This document shows, piece after piece, positions 1 through 64,000 of a stretch of 64,000 nucleotides of DNA (positions are counted from its first letter, which is position 1; each line of letters opens with the position of its first letter). The notes under the pieces are model-generated. The model was not told where the DNA came from. It saw only the letters and a program-made list of their open reading frames with translations, and ran no database searches. The translations under genes were made by a program, and so were the position numbers. Where the stretch lies: positions 62,001 to 126,000 of the forward strand of contig NC_088941.1 in assembly GCF_033473495.1 (NCBI RefSeq), read 5' to 3'. The DNA is from Cercospora beticola. Its lineage: Eukaryota; Ascomycota; Dothideomycetes; Mycosphaerellales; Mycosphaerellaceae.

Positions 1-212
1 ATGACCTCGTGCCTCGGACTGCATCAACGGTGATCGAAATGCACATTACTGCGAGCCGATGCAACCGACCGACGCCAGCAGCAGCAATCTAGGAGAGCTA
101 CGACGGACGCTGCTACCGAACAGGAAGGTTGCTCAGGCTCTGCTGCAGCATGGAAAGCGTATATGATGGCCTGGCTGGCCACCTCGATGAGCTGAAGGCC
201 ATTGCCGACAAG

Positions 213-1549
213 ATGCCTTCCATTCGCACTGCCTCGCGAGTGGCGCTCTCCGGTGTTGCTGCTGCTCAGTCTGTGCTGGGCTTTATGCAGAGTCCAGTGG
301 AGAGACAAGATGTGTTTGCAGCTTCCGCCACTTGCAACAACCCGCAGCTCTCGTGCCAGAATACCACAGCACAGAATGATCTTTGCTGTTTCAATTCTCC
401 AGGCGGCGCTCTGCTCTTGACACAGTTTTGGGATACGGATCCGGTTGTTGGGCCTGCTGATAGTTGGACTGTGAGTGTTGGATGTGGAGTCGTGTGGAGG
501 GCAACGCTGACGACGCATACAGATCCATGGACTATGGCCTGACAACTGCGATGGCACATATGAAGCCAACTGCGATGATCGTCGCGCTTACACCAACATT
601 ACGCAGATCTTGCAAGCAGCTGGAAAGCAGGATCTGGTTGATTACATGAACACCTACTGGCAAAGCAACTCAGGATCTGCCGAGACATTCTGGGAGCATG
701 AGTGGGGAAAGCATGGTATGGAAAACGGAATTTGAGAAATGTTCACATGCTGATGATCTTTCAGGCACCTGCATCTCTACACTAGAACCGGATTGCTACA
801 CCGACTACAAACCAACTGAAGAAGTCCCAGAGTTCTTCCAAAAAGTGGTCGATGTTTTCAAGACTCTGCCTACCTACCAATGGCTTGGAGATGCTGGCGT
901 CACACCCTCAACAAGCGCCACATACAGCCTATCACAAATCCAGCAAGCACTCGCCAAAAGCCACGGTGGCAAAACGCCATACATTGGCTGCCGATCTGGA
1001 GCTGTCAACGAAGTCTGGTACTTCTACAACATCCGGGGCTCAGTCCAGACTGGCGAGTTTGTTCCCATCGATACTCTCACCAAGTCCAACTGCCCGAGCA
1101 GTGGTATCAAGTACAAGCTGAAGGGAGGAAGTGGAGGCTCGCCTACTTCGACTACAACCGGTGGAGGAACCCAGCCCACCTCATCTCCCGGTACTCCTTT
1201 TGCGGGCTCGGGATTTCTCAACGTCGTCACTGGAGGCAGCCAAAAAGGTTGCATCATCTCTGCTGGAACTTGGTTCACAAGTGGCACATGCGCGACCTTC
1301 ACAGCTGCAGCTTCAGGAGATGGGTTTACTCTGAAGTCATCGAAGGGAAGCTGCGGCATCTCGTCGGGAGTCTTCAGCTGTGGATCAGGCGTGCCGAGCA
1401 CCATATTCACTGCAGATGGGAACACCTTGCAAGCAAGCGGATCTGGTGACTTCTCGGCGGATTCTGTGCCTAGCGGGAGCACGCAAGTGAAGGTGTATAC
1501 CGGCACAGATCACTCTGTGGATGTGACGATACAGTGGCAGGGGAAGTAG
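213..1549 (+). CDS. Secreted ribonuclease T2 family endoribonuclease
   Basis: RNase T2 enzymes cleave single-stranded RNA through 2',3'-cyclic phosphate intermediates, in the secretory pathway, vacuole or outside the cell. The model joins 213-470, 523-715 and 765-1549 (411 aa). Both introns are GT-AG (52 and 49 nt) and each falls beside a catalytic motif. Splicing creates IHGLWPDNCDGTY (CAS-I, active His) and rebuilds FWEHEWGKHGTC (CAS-II, Glu and His) across the second junction, so the active site is complete. After the catalytic domain comes a Gly/Ser/Thr-rich linker and a roughly 110-residue C-terminal domain like the extension of fungal Rny1-type enzymes. The ATG at 213 is preferred because it precedes a moderately hydrophobic signal-like segment; an in-frame ATG at 150 is the alternative. 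The family is certain; the start is not. Confidence 0.9.
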
Positions 1550-1678
1550 AGAATCGCTGCATAGAACTAATTGACAGACCATGCCTTTGGGTACATCTGA
1601 GAAGCTAGAATCTTGTATCACAATGGTTCGCCAATCCTGCCGCCGGATTCGCTGATGAGGACCTCTTGACGACCTCCT

Positions 1679-2748
1679 TCAGGTCGAGGCCGCAACGAAC
1701 CACGTGTTTGCTCTGCGATGAAACTCCGATAGAGTGCTAGGACTGCTCTTCGAGCAGCGAAAGAGTGCTGGCCTACCTGCTCGAATGCATTCGCAGCACC
1801 GTCGCTGTTCTGAGATCTTCTCCCAAGACACAAGCTTGACGAAAGCCACATAGGGTCTACTTCCCAACTTACTGGAAGTCAGACAGCGCGAGCATACCCT
1901 GGTCTCCGCAACCTGAGTATCCACTTCTCTGGCAGTAGATATTTTAGTGGTGGTCATAGAGTCCCATTCGATAACATTTTCCTCGCTCTGGAAGTCGATA
2001 CAGTACCCCAACTGGCAAACGGGATGGGTGTTCACGAATTTGGTAACATCTTCCAAAGTGCAATACAGTCCGAGTATAGGAACGGGCCAACAGTGCAGCC
2101 GGTCGTCTTCAGCTCGCAGACGAATTGCTGTAAGCCTGAGGAGAAAGCCTTTTCGGTCGTCTCTTCGCCACTTTGAGGTCAGGCCTAATTCTTCTTCCAC
2201 GGCGAAGCGCCACCGATCCATGTTGAAGCACTCTCTCGGGTCCACATTAGTCCGGACACTAGTTGGTAGCGGCAACATATCCTGCTCCAAGATGCGCAAA
2301 CATTTATCGAAATCATCCTTGCTGGTCGAACACTTTCTGGAGAAGTCTTTGTCGAAGAGGTAGCGAATTTCTACTGCTGGTGCTGTGCGTGGACGGTTCC
2401 GATGATCTAAGATACCGGTACCCTCGACGTCGACCTGATGAAAAGTAAGTATGGAACTACTGTCTCAAAGGCGAGACAAAGGCTGACCTTTCCTGCAGCC
2501 CTATACTCATTGCACTCAACATCCCCCTCGTCTCCCACATCTGCTGTACTGTCATTTCCTACGGCGAGAACGCCGCCTTGACCAGTAGCATTGGCAGCTG
2601 GTCGTCCAAACGCCCGTTGGATGTGGAGGCAGGTCATCAGGTCCCGCAAGTTCCATGAAGCAGGATCGAGTGCCTGAGAGTCCTCCGGATTGACGGAACG
2701 CGTCCCCTTGATGTGCTCCTTCAAGTTCTTCGTTTCGTCGCGCGCCAT
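1679..2748 (-). CDS. Uncharacterised protein sharing a C-terminal domain with its divergent neighbour
   Basis: Two exons, complement of 2488-2748 and 1679-2434, with a 53-nt phase-0 intron, give about 338 aa. I do not recognise a named family. From roughly residue 105 it matches the C-terminal 150 residues of the gene at 3446-5249, which is transcribed in the opposite direction. Shared landmarks in order are a hydrophobic strand followed by (F/I)SR, an F-D-x-C pair, a DPR motif, a basic WRR segment, L-T-A-x-R-L-R-A, and a closing YCIDF with several aligned cysteines. The N-terminal 90 residues and the tail after YCIDF have no counterpart in the neighbour. The tail is less convincing as coding sequence, so the true 3' end may differ. 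Confidence 0.6.
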
Positions 2749-3445
2749 ATCAACTTCAGCAGCGACTAGCTGCCGTCAAGCCGAAGCTGAGAAGGGGCAA
2801 GTCACAGGCAATTGCAGTGTTGTTTCTCGGCGTGGGCGGTTGTTCGTGTCGCCGTCAGTGCGAAGATCGAGTTTGAAGGAGCGCGGACCATGATTCTCAA
2901 GGCGCAGGAGAAGGTGGAATCGATGTGCAAGCTGTCCTTGGCCGCACGCGTTATCAGTGAGAGGCAGATTTGGCAACTGTTTGCGCCAAGCTGACTTTGC
3001 GTGTGAAAGCGCCACCACGGGTTTCCTCTCGCAAACGACAGAGCGCGAAGGCTCCATTCAACTTTCACTTCAACGTGCACATCTGGCTCCGACTTCATGA
3101 TGGGCTTGTCCGTCAGATCGCACCGATGACACTGGTACAGTTGCCATAAATGTCCAGCGCACCGAACAGAAGGGTTCCAGCGCACCGAACACAAGAACAC
3201 CGACAGACAGCCAAAAGCAAACAGTTTATGCAAGTAGACGCCCCACGGCAAACAAAAGATGATCCGGAGGCGCCGCTTTCTGTGCCTTATCTAAATCAGC
3301 TAGAATCCGGTCTTGCTTGATCTGCACAGCCAACTGGCAACAAACTTGTCTTCGAGCCGCACAACAACCTGGAGCCCAACATTGGCGGAGAAGCTCTCAC
3401 CGATGTTCGAATCGGCCTGACGGTGCACGTCCGGCTGCGCACATC
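2749..3445. promoter_or_regulatory. Intergenic region between two divergent paralogous genes
   Basis: This 697-bp stretch separates the two start codons of the head-to-head pair, so it should hold both promoters. ORFs here lack splice or family support. I saw no clear TATA box or repeat. Confidence 0.4.
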
Positions 3446-5249
3446 ATGCTAACCCCCAAGCGCAAGAGAGCTGCAAGCGGCGTTCGTCCCAAGCTGAGCA
3501 AGGCGTTCCTCGCAGCTCCAGGAGGCCTTGATGAGCTGGCTACTGCCCATCATCGACGCAGTCGTGACGAATTGGTCGGATTCGATGAAAGCGATTTCAG
3601 CGATGAGGATAGGGAAGAGGAAGAATGGCGACCTACCGTGAAGGTCAGTTCTGCTCTTCTCCACCAACAAGACTGGCTTTATACTTACTGATACGCAGGC
3701 GAAGAGGCGAGCTCCGAAATCGATCGCAATATCCAAGGAGGAAATTGAGAGGGTTGACGCAGCTGTGCCTTGCCACGGAAAGTTTCTGCAAAAGCAAGTA
3801 TACAACGGGGCACATCGAAGCCGACCTCGCCTTGCTGCTTATGTCGAGTTCCCCGATGTTCGCGACTTGGACGGCCACATGCTTACAGCGGCTTTCCTGC
3901 CGGCGTATGCTGTATTCAAGGAAACCGGGCTTGTGCCATTCAAAGACATCGTAAGCGTTTTGCAAGATCCAGCGCGGCTTGACGAGCGTGAGGAGCTGGT
4001 CAACGACCTCGCTCGAGCTCTCGAGAAAAGGCGAGCGAAAAGAGATGGGAACGCAGAAATTTTGGGCGATGCAATATGGTGGCTTGTTTACAAAAGCGCT
4101 GATGTCAAGTACTGGTCTCGGGAAGAACAAGACGACGCACTCGACATTGCTCACGAAGCACTGAGAAACTGGTACCCAACCATCAATACTCTGCCCAGAA
4201 AATACCTGGACAAGAACTCGATATTACCAGTCTGGCAACACGAGTTGGATCCTCAGCCTGAGGTAGAGCAATACAATCGCGCTTTGCAGCTCTTGAGGTG
4301 CTGTGAGCGGATGGAGCACGTCGGCTTCAACCAGACCAAGGGCAAGTCCAAGGCGGAGAAATGGGTAGGCGCTTTGCAGGACCGCAGTGTATTGGGATCC
4401 AGGCCTGTCAGTAAGGAACTGGTTCCGGACTGGATGAAAGGGCAAGTGGATGGAGACGATCTCTTGGCTGAATCTGAACGAACAGACGAGGAGTGCCAAA
4501 CGGAAGAGGACATTGATGTCAGTGATGCTACGGCACAGCGCAACCACGTCCAGGCGAGCGAACGAGACCATGTCCAGGAAGATACTGACGATGAAGAAAT
4601 CATGGTGGGCATCGAGCAGGGTCAGCCACAAGAGCAACCCGATCATGGCACTACCACGGAACGAGGTATTCCACCAGAAGCACGGATCAAAGGCGAAGAC
4701 TACACAACACCCATCGTGATCATCGACGATGACGAGATCAAGGTCGAGGACGACACCGCACCGATCGGAGCCCAGCAGGACGACAAATCATCTTCCAAGT
4801 CCGCCTGCAGCATTCTGTACATCACCAACAGAAAAATCTCAAGAGCCCGCTGCAGAAACAAAAAATGGTTTGATGAGTGTTGGGAGGAAATGGAATGTTT
4901 GGACGCACCCACCAACAACAAGATTGCTACCGCAGACCCACGAGACTGGTTGACAAGCGAGGAGTGGCGTGATGCGGTGCGGAAAGAGCTGCGCTTAGGT
5001 ACGCATTGGCGCCGAGGTGAGGACGAAGGTCTCGCACTGAAATTGACGGCTCTGCGTCTCCGGGCAGGAGATGAGAAGCTCGATTGCTATGACTGCAAGG
5101 CGCGGCAGTTTTGCAGCACGCCCGATCAGGTTTCGGAATTTGTCGACAAGCACCAGAACTGCGAGCTGGAGTACTGCATCGATTTCTTCACCGAGGAAGA
5201 AATGGCCAACGGCAACACCAATGACTTGGAGACACTGAACTTGCCATGA
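3446..5249 (+). CDS. Uncharacterised acidic-linker protein with the shared C-terminal domain
   Basis: Exons 3446-3643 and 3699-5249, separated by a 55-nt intron, encode about 582 aa. The N-terminus is basic, followed by a short acidic stretch (DESDFSDEDREEEE). Residues about 100-320 look globular and helical, with Trp-rich helices. A long acidic, low-complexity linker follows. The last 150 residues form a cysteine-containing domain shared with the divergent gene at 1679-2748. The start at 3446 gives a typical basic N-terminus and a spliced frame without stops. The basic and acidic patches would fit a nuclear protein, but that is inference only; no catalytic motif is visible. Confidence 0.7.
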
Positions 5250-6106
5250 GCGGATGAAAACAGCCTTGCAGCGTTTCTTGGAAGGACGAGAGGGATGGCA
5301 AAGATCAAAGGAGGCTCGGAGCCCCTTTATGTGTGTCCAAAGCTGCAGGCGCGGTAACCGCGGAACGCGCGTCGCTGCATTGCTTCCGAGAACTCCACGA
5401 TTGCTGCGAGCGAGTTACATCCAGCTTTGTACCTCGACCGCGATCGATAGCGGTCGCCGAGTGGAGCTGCTCCATAGTTCTACTTTGTCTTTTCCATGAC
5501 TAAATCGAACCAATTTGGCCGCATAAAATGAAAGCGATAGACATGCCCCTCCAAGACTTGCAGAGTGACTCGTTGGCCTCCGATCGCGTTACGCTCAATC
5601 ATTTAGTCGAGTTGTCCATCGATCACGGCCTCCGTCACATCAGTCCCAACCAGCGCATCAGAAGGTGTCTGTGTCGAGGCACTGCTGTAGACCTGTGACC
5701 AGGGGCGTCAATCTGACTAGACTCGCATTCAGTTGCCATTCGCAAAACGGGGCTCCGTGACTAGATTCTAGCCTGCCTGCCTCGTTGGTCCAAGCAAGTG
5801 GTGCAAAGAGACTCTGTGCGCATTCCGAAAGTGAAATGGCATCTTTTTCACGCTACCATAGACTGAAGCCTCAGCAAGCCTGATAGATGCTCGTGCTTAG
5901 CACAAGTGCGTTGTCCGTCTATCATTCTAGCTCGATGGAGCTAGCAGGCCTCGTCAGTCGAGACTGCGAACAGAGGCTATTGACTGATGATAACTTCAGG
6001 ATTCCCCCACCGCCCTTCAGTGCCACCAACTTGTCTACAATTGTGCCTGGCAACCACACGTTGCCCATCTTTTTTTCTTCGCCGGCTCAACTATCCAGCT
6101 TCAAAG
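5250..6106. other. Intergenic, no gene seen
   Basis: No ORF here has splice, codon or family support. This is the left edge of the gene-poor island that carries the small secreted proteins. Confidence 0.4.
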
Positions 6107-6473
6107 ATGAAGTCCACGATCCTGCTCACCGTGATCCCCTGCGTATCCGCTTGCAACGCAGCGTCTTGCTTCTCGGCCGGCTACAAAGCGAACGACTGTG
6201 TGGAACCGCAAGGATGGTCGTGGACTGTACGCAAAAACGGTCAATCACATCGCAACAGTAAGCTCTTCTAACTGGCGTGAGCGTAGTGCGGAAGGAGCGA
6301 CGCAGATCCTTCTATGGCTAGGGGACCTCCAGACAATAACTGCGAGTGGAAAGTAACACTTGGACCGTACTTGAAGTCGTACTGCGTGCGTTCTTGATTC
6401 TAAAACTTTTCTGCGGCTCGGCCCTGATCCTCTGATATAGTGCGAGTATAACGGAGAGTTCACCATCGACTAG
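6107..6473 (+). CDS. Small secreted cysteine-rich protein, copy 1
   Basis: Three short exons (6107-6226, 6287-6385, 6441-6473) joined over 60- and 55-nt GT-AG introns give 83 aa. Both introns are phase 0 and both exon starts begin with a TGC cysteine codon. The N-terminus (MKSTILLTVIPCVSAC) is a signal peptide; the mature part of about 64 residues has six cysteines, including a terminal CC pair. Copy 2 at 8314-8685 has the same exon sizes, phases and cysteine spacing, and the shared motifs ASCFSAG/AACFSAG, WSWTC, DPSMA, GPP and YCC. That agreement in two diverged copies is the main evidence that the model is right. Such proteins are often effectors or surface-active proteins in plant-associated fungi; the function here is unknown. 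Confidence 0.8.
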
Positions 6474-8313
6474 GCGAGTCGTGCAATGGACATGCAAGAT
6501 CGAACGGCAATCCATCAATCGTCGCGTCTGAACGGTACTCGAGAGAACTGGTAAGACTTTGGCATGTCTTCAACTGGGCTTAGGATCCGGCCATCTGTTC
6601 AGTTGGAAACTGTCTCATGCATTTACTCCTTTTGCAAGATTGTAAGCATGATTGTTCTCCGGTCTGACCGACTCAGGTCAAAGGTCAAGTACTTCAGGCC
6701 TACATACAATGAAGGAGCTGATGCGGACAGGTGAGCGTGGAGCGAACTTGTCCTCTCCGGCTGGACTCGACAAGAACTTTAACAATGTACAAGATAGTTT
6801 GTATTACCGATTTGGAATATTGCAAGATCTCGTTCCAGCACCAACAAGAGACCATTTAGGCTCCTCGATTCAGCATTCCTCAGATGTTTTGCTTATCTAT
6901 AGCACGATCTGACCGCAGAAGGCATTACGGACAACTTCGACGACCCGGCTATCCTTGGGGAGAGATATAAACGGCTGTCGTTATTGTCCGGAGTCCGAAA
7001 CGAAAGTGTCGAAGCGCAAGATCCGTTCGCCTCTTTGCGCCAAAAGGTACTGCCGTAACTCCCATTGCTCGGCGAACTTTGAAAATGGCTGATCCCGAGT
7101 CAGAACCAGTCTTTGATCGATGAATAATTTGCGGGAAATGACTCCAATCATGATCCGTTCACCACAGGCGCCTTTACCTTGGCACTGCGACTTATTTGTG
7201 ACTTTCCAATGGTTGCATGTATGCCTACAGTAAGTTAGAGGGTTGGGCTATATGTCCAGACCTGCTAGCACTATAGCTACGGAACATAGGATGATGAGAT
7301 GACTTTGAGCTTCCGCCCATTGTTGAGAACGAACGACTTCACCAAATATTCTAGGACTTATTGGTGATGGCGAAGGAGCTACGCCACCTCCTGGCAAGGA
7401 TTGTCCGACAGCGCTCAGGATTTCTCATTCTTCCGATGCTCAGCCGGGTGGCACTAATGACCCCAGGACTGCGCTTTTCGCCATTCTCTCGACAGCTTTC
7501 CGTTTCAATCGCGCTCGATACTGGTTGCCATAGAGGGCCACTTTCTGGGGATGCCTCGTGCAATCAGCAAGAGAACGGACACCCCCCGGCCTATATCCCA
7601 ACCGAGTTCGAGTGGAAGCGATGTTCAATGCCGCATAATAATCACACTAGCCTAAGGGAGGACATAGCCTCCGGCGATACCGACCAGATCCGAGACACAG
7701 CACAGCATGGGCATCTGGAATGAACTGGCATCACTTGGCTGCATGACTGCTATGTTCCCTGTTCATAAACCGTAAGTAACTCGGAAACAGCAAGCTCTCA
7801 GCCGAACCGCAGCAGATATGCAAACGTCGCCGCCGCCCAGCATATCGACGGCTGCCTCTACTGAGCCCACAGGTCTAGGGCCACGGAGGTCCATCCGATG
7901 GAGTATCCAAGCTACGTTTCGCTTCGCACATCTGGCGCTCTGGGCGTCGTGTCTAGCCTCGTGCTCGCGGCGTTCACTTTCTCGGTTCAATTTCGTAGTT
8001 CGAAAGGATTGTGCAGACATCCAATTAACGCTGGAGGAGAGCTCATTGGCGACAGCATAGGTCAAGACCATAGCAGACCTTCTGAATGCTTGTTTGTATT
8101 AGCAGACGCACAATGCGAGTCGGCTCATCAATCGAACATAGGTAGCGGTCACCGATGTTCGAGACTTGGGGAGAGGCTGTGCACTTTCAAAAGCACAATG
8201 AGTGCAATCATTTTTGGCAGTCTTGCCGCGCACTTACTCTTTGTTTTACTCCTCTCTTGCGGTCACCACTCGCCCGTCTCTGCTTTCCAACACCCGAATA
8301 CAAAGCGACAAAG
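6474..8313. other. Intergenic between the two paralogous secreted-protein genes
   Basis: About 1.8 kb with no supported gene. ORFs such as 7361-7723 have no signal, splice structure or family resemblance. I did not find a third copy of the secreted family by eye, nor terminal repeats that would mark a transposon. Confidence 0.4.
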
Positions 8314-8685
8314 ATGAAGTCATCGATTCTCTTGACGATAGTTGCCTCCTACATCTCCTGCACCAATGCAGCAGCCTGCTTCTCTGCTGGACACCTGCAA
8401 AATGGTTGCCAGGAGCCACAATCATGGTCATGGACTGTGCGTATTGAAGCCTGAACACGTGTCAGCGACCTGGAACTCTGACAAGACTCTGCACGTAGTG
8501 CGTGCCCAGCGAAGGAGATCCTTCCATGGCCAAGGGTCCTCCAAAGAATGCTTGCACCTACAAAGCAACTCAAGAGTCCTCCTACAAGCAATATTGCGTA
8601 TGTGTCAACCCGTGGACCAGTTGTACGACTTGAAGCTTATACTGGCTTGTAGTGTGCGGAAGATGGACCATACAGCATCGAATAG
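8314..8685 (+). CDS. Small secreted cysteine-rich protein, copy 2
   Basis: Exons 8314-8436, 8499-8597 and 8653-8685, with 62- and 55-nt introns, encode 84 aa. Exon 2 is exactly 99 nt and exon 3 exactly 33 nt, the same as in copy 1, and both introns sit at the same phase-0 cysteine junctions. The signal peptide begins MKSSILLTIVASYISC; the mature protein keeps the six-cysteine pattern and the WSWT, DPSMA, GPP and YCC landmarks. The two proteins are roughly half identical, so the duplication is not recent. Same orientation and 1.8 kb spacing indicate tandem duplication. No known domain is recognised. Confidence 0.8.
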
Positions 8686-11234
8686 AGAACGAGCGAGAGG
8701 ATGATAGGGTGACGCAGTCGAGGTCGACCAGACGGCGATGACTGCTCTGTAGTGATCTTGTATGCAAACCATTCTTGTCTTACAAGAGCTCATCCCTAAG
8801 ACACGTTCAGATTAGCTCTTTCTTTCGGGAGCAAGATGAAGGTGCAAAGACCAATTGACCACAATGCTTGAGCGATACGAAACACATCGTCTCGCTACAG
8901 AAAGGTCAGAGCTTTACAACTCCGCTGCCAAAGCTTCGTGTTTTGCTGAGGGGTATGCGACTGACCTGTTGAAGAGACCGACTATTGCCGGCGAGATCTT
9001 CCCTCCTCTCTTATGTTTAAGCGTTCGCAATAGGTCTTGTTGGCCTCCCCACCGCCTCCTCGCCTCGAACCGCGATCTGTCATGGCTTCAAGCCCGAGAG
9101 ACAATGTTTGGCTTGACCACAGTTCAGATAGCTTTCTTCATTCCAAATCACGGTGCATCATATACTTGCCGTCTGCGAGACTCTCGTCGTCCCGAGCCTC
9201 GATGTCGAAGTGTTTCGTTCGTCGCTCAGCTTGGTCGCTAGGGAACGGATGATATGTTTCGGAGCGATCACGATTGCGTTGCACTCTTCGTTGCTTGTCT
9301 TCGAAGCACGATCCAAGCTGCCCTCTCTTCTGCTCAGCCCGAGATCAGTGGTTTATCGTATCGGATACGTGCTATGCGGGCAGTACTGGAAGGGCAATCA
9401 GCATCTCGAAGCGTTTGTCCCATATAGGGACAGAAACGAAAGCGATGCGAGCTTCGTTGATGGTATCGCTTTCGCACTCATTCTGTAACACTAGTCAGCT
9501 TACGCTGCGAGGGTGTTCAGAATTTTGTAGGCACTCCTTTCCACGCTTTGCGGAGCAAGATCTGGAGGAGAGAGGGTTCATCTGGTAGGAGAGTGGTAAA
9601 GCGGCATCGACGAAGGCCCGCAAGTAGGCTATTCTTGAGGCCTTGTAGATTTCTGGGAACAAAATTTTGTAGTACTCATCGGTTCGAACGTACCTCGAGT
9701 TTGCGTTGCTATCCAGCCGTGACAAGGCTTGTCATCCTTCTCACACAAGCTAGCTCCACTACACGTGGGCTTGCTTCGAAGGACCTATTGGCAACGTTTA
9801 GAGGTAGGTGTAGTAGGACCGATAAAGGCAAGGAGGAGGGCTGTTGTCTTAGCTCCAAAGATTTCTAGTGAGTGGAGCTCTAGGTCAGTGCTGTATGTCA
9901 AGCAGTGCCCGTAGGCCAGGCAAGCTGTATAGCGCTAGCCAATGATATTGATCCAATGCATGATGCTGAGTAAAGGGAATTTGAGTAGATCGTACTAAGA
10001 CAACCCTTAGTGAGCAGATGACGGCCTTGAAACTTGCCAATCTGAGAAAGCCGGAGGTCCAGTAGAGCGGCACAAGCATCAAGCCTGCGATGCCAAGCGG
10101 CTAGAGGCGTGAGATATAGGTGACAAGTCATACAAACATGACATTTTATCGCTTTACGCACGTTCCATGAGCTCGAGAGACCGACCGCTTACATATCAAC
10201 AATCTGGGAGCAAGAGGAGGCATCTGTAGCACTCTCTCGTGCCCCGCAACGGTCCTGAGACTGACGTTTGGGCACTAGCCATCGTTATACTCTCTAGATG
10301 ACAGTATTTACATTTGCCTATAAGCAGTCGTGTTTCAGAATGTTCGGTTAGGCCTCTTGCCTGCGAAACCCTACCATTTTCCCATGTACCCTATAGGGCT
10401 GTGTCAAATTCGTCACAAGCTTACGTTGAGCACATGGGTGTAAGCTTTGATCTGGACGAAGCAATTCGTCATCAACCCCCCCTGGATAGCGATGCAAGGG
10501 AAAGGCCTCTTCTAAGCAGATTCGGGGATGCAAGTACTGACTGCTAGAGTTGTCGCAAAAGTCTAAATGCCAAGGAGTTGATCTGTACCTTGCCTTCTGT
10601 GTCCCATATAGAGATGACGGCTTGTATAGAGGCCGATTGCCTACCCAATAATTATCAATGTAAGCACTACTTCGGGTTACTTAAAGGCCCGCCGAAGTGA
10701 GGCATCTCCCTGCTGCAAGCACGCCAAGAGGGAGCAATGCATTTACAGCCATCCAGAACCCCAACCGTGGGAATTTGCATGTTGTTGAGCTGTATTAGTA
10801 GTGGCATTTCACCATACATGAACTATGGGAGGACCTCGCACGATGTAATGACCCTTTTGCGAGACTATTTCCATATGTAAATGCAAAGAGAGCCACATGC
10901 AAGACGGTTTGAACAAGAATACGGCCGCAGTGTCGAACCCAGTCTGTGATCCAGCTCAGCAATAGGGATTGCAATCCATGCCTAAGTACTATCTTTGTCG
11001 ACATTCTCGTCACACAATGTCTTCGGCTTGACCTCGTCAGGGAGGCTCAACGAGCCACTGTTTGAATACTAGCAAGCATAAGCGTCAGCAATCCATGGTT
11101 GTACGGCCGTTTCACTTGCCAGGAGATACACAATTGCCTCACGAGCAAGTCCGGCGTTGGCCGCAGCACAGGTATTGCTCGTATTCTGCCGCCGGCGACG
11201 ATGGAATGCAGCGGCACAGTCGGCTCTCAACCAA
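8686..11234. other. Gene-poor region
   Basis: About 2.5 kb in which I see no gene, RNA or repeat that I can support. Several 60-130-codon ORFs exist on both strands, but none has convincing composition or splice-linked continuation. Confidence 0.4.
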
Positions 11235-11242
11235 TATATAAG
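11235..11242 (+). promoter_or_regulatory. TATA box of the secreted Cys-rich gene at 11327
   Basis: TATATAAG lies about 85 bp upstream of the coding frame and is followed by a CA-rich, AUG-free leader, as expected for a strongly expressed small fungal gene. Confidence 0.6.
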
Positions 11243-11326
11243 ACAGTCCATCGACTGTCAAGTTGAAAGAAGCATCAGACACAACGACACAACACATCTC
11301 CGAACAACAACACTTCAACCGCCACA

Positions 11327-11646
11327 ATAGTCAACTTCATCTCCATCTTCGCTTCCGTCTTGGGATTGACCTCCCTCGCGGTATGATTTACACCTCTTGG
11401 AGAACAGATGAACATTGTTAATGGTTCTGAACAGATGGCTTGCAAGCAATCGGCCTGCTGCTACAGGGTAGACTTCGCTGCAAGGGACGCTTACAGTTGT
11501 GACGATAGCTGACCAATTCTTAGGATCAATGCAGCGGCGAAATCCTTCAAGACTGCGGCGCTAAGTGCTGCAGCACCAACCCAAGAATGGAAAACCGTGG
11601 TCAGGGCGAGCAGCTGTACTACTACGGTGTCGCCTGCGCCACATAG
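11327..11646 (+). CDS. Small secreted cysteine-rich protein with ATA in place of the start codon
   Basis: Three exons (11327-11380, 11435-11467, 11524-11646) with introns of 54 and 56 nt encode about 69 residues. Exon 1 supplies a signal-like hydrophobic stretch (VNFISIFASVLGLTSLA). Exons 2 and 3 supply a mature part with eight cysteines, including two CC pairs, and a tail GVACAT before TAG. The second intron has a textbook AGCTGAC branch box just before TTCTTAG. The codon where ATG is expected, in the context CCACAATAG, is ATA, and no in-frame ATG exists upstream before a stop. The locus may be a recently silenced allele, use a non-AUG start or an unseen upstream exon, or reflect a sequence error. 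It is not obviously homologous to the pair at 6.1 and 8.3 kb. Confidence 0.55.
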
Positions 11647-12315
11647 ATGGCTGCATACGCACCTACAATGGCGGAGACGATGCCCCTGGGTGGGGAGGGA
11701 TTGGTGGTAGCAGGTGAGTATCTAGGTGGGTGTGGGCATCTTTCGCATGAGAAGGGAACGAAGCTGGAGGAGGCCAAGCTATTTCTAGCAACCCAAAGGT
11801 CGGGCACGCCCAGGCACTACCTTTCAACTAACACAAAAACCCGTAGCAATCAACCAAATATTTGCTACATCCTGTCGCTCGGAACGTTATCACAGCCCTA
11901 CCTCTTTTGTTGACCGTCGTGAGACAACACCGGTCGACAAAGTAAATCGACCGGATCTGGTTTCACGTGAGAATCATGGTCGATCAATGCAATCATATCG
12001 TTTTCATTCATAAAGCTAGCTTTGCGTCGATCGTCGACGCCCATACCTGGTCAGTGGAAGAGTGCTCGCGTACCGCCGCGGCCGTGCAGCCACTCGATGG
12101 CATACAGAGCATCATATCTTCTCGACCCAGTGAACCCATCATGTCGCCGCAGGGCTAGTGCCTTTGATGCAGCGTGCGAATGGAAACAGCGCAGTGCACA
12201 GTGAAACCTCGCTCATTTGACCGAAGCACCTGGATGTTGGGAGTCCCGCCCGTCATTGTCGAACGTGTTATGCGTACGTCGGGCAGTCTTCGAGTTGGTG
12301 GGAAAAGCAGGTCAT
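11647..12315. other. Intergenic, nothing seen
   Basis: Lies between the 3' ends of a plus-strand and a minus-strand gene. No supported feature. Confidence 0.4.
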
Positions 12316-12946
12316 TTAGGCCAACTCGGAGTCAGTGAAGACCATCTGTTCATTTGCCTCGCGACCATCCTCGAGAGCGCGCTTGGCGTTGGATGGGTCG
12401 CCGGTCCACTATTGTCAAGTCAGCTTAATTCAAAATGCACTCGTGAAGGTGTCAACTTACGTAGTTGGGACGCGGGTACTCGCCCGAGTGGCAGATGCCC
12501 TCATGCCAGAAGGGAACAGTCGGGAAGACGTGCTGAAGAGCGTTGACGAGCTGCTCGTTGTTGCGGTCGTCCTTACGCTGGTTGTCGAGGACGTCTGGTG
12601 TCTCGAACTGCAGAGAGGTCTGGTCGCCCTCGATGCGAGAGCAGGCGAAGCCAGAGCCAGCGTTGATGAGGACGTAGACAATCATCTCGCGGAGCAGGTC
12701 GTGGCACTCGGGGTCGGCTGGTGGTGGGACGCCGACGTTGAGGACGTAGAAGCGCGAGTTGTCGATCTTGTAGCTCTTGCAGGTGGCGGTATTGGGAGCA
12801 AGAGGGTCTCGCGGCAAGAGAGTGGCGGTGAGGGTGTGGTTCGACTCGGAGGTGACAGTGTCGACAGCGGCGACTGGCTGGGCGACACGAGCAGTGACTG
12901 CGCTGATGGCGCCGAGAGCAGCGACGGCAATCTTGATGAGACCCAT
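12316..12946 (-). CDS. Secreted protein of unknown function
   Basis: Exons complement of 12461-12946 and 12316-12408, joined over a 52-nt intron with GTAAGT donor and GCTGACTTGACAATAG acceptor region, give 192 aa. The first 20 residues (MGLIKIAVAALGAISAVTAR) form a clear signal peptide. The mature protein has few cysteines (in TATCKSYKID, DPECHDLL, GFACSRIEGD and GICHSGEYP), an NHT glycosylation sequon, and a conserved-looking core around YVLNVGVPP. I recognise no family. The 31-codon second exon continues the frame naturally, whereas reading through the intron stops at once, which supports the splice. Confidence 0.75.
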
Positions 12947-13343
12947 CTTGCAGGTTGGTGGGGACGTAGCTTGATTGTTTGAAGTTGAATTGGTGTTGAA
13001 GGGAGTAGGTGCGGTGAAGATGAGTGCGACTTGTGTTCGTGGTTGTCAGTGTGTTAGGTGGTCAGGTTGATGGGAAGCGGTGGAAGTTCTTTTGTGCTCG
13101 CCGTGCATGTGACAAGGGTCCAAGAAGTGAACGGCTCAGAGGTGAACAGCATATGAAAGCACTCATGTGAGAACGCGAGTAAATGGGCTGACAAGGTTCG
13201 GACAGTTGATCTGCTCGTCTGAGATTGTTGCACTGGACAGATGAGACATATTCGGACGGGCTTGAGTCTTTCGAGAACGCCATGGCACGCAGTGTGTGAT
13301 CCACCTCATTCTCCCTTCGATGAGCCAGCTCTGACATCTGTCT
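12947..13343. other. Intergenic, probable promoter of the secreted-protein gene
   Basis: Upstream of the minus-strand gene starting at 12946 and downstream of the minus-strand gene ending at 13344. No distinct element seen. Confidence 0.4.
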
Positions 13344-13874
13344 TCAGAATTGGTTCATCATCGGACTATGATCGCCAATTCCTTTCATGACATGATGAAC
13401 GAAACACCTCCAGCAGCCATCAACCTTTCGGAATTTGAACTCGTTCATAAGAATCGTCTTCACCCCTTCTGGCGCTCCAGTAATCTCCGACTCCATGTAG
13501 ACAGTCGCCTCTCCTCTCTCCTCCTTGACTTCAGAATTGATGTTCTTGACTTCGGCATGATATGCTGGGAAAGCTTCGATGGTCTGCCGTAGGAGAGTAC
13601 TGTGCTCGAGAAGTGTCAACGGGTGCGGGAAGTTCTCAAAATGTGCTCTGAAGCTTGGAGCGACGCATTTGTGGAGATCGTTGTTCTCATAGTCAAAATC
13701 GCGGTCGTTGATTGCCAGCACTCCGCTGACACATATCGATTCTAGGTACTGGGCCACGCTCTGGCCTGGCGCTGGAACACCAGCAGAATGTGCTGTAGTT
13801 GAGGACGATTCGCCACTCTGCTCGGAAGCAGGTGTTGCGCTTGAGGAAACACCCGGGGACTCTGGAAAGGACAT
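13344..13874 (-). CDS. SnoaL/NTF2-like fold protein
   Basis: The frame is open from 14060 but begins there with GTG; the first ATG, at 13874, gives 176 aa. A Ser/Thr/Ala-rich leader of about 45 residues precedes a domain with the NTF2-like pattern: an initial helix with VLAINDRDFDY, FRAHFENFP, a middle LLEHSTLLRQTIEAFP helix, and beta strands ending in FKFRKVDGCWRCFVHHV. Fungal relatives are small proteins often found beside metabolic or effector genes, with no settled role. A spliced upstream exon is possible. The fold assignment comes from pattern only. Confidence 0.6.
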   Translation of the reverse strand: MSFPESPGVSSSATPASEQSGESSSTTAHSAGVPAPGQSVAQYLESICVSGVLAINDRDFDYENNDLHKCVAPSFRAHFENFPHPLTLLEHSTLLRQTIEAFPAYHAEVKNINSEVKEERGEATVYMESEITGAPEGVKTILMNEFKFRKVDGCWRCFVHHVMKGIGDHSPMMNQF

Positions 13875-15113
13875 ATTGTACCCTCGATCTTGACTGGGTA
13901 GATCAACACATATATTGTCTCGTGCACCCTCTGGTCGTTGCTGCGCTGATTGAAGCGCCTTTGAGTACGCTGGAACTTCAGCGTATTCACAGGCTGACTG
14001 CCGGAAAATCTTCACATCGTCAGCGTCCTCTGCTGACTTCTTCAGTACATGTATGCGCACAAACCACGAACCTGATCAAAGTCTTGATTCAAGGCCAAAT
14101 TTCGACCTTCAGTGAGTTTTCGGGCGAGGCTGGTTCTGCCTTGTTCCTGCGTGGAATGGTCTTGATTGCTCTTTCAAGCTCGAATCTCATATGTTGCTAT
14201 GCTTTGCTATGCATCTCGTCGTTTCACGACTTTCTGTACCGGATTCCACGCATTTCTCCTCGTGGAAGCCGGAGATATTCATGCTGTACCGCGGGCGAAC
14301 AAAGCACGAAATAGAGTTCCACCAGCGCCACCTGATTTGGCATGCAGGTGTCAAGGGTGCCCACTCCGTTCAATGACTGCCCAACCATGGCGACGTGAGC
14401 TTGGTTGCTTCCTCGGACCTAAGCGAGCTACTTCACCGGTGAGGGGTGTTCGTGTTCATGCAGAGGCATGACGAAAAGTTGGAGAGCGTGAAAGTCGACG
14501 TGGAATCGCGTGTATATATGCTGTGGTCTTGGTGTGCATTGGCATTCCTGCCCTCGATCCTCCGGGCGAGGAAGTCGGGCCATGGAGCAGCTAGCTTGAG
14601 CAGGTCTGGTTGTTGGGTCCGGCTGTACCAATGACAGACACAATGGATAGGTTGACGCACGGTGACGGACGTGGAGGAAGGGTCAAGAGCGGTCAGTTTT
14701 CACGAAATTGGATGCCTGAATTGCTGCCTCACGCTGGCAAGAACCGCCCGTCCTCTCGCTCCCAAGTTCCAACAAGGACTTCTACGATGCTTAATCAGCC
14801 CTCGCCAGGCGAAGAGGACAACCTGTTTGGCTGCTGTGAGCCTCCAGCCGTTTCTGCAAAGCAGTGCTTTCTGCTCCAAAATCGGATCCGCTGGAGCAGA
14901 GGCCACTTGGCATTTCAGCATGTCACTGTAGAGTCGTTAGCGTAAGGGGACCAACTGATGAGCACCGAGAGGCCTGTTGAATGCAAAAGTCTCTTCAATT
15001 CGTGAACAGGCCGCAGCCATGCCATGCGTCTATCGTCGCGCAATCGCTGCACTATGCAAGGACGCTCATCATCAACTTCCACTCGCAGCACAACAAGATC
15101 CTTCGAGACAACC
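13875..15113. other. Intergenic, no gene seen
   Basis: About 1.2 kb between two minus-strand genes. ORFs in this stretch lack splice or family support. The right part should contain the 3' UTR of the PDAP1-like gene. Confidence 0.4.
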
Positions 15114-15924
15114 TCAGGCCTTTCCACCTTTCTTGCCTCCGCGGCCACCTCGTGCAGCCTTCTGTGCTTGTTGACGCTCGAGTCTCGCCATCTGCTCCTT
15201 CTTCTCCTTGTCAATTAATTCACGCTCTTGCTTCTCGGCCTCCTTGCGTGCAGCAGCTTCAGCTCTCTGCTCTCGCACCAATTTCAGCCGCTCCAGATCT
15301 GCTCGGGCCTCCTCCGTCTTGCCTTCCGCATGCAGCTTCTGGTATCTTTCCTTTGCTTGCTGAGCCTGCAGTGCCTCTCGCTCACGCCTCGACAGTTGTG
15401 AGAGGTCGCCAGTCTTCTTCGCCTTTGCGGTCTGCTTCTCCGCGTCTTCTGCGCTCGGTGGTGCTTTGTCCGCCTGCTTTCGAGCGGATGCACTGTGGTT
15501 TGGATTCGCAGGCATATCATCATCCTCATCCTCATCGTCATCACTTGGTGGCAGATCACCAGCCTCGACGACTCCCTGCTTCTTCTTGATCGCAGCCTCC
15601 TTCTTTGCCTTTGCCGCGGCTCGTCGCTCCTCACGTGTCATCTCCTTTTGCTGAGAGGCTGGTCCGCCTTCCTCCTCGCTTGACTCCTCCTCTGAAGAAT
15701 CTTCCTCCTCTGAAGAGTCGTCATCGTCTTGCTCCGCCGGGTCTGCCCACATGGAGCTTTCTGCTCCATCTGCATCGAGGGGAGCGAGGTTCTTGCTAAA
15801 GTGACGTCCTCCTGGAGATGTGTCAGTGTATGTACACGCTGACGTGTTGTGTTGGATCCTTACCTCCTCGCTTTGCCTTGCCGAACTTGCCAGCGCGGCC
15901 TCTCGTGGCGCCTCTCGACGACAT
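15114..15924 (-). CDS. PDAP1-like 28-kDa phosphoprotein family protein
   Basis: Complement of 15864-15924 and 15114-15811 (52-nt intron) encodes 252 aa. Exon 1 starts [20 protein letters not shown], and splicing restores the basic GGGRHFSKN block. An acidic Ser/Glu run follows, then a region rich in Lys, Glu and Arg predicted to be one long helix, with [11 protein letters not shown] and [12 protein letters not shown] as family landmarks, and a Gly/Lys-rich end. This matches the conserved eukaryotic family represented by human PDAP1/PAP. Animal members bind PDGF-A; fungal roles are unclear, and RNA- or ribosome-associated roles have been proposed for such helices. Confidence 0.8.
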
Positions 15925-17046
15925 GTTGTGTGCTCGTTGGCGGGGTATTCGAAAAGTGCTCGAGGGGTTGGTGGGGTATTGTTGTCGGAGTCAAAGGACG
16001 TGGAAGGCCGTGGTGGTTCTTCGTCGCAGGTAAGTTGGATGTCCTGACTGACTGCTCCTGTAAGGCTAGAAAACCAAGAGTAGTCTAAATAGTGAACGAG
16101 GATCGAGTCACAAATGCGTTGCTTTGTGGTGAATACGTAACTTGTGATAGGCCGGTCCCTTAGTCGCTGCTGCCCCAATTCCCCACTGTTGCCAAGAACG
16201 GCACGTGGCCGCGGACATGACTTGGACGCGTTTTTTCCTTCGCGCGGCTTTCTCTTTTCCTTCCATACATAAACTGAATTCCTTCCTATTCACTGTACCG
16301 ACCAAACCACTGGTTGATTAGAGGGGAAAGGACGGATAGATGGATGGACACAACCCGTTGGCTTACCTCTGCCGCTTCGAATTACGTGGAGCGGGAGCAA
16401 ATATATTTGACGGTACAAATCAGCGGTAGACTCGTGGACCTGTAATGACAGGCAAAGCAGCACTGCAAGACCATATGCTCTGGACAAGATCGTGAACGTC
16501 CGAGCCGTCAGCAGAAGTGGCCTGGTCAGCCTGGGATGGGTCTCAGTCCGCTCATTGCCAGTGTAATACTGCAGGCTCTTTTGACATGAGCTGGCCTTCA
16601 CTCTTCCTCATTTGTTCTTGCCGATGGTGTGAACGTGTTGCACCAGCCAGCACTTCGTCTGCATCTTTCTCAAGTTTACCATGACTTCCGACTATCGTCA
16701 CTGCTACTTCCATTGGCATTCAGCTGCCTTTGCCATCGGATCTCGCGGCGGACACTCCATAACTGGGCTCTGATAATGCAAGCTTCCAATGAAGCAGTTG
16801 TGAGCATGCACTTGTGGAGAGAGACAGATTTGTGCAAAGCAACTATGTGCTGTTGAGCATTTTTCTGGTTCTGCACACGACATAGCCAAACTATCATATA
16901 TCCACAGTACCATATAGTCGCGCTGCTCGAAGTCCAGATTTCCGCAGCTTTCCGCCTGTGAGCATCTCATTCACCACATCATCTTTCTCCTCTACCTGCA
17001 GCGAATCTGCATCAGCAGCCTCATCATAGCAACCTTGCCGCCAGCC
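15925..17046. other. Intergenic, no gene seen
   Basis: About 1.1 kb between the divergent starts of the PDAP1-like gene and a small membrane-protein gene, so both promoters should lie here. No repeat or RNA gene recognised. Confidence 0.4.
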
Positions 17047-17571
17047 ATGGGACCCTCTCCAGTACGTGTGACAATACCGCCCTGAGAAATATAAAGCCAG
17101 CTCTTGAGCTTACAGACACCACAAAGCTCCGGCCAAGAGGCGTCAATCCAACGTTCTGGGTCGACCTCATGAACATTGTCTTAACGATCGCAACGTCGAT
17201 CCTCTTATTCTTAGTGGTCATTTTCGCCGCCGTGTTTCTTTTCAAATTCTGCAACGATACTATTCGAAACCGGAACAAGGAAATCGAGGAGAGCAAAACA
17301 CGAAAGGTAACGTGCTCAGCTGCCTTCGATTCTGTTTGAGAAGGATTGAGAACTGACGAGTGATCGATAGCAACTTGAATCGCTTGTCACGGAAACGAGG
17401 AGACTGCTTCAGGCAATTGAAGATGCTCGCATGAATCGAAGAATTGACGAATTGCAAGCAGACCTTGAGGACTCGAGTCTAAAACTGGAAGACCTGGGTA
17501 AGGAGCCTTACGCCGGACAGGCCTGTGCAACACAGCTGCGAGTGGGCAAGGGCATGCTCTTGCGGATATAG
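17047..17571 (+). CDS. Small single-pass membrane protein with coiled coil
   Basis: The secure part is exon 17169-17306 joined to 17371-17571 by a 64-nt intron with an AACTGAC branch box. It encodes a strongly hydrophobic segment (VLTIATSILLFLVVIFAAVFLF) followed by a charged helix rich in Glu, Arg and Leu (QLESLVTETRRLLQAIEDAR) and a short tail ending MLLRI. An upstream mini-exon starting MGPSP at 17047 can be spliced in frame in two ways; otherwise the ATG at 17169 starts a 112-residue protein. The topology is an N-terminal anchor with a cytosolic coiled coil, as in small tethering or organelle-shaping proteins. I recognise no family. Confidence 0.6.
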
Positions 17572-17944
17572 TTGTCTGGATCGTGAGAGAAGGCGATGCA
17601 CGAGGACACATGATGCTACTCGCGGTGTCAGCCGCACCAGGGAGGTCCAGAGCAAACAGATACAGAGGATCACATTCAGGAGTAGTACATGTCAGAAGCA
17701 GGTAAAAGGTCACTGCGAAATTCTGTACACCATAGTATTCGGTATAATGCCTGTCTAACGCTGAACGCTCCACAAAAATGACATCGTGGTAGTCATGGCA
17801 GTAATCGCTTCGTCTCCAACTGGGTATCATGCATGCTTTTCTCTGTGCACATTTCGCTGCTGCGCTGCTCCTTCTCTGCACTCTGCTGCTCAGCTAACAG
17901 GTAGCTTCTCAATCAATCATCTTCTCTGAACAGAATCTCTCCAT
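17572..17944. other. Intergenic between converging genes
   Basis: Holds the 3' ends of the small membrane-protein gene and EXO1. No other feature seen. Confidence 0.4.
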
Positions 17945-20245
17945 CTACCCTGCAAATGCGAACCGACTCAGGTTGAGAGCCGGTTTCTTGCCCTCATCTG
18001 AAGCCTCGCTCGGGCTCTCTGGCACGAGCAGGTCTTCGCTGCCCTTCACCGGTAATTCTGACAATGCATGGCCGAATAAAGCTGGCTCTTTCTCCACGTC
18101 CCGCCACTTATCCTCGTTGATGACTGCGCTGTCGGCTTCTGCCTCATCGGAGCGAAACTCGACAGCTGGCAATCCTGGGGGCGACTCAAGCACAATGCCG
18201 CTATCGTCAATGTCCGCGGGGCTCTGTTCGACTTTCGGACTGAGGAGCAGTGTTGAAGACTGTTTGACTGGCGTACGAGAGAACAATGGGGCAGAAGCTG
18301 TGCGCGAGAGTGTCTTCTTCCCTATCAATGTCTCGCCGTATCTCATGGCCTCGAAGTCAAGGCGAACGCCCTTGCTGAAGACGCTGTGTTCTTGTGTGCT
18401 GCTACTGACGGACGTTGCTGTCGTGCTGAAAGACGCTTGCGACTGAGTACTTGTCTCGCTGGTGTCCACCGTCGACTGTGAGGTTGTGGCATCGTTACCA
18501 TCTGCGAACACTTGTAGCTTCTTTCTCTTCCGGGGAGACGACAACGCGGGGACGGCGGTCTTCTCGGAAGAGTCCGCATCATTCTTGACATTGGTCTTCT
18601 CGATGAGCTCTGGGTCTTGAGTCACTGCCGCAAGCGCCTCAGCAACAGAATCGTCCGACCACAAGTCGAACTCCTCCGTTACACGCCTGGACTTGCGACG
18701 CACTGACGGACTAGGCTGTGCTGCAGCTTTGGCAAAGAACTTGCTCGTGGCTGACTCAACGCCCTGGCCTCCTTTCATGGCGGCGGTGATGCCAGAGTCT
18801 GAGCATAAGCGTTGCCGCTTTGGAGAAGCTCGATGAGTTGGAAAAGGATCAGTAACAGTGCGGCGGGAAATCTGTGGTGCTGAAGACGGTGGTTGTACAT
18901 TGGCGGTGCGCAAGCCACCAAAGAAACGCGGAGCCGGTACGCGTGAGGCAGATTGGGTCCCAGTCACAGGCGTAGTAGACCACGAGGTTGGCCCTTGTTG
19001 GTCGAGGAGTCGCAGTTGGCTGGGCGTGAGGGAGAGGGAGTTGGGATCGAGCTCAGCAAGAGGGACGCGGCGTGCTTTAAAGAATTCGTCGATGGGTCTG
19101 CCGGCGTGCTTCTCGAGGGGAGCTGATACTGTGCGTCTCGGTGGTGGTTGCCAGAGTCTGTTGAATGTGTTCGGGAGCACGATCGGCTTCTTAGTGTTGG
19201 GATCAAGGTCGCCGCAAGCCACGCCTGCAGCTACATCGGACTCGACATAGCTGCCAATGTATGGCATAGACTCTGCAGTCAGGCCTGTGGGGAGCGGATT
19301 GAGATTGACGAGACAATTGGCTTCCGGACAGAAGACCCATTGGTGCAGGAATGTCCTCTCTGCCCGGTAGAATTGCTCCAGATAGTCTTTGGGCACTCTC
19401 ATCTTGCCGTCGAACTGCACTGTCCGGACGATTCGCTCCACGGTTTTATGCTTGCGGACCAGGCGGTAGGCAGTCTTCAAGCCCATCTTGTCAATGCCTG
19501 CCAAGTAGTCGCAGCCACTGAGCATGGTCATCATGCGAAACTCCTTGTCAGTCCAGCCTACCAGGCTGACGTCGCGGACAGAAGTGAAGTCGGCGCGGTT
19601 GACCATGATGCATTCGCCGTACTGGTCGAGCTTGGTGAGAAGGCACTTGACGCCAAAGACCAGGAGATCGGAGTCTTCGCTGATGACACCATTGATGTGA
19701 CCCTGCTTCTCGAGATATGCCAGCTGGCTGTCGGCTTCGTACGGCGCGACGACGTATGTCACCCCCAATTTCTTGAGCTCCTCAATGATCTCGCGTGCCA
19801 TTGCCGGAGTGACGTCCACAGCTTTCTGCAGTTCCAATTGGGCTTGCGAAGGCCGGCCCATTCTCAACATCTCCAATCCCACTCGCTTGCTCTCCTTCCG
19901 CCGCGCCGCCCGCTCCTTCTCGGTGTGTGACTTACTCGGCAGATAGTCGCCATCGAAGACCAGGTATGGCTTCACGCCGAAGTGGATCAGCATCCGAACG
20001 CGGTGCAGCACGAAGTCGATGTGCTTGCGGGTTGGTTTCCCCTCGGCCAGCTCAATGGCACAGGCGACGGTGCCGCGGTGCAGCCAGCCATAGGCGTCGA
20101 CTCCGAGCGTCTGGCCGGCGAAGTTGCGCAAGTGGGTGGGCTTATGGATGCTCTTGAGCAGCGGCAAGAGTCCTGTTGGGCGGCGTCAATGGTGATCAGG
20201 GGAGGGGAGTGCGGTGGAGAGGAGGCGCTCACCTTGAATGCCCAT
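17945..20245 (-). CDS. EXO1: Exonuclease 1 (Rad2/XPG-family 5'-3' exonuclease and flap endonuclease)
   Basis: Exo1 resects DNA 5' to 3' in mismatch repair, double-strand-break end resection and meiosis. Exon 1 is only 13 nt (20233-20245, encoding MGIQ) and joins over a 60-nt intron to 17945-20172, restoring the invariant MGIQGLLPLLKSI start; total 746 aa. All metal-binding acids align with the human enzyme numbering: D30, D78, E150, D152, D171, D173 and D226, in the motifs VDAYGWLHRG, FDGDYLPSK, PYEADSQLAYL, SEDSDLLVFG and GCDYLAG. The C-terminal 400 residues are disordered, rich in Ser and Pro, the usual location of mismatch-repair partner motifs. It diverges from TMA16. Confidence 0.96.
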
Positions 20246-20485
20246 GATGTCTGTATTGTTAGTATCCCGTCGCGGTCATATCGTATTGTCGTGCTATTGT
20301 CCTGCACTCTCGAGCTGCAGCGGTCATGGGTCGGGAAGTGCTGGTGGAGTTGCGGCGCGTCAAACGCCAGCAGGCACGCGTCGATCCGGGTCGCGCCAAG
20401 AAACTGACGTGCGTAGCCTTGGAGCCTCAGCCAAAATTTCCAGAGGCAAGTCCCAAATCGACAACACCGGAAGAAAGCAGTCAAG
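20246..20485. promoter_or_regulatory. Shared divergent promoter of EXO1 and TMA16
   Basis: Only 240 bp separate the two start codons, so transcription of the repair nuclease and the ribosome-biogenesis gene must start from a compact bidirectional promoter. Confidence 0.55.
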
Positions 20486-21025
20486 ATGCCGTCGAAACAC
20501 AGCAAGATCGTCAAGCACGTTCACAAGAAGAAGGGTGCCAAAATCAACGCCCTCCATGAGAACAGTCGCGATGCCAAAAGGATTCGAAATGCTGGTGCCC
20601 GAGACGAGCGGGTCGCAAATATCAACGCTACCCGTCAGAAGCAGAATCGTCCTTGGTTGGACCGGGTAGCATTTTTCCAAGACAGACTCCCGGAGACCCT
20701 GCATCCACTTGATCTTGATCAAATCAAGTCCGATATTGCAGAGTATCTCAGTCGACACGACGAGGAATTGGCATCTCTGAAAGCAGAGAGGCGGCCAGGC
20801 AGGCCTCCGAGCAACCGACAACTTTTGCTGGAGCAGGCGATCAATTCAGAGCAGCAGGAGTTCGAGAGCGGATTCTGGGTGCCGGATCTGCAGGACGAAG
20901 GAACGTTGATGAAGCTGGACGCCTGGAAAGGCAGCTGGCTTGAGTTGGGCGTGTTGCGCTTTGTGAGGGTCGACAAGGACGGTGTGGTGAAGGAGAGCTC
21001 ATTCCCGCCGAGAGGTGCCTCGTGA
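20486..21025 (+). CDS. TMA16: Translation machinery-associated protein 16
   Basis: A single exon encodes 179 aa, the length of yeast Tma16, a pre-60S ribosome assembly factor. The family hallmarks are present: a lysine-rich N-terminus (SKIVKHVHKKKGAK), NALHENSRDAKRIRNAGARDER, then NRPWLDRVAFFQ, a HDEELASLKAERRPGRPPS segment and a C-terminal FWVPDLQDE motif. The ATG is the first in frame and the length needs no intron. Function is taken from the family. Confidence 0.93.
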   Translation: MPSKHSKIVKHVHKKKGAKINALHENSRDAKRIRNAGARDERVANINATRQKQNRPWLDRVAFFQDRLPETLHPLDLDQIKSDIAEYLSRHDEELASLKAERRPGRPPSNRQLLLEQAINSEQQEFESGFWVPDLQDEGTLMKLDAWKGSWLELGVLRFVRVDKDGVVKESSFPPRGAS

Positions 21026-21774
21026 AATACGAACGACTCAACCCACATCTGGACGAATACTGGAAGACCCGTTGGCGATGGTCGATACTGCAAGTCGGGA
21101 AGCCAATCCACTGCGCCAAAGCGGGCGCAGCACGTGCTCTGGAAGGACCTCGCCCTTTTCGAGGACGTATCGTATCCACAGACACTCTGATTGCTAAAAA
21201 GTCTTTGATCGCAAATGTCTGTCGCCAATCTTCTAAGCTGGCTCGCGGATGGTCTGTCCGCGCCCAGCTACAGCCAGGAGGATACCCACGCATTGAAGCA
21301 CAGAACGCCCAGGGCTCTCGAGCATGATATCTCTGCATGTAATCGTGCTCTGCAAGAAGACAACTGTACTGTGCAGTGGCTTACCTTGTCGCAATAGTCT
21401 CGTCGACTCGGCGGACTGAAGCCGTGGAAGCTCCATGAGCGCAGCGGACATCAGTTTACGCATCAAGCATCTGCGCATGCAGCCGCGCACAGAATCGCTC
21501 AGGCCATTCTCGATGAACCTCATGCTTCGGGCAACGCGATGCGTATCTTTTTCTGGCCCGCGCCTGAAGCATTAGTCATCGGCACGACGATGGCCGTAAT
21601 TCAGACCAATATGCCAAACGCCGCGATATTGAACGCCGAAAACTCCGTACATCACTCCCAGCACCAAGTCAATTCTGTAAGGATCTATCATGTATTCTCT
21701 ACTCCTCTAACTTGTAGTCCCGTTCTGCAATGCAGCCAACGATTCCTCCTTATCGGGCTCAATTCGGTCCTTCC
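21026..21774. other. Intergenic between converging genes
   Basis: About 750 bp containing the 3' ends of TMA16 and the phosphatase-like gene. No supported feature. Confidence 0.4.
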
Positions 21775-22544
21775 TCACAGTTTCCCATTCCCAGAGAACA
21801 GATCATCCTCGGTACTCGTGGGCCCATACCCTCCTGCAACAGCAACCTCCTTGCCCTTCTGCTGCTTCAGAAAACATTCGTCCTTCTCCACCCACTCTGG
21901 ATCGAACGTGAAGATTCTGACCTCCGCATTTCTCCAACCATACCCACTTGGCCCATTGGCATCGCAAGTGACCTCTCTCAAAATATCCCCATGTCCGACA
22001 AGAACAATTGTCTCCTCAGGGCGGTCTCTCAACCATTGGCGAACCCACTCTGCGCGTTTAGCAATCAAGCCCCGATCCGCAGACCAGAAGCCTTTCTTGG
22101 AAGTCCAGTCCTCTGGAAGATGAGAGAAATCGAATCCTTCGAGTTCGGGGTCTTTGGAAAGAGTGCTGGCGGAGGATCCCGTGTCACAAGGAAAATCGTT
22201 ACACTCCTGGAACTCAGGTACGAGAGCTACTTTCGATAGTCCGCCTAGACGGTCTATGGCAGGACCCCACCCGAGCTTTGTTGTCTGGAGTGTTCGCTTA
22301 AGAGGTGAGGTGGCAACGAGGTCGACTTCCTTTGCAATTTCGGAGATTTGTGGAACGAGAGCTTGGGCTTGTTTCTTGCCGAGGGCTGTCAGAGGGGCGT
22401 CATGGACTGTAGCATTTGTTAGATCGGGGGCAATAGCAAGTTTATCTTGGAAATGGTGAGGGAAAACTCACTGGTATAGTCAAGGTCTACATTATGTTCT
22501 GCTTGTGCGTGCCGAGTAAGAATGATGCGAGAATTCGGTGCCAT
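21775..22544 (-). CDS. Histidine phosphatase superfamily (phosphoglycerate mutase-like) protein
   Basis: Complement of 22472-22544 and 21775-22406, joined over a 65-nt intron with GTGAGT donor, encodes 234 aa. The catalytic motif near the N-terminus is LTRHAQAEHN (nucleophile H12, in an RHA variant of RHG). PLTALGKKQAQAL, TSPLKRTLQT and the distal VLVGHGD follow, supplying the remaining phosphate-pocket arginine and histidine. Fungal members of this size act on diverse small phosphate esters. The substrate cannot be read from the sequence. Confidence 0.88.
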
Positions 22545-22846
22545 TTTGAGCTGCGTGCAAACAGAATCTATGCTCTATTGTGAAATTGGATGTCTATGTA
22601 ACGTAGAATAGTGAGTAGTCGGAATGAATCATGGCCGCTACAAAAGTTTTGGGACAGCTGTGACGACACAGCTGTCGGGTTACCGTGTGAAGTCATGCCG
22701 AAAAGTGAGTCCAGGGTCTCATGCCAGGGTGAAGAACGTCCGAGATGACTCAGCACTACTTTTCCTGATGCCGCAGGCTTGAACGTAGTTGCATACTCAG
22801 ATTAATACAGCATACTTCGCGATACTCTTCCAGATTACAGCTGAGC
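22545..22846. other. Intergenic, nothing seen
   Basis: About 300 bp between the start of the phosphatase-like gene and the 3' end of the FAD oxidoreductase gene, both on the minus strand. Confidence 0.4.
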
Positions 22847-24394
22847 TCAATTTTTATGAGCTGGTGTTATCGCAAAAAGCTTATTGAACATATTCTTCGG
22901 ATCATATTTCGCCTTGATGCTCTGGAGCTGTTCATAGTGATCACCAAAGACATCCTTGGAGATCTCGTCGTATTGCTGTTCTCAAAGGTCAGTCATGCGC
23001 AAAGTGGACATATCTATGAATTTACTCACATCGTAATTGCCATACAGCATTGTCGCCCCCTTCTTGCCTCGTCGGCTGGCACTCTCCACGCCCTTGTTTG
23101 TCTCTTGATCTTGTCTCGCCAGCTCTGCTTTGAACAAATTCGAGACGTCCCGCGCCCATTGTCGACAGATTGCATCGTTGGCTTTATCTTTCCAGCTCGG
23201 CATGACCAGACCATTTAGATGGTAGCCTCTGTTTGCAAAGCTGCCGTTATCGAACTCATTCACTTTAATCGCATCATAGAACTCAAATGCCACAAGGCCT
23301 GCGGCAGCATCGGGAACGTCGGCGACAAACTTTTCAAACGAAGCAGCGACTTCGAGGACGAATCTTGGTCGAAGTGGTGCGAAGAAAGCTGCGCCTTTCA
23401 TGCTGCTGCGGAAGCCACTTTCCGTAGGTACAAGATTGTTAACCTTTGGGTATGGCGACATAGCCACGGTGTTGACGACTGGGCCAATATCTAGGAACGG
23501 CTTGAGCAGTTCTCTACCTTCACCCTCATTGGCAATACTTGGTGCGGCAACCAGAAGAAGCAGCATGGTGTGGCCACCAGCTGGTGGCGGCTTCGCGATT
23601 GCGAGGAGAGATCCGAGCCGCCCTCCTGCTTTGGTCTTAGGGCCATTGACAGTTTCTCTGACCTTGAACAGATCATTCAGGGCGCTGACGACCTTCTCAA
23701 CAATTTCAGGTGTTGTCGGAAATAGTAGCATGCCTGCATAGGCTTCTCCTTGGGGATATGCTTTGAGCACGAACTCTGTAGCAACACCAAAATTCTGTCC
23801 GGCGCCTCGCAATGCCCAGAAGAGATCCGGACACTCGGTCTCACTGGCCTTGACAATATCGCCATTGGCGAGAACGGTCGTGATGCTGACAACATTATCG
23901 ATTGTAAGGCCATACTTTCCGCTGAGGTGCCCGTAGCCTCCACCAAGCAATAGTCCTCCGACTCCTGTATCAGCAACGGTGCCGCCTACAGTTGCTAGGC
24001 CGTGTTCCCAAGCAGCCGAATCGACATGATGCCAGAGAGCGCCGCCTTCGACATAGAGCAACTTCTTCTCTGGATCGACGCGTACATTTCGCATGCGGGC
24101 GAGATCGATATTGATTCCACCATCCGTGCTGCTCGCGCCTGCTGTTGAGTGGCCACCACCCTTCACTGCAACATCGATCCCGTTCTGCGATGCATACTTG
24201 AGCGTGATGGACACCTCCTCAGCTGTGGTAGGCTGTATCGATACTCCTGCAGGTTTCTCCGCTGCTCGACTCCATCGCTTGATAGTCGCAGCATATCCGT
24301 CGTCATCTGGTCCGAAAGTGTAGGCTTTAGTCTGAGCCAGTGCCGCGCGTAAGGCCTCTACATCTGCGCTTGTGGCACTGCGTAATGTCGCCAT
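22847..24394 (-). CDS. FAD-linked oxidoreductase, BBE (berberine bridge) type
   Basis: Complement of 23030-24394 and 22847-22975 gives 497 aa. The 54-nt terminal intron (GTGAGT to GAGAACAG) is needed to reach the typical end YDPKNMFNKLFAITPAH. Residue H82 in VKGGGHSTAG is the usual histidyl-FAD attachment site. The FAD PP-loop region continues with GGTVADTGVGGLLLGGGYG and ECPDLFWALRGAGQNFGVAT. The cysteine used for second FAD attachment in bicovalent members is not apparent, so single attachment is likely. There is no signal peptide, suggesting an intracellular enzyme oxidising a sugar or secondary metabolite. The next gene upstream, on the same strand, is an aldo/keto reductase. Confidence 0.93.
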
Positions 24395-25313
24395 ATCGAG
24401 GGCTTTTCCGCTGAGCTAGTTTCTTTACCCTTTCAAGTCGCCTTGGTGAAGCTTGTGTTGAACTCAGAGTACGGTAGATGGAGGCAAGCCTCGACTTTGT
24501 ATGAAAGTACAGTTGCTTCGCAGGAACCGGAACCTTACCACTGTCCGTAAGCCTCAATCCTATGCCCTCAATCTGAATCCTGCGATCGTCGTCAGCTGAA
24601 AAAGTGTCTGCGTATTTGCTTCGTCGGGAGACCGAAGCGTGCAGAGCAGATGAAGACTTCGCTTTCAGCTCGACGGCCCGTGTGAGATGCTATATCTCTG
24701 CAGCTCAGAGAGGTAAGCAGCAGATGGCATGAGGTCCCTGGAGACTGGCAGACGCCGGGAAGTGTGTTACAAATAATTTGCGGTCACAGTGACCAGTAGC
24801 AACAACACAACTACGTGGATTTCTCAGAAGGCGAATGATTCCTGCTGCTGCATCGGGCAGACCTTGAAGCAGGCTTGCAATCCTCGGCGGCGGGTGAGGG
24901 GTGGCTCTCCACTTGTGTGCATCGCTTAAGCCATGGGAGACTGGGATGTCGACAATGATTTATGAACATTTACTGTTCTCTGAGATGCGGATGACGGTGT
25001 CCTTGCGCTTTCGATGCTCTGTATCCACGTTCATGAAGGAAAGAGAACGGTGACGATCTGAGCTCAATGCGATCTGCCCGAGTGGACTGGCATTCAAAAG
25101 TCGAGAGACTGCACATCCAAGAATTGAAATTCGGCATATGGGAAACCACAATGTTTTTGCATAGAGCCAATTGTGATATTGGATCGCACTATAGCATAGT
25201 CTCTGGCGCGACTGACAACTGGCAGCCGTCAATGCCACACTACCTCTGCTGACAAGAAGGAGAGCAGAAGTCCTCTCATTCAATTTCGCCTTCCATAGCC
25301 AATACACATCCTA
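24395..25313. other. Intergenic, no gene seen
   Basis: About 920 bp between two minus-strand oxidoreductase genes. It should contain the FAD oxidoreductase promoter. No repeat or RNA gene recognised. Confidence 0.4.
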
Positions 25314-26472
25314 TCACTTCGGCAACGGAGAGTCTCCGAACAACTTCGACATCATGGCGGGTGGGTAGCGTTCGCCTTTCATGCCTCCTATACTCCCGAT
25401 GGCCTTGCGAATCTCCTGATCGTCCTCCTTCGTAAGCTGAACATCGATTGCCTTGGCATTTTCCTCGAGATACTTGATTCGCTTCGTTCCGGGGATCGGA
25501 ATGAAATCGTCCCTGTGATAGATCAGCTTACACATACAAGACAAATCTGGCAAAGCCGAAACATACCCTTGAGAGAGTACCCAGGCAAGAGCGAGCTGGC
25601 CCGGTGTGGCGCCTTTCTTGGTCGCGAGCTCTGTCAGCTTCGTGACAAGCTTGAGGTTGTCAGCAAAATGCTGCTCGGAGAACCTCTGGAATTCGATGAA
25701 TATTAGCGCGTGTCCAAAGATCTAGCCATTTGAGACAGCAACTGGAACTTACCGGATGATTTCTCCGCCCATCGGTCTCGTCCAAATCTGCTCGGCTCTT
25801 GATAGCGCCAGTCAAGAAACCACGGCCAAGTGGGCTGTACGCCACGATCTTGACACCAAGCTCACGAGCTGTACGAAGGAAATCGGTCTGCTCAGACTCA
25901 ATCTCCAAGGCGAACGGCGTGAATTCCATTTGAGCTGCAGCTATTGGGTGCACTTTGACCGCCCGTCTCAATGTCTCCGCTGAACACTCAGACAGACCCA
26001 GATAGCGAATCTTGCCTTCGTTCTTGAGCTCGACCATAGCCTGAACAGTTTCCTCGATTGGCGTCTTATCATCCACACGATGCTGGTAATACAAATCGAT
26101 CTGATCGACGCCTAGTCTCTCGAGACTGTTATAGCATGCCTGCTTCACGTATTCCTTGTCACCTCTCACTTGAATGGAGCCGTCAGACCCACGCGTGTGA
26201 CCGAATTTGGTGGCGAGAAAGACTTCCTTCCTCCGGCCTGTATCTTTGAAACACTTGCAAATGAGCTGTTCATTGGTATGTGGCCCGTAAACGTCGGCCG
26301 TATCCCAGAAGTTGATGCCGAGGTCGAGAGCACGCGTAAGCACTTTGGCTGATTCCTCATCATTATAGCTTTCACCAGATGTGTATGAGAAGCTCATGCC
26401 CATGCACCCTAGGCCTTGGGCGGAAACGTAGTCGTCGCCGATCTTGCGCTGTGGGTATTTCGCTGAGGCCAT
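25314..26472 (-). CDS. Aldo/keto reductase
   Basis: Three exons, complement of 25753-26472, 25567-25685 and 25314-25512, with 67- and 54-nt introns, give 345 aa. The catalytic tetrad is visible: D57 and Y62 in NFWDTADVYG, K89 in LATKFG and H131 in YYQHRVD. The NADPH-binding C-terminal part is rebuilt by splicing and reads VAYSPLGRGFLTG, then PGQLALAWVLSQG, FIPIPGTKRIKYLEEN. This is the YakC/AKR13-like group of fungal and plant enzymes that reduce aldehydes and ketones with NADPH. The physiological substrate is unknown. Confidence 0.93.
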
Positions 26473-26621
26473 GTTTGAGATGGTCAGTGGTTAGTATTGA
26501 GGAGTCGGACTGTAGAAACTGGAAGACAGCAGTGTTCATGTATCGTGTTGGTTGTAAGCTCAGCAAGATGTGGTGACTGATCAGGCGGAGTAGGTCGCTA
26601 ACTCCGGTATCGCCGACCAAG

Positions 26622-26642
26622 GCTGCTGCTGCTGCTGCTGCT
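26622..26642 (+). repeat. (GCT)7 microsatellite
   Basis: Seven perfect GCT units lie 150 bp upstream of the aldo/keto reductase start codon, outside any coding frame. Length polymorphism between strains would be expected. Confidence 0.9.
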
Positions 26643-27025
26643 CACTATGCCCGCAATAAGTGCAACGATTAGTTTCTGCTCGCAGTTTCCATCTCGATAC
26701 AAGCTTCTGGGTAATGGTGGCAAACACAACTATTTGACCGAACGGGCCACTGCGGCCGAGTTGAGCTCAGCAAGACCTACGGGGGCGCGAGCCCACCGGT
26801 AGCTCTTTCATGGTGCATCTCCGCACCCATCGCTCCTGTCTTGCACTTGGGCAATTGGGACAGCTCTGCATATACAGACGGACAATAGCAACAGAGCTCA
26901 AGTACCGTGTCTCTGGAAGTGCCTGCGACACCGCTCAAGGTGACTCTAGTGTGGCCATGGCGATGCTAGACACCCACAATCGTGTCTCAAGAACCGAAAC
27001 TCGACTCTTCTCTCTTCCCTCGAGG

Positions 27026-27035
27026 CATAAAAAGG
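27026..27035 (+). promoter_or_regulatory. TATA-like element
   Basis: CATAAAAAGG lies about 85 bp upstream of the ATG at 27115, a spacing like that of the TATA box at 11235. Confidence 0.45.
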
Positions 27036-27114
27036 CTGGACCTGGCAGCTGATCTTTTCTTTCCTTTCCTGCAGACATTTCCCCAAGGCTCACCTACAAT
27101 ATACACCAGCGGCG

Positions 27115-27543
27115 ATGTCTTCTCGAAGGAGACAAAGCCCCGAAGACCTCGAAGGAGTTCCACGCAGACGCCTCAGGAGAAGGCGGTCGAGCATATCTCT
27201 ATCGCCGACGTCTCATCATGCCGACTTTAGAGCTCCAGAGGACAACGTGCCAGCCACCAATATCCACCAGGTCTCGCTAGTTCGCGGCACTGGATCACCT
27301 TCGTTAATTGACACCTCCAGCCCTGGTGCAAAGCCCCGACAGAGGACAGATGATCGTCTGATACAACCACCTCTCAGACACAGAACACGCCTCATTCCGC
27401 CTCACCGTGCTTGGCTCCGTCGTGTCGCCCGTTCACGAGTCATCGTTGGGAGGAGTAGGCGTGGGGCAATTAGCGGAAGAGCAGGAAAGCCAGAGCCGTC
27501 TCGAACCTTAGCAAGCAGACTTCGAGAAGCAATTGGAATTTGA
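27115..27543 (+). CDS. Arginine-rich hypothetical protein, gene model unresolved
   Basis: An ORF of 142 codons begins after a plausible TATA box and leader. The product is very basic and disordered (EGVPRRRLRRRRSSISLSPT near the start), so it could be nuclear. The same frame stays mostly open to about 27750 after two close stops, and encodes a helical-looking stretch (RHIEVAELVRMAVVERNDE). This suggests the ORF is only the first exon of a longer spliced gene. I could not find one set of introns that works cleanly. No family recognised. Confidence 0.4.
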   Translation: MSSRRRQSPEDLEGVPRRRLRRRRSSISLSPTSHHADFRAPEDNVPATNIHQVSLVRGTGSPSLIDTSSPGAKPRQRTDDRLIQPPLRHRTRLIPPHRAWLRRVARSRVIVGRSRRGAISGRAGKPEPSRTLASRLREAIGI

Positions 27544-27962
27544 CAGACTTGTAGGTGAATGCAGATGCTTTCAGGAACCAAAGGAGGACGAAGTTGGTCA
27601 TCCCGTGGAGACCTTCGGCTGTTCAGGTACATTGACCGTGCTGCGCGGGTCGAGTGAGAGCTGCGGTCTAGTACGATTCGGCACATCGAAGTTGCTGAGC
27701 TGGTTCGTATGGCAGTGGTTGAACGGAACGATGAGTGTCCTTCCTTGGCAGGATCTCGAAGCTAGAAGCTCTCCTCCTAATACAAGCTCATAAGGTTCAA
27801 GCGATGCACTCGGCATCCCTCTCTATGCTGCGTGACGTAATGAGGAGCCATTGGAGGAGTACCTGTATTTGTTATTGCCAGTCGATTCTCCAACGTTAGT
27901 CTTCAAGCACAGAAATTGTACATCTCCTACGACTTCCAATTGCTCGGGAATTCGGCTTCACC
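27544..27962. other. Intergenic or further exons of the preceding gene
   Basis: Possible continuation of the basic protein gene; otherwise upstream region of the RidA-like gene. The promoter of the latter should be in the last 150 bp. Confidence 0.35.
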
Positions 27963-28450
27963 ATGTCTCGCCAATCCGTAACTTACAATCCTCCCGAGTG
28001 CCCAGAGCCTCAGCCCCAGTTCTCCCAGGTCAACACCTTCGTCTTTCAACCTGGCGACAAACTCGTTGCCATCACTGGCCAGCTCGCAATCCAGCCCGAT
28101 GGAGTCAGCGAAACTCCCAAAGACTTTGAAGATCAAGTCCGTCTCGCTCTGCAGAACCTTGAAAACTGCTTAAAGGCCGCCGGTGCCACGAAACGTGATA
28201 TCTTCAAAGTCACGCACCACGTTGTGGATTTCCATCCTACGAAGCAAAACCCGAGTCAAGTGTTCATTGACTGGCTTGGATGCGATCATAGGCCGGCTAG
28301 CGCGATGTTGCCTGCTTTCAGATTGGCTGGTCCGGATTGGAAGTATGAGTGAGTGTGGACATCTCTGTCTTTCCCCGTTTCCTGTATGATTGTATCGTGC
28401 TGATTGAGGTTAGGATTGAGACGTGGGCGATTGTGCCTGGAAGCAGCTAG
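27963..28450 (+). CDS. RidA/YER057c/UK114-family protein
   Basis: Exons 27963-28348 and 28414-28450 (65-nt intron) encode 140 aa. RidA proteins are trimers that hydrolyse reactive enamine/imine intermediates from PLP enzymes. The family core is visible: GDKLVAITGQLAIQPDG, then VRLALQNLENCLKAAGA, DIFKVTHHVVDF, and the end RPASAMLPAFRLAGPDWKYEIETWAIV. The short last exon completes this final strand, which carries the usual E-x-x-A terminus. The catalytic arginine of canonical RidA (in RPAR-like positions) appears as H-RPASAM, typical of the more divergent fungal subgroup; activity is therefore uncertain. Confidence 0.88.
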
Positions 28451-29246
28451 CTTGGGAAGAGGAATAGTGCTCGATGTAGACCGGACGAAGCAAACAGTCA
28501 TGTCGTTCGATAATCGGACGGATCGATGTATCTGCAATTATTAGATTCGTTTATTTAAGATCAATATTGCGAAGACCACAAAACGTCAGAGCTATCGTAG
28601 CTGCTAGCTCCTGTGATGACTCTTGAGATCGAAGGGATTGTCCATCTGGGCACATCGGATCTCAGTTCTCACTCAAGACACTCTCTGGGTCAGCCGTTCT
28701 GATTTGGGGCGCACGAAGCATTTTCGTGGTTTCCTGTACTCCCTACCTGTTGTCATTGTGCTAGACTTTACTGCAGACCATGGAAGCACATAGATGGCAG
28801 CTCGCTAACGGCCTATCATGTGCATCTCTGTTTCTGTCATTCGATCCCGGGCGCAGTACGATAATTGTGATGGCGTGCAGTGTGAGAAGGATGGGAAACG
28901 ATGTTGATGTTGTCGAGGGAGACGACAGGGCAAGGACGAAATGCCAAGGCGGCTGCTCCCGCTGGCGTGTCTTGCGGGGCGGGGCTTGCGGCACGCGACA
29001 ACGACAACCTCGTCGAGGCAGAAGGTGTATGCAGGTTCTGAGGCGGCACCCTTGTGGCAGCATGAGTTGGCCGACGCAGCAGGCGACCGCAGATGACGTT
29101 TGATGGCACGACACACCTTCACATGAGACCACCTGATCGAACATCACACTTCACATCACTTCCGCTCACAATAGCTCACCTACCTCAGTGCAGCTGAGCT
29201 AGCTTTGAGCTACAGACAGACAGACACTCGATCGAACGACAACAGC
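28451..29246. other. Intergenic, no gene seen
   Basis: About 800 bp. A minus-strand ORF at 28761-29147 has no family or splice support. The tubulin cofactor promoter should be in the right part. Confidence 0.4.
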
Positions 29247-30459
29247 ATGGCATCTTCAGCGCCAACAGAGGCTGGGGCGCAAGCAGCACCATCTGCGCAG
29301 TTCTCACCCAGTGAGAAATTTTTCCGCTACTTTCAGCATGAAGTAACAGGTCCGCATGCATCAGCAGCAGAACTGATCGTTCAGCCTGACTGACTATGTC
29401 GAAGATCTCCAGGAGCAGATGGCTCGTATCAGCAAGCATAGTCTAACCGGTGGCGAAAGATCTGATGCGATTGATCACTGCCTCTCGAGCATCGCAAGAC
29501 TATCCAACGAAGTGCAGGATGCATCTGCATACGTGCCTGCATATGACCAGAGAACGTACGGAGAAGCGATCAAAGCACTGAACAACAAGTTACAAGACGT
29601 CCGACAAGCACATGCGCCAAAGCCCAAGTTCTCGTTCAAATCGAAGAATGGGCCTCTCTTCTCTGCTACCAAGAACGAATCGGCCATCAGTCTCACTGAT
29701 GCGGCGGAGCTCGCTCATCAGCAACGACTCCAAGCTCCAGCCTACATATCCGACCTCTCCAACAACTCTAGTATGCCGGTGACGCCTGCCAATGAGTCCG
29801 CTGGCTCAGAAGATGAGGCAGCTCGCAGCAAAAGCGTCAACATCCCAACCGACACATCTCGATTCCGACAACCCTCATTCTCGACTTCCAAGTCTGTCGA
29901 AATCTCAGACCACGACGACATCCACGTTGTCCTGCCTACATCTGCTTCCCACGCGACTTCGTCAGGCACAGTCTCAAATATCAGCCACTGCGTCGTAGAT
30001 CTCTCGCAACCAGCGGCCGACAAACCCTTCGCAGCACTCTACCTGAAAAACATCTCCTCCTCGCTCATAGTTTGCGGACACGTCTCCGGCGCAACAATGC
30101 TCACCAAAGTCAAAGATTCCGTCATCATTGTCGCCACGCGGCAATTTCGCATGCACGACTCCTCGAACTGCGATGTGTACCTGCTAGCTACTGGCCGGCC
30201 GATCATCGAAGACTGCAACGCAATCCGCTTCGCGCCACTACCACAGGCGTACATGCTGGAGGCCGACCGAGCAGTGGAGAACAAGTGGAGCGACGTGGAT
30301 GATTTCAAGTGGCTGAGAGCAGAGCAGAGCCCGAATTGGAGTGTGATGGCGCCTGGAAAGAGAATCGAAGACAGAGTTTGGAAAGAGGTCGTACCTGGTG
30401 GACCGGAAACGAGCGTGCAGAATGTGCTGGATGCTGTCAATGTGCCGCGTCTGAATTAG
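29247..30459 (+). CDS. TBCC: Tubulin-folding cofactor C
   Basis: Cofactor C joins the beta-tubulin cofactor complex and triggers GTP hydrolysis to release folded tubulin dimers. Exons 29247-29349 and 29405-30459 give 385 aa. The chosen 55-nt intron, ending CTGACTATGTCGAAG, restores the spectrin-like N-terminal helix FFRYFQHEVTDLQEQMARIS. The helical domain continues through GGERSDAIDHCLSSIARLSNEV and YDQRTYGEAIKALN. The C-terminal C-CAP/TBCC beta-helix contains ATRQFRMHDSSNCDVYLLATGRP, with the arginine (R of QFR) acting as GAP finger and the PIIEDC motif following. A competing splice at 29343 would lose two conserved residues. Confidence 0.92.
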
Positions 30460-31123
30460 ACACCCGGCTGACCACATGGAGCGCAAAAGGGGCGAGACCG
30501 GTCGGCGCTGAAGCAAACGGATTTTTCACAGCATATCGGGACAGAAGGAATCAAGTGATAAAGTTGTCATCGTGGTCTGTACCCAAATTCGGGCTTAGCT
30601 GCACCCATGAGACGATTCTCGGATTCATACACACATTTAGTCGTGAAAAGCTCCTCATGCCTTGTCAAACATTCACGCTCATTCGTACATTATTCTGTTG
30701 GCCATCACAAGCAGATCTAGCCCATCCCACGCCAAAAGGATTCCCAGACTCCATTCCCTCTTTCTCAGCGGCATTTCGAATATTCTGCTGCTGCAGCTCG
30801 CCATGTCCTTCAATCCCGAATCGTGTAGTTGTAATCACAGACACCTCGCGTGATTATACTTCTGTGCTCGATGTGTCGAGTATCGTGACGGCCTTCGACG
30901 CCTGTTTCGCATGGACGACTCTCATGAACGGGCCCTGTGGTATCACAGAGAATCTTGCTTCTAAGTGTAGTCCTCATCAGCGGATCGCTCCACCGGAATC
31001 CAGAAGTCCAAAGTCACACAAAGTAGAGTATCGCATCGGTGTCCGAGCGCAGCTGTCCTCTGTTGGAGCAGCTTCTGTTGCAGGAATAGATAGTACCGAC
31101 ATGGTTCCTTAACCGGAGGTCCC
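30460..31123. other. Intergenic between converging genes
   Basis: About 660 bp containing 3' ends of the cofactor C gene and the CFEM receptor gene. No supported feature. Confidence 0.4.
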
Positions 31124-32620
31124 TCATTCGACAGCAGCTTCCGCCTTCGGAGCGTACTTGTCTCCCCAAAGTTTCTGACTCGCACGCTCCGCACCGGAGC
31201 TGTCCGACTCCAGTCTTGTTCTCCGGCCCGTCTTCATCAGCGTCCAGACACGACGTACAAGGCCTGGCATCTGTGGCATAGAGCAACAGACCAAGCTCAA
31301 ATAGACTTCAATATGACTCCACATCGCCAGTCCTCGGTAGTCGTAGGTCAGATTTGTGCTGTTCTTGGAATAGAGTGAAATGTACGAGATCCTGACTCCA
31401 CTGCAGGCTGTGACTAGGACGACGAGTCGTGAGCAAACGGCTCGCGGAAGGGTACAGAACGCTGTTTGTCAGAGGCCGTTTGTCGGGTGAGAGAAACGAG
31501 AATATAGAAAGAGAGGTAGCGCCCTAGACAGAAGGTTCAGAAACCCTTTCTCTGCCAACTCGTCTTTCTGGAGCCGAAGGTGGGGCACGAACCCACGACC
31601 TTGAGGTTAGCCAAAACCGACGAGGAAGACGCTCAAGATACCCACCCGAGTCCTCCATGGAACCCGAGCTTTGAGAAGATTCCGTATAGGCAAGAGCAGA
31701 ACTATGACATCGAAAGCGATGACAATGGTCGCGTTTGCGATTGACATGACTTTCTGGTCAATGCATGTTCCAGGCACATCTGGTTCCAGCTGACGCCAAT
31801 AGCGTGATACAGGCTGGCACTGCAGCAAGACCGGGAGGAATCCCGCAGGGATGGAGAGCACCAGTAATACTGCGACCACAATGCAAGTATATCGAAATTT
31901 GTTCTTCTCTGGCCAAAGTCGTATGTACAACAGAACCAGTGAAAGCTTCGTGAGTCGTGTGGCAGTTATGTAGACGGGCTCGGCAATGTAGAACCAGAGT
32001 AGAAACTTCTCAAGTTGATAAGCGCTCAGGAACCACATATCCCGACCCAGTCCATAATAAAGGTTCATCTCGGAATCCACTGGAAATGCGACGACCGGGA
32101 AAAGGCACAGGAAGACCACAAAATCGTCCCACCAGAATCCTGCGCCTTGTAATCTTGGCCATCGGGATAATAGTCGAGCGAGTGTGAAGACAACTGCAAG
32201 CCCGAACAGAGGGTAGATGATGGCTCGAATTTCGGCTTGTCTATCGTGTACTGGAAGTTCGCAGGTCTCGGCGCGGAATCTTTGAGTTCTCAGTTGGTCA
32301 TCGAGAGAGCATGATGTCTGGAGGCATTGCGACAATGCCTGGCTTCGTGGCGTGCGTTCCTCGCAATAGCATGGGTCGCTGGGCTGGCAGTTGATTCCAG
32401 TTTGTTCAGTGACTTGTCTCGCGCAATCTGTCTATCGGGACCGTCAGTACTGATGATCGAGCGCAAGCTAATCATTGTAGTATACCGAACAGATCGGCAG
32501 CTCTCGCTGCGCAGTCACATTGACCTCATTTCTCGGTGCAAGAAGTGTCGTCGCCTCAGCGGCGTTCACGCTCCATGTCAGCAGAAGCGCAACAGCGAGG
32601 CCATGAAGAAAGAGTCTCAT
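31124..32620 (-). CDS. CFEM-domain Pth11-like seven-transmembrane receptor
   Basis: The model is complement of 32486-32620, 31618-32431 and 31461-31124, about 428 aa. Exon 1 encodes a signal peptide (MRLFLHGLAVALLLTWSVNA). The first 54-nt intron joins LPICS to TDCARQVTEQTGINC, creating a CFEM domain with all eight cysteines. Transmembrane helices follow from about residue 115, with the fungal rhodopsin-like landmarks FWWDDFVVFL, RLTKLSLVLLYIRL and a C-terminal NLTYDYRGLAMWSHIEVY. Receptors of this class sense surface cues through a Galpha/cAMP pathway in plant pathogens. The second intron (31462-31617, 156 nt, weak GTTTTG donor) is uncertain. Without it the frame stops at 31607 after VGFG and the last two helices are lost. 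Confidence 0.8.
31570..31610 (-). other. tRNA 3'-half-like sequence in the receptor gene
   Basis: On the minus strand this reads like the distal half of a tRNA. It has a five-pair T stem (GTGGG and CCCAC) around TTCGTGC, preceded by AAGGTC as a variable loop and followed by an acceptor-like CTTCGGC. The matching 5' acceptor strand and D arm are absent, so it is not a complete tRNA gene. It lies inside the unusually long putative second intron of the CFEM receptor. Confidence 0.5.
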
Positions 32621-33423
32621 CACTCTTCACGACATGCTAGCCCTAGCCACCAGTCAAAGCGATTCCATTCCACGTGTATACAGCGTGGAGAGATCAGCAG
32701 CAACCAGAAACAAGAAGAGAAAGCGTCCGTTGTGAACAAGCACCACCTCCCTCCGGCGCGAGGTCCACGCAGATTGTATACTTTCCACCACCAACGCAAG
32801 CGAAGCTCGTCAGCCGCTGCCAAAACTCTGCCATGGCCCAAGGTCTCTCTTCCAAGGCAAGCCGAGCGCCTTCTTCCGCGAGAATCAAGAACTGTACGCC
32901 AGCCGAGGTGCAGAAAGGGAGCTGTGTGCAGGGATGTCTCTGTTCTCTGGCGGCATCGACCGCGCAAAGAACAAGCAGAAATGTCCCGAGAAAGTGAAGT
33001 AGGTTTGAAGGTCCGATGGACAAGCTTCAGACTTGAGTCAAGAGCTAAGCTCGATTTCGCGGTGGATTGGCCCGTAAAGGCGGAAGCGACGCCGATCGTG
33101 AGGCAAGCGAAAGAAGCAAGTTGGGTTTGTGCCGCATGCTGGCGATAGTTGGCGTTTTGCTATTGATGATGACCCTTGCAGTTGCTCTTGTTGGGTTGTG
33201 GGTGAGAAGAAGAGGAGGTGATGTCTGTTCGCGTTCACATGCAATTGAAATTGGGCAAGCATGATTGATGATGTCATGGAGCAGGGTGGAGAATGCTTGC
33301 TGTCGTATTCAATACATGTACACCGCACGGCAAAGCTGCTTGCATGCGGTGCCACAGGGAATGAGATGGGATATGAAGAGAAGAAGATGTGCATCTGCAT
33401 GCTATGTGTATCTACTCATGTAC
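32621..33423. other. Upstream region of the CFEM receptor
   Basis: About 800 bp. An ORF at 32694-33023 (minus) looks signal-peptide-like but begins with TTG just after a stop, so I do not call it. No other structure seen. Confidence 0.4.
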
Positions 33424-35292
33424 TCATTGGTAAGGTGGAGGCGAGTTTTCACCCGCCACCGGATCTTCGTCAATCTTAGGACCAGTGTAGTTCCTGCGTC
33501 CCCAGATGTAATACCAAGCGAGCGCTACGCCAAGTCCTGCGACGAACACTGCAGAACCATAGTTCATAGTCTCCGCCAAAACAGGAAGACCAGCGGGCAT
33601 GGAGAAGAGAGGGATGGCGAACGCGCACCAGGCTGGAGAGGAATTAGTTAAGTGCTTGAGAACCAAGAAGCAGACCACTTACCCATGGCAACAACGTTGC
33701 AGATAGCACCGAAGATTCCAAAGTTGTATCGTGCTCCAACAAGCTTCTTGCGACCAGTGCAGAAGGAGATGGCAACAGGGATGACATAGCTCAGTGTCAA
33801 GAAAATGACACCAGAACCATTGAAAGCGTTGAATGCTGCAGATGAACCAATGTAGATGACACCAAGGATCAGCTGAATTGCCATACTCAGCAACATGGCG
33901 TTCAACGGAACGTCGAGCTTGCGGTTGACAGTGTCGAACTTCAGAAGGCGGGAACCAGGAATGGCGCCATCACGAGCAAAGGCCCAGGTGCATCGAGATG
34001 CGGCAGTGGTGCAGCTCGTGCCGCAGAAGAAGCCCAGAATGATGATCGGAACAGTCAAGACAAAAGCGCCAACCTCGTTACCAATGGCACGAGAGAGGAT
34101 GGCAGGAAGTGGCTGTCCGGTAGGGTCGGTAGTGACAGCGACCAAGTCTGGAAGGATGAACATCAATGGCACCAAGAAGATAAAACCGCAGGCCCAGTTG
34201 AGGGCGAGTGCACCGACGAGGGCCTTGGGTACCTGCTCGGCTGGCTTCTCAACTTCCTCGCACATGCTGACGACCATACCGGTGGCAGAGGTGGCGTATG
34301 CAGCGTGCAACAGACCAACGCAGAATGCCCATCCGGGAGGGTTCCAGCCAGAAAGGACCTCGAAGTGACCGAATGCATAAGAAGCAGATCGGCGACCTTC
34401 CCTGGCAATGACGAGTCCGGAAATGATGATTGCAGCAACGCCGATGAAGGTGAAGCCCACAGTCAGGGTGTCGATGAGTGGCAGGTGCTTGTTCAGCAAC
34501 GAGGAGATCAAGTTGCAGATGATCGTGATGCCGATGAAGATCAGGTAGATTTGATAAGGCTCGGCTGCAAAGATTCCAGCAGTCGTCATCTCCCCTGTCG
34601 CCTCATCGAGGTAGGGCTCGCCTTGGAAGATATTGATACAGCCGACGAGGAAGAGTGTGGTACCGAAGTTCACAGATAGGGTGATAATGATGTTGCCGAG
34701 CACGAAACACCAGCCGCACATCCAGGCAGCGAGTGCACGGCACCAGCGTGGCGAGAGCATATAGGTTTGGAAGTACACACCTCCAGCTGTAGGGTACACC
34801 TGGGAAGAGTTTAGTACGAGATCTTGGCCATCTTTTGCGCACAGGCCCGTGACACAGATGGCGGTCATCGTGGGAGACCAATGTGCACGAGGTGACTCTT
34901 CAACATACCGAAGTGATTTCACCGAGAGAAATGGCCACACACATCATCAGCGCACAGACGAGACACCATCCCCAGATCACAGTGGACGGGCCACCGCCTG
35001 TCAAGGGGTAGATGAGCGTCGTCGACAATCCGTAAGGTACAGATGCCAGCACGAAGGACATGAACGCCACGCTCAGAGTAGATCGATTACGAACCAGCTC
35101 TTGCGTGTAGCCCATAGCCGCAAGCACATCCTCAGCGGCGCTGTCCACGGAGTTCAACCGGCGGGGTGCATCGTGGTGCACATCGTTTCCATACTGATCT
35201 TCCTTTCCATAAGCATCCGCCGGCTTGGATGCTCGTCGATAGGTGGTGTCAGCGCCGGGCGCATAGCCGTTGTACGGATCGGATTTCGACAT
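33424..35292 (-). CDS. APC-superfamily permease, amino-acid/choline transporter (ACT) type
   Basis: Complement of 34909-35292, 33683-34799 and 33424-33632, with introns of 109 and 49 nt, gives 569 aa. The N-terminal 65 residues are hydrophilic and cytosolic. About twelve transmembrane helices follow. Family landmarks include the first-helix FMSFVLASVPYGLSTTLIYP with GGGPSTVIWGW, SLGEITSVYPTAGGVYFQ rebuilt exactly over the first intron, VSMCEEVEKPAEQVPKAL and TSCTTAASRCTWAFARDGAIPGS. This is the group of fungal GABA, choline and polyamine permeases (Uga4, Hnm1, Tpo5 relatives). The substrate cannot be assigned from sequence alone. The short last exon carries the final helix and a PPPY tail that could recruit an Rsp5-type ubiquitin ligase. 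Confidence 0.92.
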
Positions 35293-37700
35293 GTTCGCAG
35301 GAATAGAGTAGTTCGCTGGCGATAGGGCTGCAGGCTTGTCGATGATATGTATCACGATCAATCACTCATGCAGGAATCGATTTTTCACACGAAGGATTGT
35401 CGCGTTCGGGTGTTGTCGCTTTGGGCGGGTCGAGCTTTCGCCTTATCAGATAGCAGTAGATTGGGCGCAGTGGGCTTTGTCGTATACGGAACTTCTTCCA
35501 GAGTGGTCGCAAAGGGGCCAGGAATGCTATACCATATGTTGCTTTGGGATCCAGAGGACGAAGTTGCTTGTGGGCGTTGTCGCTTTGGGCTGTCGCGTGC
35601 TGATCTAGTCGAGGAAGGCTGCACGGAGAGAAGCGGGGTAGAGTTCCTGCTTCGTATTTGAGTCCTTTCTACAAAAGGTCTGCAGAAGATTTTGAAATAT
35701 GTCTGGTAGAGTGGTAACTCAGCTGATGTCTGCTGAGTGCCTCAGAAAAGAAGACCCAATAGACAGATTACAGCAAGCTGCGTAGCACGAGCGCAGCTTT
35801 CTGGGTCCCAGCATTTTGATTAAGTACGCCGGCCCACGCTGCACGTTGTGCGAACCGAATAAACGTAAAATTGAGTTCAGTGGTTCGGTTACTGATGGAC
35901 CGTCAGATTGGAAGTAGACTTGTATAGGGAAAGCGTCTTGGAAAATTTGCTTGGCTGAGCTATGACCGGTTGGTTCTATGCCAGTCTGAAGTCCGGTAAA
36001 AACGCCGACAGTGGACTGCGCAGTGCTGCGACTGGTCGGATGGGCTCTGGCATCGCAGGCATCGCCGGGTGGACACCACCGATATCAGCAGCATCAGCCG
36101 GAGCGGACCTCCTTGTAGAAAAGCGGCACGTGGCAGTGTGGCACCAACTGTGCGATTCGACGCCACAGCTCCTCATGGCGCGCATGGAGCTTCGTAGGGC
36201 GCACAGACGGGACCTCCTCCATGCGGAGCACGACGCCTTGGTCAGCTGATGTCGCTTGTATTTGCAATTGAGGGCTGGAGCTGGAGCGCGATCTTTCGGA
36301 GCCTCAGTGCGAGACCGCAGCTGCCATCTGATCAGTAGGGTGAGTTGAGGACAGGCATGAGCGATTGGTAGAGCGCGGGTGTGGGTGGATTGGATGCGTG
36401 TCACAGCCGCCGGCTAGTTAGGGCTCCTGTAGTTGGTCTTGTGAAGGGCGGGTCGCTTATCTGCTGCAACGTCGAAGAAGGGCGATCGAGCTTCTTCGTT
36501 CATCACCACCTTCGAGAAGGAGCTCCGCAGCCACAAGCGTCCTTGTACTCCATTGGCGACGATTGTGCTGCCGCACAGGACAGTCTGGATTGTTGCTCAT
36601 CATGCCTTCATCCGCGACTGTGAAACTCTCGACTTTCTCTCGGAGCATGTTGCCGGTGCACGGCCGGGAGAACCGGGGGCCAGGACTCTCCGAGAACCAC
36701 TTTCATCATCGTCTGACTGCAAATTTGACGGTGTCCGCAGTGGGCTGCGAGTATTCTGTTGAGGCAACAACGCCGGACGTCATGGTCTTTTAATTGTCAG
36801 ATCCTTCGTGTTGGGCCACAGTTCGGGACAAGGCACCGCTCGACAGCGCTCGACCACACGCGCGATGCACGCAGACATCGATGTCGGAGGATCTGAACAT
36901 GGCCAGAAATGCGTGCTGGGATATTGACCATGTTTCCTCCCTCTGCGCTCGGTGGATTGTGTTGTCCGTCTGACTGAGTTCCGGGCGCTCAGTAGTAAGC
37001 AGCAGTCGAACGTCGAGGCAAGGGCCGGCAGAGCCTCTCTGTATACAACAGAACATGCGGAGGGCTTCGAAGTATATGAGTTCGTGGACAGGAGGTGCGG
37101 CTGACGAATCCAATACGTCGTAAAAGCCATCCGCATTCGGCAGCAGGACTTTAATGAGCTTCAATGCTGACTGGGCAAGCCAAGCCAAGCAACGAAGCGA
37201 GCACCGATGTCTTCACCGCAGTCGAACCCCAATGACCTTCACTGTCACATGAAGATGTACCGAACAGACAGCTCGTCCCGCGATCACTGAGCGCGAGAAG
37301 TGAAGAACCGTGTGTTGAGGGCTCCTGGATGCCACGAACGCGCAATAGCCTCTGGTTTCTGATTCCCGTTACCAAACATGCGAGAATTGGAGCATATCGT
37401 AAGTTGCGTGGAGTTGGACTCAAGGGCACGCCATCGATGGGATGAGTTCGAAACTACGAGGAGGAACAAAAGATCATGAGCAAGTCCCGATCGGGAGTGT
37501 TTGCGTTTTTGTCATGTCAGAAGCATATGAGACCTGAAGCGAAGCAACGTGAAGTGAGGCACCGTGTGTCTAGCTCGTGCAGCTGAACCCGTACCGCAGC
37601 AAACGCTCGTGTCTTGGGAGAGAAGCTGACCTTTGCCCTCATGTCTCTCCGATGTTCTTGTGTACCTCCCATTCAACTCCAACCTGCAACAGCAGCGCCG
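35293..37700. other. Large gene-poor region
   Basis: About 2.4 kb between divergent genes with no gene I can support. Two minus-strand frames, near 36220-36105 and 37136-36780, look weakly coding but lack a consistent start and splice set. No tRNA, repeat or transposon signature recognised. Confidence 0.4.
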
Positions 37701-38500
37701 ATGTCGCGCGCCATGGCAGCGTCGCTGGTGCTTCCAGACAGCAAATACAGCGACATGACGATCTTGTGCGAGAATCACAGCTGGGACGTTCACGCAGTCA
37801 TCGTATGCCCGCAATCCGGCGTACTCGAGGAAGCTTGGGACTCCGACCACACGGTCAGTTTCCACAGCTGTCAACACGCGAAGTCGAACGTTTCGTGGCT
37901 GACACAAGGCAGGCTTTCTACTCGAAGCAGAACCCAGAAGTCCTACAAGCAGCCATCGAATTCTTCTACAGCGAAGACTATCGGGAGGCCACTGGCGGCA
38001 AGGCAGCAACATCGACTTGTTCTGTCGTGTTCCACGCGCGCGTTTACGATGTCGCCGAGTATTTGCAAGCTCCGAGTCTTATGATCATGGCGGCAGGAAA
38101 GTTCCAAAAGGCATGCGAAGACCTCTGGGCCAGTGATGGATTCGCGCTCCTAGCCAAAGCGATCTATTGCGGAACGGAGTTGGACGGCCGGCTCTTCAAA
38201 AACGATCACGATGAGCTTCACATTCGCTTCCTGACGGTCGCCAAAGCCCACGCTGCAGATCTGTTCCGTTTCCAAGCCGTGGGCAGGTCAGTTGTCTCCA
38301 ATAAACTACCGGTTGTGTTTGCCTTCTAATAAGATGACAGGGAGTTCAGAGACACACTTCGTCGTATTCCAGCTCTTCATACTCTTAGCTTCGAGCTTGC
38401 AGAAGCCCTGGCCAGTCAATTGAGGTTGGCTGACAAGCGATGCGCCGCAATCGGTCTGGCCGAAGCTGAAGCCGAGCTGGTGATGACAGATGTTTCGTGA
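37701..38500 (+). CDS. BTB/POZ-domain protein
   Basis: Exons 37701-37853, 37913-38286 and 38341-38500, with 59- and 54-nt introns, encode 228 aa. The N-terminus has the fungal BTB signature: SKYSDMTILCENHSWDVHAVIVCPQS, the characteristic D-x-T/V strand and the H-x-A-V-x-C-S helix. The first splice joins the truncated BTB strand to FYSKQNPEVLQAAIEFFYSEDY, and a VYDVAEYLQAPSLMIMAAGKF helix pair follows. Fungal proteins of this size form large lineage-specific families, thought to be adaptors but mostly unstudied. Compared with the canonical BTB core, the segment around the first junction is short. It converges with a second BTB gene at 38987-39981. Confidence 0.82.
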
Positions 38501-38986
38501 GACGACAGGAATGTCCCTTTACGCCGACATCGAAGGCGGAAGATCGAATAACGAATGTGGGCTTCTACGTGCCCTTCATTCCGCATCAAAAACTTGTCGG
38601 CTGACGATCATGCTCTGCTCAACAAAGGCATATCGACATTACCTCGAGCGACGCTGAAGAGACGGCGCGACTGGTTAGAGAGGACATGCAGGACGTTCAT
38701 CGTAGCACGAAGTTGAGCGGCAGACGCAATTTGGTCGACGCTGTTTGATATTCGCGGGCCGCAAAGACGTGCGCGCAGTCAAATTGAATACCTGCTCCCA
38801 GAGCCACTGTCCGACGATTGTGGGATGCAGTAATGCATGCCGGCACAGCGTGCTTCGTTACTGACATCAGGGTATCCTCGCAGCCTTGATTCACACTGTC
38901 CCATCGATCCGTTGATGACGAGCCTTGCGAAGGCCCCCGCGATACGATCTGAGCGCCGGACGTCCTTCGCACGACCACCTCCTCCA
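38501..38986. other. Intergenic between two converging BTB genes
   Basis: About 490 bp, 3' ends on both sides. Nothing else seen. Confidence 0.4.
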
Positions 38987-39981
38987 TCAGTCTGCAACTC
39001 TTAAACTGTTCCACGCATCCACTTTCATCGTCAAACGCTCCTCTCGGGACGTTTCGTCTCGTTCGAGGTCGCCGCGGCCGCGTGGAGGCACACGGCACGC
39101 ATGTGTGTAAGAAGAGCCAGGGCGTCTGGGCATCTGAGCAAAGAAGACGGCGTTACAGGACGGGCAGAAATAGCGCGTTGATTTCGTCGCGTCGCGTGAA
39201 ATACGGCTCGAGCGGCTGATCAGTTCGGAAAAATCGAAATCGGGCTCTGGTGCAAGTGCAGTCTTTGCGAGATGAAGAGTGAGTCTTGGTGATTGTTCGA
39301 GGACTTGCTGAAATTTGTCGTAAACGCTGCCATCGTTCAGGAGAAGTTCTTGTGCGTGAGCAGCAGCAATGTCCATGATCGCTTCCCTAAGTGGCTCGTA
39401 GGACTCAGACATGTACGGGTATCTGGATGGTAGAGTGATGAAGATTTCCTCAGCGTGCTCCGCAAACTCGTTGGACTTCCAGATACTGCTCGCAACCTCT
39501 TTAAACTTTCTCGCCGCTACAAGGCGGAGCTTGGGGATGCTGTACTGGCATGCCAAGAGGAATACTCTCGCGTGGAACTCAGAAGGCTTGAAGTCGTGGA
39601 TCATAAGCTCGTGGTCGTCGATCGTCGGTGACTCGTAGTCAATGCCGTAGCAAAACTTCACTGCCGCGGAGACAACACAGGGATCCTGACAGTTAAACGT
39701 GATCTCATGGCTGCCATTGTCCTGAGACGTATCAGTGAAGGACAGGTCAGGTGCCATTGCCAGTAAAGCCGTACCCGCATAGCCTGGCATCTTCTCAGGA
39801 AGAAGGGCGACTGGGCCGAGAGGATCGCTGCATGGATGTTGAATCGGTAGCGCTCGCAGACGAGGACCAGATCAGTCAACAGTCCATTCTCATGAAGAGA
39901 TTTGACGCCTTCAATGATGTCAGGCGAGTCGCCGCAGTCCATCTCCTGATCCATGATGTGATTCTGAAGTGCCGGTTGCAT
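38987..39981 (-). CDS. BTB/POZ-domain protein with C-terminal cysteine motif
   Basis: Complement of 39775-39981 and 38987-39721, joined over a 53-nt phase-0 intron, encodes 313 aa (304 if the second ATG at 39954 is used). The BTB domain runs from GLLTDLVLVCERYRFNIHAAILSAQSPFF across the intron to VSAAVKFCYGIDY. The helical back half is FHARVFLLACQYSIPKLRLVAARKF. Beyond residue 235 it carries an extra tail with YFCPSCNAVFF and a later HACR, which could form a small zinc-binding knuckle. A bare BTB protein of this fungal type usually ends before that point. The partner ligase or target is unknown. Confidence 0.82.
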
Positions 39982-40237
39982 GGTGTAAGAGAGAAGATCG
40001 TTACTGTGCGGCGAGCTTGTTGCCTTGGATGTTTTAGCGAAGGCGGAGGTGCGAAGGAAAGGAAAGGGAATGAGAGAAAAAATGTGCAGGCAACGGCTCC
40101 TGCCATCTTTGCGACGTGAGGCAGGCGGCCGCCAGCACCAAACTTCCTTCACTTGCAACGCGCTCCACGCGTCGATAGCGCGTGCCAACCGCGCTCATCG
40201 CTCTAATGAATGCTACATACCTATGCAAGATGCCAAA

Positions 40238-42565
40238 TCACTTCTTGAAGGTCATACTCCTTCCGGCTTTCTCCTTCTGACTTCGAGGTAGCCCCTTTGG
40301 AGCATCCATGCTCTTCGCATAAGGGTTCACCTGCTTTTGAGACTTCTTCCGATCCTTTCCGCTCATCCGCTCACTTGGTGCATTCAGTATGCTTGGTGCG
40401 CTGGCATAGTCGAAAGGAACCTCATCGTCTCCGTTTTGCATTTCGTCCTTGCCTGATGCATCAGCGCCAGCAGCCTTCGCCGCCATCTTCGCAGCTCTCT
40501 TTGCTGCCTTCCTCTCCGCTTTCTGCTGCGCACGTACTGAAGCCTCATCCACGATAGCAACCTCATCGGAGTTGGCAGCCATTCCATCTGTGGGTTCTGT
40601 GGCACGTTTTCGTTTCTTGCTCGTGTCTTTGAGTATGAAAACATCATCCTCCTGTTGTCTAGGTACTGGTTCCGGGGTGGGCTCACGTTGCGGCTGCTGT
40701 CGCTCAATCTCTGAAGCATCTGCGAATGACTCTGCCGTCAGAGGGGGCAATGGGACAGCCAATGAGATCTCCGATGCGGTGGGCGCGCTTCGTGTGTGAT
40801 CCCACGCGCTGCTTTCGAAAGCCGCGCCCCAGAATGATGAAGCCGTACTTCGAATCGGAACGTCTGTAGACACGATCAGTGCAGATGCACTGGGTGCAGT
40901 CTCGATTCCTGGCTGTGAGGCCGACGCTGTAGTTTCTCTCGGCATCTTTCGCGGCCGCTGTGGCTCGACTTGGTTCAGCAGTTCCATCATCTCAGGCCCA
41001 TCTTTACCAGCTTCCTTGGCTTTGATGACCACACTGAGAAGCTCATCGGCGCGTAACCGTACCGTTTGAGAGGCAGGCGTCGCAATTCCCAGCAATGCCA
41101 GTCTGTTAGTCGGCATACCGCGAGCAATGCTGAAGATCTGGTGGTTTGGCATGATGTAATGCGTACTGTCGTCTTGCTCTCGTGCGACCTGGTCTCGCCA
41201 CTGGTGTACAGCTCGGAAGACCGAGAACTGCTCCTTGCCAAGTAGGGCCGGTGTCCTGGAAAGCAACTTGTACCAACCAACGCCTTGACCAAGTTCCGCA
41301 TCGTAGATCGGGTATTCGTATCGTTGTAATGCTTCCTCAGAGCTTCGCTGCAAGACGTCGTAGATCTTATCACCTTCGCGGTCTGGCAGCTCGAAGTTCG
41401 ACCTCTGAATGAGCTCGTTTCGCATGTTATCGAAGATGTACAGTAGGAAATGTGTATCGCTGCGGGCATAATCAAACAGCTCTTTCGGCAGGGGTCGCAC
41501 TCGCCAGTCAGCTGTTTGGTATTGCTTTTGAGCATCGACGTTGGCAAACTTCTTTAACAGGAATGCCAAGCTACCGCCTGTATATCCCAGGCATCGCGAA
41601 GCGTGGTGTGTATCGAAAAGACCAACAATGTAGAGCCCCAGATCTCGTTGAAGCCACATGATGTCCATGAACGCGCCGTGAAGGACTTTGATGATGTTCG
41701 GATCCGCAAAGACTTCGTTCAGGCACTGCAGTTTCCGTCTCCAAGGCTTGAGTGTGTCCACTATCCAGTCTTTGTCTCTGGTGCTGATCTGCATCAGCGA
41801 CACTATGCCGATATACGACCTGCTGTCATGATGTTCCAGATCTATTGCGATTTCCTTTGCCTGTTTCAACTCTTCCAACATGTCATGTAGCGCCTCTTCC
41901 GTGTCCACGAACGTCGCTGTCGTCTCGTCGAATGGGTGGTACATGATGGGTTCACTCTGCTGATATATTCGCGCAGGGTATTCGTAGTTCTCGATTTCGT
42001 GTTGATAAGGGTGAGGGTATGTTGGTTGAGTCTCGCCCTCTGCTATCCGCGGCTCTTTCTCCAGCGGCGCCTTCGCATGGGGCTTGGTCTCCAGAAGCGG
42101 TTTGAAAGGCGCCTCATCGTTGTTGGTGGGCACATGCTCGAATAGAAGCTGTGGCTTCTCAATGCGCTGGTCGCGCTGCGGTGCATTGCGACTCGATTTC
42201 GCGTTCTTTGGTGTTTCTGCTGCAGGACTCAACCTCTTCACGGCGCCCGTGAACTCGTCCAGCGCGGTATCTGCGCGCTCCAGCAGACTATCCACCACAT
42301 CGACCACAGCTCTCCAATTACCCTCCACCGATTCGAGGTCCTTGAGCCTCGGCGGTCGCGTGATCTCGGTATTCGACGTGGCAGCTCCGATCAGTCGCTC
42401 TGCGAGGCCTAGCAGGCGTGCATTTTGCTGGTCCAGAGCCGGTCCCACAGCAGAGTCGAGTGATCGTTGAAACGGAATGTCCTCGTTCGCCAACGATACT
42501 GCGCTGCGCGTTGTCGATGTGAGGGCGGACTTGATGCCGGTCTCGAGCGCACCGAAGTCTTCCAT
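40238..42565 (-). CDS. RRP6: Rrp6-like exosome 3'-5' exonuclease
   Basis: Rrp6 is the nuclear exosome subunit that trims rRNA, snoRNA and aberrant RNAs. One exon encodes 775 aa. The N-terminal 110 residues are the PMC2NT domain that binds the Rrp47/C1D cofactor. The DEDD-Y nuclease spans about 215-400 with D242 and E244 (EIAIDLEHHD), D301 (HGAFMDIMWLQRDLG), and Y366 and D370 (FDYARSDTHFLLYIFD). The HRDC domain is around 440-520 (MPNHQIFSIARGMPTNRLALLG). The C-terminus is long, basic and disordered, ending in a Lys-rich segment expected to carry nuclear localisation and the exosome lasso. All catalytic residues are present. Confidence 0.96.
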   Translation of the reverse strand: MEDFGALETGIKSALTSTTRSAVSLANEDIPFQRSLDSAVGPALDQQNARLLGLAERLIGAATSNTEITRPPRLKDLESVEGNWRAVVDVVDSLLERADTALDEFTGAVKRLSPAAETPKNAKSSRNAPQRDQRIEKPQLLFEHVPTNNDEAPFKPLLETKPHAKAPLEKEPRIAEGETQPTYPHPYQHEIENYEYPARIYQQSEPIMYHPFDETTATFVDTEEALHDMLEELKQAKEIAIDLEHHDSRSYIGIVSLMQISTRDKDWIVDTLKPWRRKLQCLNEVFADPNIIKVLHGAFMDIMWLQRDLGLYIVGLFDTHHASRCLGYTGGSLAFLLKKFANVDAQKQYQTADWRVRPLPKELFDYARSDTHFLLYIFDNMRNELIQRSNFELPDREGDKIYDVLQRSSEEALQRYEYPIYDAELGQGVGWYKLLSRTPALLGKEQFSVFRAVHQWRDQVAREQDDSTHYIMPNHQIFSIARGMPTNRLALLGIATPASQTVRLRADELLSVVIKAKEAGKDGPEMMELLNQVEPQRPRKMPRETTASASQPGIETAPSASALIVSTDVPIRSTASSFWGAAFESSAWDHTRSAPTASEISLAVPLPPLTAESFADASEIERQQPQREPTPEPVPRQQEDDVFILKDTSKKRKRATEPTDGMAANSDEVAIVDEASVRAQQKAERKAAKRAAKMAAKAAGADASGKDEMQNGDDEVPFDYASAPSILNAPSERMSGKDRKKSQKQVNPYAKSMDAPKGLPRSQKEKAGRSMTFKK

Positions 42566-44324
42566 GATGGGTGTTGTGGCAGAGGTCAGCGTGCTCTACC
42601 CATCTTTCGCCTCGATGTCTTTCCTCTCAAGAGCTCAGTCGCAACTTTCTTGATCGGCATGCGCGAATCCCTGCTAGCGCAGCTGTGCCGGCATCCGAGC
42701 CGGCCGCAGCGGGCCGCAACATCTCTCTCTCCTCGAAAGTCGAGACTCAATCAGTGTTGTGGTGATCACTTCGACCCCGCAATGTGTGAGGGTTCAAGCA
42801 CAATGCCCTCATCGTTCTATCAGACAACAATGTATCAAGTATCGCGTGACACAGCAGTTCGAAAACACGCGCATCCGACCGCGAAGCCGGCACAAGGCGT
42901 GGTAATTGAATCTCGGAGACTGTGGCTATTTCACGATGCCCGACCCAAGGAGCAAGCAAGGAATCTGTTGGCCAACAAGCGCTGCGAACTTCCGACATTG
43001 ACAAAGACTCGTGATGCGCAATCTGCGCTGTAACGACGTCGAAGAATGTCACTGCAACATGGAGATTCCAGTCATTGGCACTTGCTACACACAACTCGCG
43101 CTTTGTCTTTCAAGCAGCCACAATATATCTGTAAACCGGAGAATTGAAAGACGTATGGACATGTTACCCTTTTCGGTCCTGGTGACTAAAAATTGCTTCC
43201 AACCTTTTCCTGTTGAGCTCGGCAAGAGACCAAGAAAGACAAGAATTTCTTGAGAGCGGCTGATTCCATCCATCGCAGCTTACTGATGCAGCGCTTCAAA
43301 GTCGAAACTGACACGGATTGGTGTTTGTGGTAGGACCACTCGTGCACGCACAGCTGATAAGTCACAGCAGTCGTTAAGCAGGTGCTTTTTCCCAACCTGG
43401 CATCTGCAAATGTCCGCAACAAGACGAGAAACGTGCTCTACTGCGGGGCTGGCGTGACCTACCGAATTTGGCAGGCGAGCTTTGTGAGGCACCCGATAGA
43501 ATCTGGACAATGCAAAACAACGAGGCTTCGTCCCTTTTGCTTGAGCAATTCTGGCGACTGGCTGAGATGCGATTCTCCATCCATGCAGGGTAAATTTGGC
43601 CTACATACGGAGGCGGAAAGTTGTTTCCACCTGTAGCTACTTCCCGCTAGGCTGTTTCGAGCGTCATGTGTGACAGAACACGTTCCTTGAGCGTGGCTGG
43701 GACGATTGAGACATGCCATGGTTCGAAAGAGCAGTCACGCATGTTGACTCACATAGCACGCACTCCATCACGGCAAGGCTGTATCTCTCGGGGACCACCA
43801 GCCAAAGAGAAATGCCCCGACGATCCAACTTTTCGGAGTCGTCAGATTGTGCTATAGGGTGCAGCTATCCTGATCTCCTGGTTCGCGTACGAGCTGCGCA
43901 TGGCGCCTGCTCGCCTGCTCGACGTGCTTGTGGGTCGCATCGCATGAACCGCGCATGCAACAGACTGTGCCCAAGGTCTGGGAAGGCCTAGTCTCAGATC
44001 AAGTCCCCCCTTCCAGTACAAGACTGATGAGCGGTTCTACACTTCCTTCGGGTAGACCAAGCAACGAGTGAGTACTGTCAATCCTAGCGGGTTGAGCGGC
44101 GGTGCGCAGAAATGGAACTTCACCAGTCTCGCGTCCATGAGGCTTTGTGAATCCATTCTCGCACAGGTTCAAGCGAATCCGCAATCTATTCAATGCATGA
44201 GCAGAGGCGATCGTCAATACGAACCACACTGAGCGTGAAGGAGGTGCCATCTGATGCAGGCAGAGAGCTCTGGACATGGTAGCATGATGTCGAATCAATG
44301 CGTCCAGCCTCTCGGTGCCGATTC
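42566..44324. other. Gene-poor region
   Basis: About 1.8 kb with no supported gene. It contains the RRP6 promoter on its left side and leads to the palindrome upstream of the AflR-like regulator on its right. Confidence 0.4.
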
Positions 44325-44350
44325 GGCGTGAAGAACATGTTCTTCACGCC
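44325..44350. promoter_or_regulatory. Perfect 26-bp palindrome upstream of the AflR-like gene
   Basis: The 26 bases read identically on both strands, with half-site GGCGTGAAGAACA and centre ACATGT. It lies about 237 bp upstream of the regulator's ATG. It could be a dimer-binding operator or a cruciform/hairpin. It does not contain the AflR consensus TCG-N5-CGA. Confidence 0.75.
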
Positions 44351-44586
44351 TATGCTGAAGTCGATCAGTCAGTGAATGGCATGCTGCCTCCTCCGATTCG
44401 ATGCTACAGCTCGTTTGCAGGTGCAGCGAGTCCAATGCAATGCAACAAGCTGAGCTACGGATCAATCCCTGGACTGTACCCAGCTTCTGCCTCACGAAGC
44501 TGACTTGGCGTGGTATTAAGAAGAGCACAAGGGCCGGACCGCAATGTTCGACGCAGCATACAGGCAGTTCTTAGCCAAACATCGAT

Positions 44587-45858
44587 ATGACTACTCAGCC
44601 AGCACATCGAAGGGATCTCGTCGTGGTCTTGGATACACAAGACCACCAGGTTGCACTACAGCCGCGGCAGCACGACCCAAGTCTTGGCGAGACCTCATTG
44701 TTACGAAACAGCTGTGACGCCTGTGCGCAAGCTAAACTTAAGTGCAAGAAGGAGAAGCCTACATGTTCACGTTGCACAAAGCGAGGCATACCTTGCAGAT
44801 ATTTGTTCAGTAAACGAGCAGGTCGTAAACCTTCAAAATCCAGCAGTGGCTCCGAAGGACAGCAGCAGAAACCATCGCAGCGTTCCCCGACTCTCGATAC
44901 TGATGCATCCTTCGATTACTTCGGCATTGGGGAAACAAATCAATCCGGGCCATCAGATCTGAGTCTGGATTTCTTAGAGCCCATGGGTCGTCATACCATC
45001 AGCGGGCTCGACCTTACCAACGAAGAAATCACGCATGACTTTACAATCGACCTTCCAGTATCATGGCCGACCAATGAGAGCATAAGCGGTACTGGTAGCA
45101 GGTTTTCCGAGCAGCGTGGCGATTCTACTATATGTGGGACGCCGATAGACATCGACACCTTCGCGAGTACATCACTACCAGACACGCACGGTTTGACCAC
45201 TCTGGTCTCAGGTTTACCGACGCCTAATTGCGATCCGCGAGTTGGTCAAGCGTCCGAGACATCCTGCCTGTGTATGCAGCGCGCTCTCCAGGACATGCAG
45301 AAAGTGACACATGCGGGCACTGTCTGGTCTAGCACTACAGCTGGCGGACCTTCCACACTCCTCCGAGCATCGCTAGATGTGGTAAAGAATAACAAGGAGA
45401 TCTTGCGTGGCATGATAGAGATACTAGCATGCCAAAGGACGCACAACGCTCATCTGCCAGCTCTTCTGGCTTTCGTCTTGTCTGGCGTGATCAATCTGTA
45501 TGCAGCCCTCACGATACCTAGGCCACCACCAGCATTCCAGGACCAAGGGCTGGCACATCCGACATGCTCGAGCTCCTTGACCAGCATGGCACCAGCCTCT
45601 CGCGAAGGTGACTATGAGGATCCGATCCATGCTGCTGCGTATATCATCTTCGGCGAACTACAGCAAATTCGCAAGCTACACGACCAGCTTGGCCGCCTAC
45701 TCAGAAATCATGCGAGGTTACAGGAGAGCTCCAGTAGTGATAATTTGGCTAGCAAAATTGTTGCACTGCCAACGGCCAAGATGTGCTACACGCTAGAGGT
45801 GGATCTGAGTACGCTTTTGGAAGAGCTAGCTCTTGCCGTCGTACAGAGATTAACATGA
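44587..45858 (+). CDS. AflR-like Zn2Cys6 transcription factor
   Basis: One exon encodes 423 aa. The DNA-binding domain has the exact six-cysteine layout C43, C46, C53, C60, C63 and C70 in CDACAQAKLKC-KKEKPTC-SRC-TKRGIPC. The LLRNSCDACAQAK lead-in and CRYLFSKRAGRKP linker are typical of AflR, the regulator of aflatoxin/sterigmatocystin and dothistromin clusters. The C-terminal half fits the AflR domain, with SCLCMQRALQDMQKV and a helical end LEVDLSTLLEELALAVV. No polyketide synthase or other cluster gene is visible within this window, so its targets may be elsewhere or it may belong to the wider AflR-like family. The perfect palindrome at 44325 lies in its promoter. Confidence 0.9.
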   Translation: MTTQPAHRRDLVVVLDTQDHQVALQPRQHDPSLGETSLLRNSCDACAQAKLKCKKEKPTCSRCTKRGIPCRYLFSKRAGRKPSKSSSGSEGQQQKPSQRSPTLDTDASFDYFGIGETNQSGPSDLSLDFLEPMGRHTISGLDLTNEEITHDFTIDLPVSWPTNESISGTGSRFSEQRGDSTICGTPIDIDTFASTSLPDTHGLTTLVSGLPTPNCDPRVGQASETSCLCMQRALQDMQKVTHAGTVWSSTTAGGPSTLLRASLDVVKNNKEILRGMIEILACQRTHNAHLPALLAFVLSGVINLYAALTIPRPPPAFQDQGLAHPTCSSSLTSMAPASREGDYEDPIHAAAYIIFGELQQIRKLHDQLGRLLRNHARLQESSSSDNLASKIVALPTAKMCYTLEVDLSTLLEELALAVVQRLT

Positions 45859-46128
45859 CACCGCCGATATTGGACTTGGACGAAGAAAGTTGAATGTCAC
45901 ACAATGCATGATGGACGACAACAGTCATGTGGTTCAGACTGACCGTGCACCTGCTTGCGCTCGGGAGAACGTCGCCAAGTACCAAGTCATAGGCATGCAA
46001 AACAATACATTGATGGTATCTAGCGTGGCTAATCGAAATCTCGGCAGTGCGCATACATGCTTTCACTCAAGGAAATAGTGCAGACGATCATATTATTGAG
46101 GTTTCCCTTCCATTTGCACTCAAGCTCA

Positions 46129-46626
46129 TCACGCCGCCGCAGCGGCTTCTTCCTCTGCTGGTGGGGCCTCCGCCTCCAACTTTGCCTTCTCCTCTTCGGC
46201 CTTTTTCATTTTATCAGCCAGCTTCTTCATCTTCTCTTCCTCCTTCTCCTGCTTCTTCACCACCTTCTTGTTCCCGGCATTGTGCTGTCTCTCTTTCAAC
46301 ACCGCTGGGCTAGATTTCGCACTTGAGAAGGCCGTCTTGAGTCCCAACTTCAACTCCATGCACGATGTCTTGAGATGGCCTTTGGAGGACTTGTAATCAA
46401 CTCTGGCGCGTTCGGCTTGTTTCTTGGCGCGATATGCGGCTTCGGCTTTCTGCGCTCGCTGATAGGCGGTCTGAGACTTTTCGCGTTCCCCGCGAAGCAT
46501 GAGCTCTGTTGCTGAGGGAGCTGGTGGGATATTGACTGCCGCTGCTTCGCCTTCAGGCTTCTCGACTTCCTCCCCGTCCGTCTTCTTTCTCTTCAAGAGC
46601 TTACTGGGGCTTCTGAGAATACCCAT
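46129..46626 (-). CDS. Charged coiled-coil protein of unknown function
   Basis: A single ORF with an ATG start encodes 165 aa. The N-terminus (MGILRSPSKLLKRKK) is basic. The middle helix (REKSQTAYQRAQKAEAAYRAKKQAERARVDY) and the Lys/Glu-rich helix near the end predict a coiled coil, finishing in an Ala/Glu/Pro-rich tail. Codon usage and length support a real gene. No domain is recognised and there is no signal peptide. Confidence 0.65.
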   Translation of the reverse strand: MGILRSPSKLLKRKKTDGEEVEKPEGEAAAVNIPPAPSATELMLRGEREKSQTAYQRAQKAEAAYRAKKQAERARVDYKSSKGHLKTSCMELKLGLKTAFSSAKSSPAVLKERQHNAGNKKVVKKQEKEEEKMKKLADKMKKAEEEKAKLEAEAPPAEEEAAAAA

Positions 46627-47933
46627 GATGAGATCTTGGTTCTGGCTCTCTCGCTGTCGCTTTTGATGTTCTTGAATCTGCTGAATGAATGTCGGGGCTC
46701 TCTGGAAATGAGTTGGAGTCTGATGCGAGAAGATGAATGGACTAATGATGCCACGACGTCTGACGAAAGTCCAACTAGGTATTATAAAAAGGTCAACGGT
46801 CGGCCAGGGATTTGTTGAGTGCTCGCACCGAATACTTATGCCTAATGGCCTGGAACGATTTATCTACCAGGGAATCAGAGTGCTCCCGTGAATATCTTGC
46901 TCCGTGAAAGCCGAGATGAGTCACTTCTATTTGCACTGACAGGTGAGCGACGCCGGCCGAGATGTTCATTTGGGGTTCATCATGTGCCCGGATATCATGG
47001 TCTTCAGCAGTGCAAAGACAAGGAATGTCGCAATGACCTTGGTTTATGCCGACCCTGGTCCCGACCATTAGTTTCATCGCATAATCTCGCACGCCAGAAA
47101 TATAATTGAGACGTCCCGTCGAACGAAATGTGACGTAGCCTTCACTTCTGGTAAAAGGCACTCACAAACGCAATGGTTGATATATTTCTCAAGTCGACTA
47201 CAATCTGGACGCCCAGGAAACCGTCCACCAGGAATTGTCGCTAGGTCGAAACCATCGCAAGCTGTTGCACTGGCCTGAATCTTGGCGTTCTAGGCTCCAA
47301 CATATGGCCGTAGTGATCTGTAGTATGGATTGGGCCGCCTGCTGAGCCTCATCAATACCGCCATACTGCAGACGGAGGCCTCGTAGAATTTCGGCACAAC
47401 TCAGCTTCAATCTCCACGCACAATTGCTGACCAGGATTGAGTGTCCTCGGAGATCAAAAGAGTTTGAAGGATCGGAAGGGTCTCGAGCAGAGAGTATCAG
47501 CTTCGCAGACGTTTATCAAGGCGAGATGCACCGCCGCTCTGGGCAACAGAGTTGCCGTGAATCAGCAAAGAGCCGACAAGTTGTGACAACCGTACCAGTG
47601 CAGATGTGCAATGTTCATGGGACGACGGTCTTGCTTGCGGCTAGGCTTGAGGTCTTCGAAGTGCGTTCGCCTTGTACGCGCCCATCTATGTGTATGCCAG
47701 AGGTTATGGTAATGGAATGTGTGTCGGAAATCGGCATACTTGAGATTCCTTCCCGGATCGACGTGAAGTCGAAGTGGCATCGCCACGACGTGGAGTGGCG
47801 AAAGTGGTTGCTCCACATGCGGAAACCGGGTAGTCCACGTGGCAAGCCACAAGCAACCTCACATCTGATCCTTGAACTCCTGCACACATTCCATCGAAGA
47901 CAACTTCCTTTCCCATCGCTTCAGCGCTCGATC
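46627..47933. other. Intergenic, possible decayed gene
   Basis: About 1.3 kb. A minus-strand frame from about 47850 to 47200 is open except for one TGA and is not matched to any family. Otherwise nothing is seen. Confidence 0.35.
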
Positions 47934-48438
47934 ATGTCCGCTTCATTAGCGCCCGAATGTAATGAGGTGAAAGAGTACGTGATGTGATACGGTTCTGGCC
48001 TTTGTTCGCAGCCTTTGGTTCTGACCCACACCGTGGTCTTGCAGACGCTACGATTCGTGTTTTTTGAAATGGTATTCGGAAAGTAAGTACTGCAGCTTGA
48101 GCATCAGAATCTGGTTGGAAGCAGACACTACCATGTTTGTCGTGGATGAGCGCAGAGTCGACGGAGATGGAAACGTGTGGTGTGAATTTCTGCTGACACG
48201 GCTGGACAGAGTTCATCCGAGGGACGGCGAAGACAGATGAGTGTGAGCCACTGTTCAAGCAATACAAGGAGTGCCTGGGGGTGAGAGATGTGCACTGCGA
48301 TCAAGTTGGTCGCCTCACTGACGGATTGCACAGAAAGCACTGAAGGAGCGAGGAATTGACACGATGCTGGAGGAGGCGAGAGCAGATAACAAGGAGAATG
48401 ATTTGGAGTACATGAAGCCCAGTCCGAAGGTGGCATGA
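47934..48438 (+). CDS. MDM35: Mitochondrial intermembrane-space protein Mdm35 (twin CX9C, TRIAP1 family)
   Basis: Mdm35 partners with Ups1/Ups2 to carry phosphatidic acid and phosphatidylserine across the intermembrane space. Four tiny exons (47934-47974, 48045-48082, 48210-48280, 48334-48438), split by introns of 70, 127 and 53 nt, encode 84 aa. Spliced, the protein has both CX9C motifs, C-NEVKERYDS-C and C-EPLFKQYKE-C, the import signal for the Mia40 relay. The family lead SLAPECNEVKE and the C-terminal LEYMKPSPK are also intact. The reading frame is kept through every junction. No exon exceeds 105 nt, so the gene is easy to miss. Confidence 0.93.
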
Positions 48439-50086
48439 ACAGTACGTTGCTCTGCTGCATATGCAATTGACCTGATGCACTGACACTTGACAGATGCTGT
48501 TGATTTTTGCGCATAGCGAAGGCGTTTGATGGACGAGCATGCATAGACATCCCAGCTCAGCATTTTTGGCGAAAGACGTTTGGCATTTCAAAACCACAAT
48601 CAATTCCTCTCAAGCTAATGCAACAGTCCGCCGTGGCACATGCAAAGGTCCCCTGCTATTCGATTGTCGTTGCAAGAAACGATTGCTGATGCGCTCTTTG
48701 TAGTTGTTTCGCTGCGAGATAGCACACGAGCGCCGGAAGCGCCGACCGCAAACATTTCGAATTGAGACGCAGATGCATCTCGACACGAGGCCCAGAACGC
48801 CAATCACAAACGAGGATCCGGCTTTGTTGGCGTGCATAAATCAGCTGTACGTCAGTGCGCCTTGTCCAAAATGATTGAAAGACGCTACACGTCTCCTACA
48901 CTAGACTCATTCTCAACAGCATTCTGTTCTCTTCTCGCCGGCTCTTCATACTAAAATCTCTTATCTACGTAGCGTAACCCGAATTTGGTGCCACTCCCGC
49001 ACGAACGCAACTGCACTATTCCCGACACAAGGATTCATAGCGGCTCCAAGTCAGCTCTTCGACACGCCTCACTTCGAAGGACACTTCAAGAGCAACATCC
49101 CCTTGACAGCCTGGGAACTCTACAGCAACCGGAACACAGTCTATACTAACGATTCGAATCCCTACCATACATGCGATGGTTCCAAGATCAAGAGGCGCCT
49201 TTCCATCCGTGTCTTCAAAACTGCGATGTTGTTGAAAGCCGTACCTGTATTTTCTCAGGCAATGAAGGAATTCAGAAGAGATTCCTCAATCATACCAGCT
49301 CTACTCGTCACGATCAATGGAGCTTCGACTTGCCATTTATACTATACGCAGACTGAGCAAGCAGAAATCTCTTTATACGAAGAATGTAGAGCATCATCCA
49401 GCCAGGTCAGGCAGCAGCGGGAAATGTCTCGTCCTCGCGCGGCCTCTTCGGAAGCGAGATTCGTTCTGCAAACTGAGAGCGAAAGCTTCAATAGGTGGCG
49501 CTCACCTCATCTGGTCCGTACGAGACTCCTGGGTGCAGAGGCCGGCTACAGGACCAGCTTACTAAATCAGATTGGGCAACCCTCCATGCGGAAGAACCAC
49601 TGAATTTCAAAGCTGTCCTCGACCGCGGGTTGAATCCGGGCTCCTCCAGTGGAGGGACATATACGCTTTCTGTCAGGCTGTCATTCTGCCACCAGGTTTG
49701 ACAACCCTCCAAGCGTAAGAGCGCCTGGACTTCGAAAGCATCGTCGAACTTTTGCAGAGTGCATCCACTGTCGCCGTCCGCCCAAAGCTAGTGAATCCCG
49801 CTTCTGTCGACATCTTATTGAGGCTGACGCGAGGCGTGTTCACCTTGGCCTGTTCACCACTTCGGATGGGCTCAAACAGGAGATACACAAAACACCCTGG
49901 TACTCCAGTGAACGGTCACTTCGCTGGCGAGTGAATCGGCATAGTAGCCGGTCATGTCTACCATTCTTATACGAGCCAGTATTCTTCTGCTCTTCATCTA
50001 CCCGCACCCAACTCCGGAAGCCATACCGACGCTACAGCAGTAAGGACCCGAACTACTGAATCCAACACTCAACCTCACTCCAAAAG
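48439..50086. other. Gene-poor region with an imperfect duplicated segment
   Basis: About 1.65 kb. A 48-bp unit at 49577-49624 recurs at 49702-49749 with about two-thirds identity by eye, and both copies read LHAEEPLNFKAVLD-like peptide in one frame. The surrounding frames are broken. This looks like a decayed gene with an internal repeat, but no family is recognised. Confidence 0.4.
49577..49749 (+). repeat. Imperfect 48-bp direct repeat (two units)
   Basis: Units 49577-49624 and 49702-49749 start CAACCCTCCA and share their alternating pattern to the CTCGACC/GTCGAAC end, with a 77-bp spacer. Confidence 0.5.
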
Positions 50087-51049
50087 ATGTCACAGAGCGT
50101 CACCAGCTGGGCAGACATCTGTCGTCAGGCCTGTGGCGAGCAACTTATCCAGGCTTACGGGCAAACGATGACTCAAGCCCGAAAGGCTTTCCTCGATCAG
50201 AATCTACATCTTCTAGTCTCTCTCGATGGAGAGGTGATCACCCGAGAGGCCGCTGCAGCCAAGAAGCCCACACTCCGCATCATGTCGCTCCCATTCGCTG
50301 TCCGAGAGCAAATATTGCAGCACTTACAAGAAGTCAAGACCGTACGCGTCTTTCTGCTGGGGCTCTATGGCGTACGACCAACTCCAATCCAGCTGCCCAT
50401 TACCGCCCGAGCAGGTGATCGGACACTTCGCCTGGAAACGATCCGCACAACTCTGCTTAACTCTGAGATCGAGATCCATTCTGGTCCCGCGAACCACCAA
50501 TTGCAGCAGTGGCTTGCGTCCCTTGACTTCTCATGCATTCCCCCGAACCTTAGAGACGGCTTCGACGTAGTGCGAAAGCTCTCTTTCCCGTACTTCAGTC
50601 GATTCCCTCATTACCTGCCACATATCACGTTGAATCAAGACGTCAATCTGATGAGAAAGTGCCAGAACCTCAAGCGAGTCAGTCTACACTTTGTGGCGAC
50701 AACGGTATTCCGGAATGACGGCAGCGGTATGCAAAAGATGGCGGACCAACTGGTACCAGAATATCATCTGAATGAGATGCTTGAGCTAGATGAGTTGGAG
50801 GTCTTGCATTTCTCTGGTTTCTGCAGCGACGAATCCGATGTTGGGGTACGCGGCCTCGCGCGCTGGTTCAAAGAGCAGTACGACAATCGCAAGGATCGAG
50901 GACTGCGAAAGAAGGAAGTCAAGGTGGTTCTTTCCTGCGGCGAGGTCGTCCAGCTTGGATTGAACGTTAGCTTGGGGGAGGTGGAGTGGTATGGGGGCTC
51001 CCGGACTGACTTGCGTGCCTCGAGTACGAAAACAAAACGCCCGATGTAA
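50087..51049 (+). CDS. Uncharacterised protein, intact member of a tandem pair
   Basis: A single exon encodes 320 aa. It starts MSQSVTSWADICRQACGEQL. Features shared with the next gene (51425-52251) are the SWADICRQA/TWANVCRQA start, DGFDVVRKLSFPYFSRFPHYLPHITLNQDVNLMRKC, and a C-terminal GLARWFKEQYDNRK. The pattern of hydrophobic strands resembles fungal proteins with F-box-like N-termini and leucine-rich backs (FAVREQILQHL could be an F-box helix), but the match is too weak to assign. There is no signal peptide or membrane segment. Confidence 0.75.
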   Translation: MSQSVTSWADICRQACGEQLIQAYGQTMTQARKAFLDQNLHLLVSLDGEVITREAAAAKKPTLRIMSLPFAVREQILQHLQEVKTVRVFLLGLYGVRPTPIQLPITARAGDRTLRLETIRTTLLNSEIEIHSGPANHQLQQWLASLDFSCIPPNLRDGFDVVRKLSFPYFSRFPHYLPHITLNQDVNLMRKCQNLKRVSLHFVATTVFRNDGSGMQKMADQLVPEYHLNEMLELDELEVLHFSGFCSDESDVGVRGLARWFKEQYDNRKDRGLRKKEVKVVLSCGEVVQLGLNVSLGEVEWYGGSRTDLRASSTKTKRPM

Positions 51050-51424
51050 TCCTGATGCCCAATGGCCGGCCAGAGTGCTCGAGATATCCAGTTCAGTCTA
51101 TCAGCTTTGATTAACACCTCTGCAGGCGTTTGTTGACATTGGTTCTGCTACACGATTGAGATCACAGAAATATTGTGTAGATCTCGCACATGCACTGCTT
51201 GGCACTCCCGGGTGAATGAGATTCTATATTCAGCAGCAGGAATGTCTGAACGTTGCCTCTCCATTCACCCCAGATACATTCACCAGCTCTCCTATATTCC
51301 AACAGCCTCGCTTTCAACATTCTGATCTTGTTTATTCTTCAACAAGAGGACTCGATCTTCAGCACGCCACACGATTTCCAATACAACAACACCTAATCTT
51401 CCAGCTCTATATACAGACCTCAAC
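51050..51424. other. Spacer between tandem paralogues
   Basis: About 375 bp with no supported ORF. It probably includes the promoter of the second copy; TATATACAGAC occurs about 15 bp upstream of its ATG. Confidence 0.4.
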
Positions 51425-52251
51425 ATGCCTCGACCAAACATTACCTGGGCCAACGTCTGTCGCCAAGCGAACGGAGAGCGCCTGGAGACCTCATACAGCA
51501 AAATCGTCACACCCGCACAAGCCGCCTCCTTGCGCAGCAAATTCGAAATCATGCTCCTGGATCCAGAGATTCGCCAACGCATCATTGTGTACGCTGTTCG
51601 TGCCGAATTCTACTCTGATCCACCAATCATAGCGGTTTTCCGTCCTGGACAAGCAGGCGGCCTTCTTCCTGCTCCGCCAGCTATCAACATGTCGACATTG
51701 ACTCGAGCTCGAGATCGGCAGCTGAGACGATCCGTTCAACACTCATGACGGTCGCACTGGAGGTGCACAGTGGATGGGGAAATGCGAGACTCCAGCAGTG
51801 GTTGAGCGAGCTGAGGCTCGCCGAAATCTCGAAAAACATGGCCGACGGCTTCGATGCCGTGAGAGCGCTGCGGTTCCCCTACTTCAGCAGGTTCCCGTAT
51901 CACCTTCCGCACATCACATCCAACGACGACATCAACCTGATGTTGAAGTGCAAGGGGCTGAAGTCAGTGGCTATCGCTTTCTACCCTGGCAGTGTGGTCT
52001 CCCTGTGGGGCACTGGGGTACTGGGACCAGAGCTGTCAGCTGACCAGCTGGTGCGAAACTATTATCTCGACAACATGCTCGGATTGAACGAGCTTGAGGA
52101 GCTGCAGTTCCTACAGTACTGCGGGGGCGATCCTTCGCTAGGCATTCCTGCGTTGGCGAGATGGTTCAAGAAAGAGTACCAGCAGCGCAAGGAGTCCGGT
52201 CTGAGAGTCAAGGATGTGCGGATCTTCCTGCCTGATGGTACTGAAGTTTGA
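51425..52251 (+). pseudogene. Frameshifted paralogue of the 50087-51049 gene
   Basis: The first reading frame runs from ATG 51425 to a TGA near 51748. The second frame, beginning before that stop, carries on to 52251. Protein similarity to the intact neighbour crosses the switch without a gap: RARDRQL in the first frame is followed by ETIRSTL in the second, where the neighbour has AGDRTLRLETIRTTLL. The shift is located near 51721 and equals one missing base (plus two missing codons' worth of length). No sensible intron covers it, since the shared residues reach both edges. It may be a young pseudogene, a sequencing error, or a product spliced in a way I cannot see. The rest of the copy lacks stops. 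Confidence 0.7.
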
Positions 52252-52553
52252 GCGAATGATGCAGGCGAGGACAGGTTGGTTCGTGGAGTATTGTGCCATT
52301 GAGTGCGCTGGCGGTGGACGATCCTCTGCTGCAAAGTATCGAATGCCAAAACACTTCGAACACCTGAATACCAAGAATAACACTTTGTTACGATTCTGCT
52401 CCGTCAATTAAAATGAATATCGTCATGCCGTTGCCACTTTTTGTACTAACAGTCTTTTTCAGTCCGATTTTCTTCATCCAAAAAGAAGCCACAACTTCAG
52501 TCAGCCATAAAACCATTGACGTTTCGAATTGAAACCACAACAACAAAAAGAGC
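52252..52553. other. Intergenic
   Basis: Short region between the pseudogene and the terminator of the tRNA gene. A-rich near its right end; no other element. Confidence 0.4.
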
Positions 52554-52559
52554 AAAAAA
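52554..52559 (-). terminator. Pol III T6 terminator of the tRNA gene
   Basis: On the minus strand six Ts follow the tRNA discriminator base after one spacer base, and a second T5 run follows. This suggests that the gene is still transcribed. Confidence 0.8.
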
Positions 52560-52560
52560 T

Positions 52561-52687
52561 TAGCTCGGATTAGTTTCGATCTAATGCCCTCCGGGTTATG
52601 AGCCCGGCGCGCTTCCGCCTGTGGTATGTTAGTTGGAGTTCAAGTGAATGTGTTGTTGAGAAGTGATACTCACTGCGCCACCGAGCT
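52561..52687 (-). tRNA. Initiator tRNA-Met (CAT) with a 55-nt insert in the D loop
   Basis: Removing 52619-52673 leaves a 72-nt tRNA, the length of fungal initiator tRNA. The acceptor stem is AGCTCGG with CCGAGCT, giving the initiator-specific A1:U72 pair. The D stem is GCGC with GCGC. The anticodon stem CCGGG/CCCGG has the three G:C pairs typical of initiators, around CTCATAA. The T arm is ATTAG/CTAAT around ATCGAAA, the eukaryotic initiator loop with A54 and A60. All stems pair with no mismatch. B-box GATCGAAAC is intact and a T6 terminator follows. The insert splits the D loop after A14, giving GGCGCA|GCGG, the D-arm sequence of the Neurospora initiator tRNA as I recall it. Without the gap the gene would not be recognised as one tRNA. 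Confidence 0.9.
52619..52673 (-). other. mRNA-type (GT-AG) intron-like insert within the tRNA gene
   Basis: The 55-nt insert begins GTGAGT, carries CTAAC at 52628-52632, 11 nt before the end, and finishes ACCACAG. These are the same signals as in protein-gene introns of this window (GTGAGT in ASF1 and the FAD gene; CTAAC or CTGAC boxes; lengths 49-70). It is not at the 37/38 anticodon-loop site where eukaryotic tRNA introns lie. Because it starts GTGAG, the A box reads TGGCGCAGTGAG across the boundary and remains close to consensus. Confidence 0.8.
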
Positions 52688-53690
52688 TGTAACAGCTTCA
52701 AGAAATGTTATTGGATGCCAAGCAATAACATCGACTACTATAAAGGCATCGATTCCGAAATAGAGTGCCGACATTGGAATGTTTGGTGAGTCATGTGAAC
52801 TGTGGAGCACAGCAATGCTGGAAATTTTGAGCGCGGAAGCGGTCGGCTTTGTTCGGTGCTTGGCGGATTTGATCGTCCTGTTTTGATCTTTTGCACTTCA
52901 CAGCAATTGCGTGCTACTGCTCGATTTAGAGATCGTGGATTGGGTCCGACGTAGCAGAGGCTTGTTCTGTCGTTGCAGTACGCCACAGGACCATTGGTAC
53001 GTGGAAATGTGCTTCATTTGGATTGGCAGGTGAAGGTCTTCGACGGCTTGATGAAACTTGTGGAGATAGATCGATCACGGCGTGTCCACACGCTTCAGAG
53101 GCCTGTCGACTGTAGAACGATGTTCATCGTGTTGCCCACACTATATCTTGTTTCTCGATAGCTGTGCAAGCCTACGAGGTCCACTACTGCCCGATCCTCT
53201 CAAGCTTATACTCGGCTCTCACATTGGAGCTTGCTGTCTTGTTGATTGTGTCCAAAAAGGCGCGGAAGCAGCTCCTTGGCCGGATGGACGAGGTACCTGC
53301 AGCTTTCATCCCGCCTTAGGAGCTTCTTCGTTCATTATCGTGGAAGACTCGCCTGCCATTGACGTCTCGTAGGCCTCGATGTCAAGATAGAGCAGAATTG
53401 ATAGAAGAGTAGTAGGCAAGTGGTGTTCTTGCTTATCAAAAGCAGCTTCCGCATTCGCCCAAGGCCGACGATCCTTCGCTCACCTCGGCAGCTCCCCTCC
53501 ATCGTGCCCTCCAACTCCAGCTCTAGGAAAGTCTAAAAAGCATTGATTGCATCGAAGGACAGCTTTCCAGAGGCAGTCCTCGCACCTCATCGTGTGGCTG
53601 GCTAGCATGACGTCCAGCTCGTAGTCGTCTTCTTCAACTCTCTCCCCTCCTCACCTCCACTCTCGCACACCTCCACCGCCATCTCTCACC
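52688..53690. other. Intergenic, no gene seen
   Basis: About 1 kb between the tRNA and the cytochrome-b5-like gene. The last 200 bp are pyrimidine-rich (CTC/TCC runs), as in leaders of highly expressed fungal genes. Confidence 0.4.
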
Positions 53691-55031
53691 ATGGCTCCCG
53701 CCGACAACCTCCGGAAACGCAAAACAGCCGCTGACGGCAACATCCCCTCCAAACGCGTCCCCGCCAAAACACCCGAAGAATACGACAACTCAAAAGAGAA
53801 ACGCGATGCTCAAGGTGTCGACCTCGAACCCAACATTTGGGTTGTAGCCTGGCTCGCATTATCCTTCATCAGCTTCCTTGTCGCCATCTTCTACTACAAA
53901 ATCGACAACCGCAATCACGGACCCGTTGCAGCATACATCAACCAGAACTACCCTTTCGTTGATCGCGCTCTAAACAACTACGCCTTAGGCAAAAAGCCCG
54001 CTCCGCTGTTCGGCGCCGCCGCCCACGAACACGATGGCAGCGAACATGACCACTCCCACGACAACTTCGACGATGCCACGCCTATGGACATCCCGGGTAT
54101 GGCAGATGGCGTCAGCGATCTTCTCTCCCTCACCGAAGCCGAGTTGAAAGCCTACACCGGCGAAGACAAATCGAAACCAATCTACCTCGCCATCAACGGC
54201 ACAATCTTCGACGTCTCCTCCTCTCCAGCCTTTTACGGACCTGGTGGTCACTACAATCACTTCACCGGAAAAGACGCAACTCGCGCTTGGGTGACGGAAT
54301 GCTGGGATACTGATGATCAATTCACTTGGCGTCTCGAGGATGTCCACCTCATGTTCATGCCTAAGTACCTCGACGAAATGCTCACTGCGGTCGCTGAGGG
54401 AGATTTCTCTGGAGATCTGGGCGCAATGGGTGCCATGCCGCAAGAGATGATGACGAATTTGGCGAGTAAAGCGATCGATCGCTTTGGAAAAGTCAGACCA
54501 AAGACAATTCAGAAGAGAAGAGAGGAGGATCGAAAGGAAGCGGATAAGAAGGTGCTGGAGACGCTGGATCATTGGTATAATTTCTTCTGGAATAACGACA
54601 AGTACAAGGTTGTTGGAAACGTGATTCGGGATGAAGAGGGAACGCCAAAGACTCCTCCGAAGCCGTGCGAGGAAGCAATGAAGAAGAGGCCGCTCAAAGG
54701 AGGGAAGCTGGAGTCGATGATGGGAAGTGTCGGGAGTTTGTTCCAGGGTGGTGGTCCGGCGATTGATCTTAGTGCTATGGGTGGCGGAGCTGCTGCGGGC
54801 AAGGATGGTGATGCGAAGAAGGGCGAGATGCCCGCTGCTGTGAGGGAGCAGATTGAGAAGGCGAAGAAGGAGGCACAGGAGAAGGGTGGACAAGCAGCAG
54901 GTGCTGCGGCTGATGCTGCGGAGAGCGTGAAAGAGAAGGTCAAAGAGGGAGCCAAGGGCGCGGCGGACAAGGTGAAAGAGGGCGCTGAGAAGGTCAAGCA
55001 GAAGGCCGAGGATGTCAAGGACGAGTTGTGA
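53691..55031 (+). CDS. Membrane-anchored cytochrome b5-like (MAPR/Dap1-type) protein with LEA-like tail
   Basis: A single exon encodes 446 aa. The N-terminal 45 residues are basic and charged; a transmembrane helix spans about 49-68 (IWVVAWLALSFISFLVAIFYY). The MAPR domain starts at about 147: LTEAELKAYTGEDKSKPIYL, then INGTIFDVSSSPAFYGPGGHYNHFTGKDATRAW, which is the heme-binding pattern of progesterone-receptor-like cytochrome b5 proteins. A His/Asp-rich spacer lies between helix and domain. The last 60 residues repeat an 11-residue-like pattern (VKEKVKEGAKGAADKVKEGA), resembling LEA group-3 desiccation proteins. Yeast Dap1 supports P450 enzymes in sterol synthesis; a similar ER role is likely but not shown. 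Confidence 0.88.
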   Translation: MAPADNLRKRKTAADGNIPSKRVPAKTPEEYDNSKEKRDAQGVDLEPNIWVVAWLALSFISFLVAIFYYKIDNRNHGPVAAYINQNYPFVDRALNNYALGKKPAPLFGAAAHEHDGSEHDHSHDNFDDATPMDIPGMADGVSDLLSLTEAELKAYTGEDKSKPIYLAINGTIFDVSSSPAFYGPGGHYNHFTGKDATRAWVTECWDTDDQFTWRLEDVHLMFMPKYLDEMLTAVAEGDFSGDLGAMGAMPQEMMTNLASKAIDRFGKVRPKTIQKRREEDRKEADKKVLETLDHWYNFFWNNDKYKVVGNVIRDEEGTPKTPPKPCEEAMKKRPLKGGKLESMMGSVGSLFQGGGPAIDLSAMGGGAAAGKDGDAKKGEMPAAVREQIEKAKKEAQEKGGQAAGAAADAAESVKEKVKEGAKGAADKVKEGAEKVKQKAEDVKDEL

Positions 55032-55519
55032 GTGATTTCAGAAGACGATGTGAACGAATGAACGATGTCGACGAGAACCAGACTTGGACATATTCGGTAT
55101 CAACTGTACATATGGCGTTGGATGATCGGCTCAAGACCAATGAGGAACTCGATATCCCCGCTCGCAGCACGGGAGATTGTTCATTGCATGCTTGCGTCAT
55201 TCATCCTATCTATCTGAGTGTTCATCTCTACAAATGCAAGTGCGCTTCAAACGTAATCAATTCACGCTCGCTCCCTCTCCTCTGCCTTCGTCTCTTCTTC
55301 CTCTTCTCATAGCATTGATTCTCACGCATCGTCAATGGTGGAGCTTAGATGTCTGTTGCCACGTCTGATCACGCTGCCACGGTATTGTTCTCTCTCCAAA
55401 TAACGGGCTTGGCTGGCGTTGATCGGACCAAGGCATATAATGTCGTGTCGGGTATTGCAGGATGTGACTGAATGGTCATTTCAAATGGCGCACATCGGCC
55501 GCGATCGTGGCTGGTCCTC
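55032..55519. other. Intergenic between converging genes
   Basis: Contains the 3' UTRs of the MAPR-like gene and ASF1. Nothing else seen. Confidence 0.4.
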
Positions 55520-56453
55520 CTAGTGCACCATCATCTCTGCCTGGTGTGGTTGCTGAGATCCTCCTGCAAGCTTGTTGTTGGCACCATGTTGAGCAGCACC
55601 ATTCTCAGCGGGTGCATCGTCCATCTCCATGTCGTCACCCTCCTCTTCAGCCTCTTCCTCGTCATCCTCATCGTCTTCGCTCTCTGCTTCGAGATCTTCA
55701 CTGCCGGCGTTGGACTCCTCATCGTCGTCCTTGCCGTTCTCCACGCCTTCCATTTCAGCATCCTCGCCAGGAAGCTTGGCAGTTGCGCTCGCCTCGCCCT
55801 CGGCAAGAGCTCCTGCCGCGGTGGCATCCTCCTCCTCCTCTTCTTCCTCCTCGGCACCGTAGGCTGCCTCGTCGTCTTCCTCGTTGTCCACGTTTGGCTG
55901 CTCTGGCGGGAACTCACTAGGAGCGCTCTCCTCAGAGTCCCACTTGATCTGAAAGCGCGTGACACGAGGCTTCTCGGCGAGAATGGTTCGGCGAATCTTC
56001 TCGATTTCTGGCTTCGCTGGCGGGTCATCGTTCATGGAGGCGTCGACATATTCATTGTTGACATAGTAGCCCACACGCACGAATTCGCGGTCGTCGTAGG
56101 AGCAGGAGAGCAGGATGACGGTGACGCCGAGGATATCGGTGCTGGGGATGTGCTCTGTTCGTGGAGCTTCCGCTTCGAACACGAACTTGTTGACTCCGAC
56201 TGGGATAGGTCCGACGAGAAGGGAGTCGAGCTCTTGATCGTGTTCAGAACTACAAACGGTTGTCAGGAGCTGTGTAGTGAGGAGGGAATGAAAATGCGAC
56301 TCACGATGTGGCCGAGCCCACGTAGGTCAGCTTCCACTCCAGGTCCTTTTGCAGTGGCTCGAGACACTCAAAAGTGATTTCGAATTCGTACGGTGCGTTG
56401 AATGGCGCAGGATTGTTGCGCACGCTGACGTTCAGTATCGACACGGTCGCCAT
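55520..56453 (-). CDS. ASF1: Histone H3-H4 chaperone Asf1
   Basis: Asf1 binds the H3-H4 dimer and hands it to CAF-1, HIRA and Rtt109 during nucleosome assembly. Complement of 56305-56453 and 55520-56249, joined over a 55-nt intron, gives 292 aa. The splice restores [20 protein letters not shown], part of the highly conserved Ig-like core. Other core motifs are [60 protein letters not shown] and VTRFQIKWD. From about residue 155 the tail is strongly acidic with long Glu/Asp runs, as in yeast Asf1. The gene diverges from SRO7 with a 488-bp spacer. Confidence 0.96.
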
Positions 56454-56941
56454 GTCGTCGGTGTTGGATATGTGTGTTTGGTGGGGCTGTGATATACGAG
56501 CTGCGCGGGTGCGGTGTGGTGATGCTGGTATAGTGTGTGAGCTGTGAGTTGATGTGTTCGACGTGTTGAGATTGTGAAAAGTAGTTGTCGTTGACGTGGT
56601 GCGAGTGAGACCGGACGTTGCGTTTGTTGGCGTGGAAGGTGGGTGGATGGGCAACAAAGTCAAGCGCCCGCCAGACGCGACCAGAACGCGAGGCAGGCGC
56701 GCGGTGAAGCTCGTATGGAGAGGGCAAAGAAAGTGCCGGGACAATGCCAAGTATCAAAGCGTTCCTGCTGACGCCAGCCGCGCCGCGCATGCCTTGCAAA
56801 GCAGGCTGCTGGCATGTGACAGACCACTCTTCACTCTCACTTTTAGACATGTCCACACTGAGCAACTGGATTGCTGTGCCTTCATCCTCCTTCAAACGAG
56901 ATCGACTCCGGCGTCATTCTAATTCACCCATTTGACCGATC
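56454..56941. promoter_or_regulatory. Divergent promoter region of ASF1 and SRO7
   Basis: 488 bp separate the two start codons. No TATA box or other conserved element stands out. Confidence 0.5.
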
Positions 56942-59900
56942 ATGGCTCACCTGCTTCGAGGAAAGCAGGCGGGCATCCAGAATGATCTGAGCGCCGGCCT
57001 GCAACCCGATCTGTTCGCCGTTGACGATCTCGCACGGTATGGCGTCAATTCGCAAGTCTCAGCTTTGGCCTATGATCCGGTGCAGTCATTACTTGCAGTG
57101 GGCACGAAAAGCTCCCAATTCGGACCCGGTCAAATTTATATCTTTGGCAAAGGTCGAATCCAGGCAGTATTGCCTGCGCCAGCACGCGGGGCCAGCATAC
57201 AGACATTGCACTTCTGTGCTGAGAAGCTCGTATGTCTGGATTCCAAGCATGAGCTGTCGGTCTATTCGATCGAATTGAAGAGGTTGATCAGCTCGCATTC
57301 CCCGCTGGGTGCTGCAAATGTGCTGTGCACCGATCCTATGCTGGATTATGCCTTTCTCGGGATGCAGTCCGGCGAAGTTGTGGCGTATGATATGGATCGA
57401 GAGGGTCCGGCACCTTTCAAGATTCCCAACTTGTGGCAGGATGTCGATCCCAAGGCCCGGATAGCGACCGTGGTCTCCTTGCAGCTTCATCCTCGCGACA
57501 TTGGCACCTTGTTGATCGGCTATAGACAAGGCGCTGTGATTTACAGCTTCAAGCTCAATAAAGCGCTGAGACACTTCCAATATGAAGTACCTCGCGGAGC
57601 ACCCGGAGGGGATAGCGATCCAACAGGAGCCAACATCGTTAGGCGGCCTCTCCTCACACACGCTGTCTGGCATCCCACTGGCACTTTCATTATGACCGGC
57701 CACGAAGACAGCTCAATCGTCTTCTGGGACACTCTCAAAGATGGCCGCATGCTGATGGCCAGGACCCTGACCGACACGAATGTTGCCACTCCCGGAGCCA
57801 CAGCAGGCGCCATGGGCGATCGAGGTACCTTTGCTGTCAAGGAGCCACTCTTCAAAATGTCATGGTGTGCACATGGGCAGGATCCCGAAGACACCATGAT
57901 ACTTGTTGCCGGAGGTCAGTCTACCCAAGCGCCCAGCAAAGGCTTGACCTTGTTCGAGATGGGACGGACACCCGTCTATGCCACCAGCGCATGGGAAACG
58001 TTCGTTACATACTTCGACGCACCCAAGAGGCAGCGCATATTGCCGACACCGCCTGGATCGGAAGTCGTAGATTACTGCCTCATTCCTCGCACTTCGCCAC
58101 ACTTTGCTGGCGCACATGATCCCATTGCCATCATTGCCCTGCTGTCGTCTGGTGAGATGCTCACGCTTTCGTTTCCGTCCGGGATGCCCATCAGCCCCAC
58201 GAATCAGCTTCACCTTTCCTTGACCTTTGTGCACCCATACATTCATCACATCACAACTTCACAGATAGGGCGCGAAAGATGGCTAGGCTGGACAGAGCGC
58301 AGGCAGCTAGGGCCCGCGATGCTCACTGGTGGCATTGAGGAGCCACGTCAGCTGCGCCGATTTGAAGATCGCAACATTGTTTCAGCCGTACACGCAGATG
58401 GAACGATCCGACTCTGGGATCCTGGATATGGCGATGAGATTGAAAACGACAAGCTAGTGCAGGTTGATGTCGCACGAGCAATCGGCAGATGGGACAACGT
58501 GCAGGTCACGACAACATCTTTTGCGAGTGCATCGGGAGAGCTCGCTGCTGGTCTTCGTAGCGGCGAATTCGTTGTATTCAGATGGGCAAACAACAGACAT
58601 GCTGGGAGAGAACCGCCAGCACCAAAGCCGAGTCAGCCAGGTGCTATTGTCAACATTGCAGATAATATGGACCCTGGGTTGAGTGAAGGCCTAGGTCCGC
58701 ACATCATGGTCGACCAGAAAGATGGCCCAGTGACTGCGGTCTGCCAAAGCGAGATCGGTTTTACAGCTGCCGCATTCGAAGGTGGAAGTGTTATCCTGAT
58801 CGATCTGCGGGGACCTGCCATCATACTCAGGACCTCCGTACAAGACTTCGCCAAGAGCAGCAGAGGTGGCAGTCTGCGGCGACGATCTAGTGCCGCTGGC
58901 AATAAGCCGGAGTGGGCAACGACACTAGCATTCAGCATCATGGTACTAGATGGCGATGACTACAGCTCGATAGCATTGCATGTCGGGACAAACCTGGGCA
59001 ACCTCGCAACGTTCAAGGTCATTCCAGACCCAAGTGGACGTTATACGACACAATTCGCGGGGCATGTTGCCTTGGGTGACACGAGAGTGATGTACACTGC
59101 CCCCATCACTGCTGACACTGGAAAGCCTGCGACGGCCACACAGACAGTCATGGGCAACTTGCGAAGTGGGCTTAAAGTCAATGGCGCTCTCATCGCCGTG
59201 ACACCTACAAACGTCCACATCTTCAAGCCTGCGACGTCGAAAGGCGCTCACAAGTCATTCGACAACTTCTTCTGTGATGCAGCCGGCGTAGTGCGGTACC
59301 AAGACCAAGGATATGCCCTTCTTGCGATGTTTGGCGACGGGCGAGCTCGTGCGTACACTATTCCATCCCTCCGAGAGCTGGCTTCCATCGATCTGTCGAA
59401 CATTAACAACACTGGCACTGGCGTCGACATCAAGCGGTTGGGTAACGCAGCTATCATGCCCACCGGTCATATCCTGGCTTTTACTGGTCCTTCAGAGCTG
59501 GCACTGCTCCACGTCTTTGGCACTGGCGAGACGCTACCACGAAGACAGGACAAGTTGTTCAGTCCTGAACGTTTGATCCCTCCTCGACCAACCATATCGA
59601 CAGTTCAGTGGCTCACTGGTACACAGTATTTGACGCCATCCGACATGGACATCCTCATCGGTGGACCAGATCGCCCTCCGAGCAAGCGAATGATTGCGCA
59701 AGCGAAAGCAGAAGAGGAGCAGCGACGAAAAGCCGGGCGTTCGGCCACAGCTTCTGCAAACGTCGGACAGCAGGACGAGGGATATTGGGCGTATATGCAG
59801 AGGCAGCTCGCGGAGAGGACGGAGAAGTTGAACTTGGTCGGAGACAACATGGAGCAGTTGGAGCAAAACAGCAGCAATTGGTTGAACGACGTGAACAAGT

Positions 59901-60012
59901 TTGTCAACAAGCAGAAGAGGAATGCTGCTGGAGGGAGTAAGTTTGGATTCTGTTGCCACAGGAGATTTCACTGACGTGCTCTACAGTCATCAAAGCCAAG
60001 TTTGGCTTCTGA
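56942..60012 (+). CDS. SRO7: Sro7/Lgl-family WD-repeat exocytosis protein
   Basis: Sro7/Sro77 bind the plasma-membrane t-SNARE Sec9 and the Rab Sec4 in polarised exocytosis. Exon 56942-59936 joins over a 50-nt intron to 59987-60012, giving 1006 aa. The N-terminal region begins LFAVDDLARYGVNSQVSALAYDPVQSLLAVGT, the Lgl signature. Two seven-bladed propellers follow, with visible WD-like blades such as HAVWHPTGTFIMTGHEDSSIVFWD and SAVHADGTIRLWDPGYGDE. The C-terminus (YWAYMQRQLAERTEKLNLVGDN onward) is an R-SNARE-like helix, as in tomosyn and fungal Sro7 homologues. The last exon adds IIKAKFGF. The tail intron would be overlooked by plain ORF reading. Confidence 0.94.
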
Positions 60013-60968
60013 TCCTGCTCGTTCTCGGATTTCGAGCCTGCTCATATTTTCACATGCTGCCTCTGAGGGCCGTGCAGTGTCTAGGGAATCCAATAGAGCA
60101 TGTGAGAGCCTTCACACTTTCATGTGGAAGGCACCAGATCAGAATGGAAGGCCAGCGAGATCAACGAGCACGCGGCAAAGCGACGTAGGCCAATTATGAC
60201 AGTGTGCGCTGCAGCTGGATGCTAGCATCACACCGCAACTGAAGTCCTTCACAGTTTCGAGTCATCACGGCCGTAGGTCTCCATCCTAGATGTATTGCTG
60301 ACAGAGCACACAGTACGACAGAAAGCGCACGAAGTTCACGCATCACTCACAGAGCCGCAACGGCCGTATGTCGTGCAAGGCTTATACCCGAGGTGCTCTT
60401 GGAAATAACACCACAATGCGACAACGACAAGTCACATCGGCGGACGGAGTGCCAGTCCACCGACAACGTGCGTTGATATCGGATGCCTAAAGGCTAAAGT
60501 GTGCATCAAGCATTTCTCGGAATCAATTCGGGTTGTTCAAAGCAGTCCGGCCTTCCCAACGGAGACGATGCGAAACTCTTTGCAGCCACGAAGGGAACGC
60601 AGCGTGGCAGCCTCACCACAAGCTCCCGACAGGCAGCGACGTGGTTTTACCCCGTTGAGTAATTCGCTAGCCCGAATTGTGCTCTGCTTGCGCTCGTTCT
60701 GCCGAGGCAGTGGCGGTGAGGGCAGATCAATCCCCTTTTGCGACGTCGGTGGCGCTCAGGCAACACCATTCGTCGCTTTTTTCGTGGACGAAAATTGTGG
60801 TGCCTGAGTTAGTGCCTGTCGGCGCAGGTGAGGTGAATTTCGCCGACTTTGCAGGCAGACGGTTTTCGCGTTGGGACATTGGATCATTGGGATATTGATT
60901 GTCGTTCCGAGGGTACGTGATGGTGATGCCGAGGATTTTGTATGTCGCGATGGCGAGCGAGATGAGGA
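60013..60968. other. Intergenic, no gene seen
   Basis: About 960 bp. No ORF or repeat with support. Confidence 0.4.
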
Positions 60969-60974
60969 TATAAG
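60969..60974 (+). promoter_or_regulatory. TATA-like box for the gene at 61123
   Basis: TATAAG in GGATATAAGG lies about 150 bp upstream of the ATG, followed by a long AUG-free leader rich in CAA and CCA. Confidence 0.5.
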
Positions 60975-61122
60975 GACGTTGGTAGGTCGTACAGAATCCG
61001 TTTCTCATCAGCATCAGCATCGAACAGAACAAGAACAACCAAACAGTTCCATCAGCTCAACCAAAACTACTACCACAATCAACACTCTACCAATCGCAAC
61101 AACCCAAACCACAACAACCATC

Positions 61123-61380
61123 ATGCCTGCCGCATCAGACTACAAGGGTGCTTTCACCTCCTACTCCAAGGTCGATGACCTCCCAGGCGCCAAGCTTGGT
61201 GAGCACTTGCACCACATTTTCTCTGGAATCAAGTCTCGATCTGCCACTCCCTCCACTTCACGCAACACTTCCGTTGCCCCATCAAGAGCACACTCGCCCG
61301 TGAGAGAGGTGGCCAAGTCAACGGAGGAGACCAAGGAGAAGAAAAAGGGTTTCCGCGAGGGCGGGTATTATGCCTTCTAA
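61123..61380 (+). CDS. Small conserved-looking protein of unknown function
   Basis: A single exon encodes 85 aa, starting MPAASDYKGAFTSYSKVDDL. The C-terminal half is Ser/Thr/Pro- and Lys-rich, ending in KKKGFREGGYYAF. A long A/C-rich leader and a TATA box suggest strong, regulated expression. There is no signal peptide or transmembrane helix. The composition recalls small stress- or stationary-phase-induced fungal proteins, but I have no family match. Confidence 0.7.
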   Translation: MPAASDYKGAFTSYSKVDDLPGAKLGEHLHHIFSGIKSRSATPSTSRNTSVAPSRAHSPVREVAKSTEETKEKKKGFREGGYYAF

Positions 61381-62171
61381 ATGAGGCATCTGCCCAGTGC
61401 TGGAAGCGAAGGAGTTCTATGGACCAGGGTTTTCTTTTGTATATCTGGCGAGGAGTTTGGGTGATGGGTATTGATTAGCGAGGAGAACTTGGTTTGGATA
61501 CCTTTTGGGAGGAACAATGGATAGATGAGTGGGATGGATTGACATGTAGGAATAGGAATGATGTGAATGAAAACTTTCATCAAAATTTTGAATTGTTTCA
61601 CAAAACATTCTCAGCTTCTTCGTGCTCTACTACTTCATTTCAACACGGTTCTGTTGTTGCTTGTTCCCAGATCAGGCAGCTTGATCATGAATAAAATTTG
61701 GCTTCTCATTCATATGTGTTCGCTTGGGCATGGTCGCTCTTGGCCCTGAAACCCAGGCATGCTAAAGCTGTAAGAGTCAAGTTCATGTTTGGACACATTT
61801 CCAGTGGAACAAATCCAGCTCCAGCAATGCCGCCTTGTCGCAAGCTGTAGCAAGCTGTAGCTCAGGTTCGAGGTGGCTTCTGCTTCTGGGCAAGATTTGC
61901 TTGTGCTTGAAATATCGTTTCTGGCAGGCGAAGTTTCACCAAATCCCGTAGGCCGGGTTATTGGAGGCGACTGGAGACATATATCCACATCGACTGCTCA
62001 CGGCCGGCTCATACAATGCACGAATCGTGTCGGGGAGGTCGTTGTACATGCGGACCCGAGTCCAGGATGTCGGAGAGCCGTACCGAAATACTGTTGGTCT
62101 CGAACAAAGTTCATCGAAGGGCCAGCTCACACCACTCGTGATTTTCATGGCATAAGAGCGTATCTTGCACT
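61381..62171. other. Intergenic between converging genes
   Basis: About 790 bp. A perfect tandem duplicate of CAAGCTGTAG occurs near 61841-61860. No supported gene. Confidence 0.4.
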
Positions 62172-62750
62172 TCACTCATACCTCGAATTCCCCCACTTCT
62201 CCTTCTCCTCCGCATACGCCTCCTCAATCTCCTTCCCCAACCCCTCCAATGTCCCCACCGTCTCACTCCCAGCACTCTCCAGAAGCCCCATCTTTCCCAA
62301 TCCATACGCCATTGCACTCCCCTTCCACCTCTTCTCATACTCCAGCCTCGTCACCCTCTTCTCCACCTCTACAAACCGGATGGTATGCAAGATCCACATC
62401 CCGTACTGCAACTCTTCCCTGTACGCGAAATCTTTCTCACGATTACGAAGCACTTTGGCACGGCGGAGAATTCCAGAACCGGGGATTTCGATTTGGAGGA
62501 TTTCGTTGCGAAGTGCGTGGATGGGGCCAAAGGTGTGCTCGTTGCGTTTGAGAATCATGGCGTCGAGGGGAATGCTGCCGCGGATGAGAGCCCCGCGGAC
62601 GAAGGTGTATTCGAGGGACTTGTCGCGAACATAGGTCGGCGTTGCTTTGATTTCTGTGGAGACTGTGTGGGAGATGCTAATGAGGGAGGGCGAGAGGAGG
62701 AGGGCTATGGCAGCAGTGAGGAGGATGAGGAGGGTAAGTCTTGAGGGCAT
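62172..62750 (-). CDS. Hypothetical membrane-anchored protein
   Basis: A single exon gives 192 aa. The N-terminus MPSRLTLLILLTAAIALLLS is a signal peptide or signal anchor. The rest is soluble and helical, with EYTFVRGALIRGSIPLDAMIL, a KDFAYREELQYGMWILH segment and a Glu/Lys-rich C-terminal helix. No cysteines and no known domain are visible. The continuous frame, Arg/Leu/Glu composition and ATG context support a real gene. Confidence 0.65.
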   Translation of the reverse strand: MPSRLTLLILLTAAIALLLSPSLISISHTVSTEIKATPTYVRDKSLEYTFVRGALIRGSIPLDAMILKRNEHTFGPIHALRNEILQIEIPGSGILRRAKVLRNREKDFAYREELQYGMWILHTIRFVEVEKRVTRLEYEKRWKGSAMAYGLGKMGLLESAGSETVGTLEGLGKEIEEAYAEEKEKWGNSRYE

Positions 62751-63334
62751 GCTGGAAAATTGTCAAGGTGGATGATCCAGGTCTGGAGAATTGGAAGTGT
62801 TGGAGCTGGAGGTAGAGAGAATCGTCATTGTGAGCTTGCGAGTTGCGACACGTGGAATGCGTCTCTTTTGGTACGTGGGCTGCTTTAGCCAAAGGTTGTT
62901 GTTGGGCTTGGTGAGGAGGAGCCGAGGCATCCTTCGCGTCTGTACCAATGTTTGGGCCTTGGTGCCTGATGACTCTGGACTTCTCCTGCCCAGTTTTCAA
63001 GACACATTGTTTTCGCCCAATGTGCAACTTTCTTCGCTGTTCATCTGGATGGCCAGTGGAAGCCAATTGGAGCTCCATGAAGCAAGCCAAGAGCATCTCT
63101 GTAAATCCCAAGAACTCAAGCTGATGATCTTGGCTTTGAAGGTTCACTTCTCGTCGAGAATGGATTGGCACTGCCAGTTCTATGCGAATCGACAATCTGT
63201 CGTTGCATCCGGCTGACTTTCGCGTACTGGCATGAAAGCGGCGAGAAAGAGGTGTGTATATTCTGCCAACGGGGTATCTTGAAAGTGCTGTCGAAAAGAA
63301 ACGCTATGCTGTCGTAAGAAGTATAGAGCCTTGA
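62751..63334. other. Intergenic, nothing seen
   Basis: About 580 bp upstream of the minus-strand gene starting at 62750 and downstream of the GH76 gene. Confidence 0.4.
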
Positions 63335-64000
63335 TCATGCCCCTGATAAAAGAAAACTAGCAGACGTCAGCACAAGTTGAGTGAAAAACTTCCACCCTGA
63401 CACTTACTACGACCCTCCGAGAGTTCCTGCCAACGCGAGGAACGTCAGGATTCCCGCGCCAGCTCTGTCGCCTGTAGTAATGGGAGTCACCGGGTCTGCT
63501 GGATCCTTGTCGCCACCTTTCCATCATTGTCAGTTGAACGTTGCCAAAAGAAGGGGAAACCATGCTTACCTGTTCCCGCGTTGGGATCCCCCTGACTTGT
63601 GCCTCCTGTCTTCGCGCTCACTGGCGCCGCAACTTCGTTGATCATGAGAGCTCCAATGATCTCGAGCGCAGCCATTTGTTCTCCGACACCAGTGAGTCCA
63701 TCGTATGTCGTGTTCTGTGTCCATTGTAGACCACAAGAGTTTCCGCTCGTGCCACCGGAACACTGCTGCCCTGCTGCTACTGCACTGGCCTCGATATATG
63801 GCCGTATCTGGTCATACAGGAAAGGAGCATATTTGGTACTGATGGCCATGAAGCGTGACAAGTACGCCTTGAACGATTGCTGATCGGTGTTGCAATTCTT
63901 AGTGGGCTCGCAGACCTCTTGCATGATCATGTTGTTCGTGCCAGTGAAATAGTTGCGCGCGGTAGCATTCCAAAGATTCTGCGTTCGGGTCTTCCATTCG
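63335..64000 (-). CDS. GH76 endo-1,6-alpha-mannanase (Dfg5/Dcw1-type), 5' part outside window
   Basis: These GPI-anchored enzymes process mannan and help attach GPI proteins to the cell wall. The part seen is complement of 63570-64000 (continuing beyond the window edge), 63408-63516 and 63335-63356, with introns of 53 and 51 nt. Motifs include RTQNLWNATARNYF, CEPTKNCNTDQQSFKAYLSRF, then CGLQWTQNTTYDGLTGVGEQMAALEIIGAL, all typical of GH76. The spliced C-terminus GILTFLALAGTLGGSYFLLSGA is hydrophobic and follows a polar region, as expected for a GPI-attachment signal. Reading through either intron destroys this end. The catalytic aspartates are in the missing N-terminal part. Confidence 0.88.

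Follow-up and report, generated by a model that had tools for sequence, protein, structure and literature searches.

An interrupted initiator tRNA-Met gene

The window, by which we mean the whole 64,000-nucleotide stretch of Cercospora beticola DNA analyzed here, carries an initiator tRNA-Met gene on its minus strand, running from 52687 to 52561 and spanning 127 nt unspliced (Table 1). Read directly from the sequence, the joined exons, AGCTCGGTGGCGCA/GCGGAAGCGCGCCGGGCTCATAACCCGGAGGGCATTAGATCGAAACTAATCCGAGCTA, give a well-paired initiator tRNA-Met of 72 nt with A1:U72, an acceptor stem of 7 bp in which exon 1 pairs 7/7 with 52562-52568, an anticodon stem CCGGG/CCCGG whose three loop-proximal pairs are G:C, the anticodon CAT (52598-52600), and A54/A60 (GATCGAAA); position numbers such as these follow what we take to be the standard tRNA convention. 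The exons are separated by an insert located after base 14, at the start of the D loop. A sequence-only reading made earlier had claimed that removing 52619-52673 leaves a 72-nt initiator with every stem paired and a terminator behind it, which was confirmed by direct reading and by ARAGORN. The signals it listed for the 55-nt insert (GTGAGT, CTAAC, and CACAG) were likewise found, with the branch A 10 nt from the intron end. Its D-loop placement also stands, with the strand now corrected to minus.

Table 1. Features of the window discussed in the text (positions counted from the first nucleotide of the window)
Feature	Position	Strand	Description or basis
Initiator exon 1, 14 nt, AGCTCGGTGGCGCA	52674..52687	-	5' acceptor strand, bases 8-9, 5' D-stem strand
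D-loop intron, 55 nt, spliceosomal-type	52619..52673	-	GTGAGT...CTAAC...CACAG
5' splice site GTGAGT	52668..52673	-	sequence
Branch-point motif CTAAC	52628..52632	-	branch A 52629, 10 nt before intron end
3' splice site CAG	52619..52621	-	sequence
Initiator exon 2, 58 nt	52561..52618	-	D stem 3' strand, anticodon arm, T arm, acceptor 3' strand, discriminator A
T arm / B box (ATTAGATCGAAACTAAT)	52569..52585	-	A54 and A60 of initiator tRNAs
T6 run TTTTTT	52554..52559	-	Pol III terminator, 1 nt past tRNA
ASF1 histone-chaperone gene mRNA intron, 55 nt	56250..56304	-	GTGAGT..CTGAC..TAG; reading frame and Pfam

ARAGORN called no tRNA in the unspliced window, and Rfam recognized only the 3' half of the unspliced gene, scoring 27.3 bits, below the gathering score of 29. 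Once the intron was excised, ARAGORN called tRNA-Met(cat) of 72 nt. When the spliced sequence was searched against the genome by BLAST, the match began exactly at query base 15; the predicted exon-exon junction is GGTGGCGCA/GCGGAAGCGC. With the 5' splice site at this position, a putative Pol III A box (TGGCGCAGTGAG, 52669-52680), as judged against the consensus, stays readable. Beside the tRNA gene, two adjacent plus-strand open reading frames (50087-51049 and 51619-52251) are alike by eye, apparently through duplication; neither gave a Pfam match. The window also encodes an Lgl-type protein that shares 98% identity with a cluster bearing the name of Cercospora berteroae, 94% with C. zeina, and 76% with Dothistroma septosporum, which places the genome in or very near Cercospora.

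An mRNA intron 3.6 kb away served as a local yardstick. It lies in the ASF1 histone-chaperone gene, whose downstream exon matches Pfam PF04729 (5.7e-48) and whose upstream exon we take to belong to ASF1. In size and type of signal it is the same as the initiator intron, and the tRNA introns described below resemble it in both respects, the comparison being with this single mRNA intron. The earlier statement that introns of neighboring genes carry identical signals was checked on this one intron, which reads GTGAGT..CTGAC..TAG.

The uninterrupted anticodon arm of the initiator occurs exactly twice in the assembly. The second copy (C8:2204304-2204426) has a 51-nt intron after the same base 14 with a different body, and the two matches returned by genome BLAST with the spliced query both begin at base 15, so both copies are interrupted. 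A third, initiator-like gene (C7:2749947 region), absent from these BLAST matches, has no D-loop intron and carries a 24-nt insert at 37/38; it has one T:T mismatch in the acceptor stem and a D stem unlike that of the other two copies. Following the proposal that all initiator genes be checked for the insert, then, the two close copies are interrupted and the third, initiator-like one is without a spliceosomal intron, so it would be too absolute to say that every initiator gene depends on the spliceosome. Near the third gene lies a tRNA-Ile-like gene whose anticodon is GAT.

At least 37 GT-AG introns in 30 tRNA genes

We then searched the assembly (36.07 Mb, 10 contigs), where counts from genome searches are lower bounds, and found at least 37 GT-AG introns spread over 30 nuclear tRNA genes, which belong to the following 20 tRNA species: initiator, Met-CAT, Val-AAC, Val-TAC, Thr-AGT, Pro-AGG, Ala-TGC, Ala-AGC, Lys-TTT, Leu-TAA, Leu-CAG, Leu-CAA, Phe-GAA, Cys-GCA, Arg-CCT, Arg-TCT, Ser-TGA, Ser-AGA, Trp-CCA, and Ile-AAT. 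Anticodons were read manually; ARAGORN agrees in 23/30 spliced genes and differs in 7/30, mostly because the register of the insert at 37/38 is ambiguous. A second intron is present in seven genes: Ala-TGC (L091), Leu-TAA (L095), Met-CAT (L043), Cys (L108), Ile-AAT (L064), Pro-AGG (L083), and Arg-TCT (L059). At locus L048, a second intron accounts for a seemingly unpaired 3' end.

The genes came to light by several routes. An Rfam tRNA search of the assembly scored 62 of 905 candidates and gave 44 matches, which we sorted into 15 in genes with an insert outside 37/38, 21 in which no ectopic insert was seen, 4 belonging to an odd tRNA-like family, 1 with a long anticodon-region insert, and 3 of organelle type on C2. 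Among the 15, Ser-AGA (L024) was recognized only by a later excision scan. Rfam with direct reading (14 genes, 15 introns) and BLAST (2 genes, 3 introns) make no use of splice signals, whereas CTAAC..AG patterns (8 genes, 10 introns) and the excision scan of fetched loci (6 genes, 9 introns) depend on them; 18/37 introns in 16 genes were therefore found without splice-signal criteria, and 19/37 in 14 genes were signal-dependent. Intron boundaries were set by eye.

The introns occupy many sites in the tRNA. Five follow base 4 in the 5' acceptor strand (Cys twice, Met, the Pro gene at L090, Arg-TCT) and 13 lie in the D arm or at its end (both initiators, three Val-AAC, three Thr, Pro, Ala-TGC, Lys, Leu-TAA, Leu-CAA). 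The anticodon stem holds one (Val-TAC), the variable arm two (Leu-CAG, Cys L108), and the T arm eight (two Phe, Trp, Arg-CCT, Arg-TCT, Leu-TAA, Ala-AGC, Ile). Two more are found at the border of T arm and acceptor (both Met) and five in the 3' acceptor strand (two Ala-TGC, Ser-TGA, Ser-AGA, Ile). The last, at 72/73 in Pro L083, is doubtful and may be due to chance, as the tRNA is already complete there. Examples of predicted exon-exon junctions are CTTAGC/TCAGGGGTAG for Thr and ACTGTG/TTCGATCC for Phe.

One candidate (L053/L105, C7:2835308 region) was left out of the 30 genes, having a T stem with 3/5 pairs and no clear anticodon; it has two GT-AG introns and a perfect acceptor stem and is possibly a decaying tRNA. 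Direct reading found no tRNA at L087, L093, L096, L100, L103, L106, or the site at which L094 itself was matched. Several other tRNA-like sequences were observed. The genes at L029, L034, and L045 (C5:2688687-2690096), L039 (C7:1262155-1263129), and L040 (C8:748572-749536) form a family with similar ends (GGGGCTGTGGTCCAATGGTAAGAT ... GATGCCAGTTCGATTCTGGCCTGCTCCA), anticodon regions diverse in sequence and length, and overall lengths of 91-201 nt. L020 (C9:314119-314263) and a gene about 1 kb away on the opposite strand are tRNA-like with anticodon-region inserts of 71 and 83 nt. At C2:3502591-3503121 (L015, L023, L026), within a 5.2-Mb contig, lies an AT-rich cluster of organelle-type tRNAs (Ile-TAT, Lys-TTT, and Leu-TAA), perhaps a mitochondrial insertion or a misjoin.

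Splice signals and tests against chance

All 37 introns read GT..AG, and for each of them only one register does so without altering the exon product. Their lengths fall between 51 and 61 nt (mean 54.3, sd 2.2). Introns of fungi typically have a CTRAY branch motif shortly before YAG; here, YTNAY was present in 37/37, in 26 of them as CTAAC, with the branch A 10-14 nt from the intron end. The commonest 5' splice sites among the 37 were GTGAGT (9), GTAAGT (7), and GTAAGC (5), and the 3' ends were CAG (26), TAG (7), and AAG (4).

ARAGORN called a tRNA in 30/30 genes after splicing, compared to 7/30 unspliced when inserts of up to 60 nt were allowed and 9/30 with inserts of up to 120 nt; two of the unspliced calls carry the anticodon assigned here. 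We also removed candidate GT-AG introns from 353 kb, comprising 105 fetched loci and the window. From 801 excisions, 38 tRNA calls were obtained with the junction inside an exon, where overlapping loci and alternative registers are counted separately, so these are not 38 genes; nor is this a genome-wide rate, since the loci were chosen for tRNA or B-box matches. The controls gave 0/1008 for reversed sequence and 0/970 and 0/884 for mononucleotide shuffles. Double excision yielded tRNA hits in 14/144 cases, against 0/193 in reversed sequence.

The search patterns themselves were not enriched. Patterns of CTAAC..AG followed by a B box matched 6 times against 10, and 20 against 63, in reversed controls; matches were judged singly by acceptor pairing and excision, and their counts carry no weight. 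A B-box-only pattern gave 190 matches against 201 in the reversed control; the first part of these matches served as a source of loci only. Scans of viral contigs for two of the tRNA exons gave no matches. Judged by their sequence, the tRNA inserts are introns of the spliceosomal class.

Conserved exons and diverged introns

Among 400 random pairs drawn from the first 28 introns, identity averaged 58% and reached at most 68%. Fungi of the Mycosphaerella type, which are related to this one, are known for introner-like elements and many recent gains of spliceosomal introns, and the sequence-only reading had pointed to the near-identical introner elements that multiply in such fungi. The comparison, made among the tRNA introns, did not support the introner idea: these introns are not near-identical to one another.

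We next compared paralogs. In ten comparisons, the spliced sequences (37/38 inserts included) were 86-100% identical and the introns 55-77%, with the introns inside the random-pair range in 8/10. The pairs above the random maximum, Val L041/L042 at 77% and Cys at 72%, look in their sequences like descendants of one intron each. Introns at the same position with diverged bodies occur in both initiators, three Thr-AGT, two Phe, and two Cys genes, and the mature exon halves are identical among the three Thr genes and likewise between the two Phe genes. Stem changes are compensated, G7:C66 in one initiator corresponding to A7:U66 in the other, and U5:A68 to C5:G68 in Cys, which shows that the tRNA fold is maintained. 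As these stems could form before splicing, they argue against dead genes more than for splicing.

Some interrupted genes have uninterrupted relatives, namely Val-AAC (L008), Ser-AGA (L009), and Ala-AGC (L022). Ala-TGC L036 is plain where L091 has an intron, and the 4/5 site that is filled in Met L043 is empty in Met L032; in both pairs the intron is the sole difference next to the site. When spliced initiator, Phe, Thr-AGT, and Cys sequences were used as BLAST queries against the assembly, no uninterrupted close copy was found, and all copies found of Thr-AGT (3/3), Phe (2/2), and Cys (2/2) are interrupted by GT-AG introns.

These comparisons bear on whether the interrupted genes are dead copies, with intact genes elsewhere supplying the tRNAs. 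The plain Val-AAC, Ser-AGA, and Ala-AGC genes fit such a view, as do the initiator-like gene with only a 37/38 insert and the incompleteness of our tRNA census of the genome. However, the four BLAST queries found interrupted copies only, exons have been kept while introns are random-like in 8/10 comparisons, paired changes preserve the initiator and Cys acceptor stems, and dead copies are not expected to retain inserts of 51-61 nt with intact splice signals. We rejected a pseudogene reading for the species in which BLAST found no intact copy, and consider it very improbable as an account of the whole set.

A second intron class at 37/38

ARAGORN reports inserts of the 37/38 type, 11-48 nt long, in 20/30 spliced genes. 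As delimited by ARAGORN, 0/20 of these can be read as GT..AG with a slide of up to 4, and none of the 37 GT-AG introns lies at 37/38, so two intron classes coexist in these genes.

The ectopic introns might instead be cut by tRNA endonuclease at a bulge-helix-bulge, as in Cyanidioschyzon merolae and nucleomorphs, and introns in the D arm, T arm, and anticodon stem do exist in some eukaryotes, according to PMC4090602 and PMC3978253. But the central helix of such a motif was found in 2/37 introns, with 1.5 expected by chance, and we rejected the motif on this count; a bulge-helix-bulge precursor had been named in the sequence-only reading as an outcome that would speak against it. Moreover, the uniform length of 51-61 nt, the GT..AG ends, and the branch motif are not known to matter for splicing by endonuclease, and the 37/38 inserts of the same genes lack GT..AG. 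Endonuclease cleavage of the ectopic introns is thus exceedingly improbable. Self-splicing was also dismissed: group I and group II introns have a ribozyme core of some hundred nucleotides, for which 51-61 nt is too short, and no Rfam intron family was among the 2 matches in window positions 50000-55000.

Signs of Pol III transcription and interrupted U6

In 27/30 genes, a run of four or more Ts begins no more than 60 nt past the 3' end, compared to 3259/20000 random positions in the same loci (16%). Inside the introns such runs are scarce (1/37, against 5.3 in shuffles; as low in 18/1000). Runs of five or more were absent from all 30 genes, and for the introns alone this is not significant (0 against 1.4, with 229/1000 shuffles as low). 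D-arm 5' splice sites often leave a string that looks A-box-like against the consensus (TGGCGCAGTGAG, TAGCGTAAGC), and several introns fall inside the A or B box, as read by eye against that consensus in few genes.

We also looked at other small RNA genes. U6 snRNA is a Pol III gene, and one copy here (L055, C7:2731470-2731677 region) contains three GT-AG introns (49, 50, and 52 nt long) that share the signals of the tRNA introns; a second copy (C2:3146896) is plain. The assembly has two full-length 5S rRNA matches (C8:1330931-1331050 and C9:602152-602271), few for a filamentous ascomycete, and these two showed no sign of introns.

Recruitment of the spliceosome is normally tied to Pol II, and it could act here on Pol II read-through transcripts of the tRNA genes and not on Pol III precursors. 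The first T run begins at least 35 nt downstream in 10/30 genes, which agrees with read-through. Against it stand the T runs close behind 27/30 genes, their rarity within introns, and U6, with three such introns here and, as the sequence-only reading had noted and PMC10484740 bears out, one mRNA-type intron in fission yeast. Overall, splicing from Pol II transcripts appears very unlikely.

A proposed path to the mature tRNA

Taken together, these data make it very likely that the insert in the window is a U2-type spliceosomal intron in a nuclear initiator gene, carried in a Pol III precursor and removed by the spliceosome, and that it is one of at least 37. The sequence-only reading had arrived at a spliceosomal intron in an initiator tRNA, either spliced or silencing this copy. 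That remains the best reading, and splicing is favored over silencing since the C8 copy has its own diverged intron, all copies found of the Thr-AGT, Phe, and Cys genes are interrupted, and 30 genes are affected.

We propose that Pol III most likely transcribes through the intron, with the 5' splice site keeping the A box readable and the T6 run ending the transcript. The spliceosome would then act in the nucleus, recognizing GTGAGT, CTAAC as the branch point, and CAG, and joining the exons as in fission yeast U6. The joined RNA would fold and be trimmed, and a 37/38 insert, where present, would be cut afterwards by tRNA endonuclease. This order, spliceosome first and endonuclease later, is suggested because an intron in the acceptor stem or T arm would get in the way of folding, and so of RNase P and 3' processing.

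For some of the tRNA genes, removal of the intron is probably essential; for Phe, Cys, and Thr-AGT this follows if BLAST missed no intact gene. It is likely that the spliceosome serves as an essential tRNA-processing enzyme in this fungus, with interrupted genes for at least 20 tRNA species, with many precursors needing two unrelated machines, spliceosome and tRNA endonuclease, and with all close copies found of Phe, Cys, and Thr-AGT dependent on the former.

Relation to known systems

To our knowledge, nuclear tRNA introns as a rule lie at 37/38 and are removed by tRNA endonuclease, with few algal exceptions. Such canonical TSEN introns likewise interrupt nuclear tRNA genes, and 37/38-type inserts are present in 20/30 genes here, but the GT-AG introns differ in position, length, end and branch signals, and in having bulge-helix-bulge motifs at chance level. 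The ectopic introns of C. merolae and the cryptophyte nucleomorphs share sites in the D, T, and anticodon arms with ours. According to PMC4090602 and PMC3978253, those of C. merolae use bulge-helix-bulge motifs, and the tRNA inserts of Guillardia are 3-24 nt long, many without a defined motif, whereas the introns here measure 51-61 nt and have splice signals.

Fungal U6 genes, including that of fission yeast, offer a close likeness, an mRNA-type intron in a Pol III RNA. However, U6 is a spliceosome component whose fission yeast intron lies near catalytic nucleotides, whereas tRNAs are not part of the spliceosome and their introns here occupy many unrelated sites in 30 genes. Spliceosomal introns are also reported in nuclear rDNA of ascomycetes and lichens (PMC11782384 and PMC8527467); these too are mRNA-type introns in structural RNA, though in rRNA made by Pol I and not in tRNA made by Pol III. 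Our literature search, with subscription papers and preprints outside its scope, returned no report of spliceosomal introns in tRNA genes, and we found no precedent for this class of host gene.

If our reading is true, tRNA genes lie open to spliceosomal introns here, and the spliceosome handles very short, highly structured RNAs, probably made by Pol III, with as little as 4 nt of tRNA sequence ahead of the intron. Splicing would then feed back both on itself, through the interrupted U6, and on translation initiation, through the interrupted initiator genes. As the paralogous tRNA genes give filled and empty sites, mechanisms of intron gain become testable, for example reverse splicing into abundant nuclear RNAs. 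The data also carry a warning that tRNA finders overlook or misname interrupted genes, as ARAGORN did in calling only 7/30 unspliced genes, or 9/30 when larger inserts were allowed. For the host fungus, the sequences indicate that the messenger-splicing machinery probably has to help make the tRNAs needed for translation.
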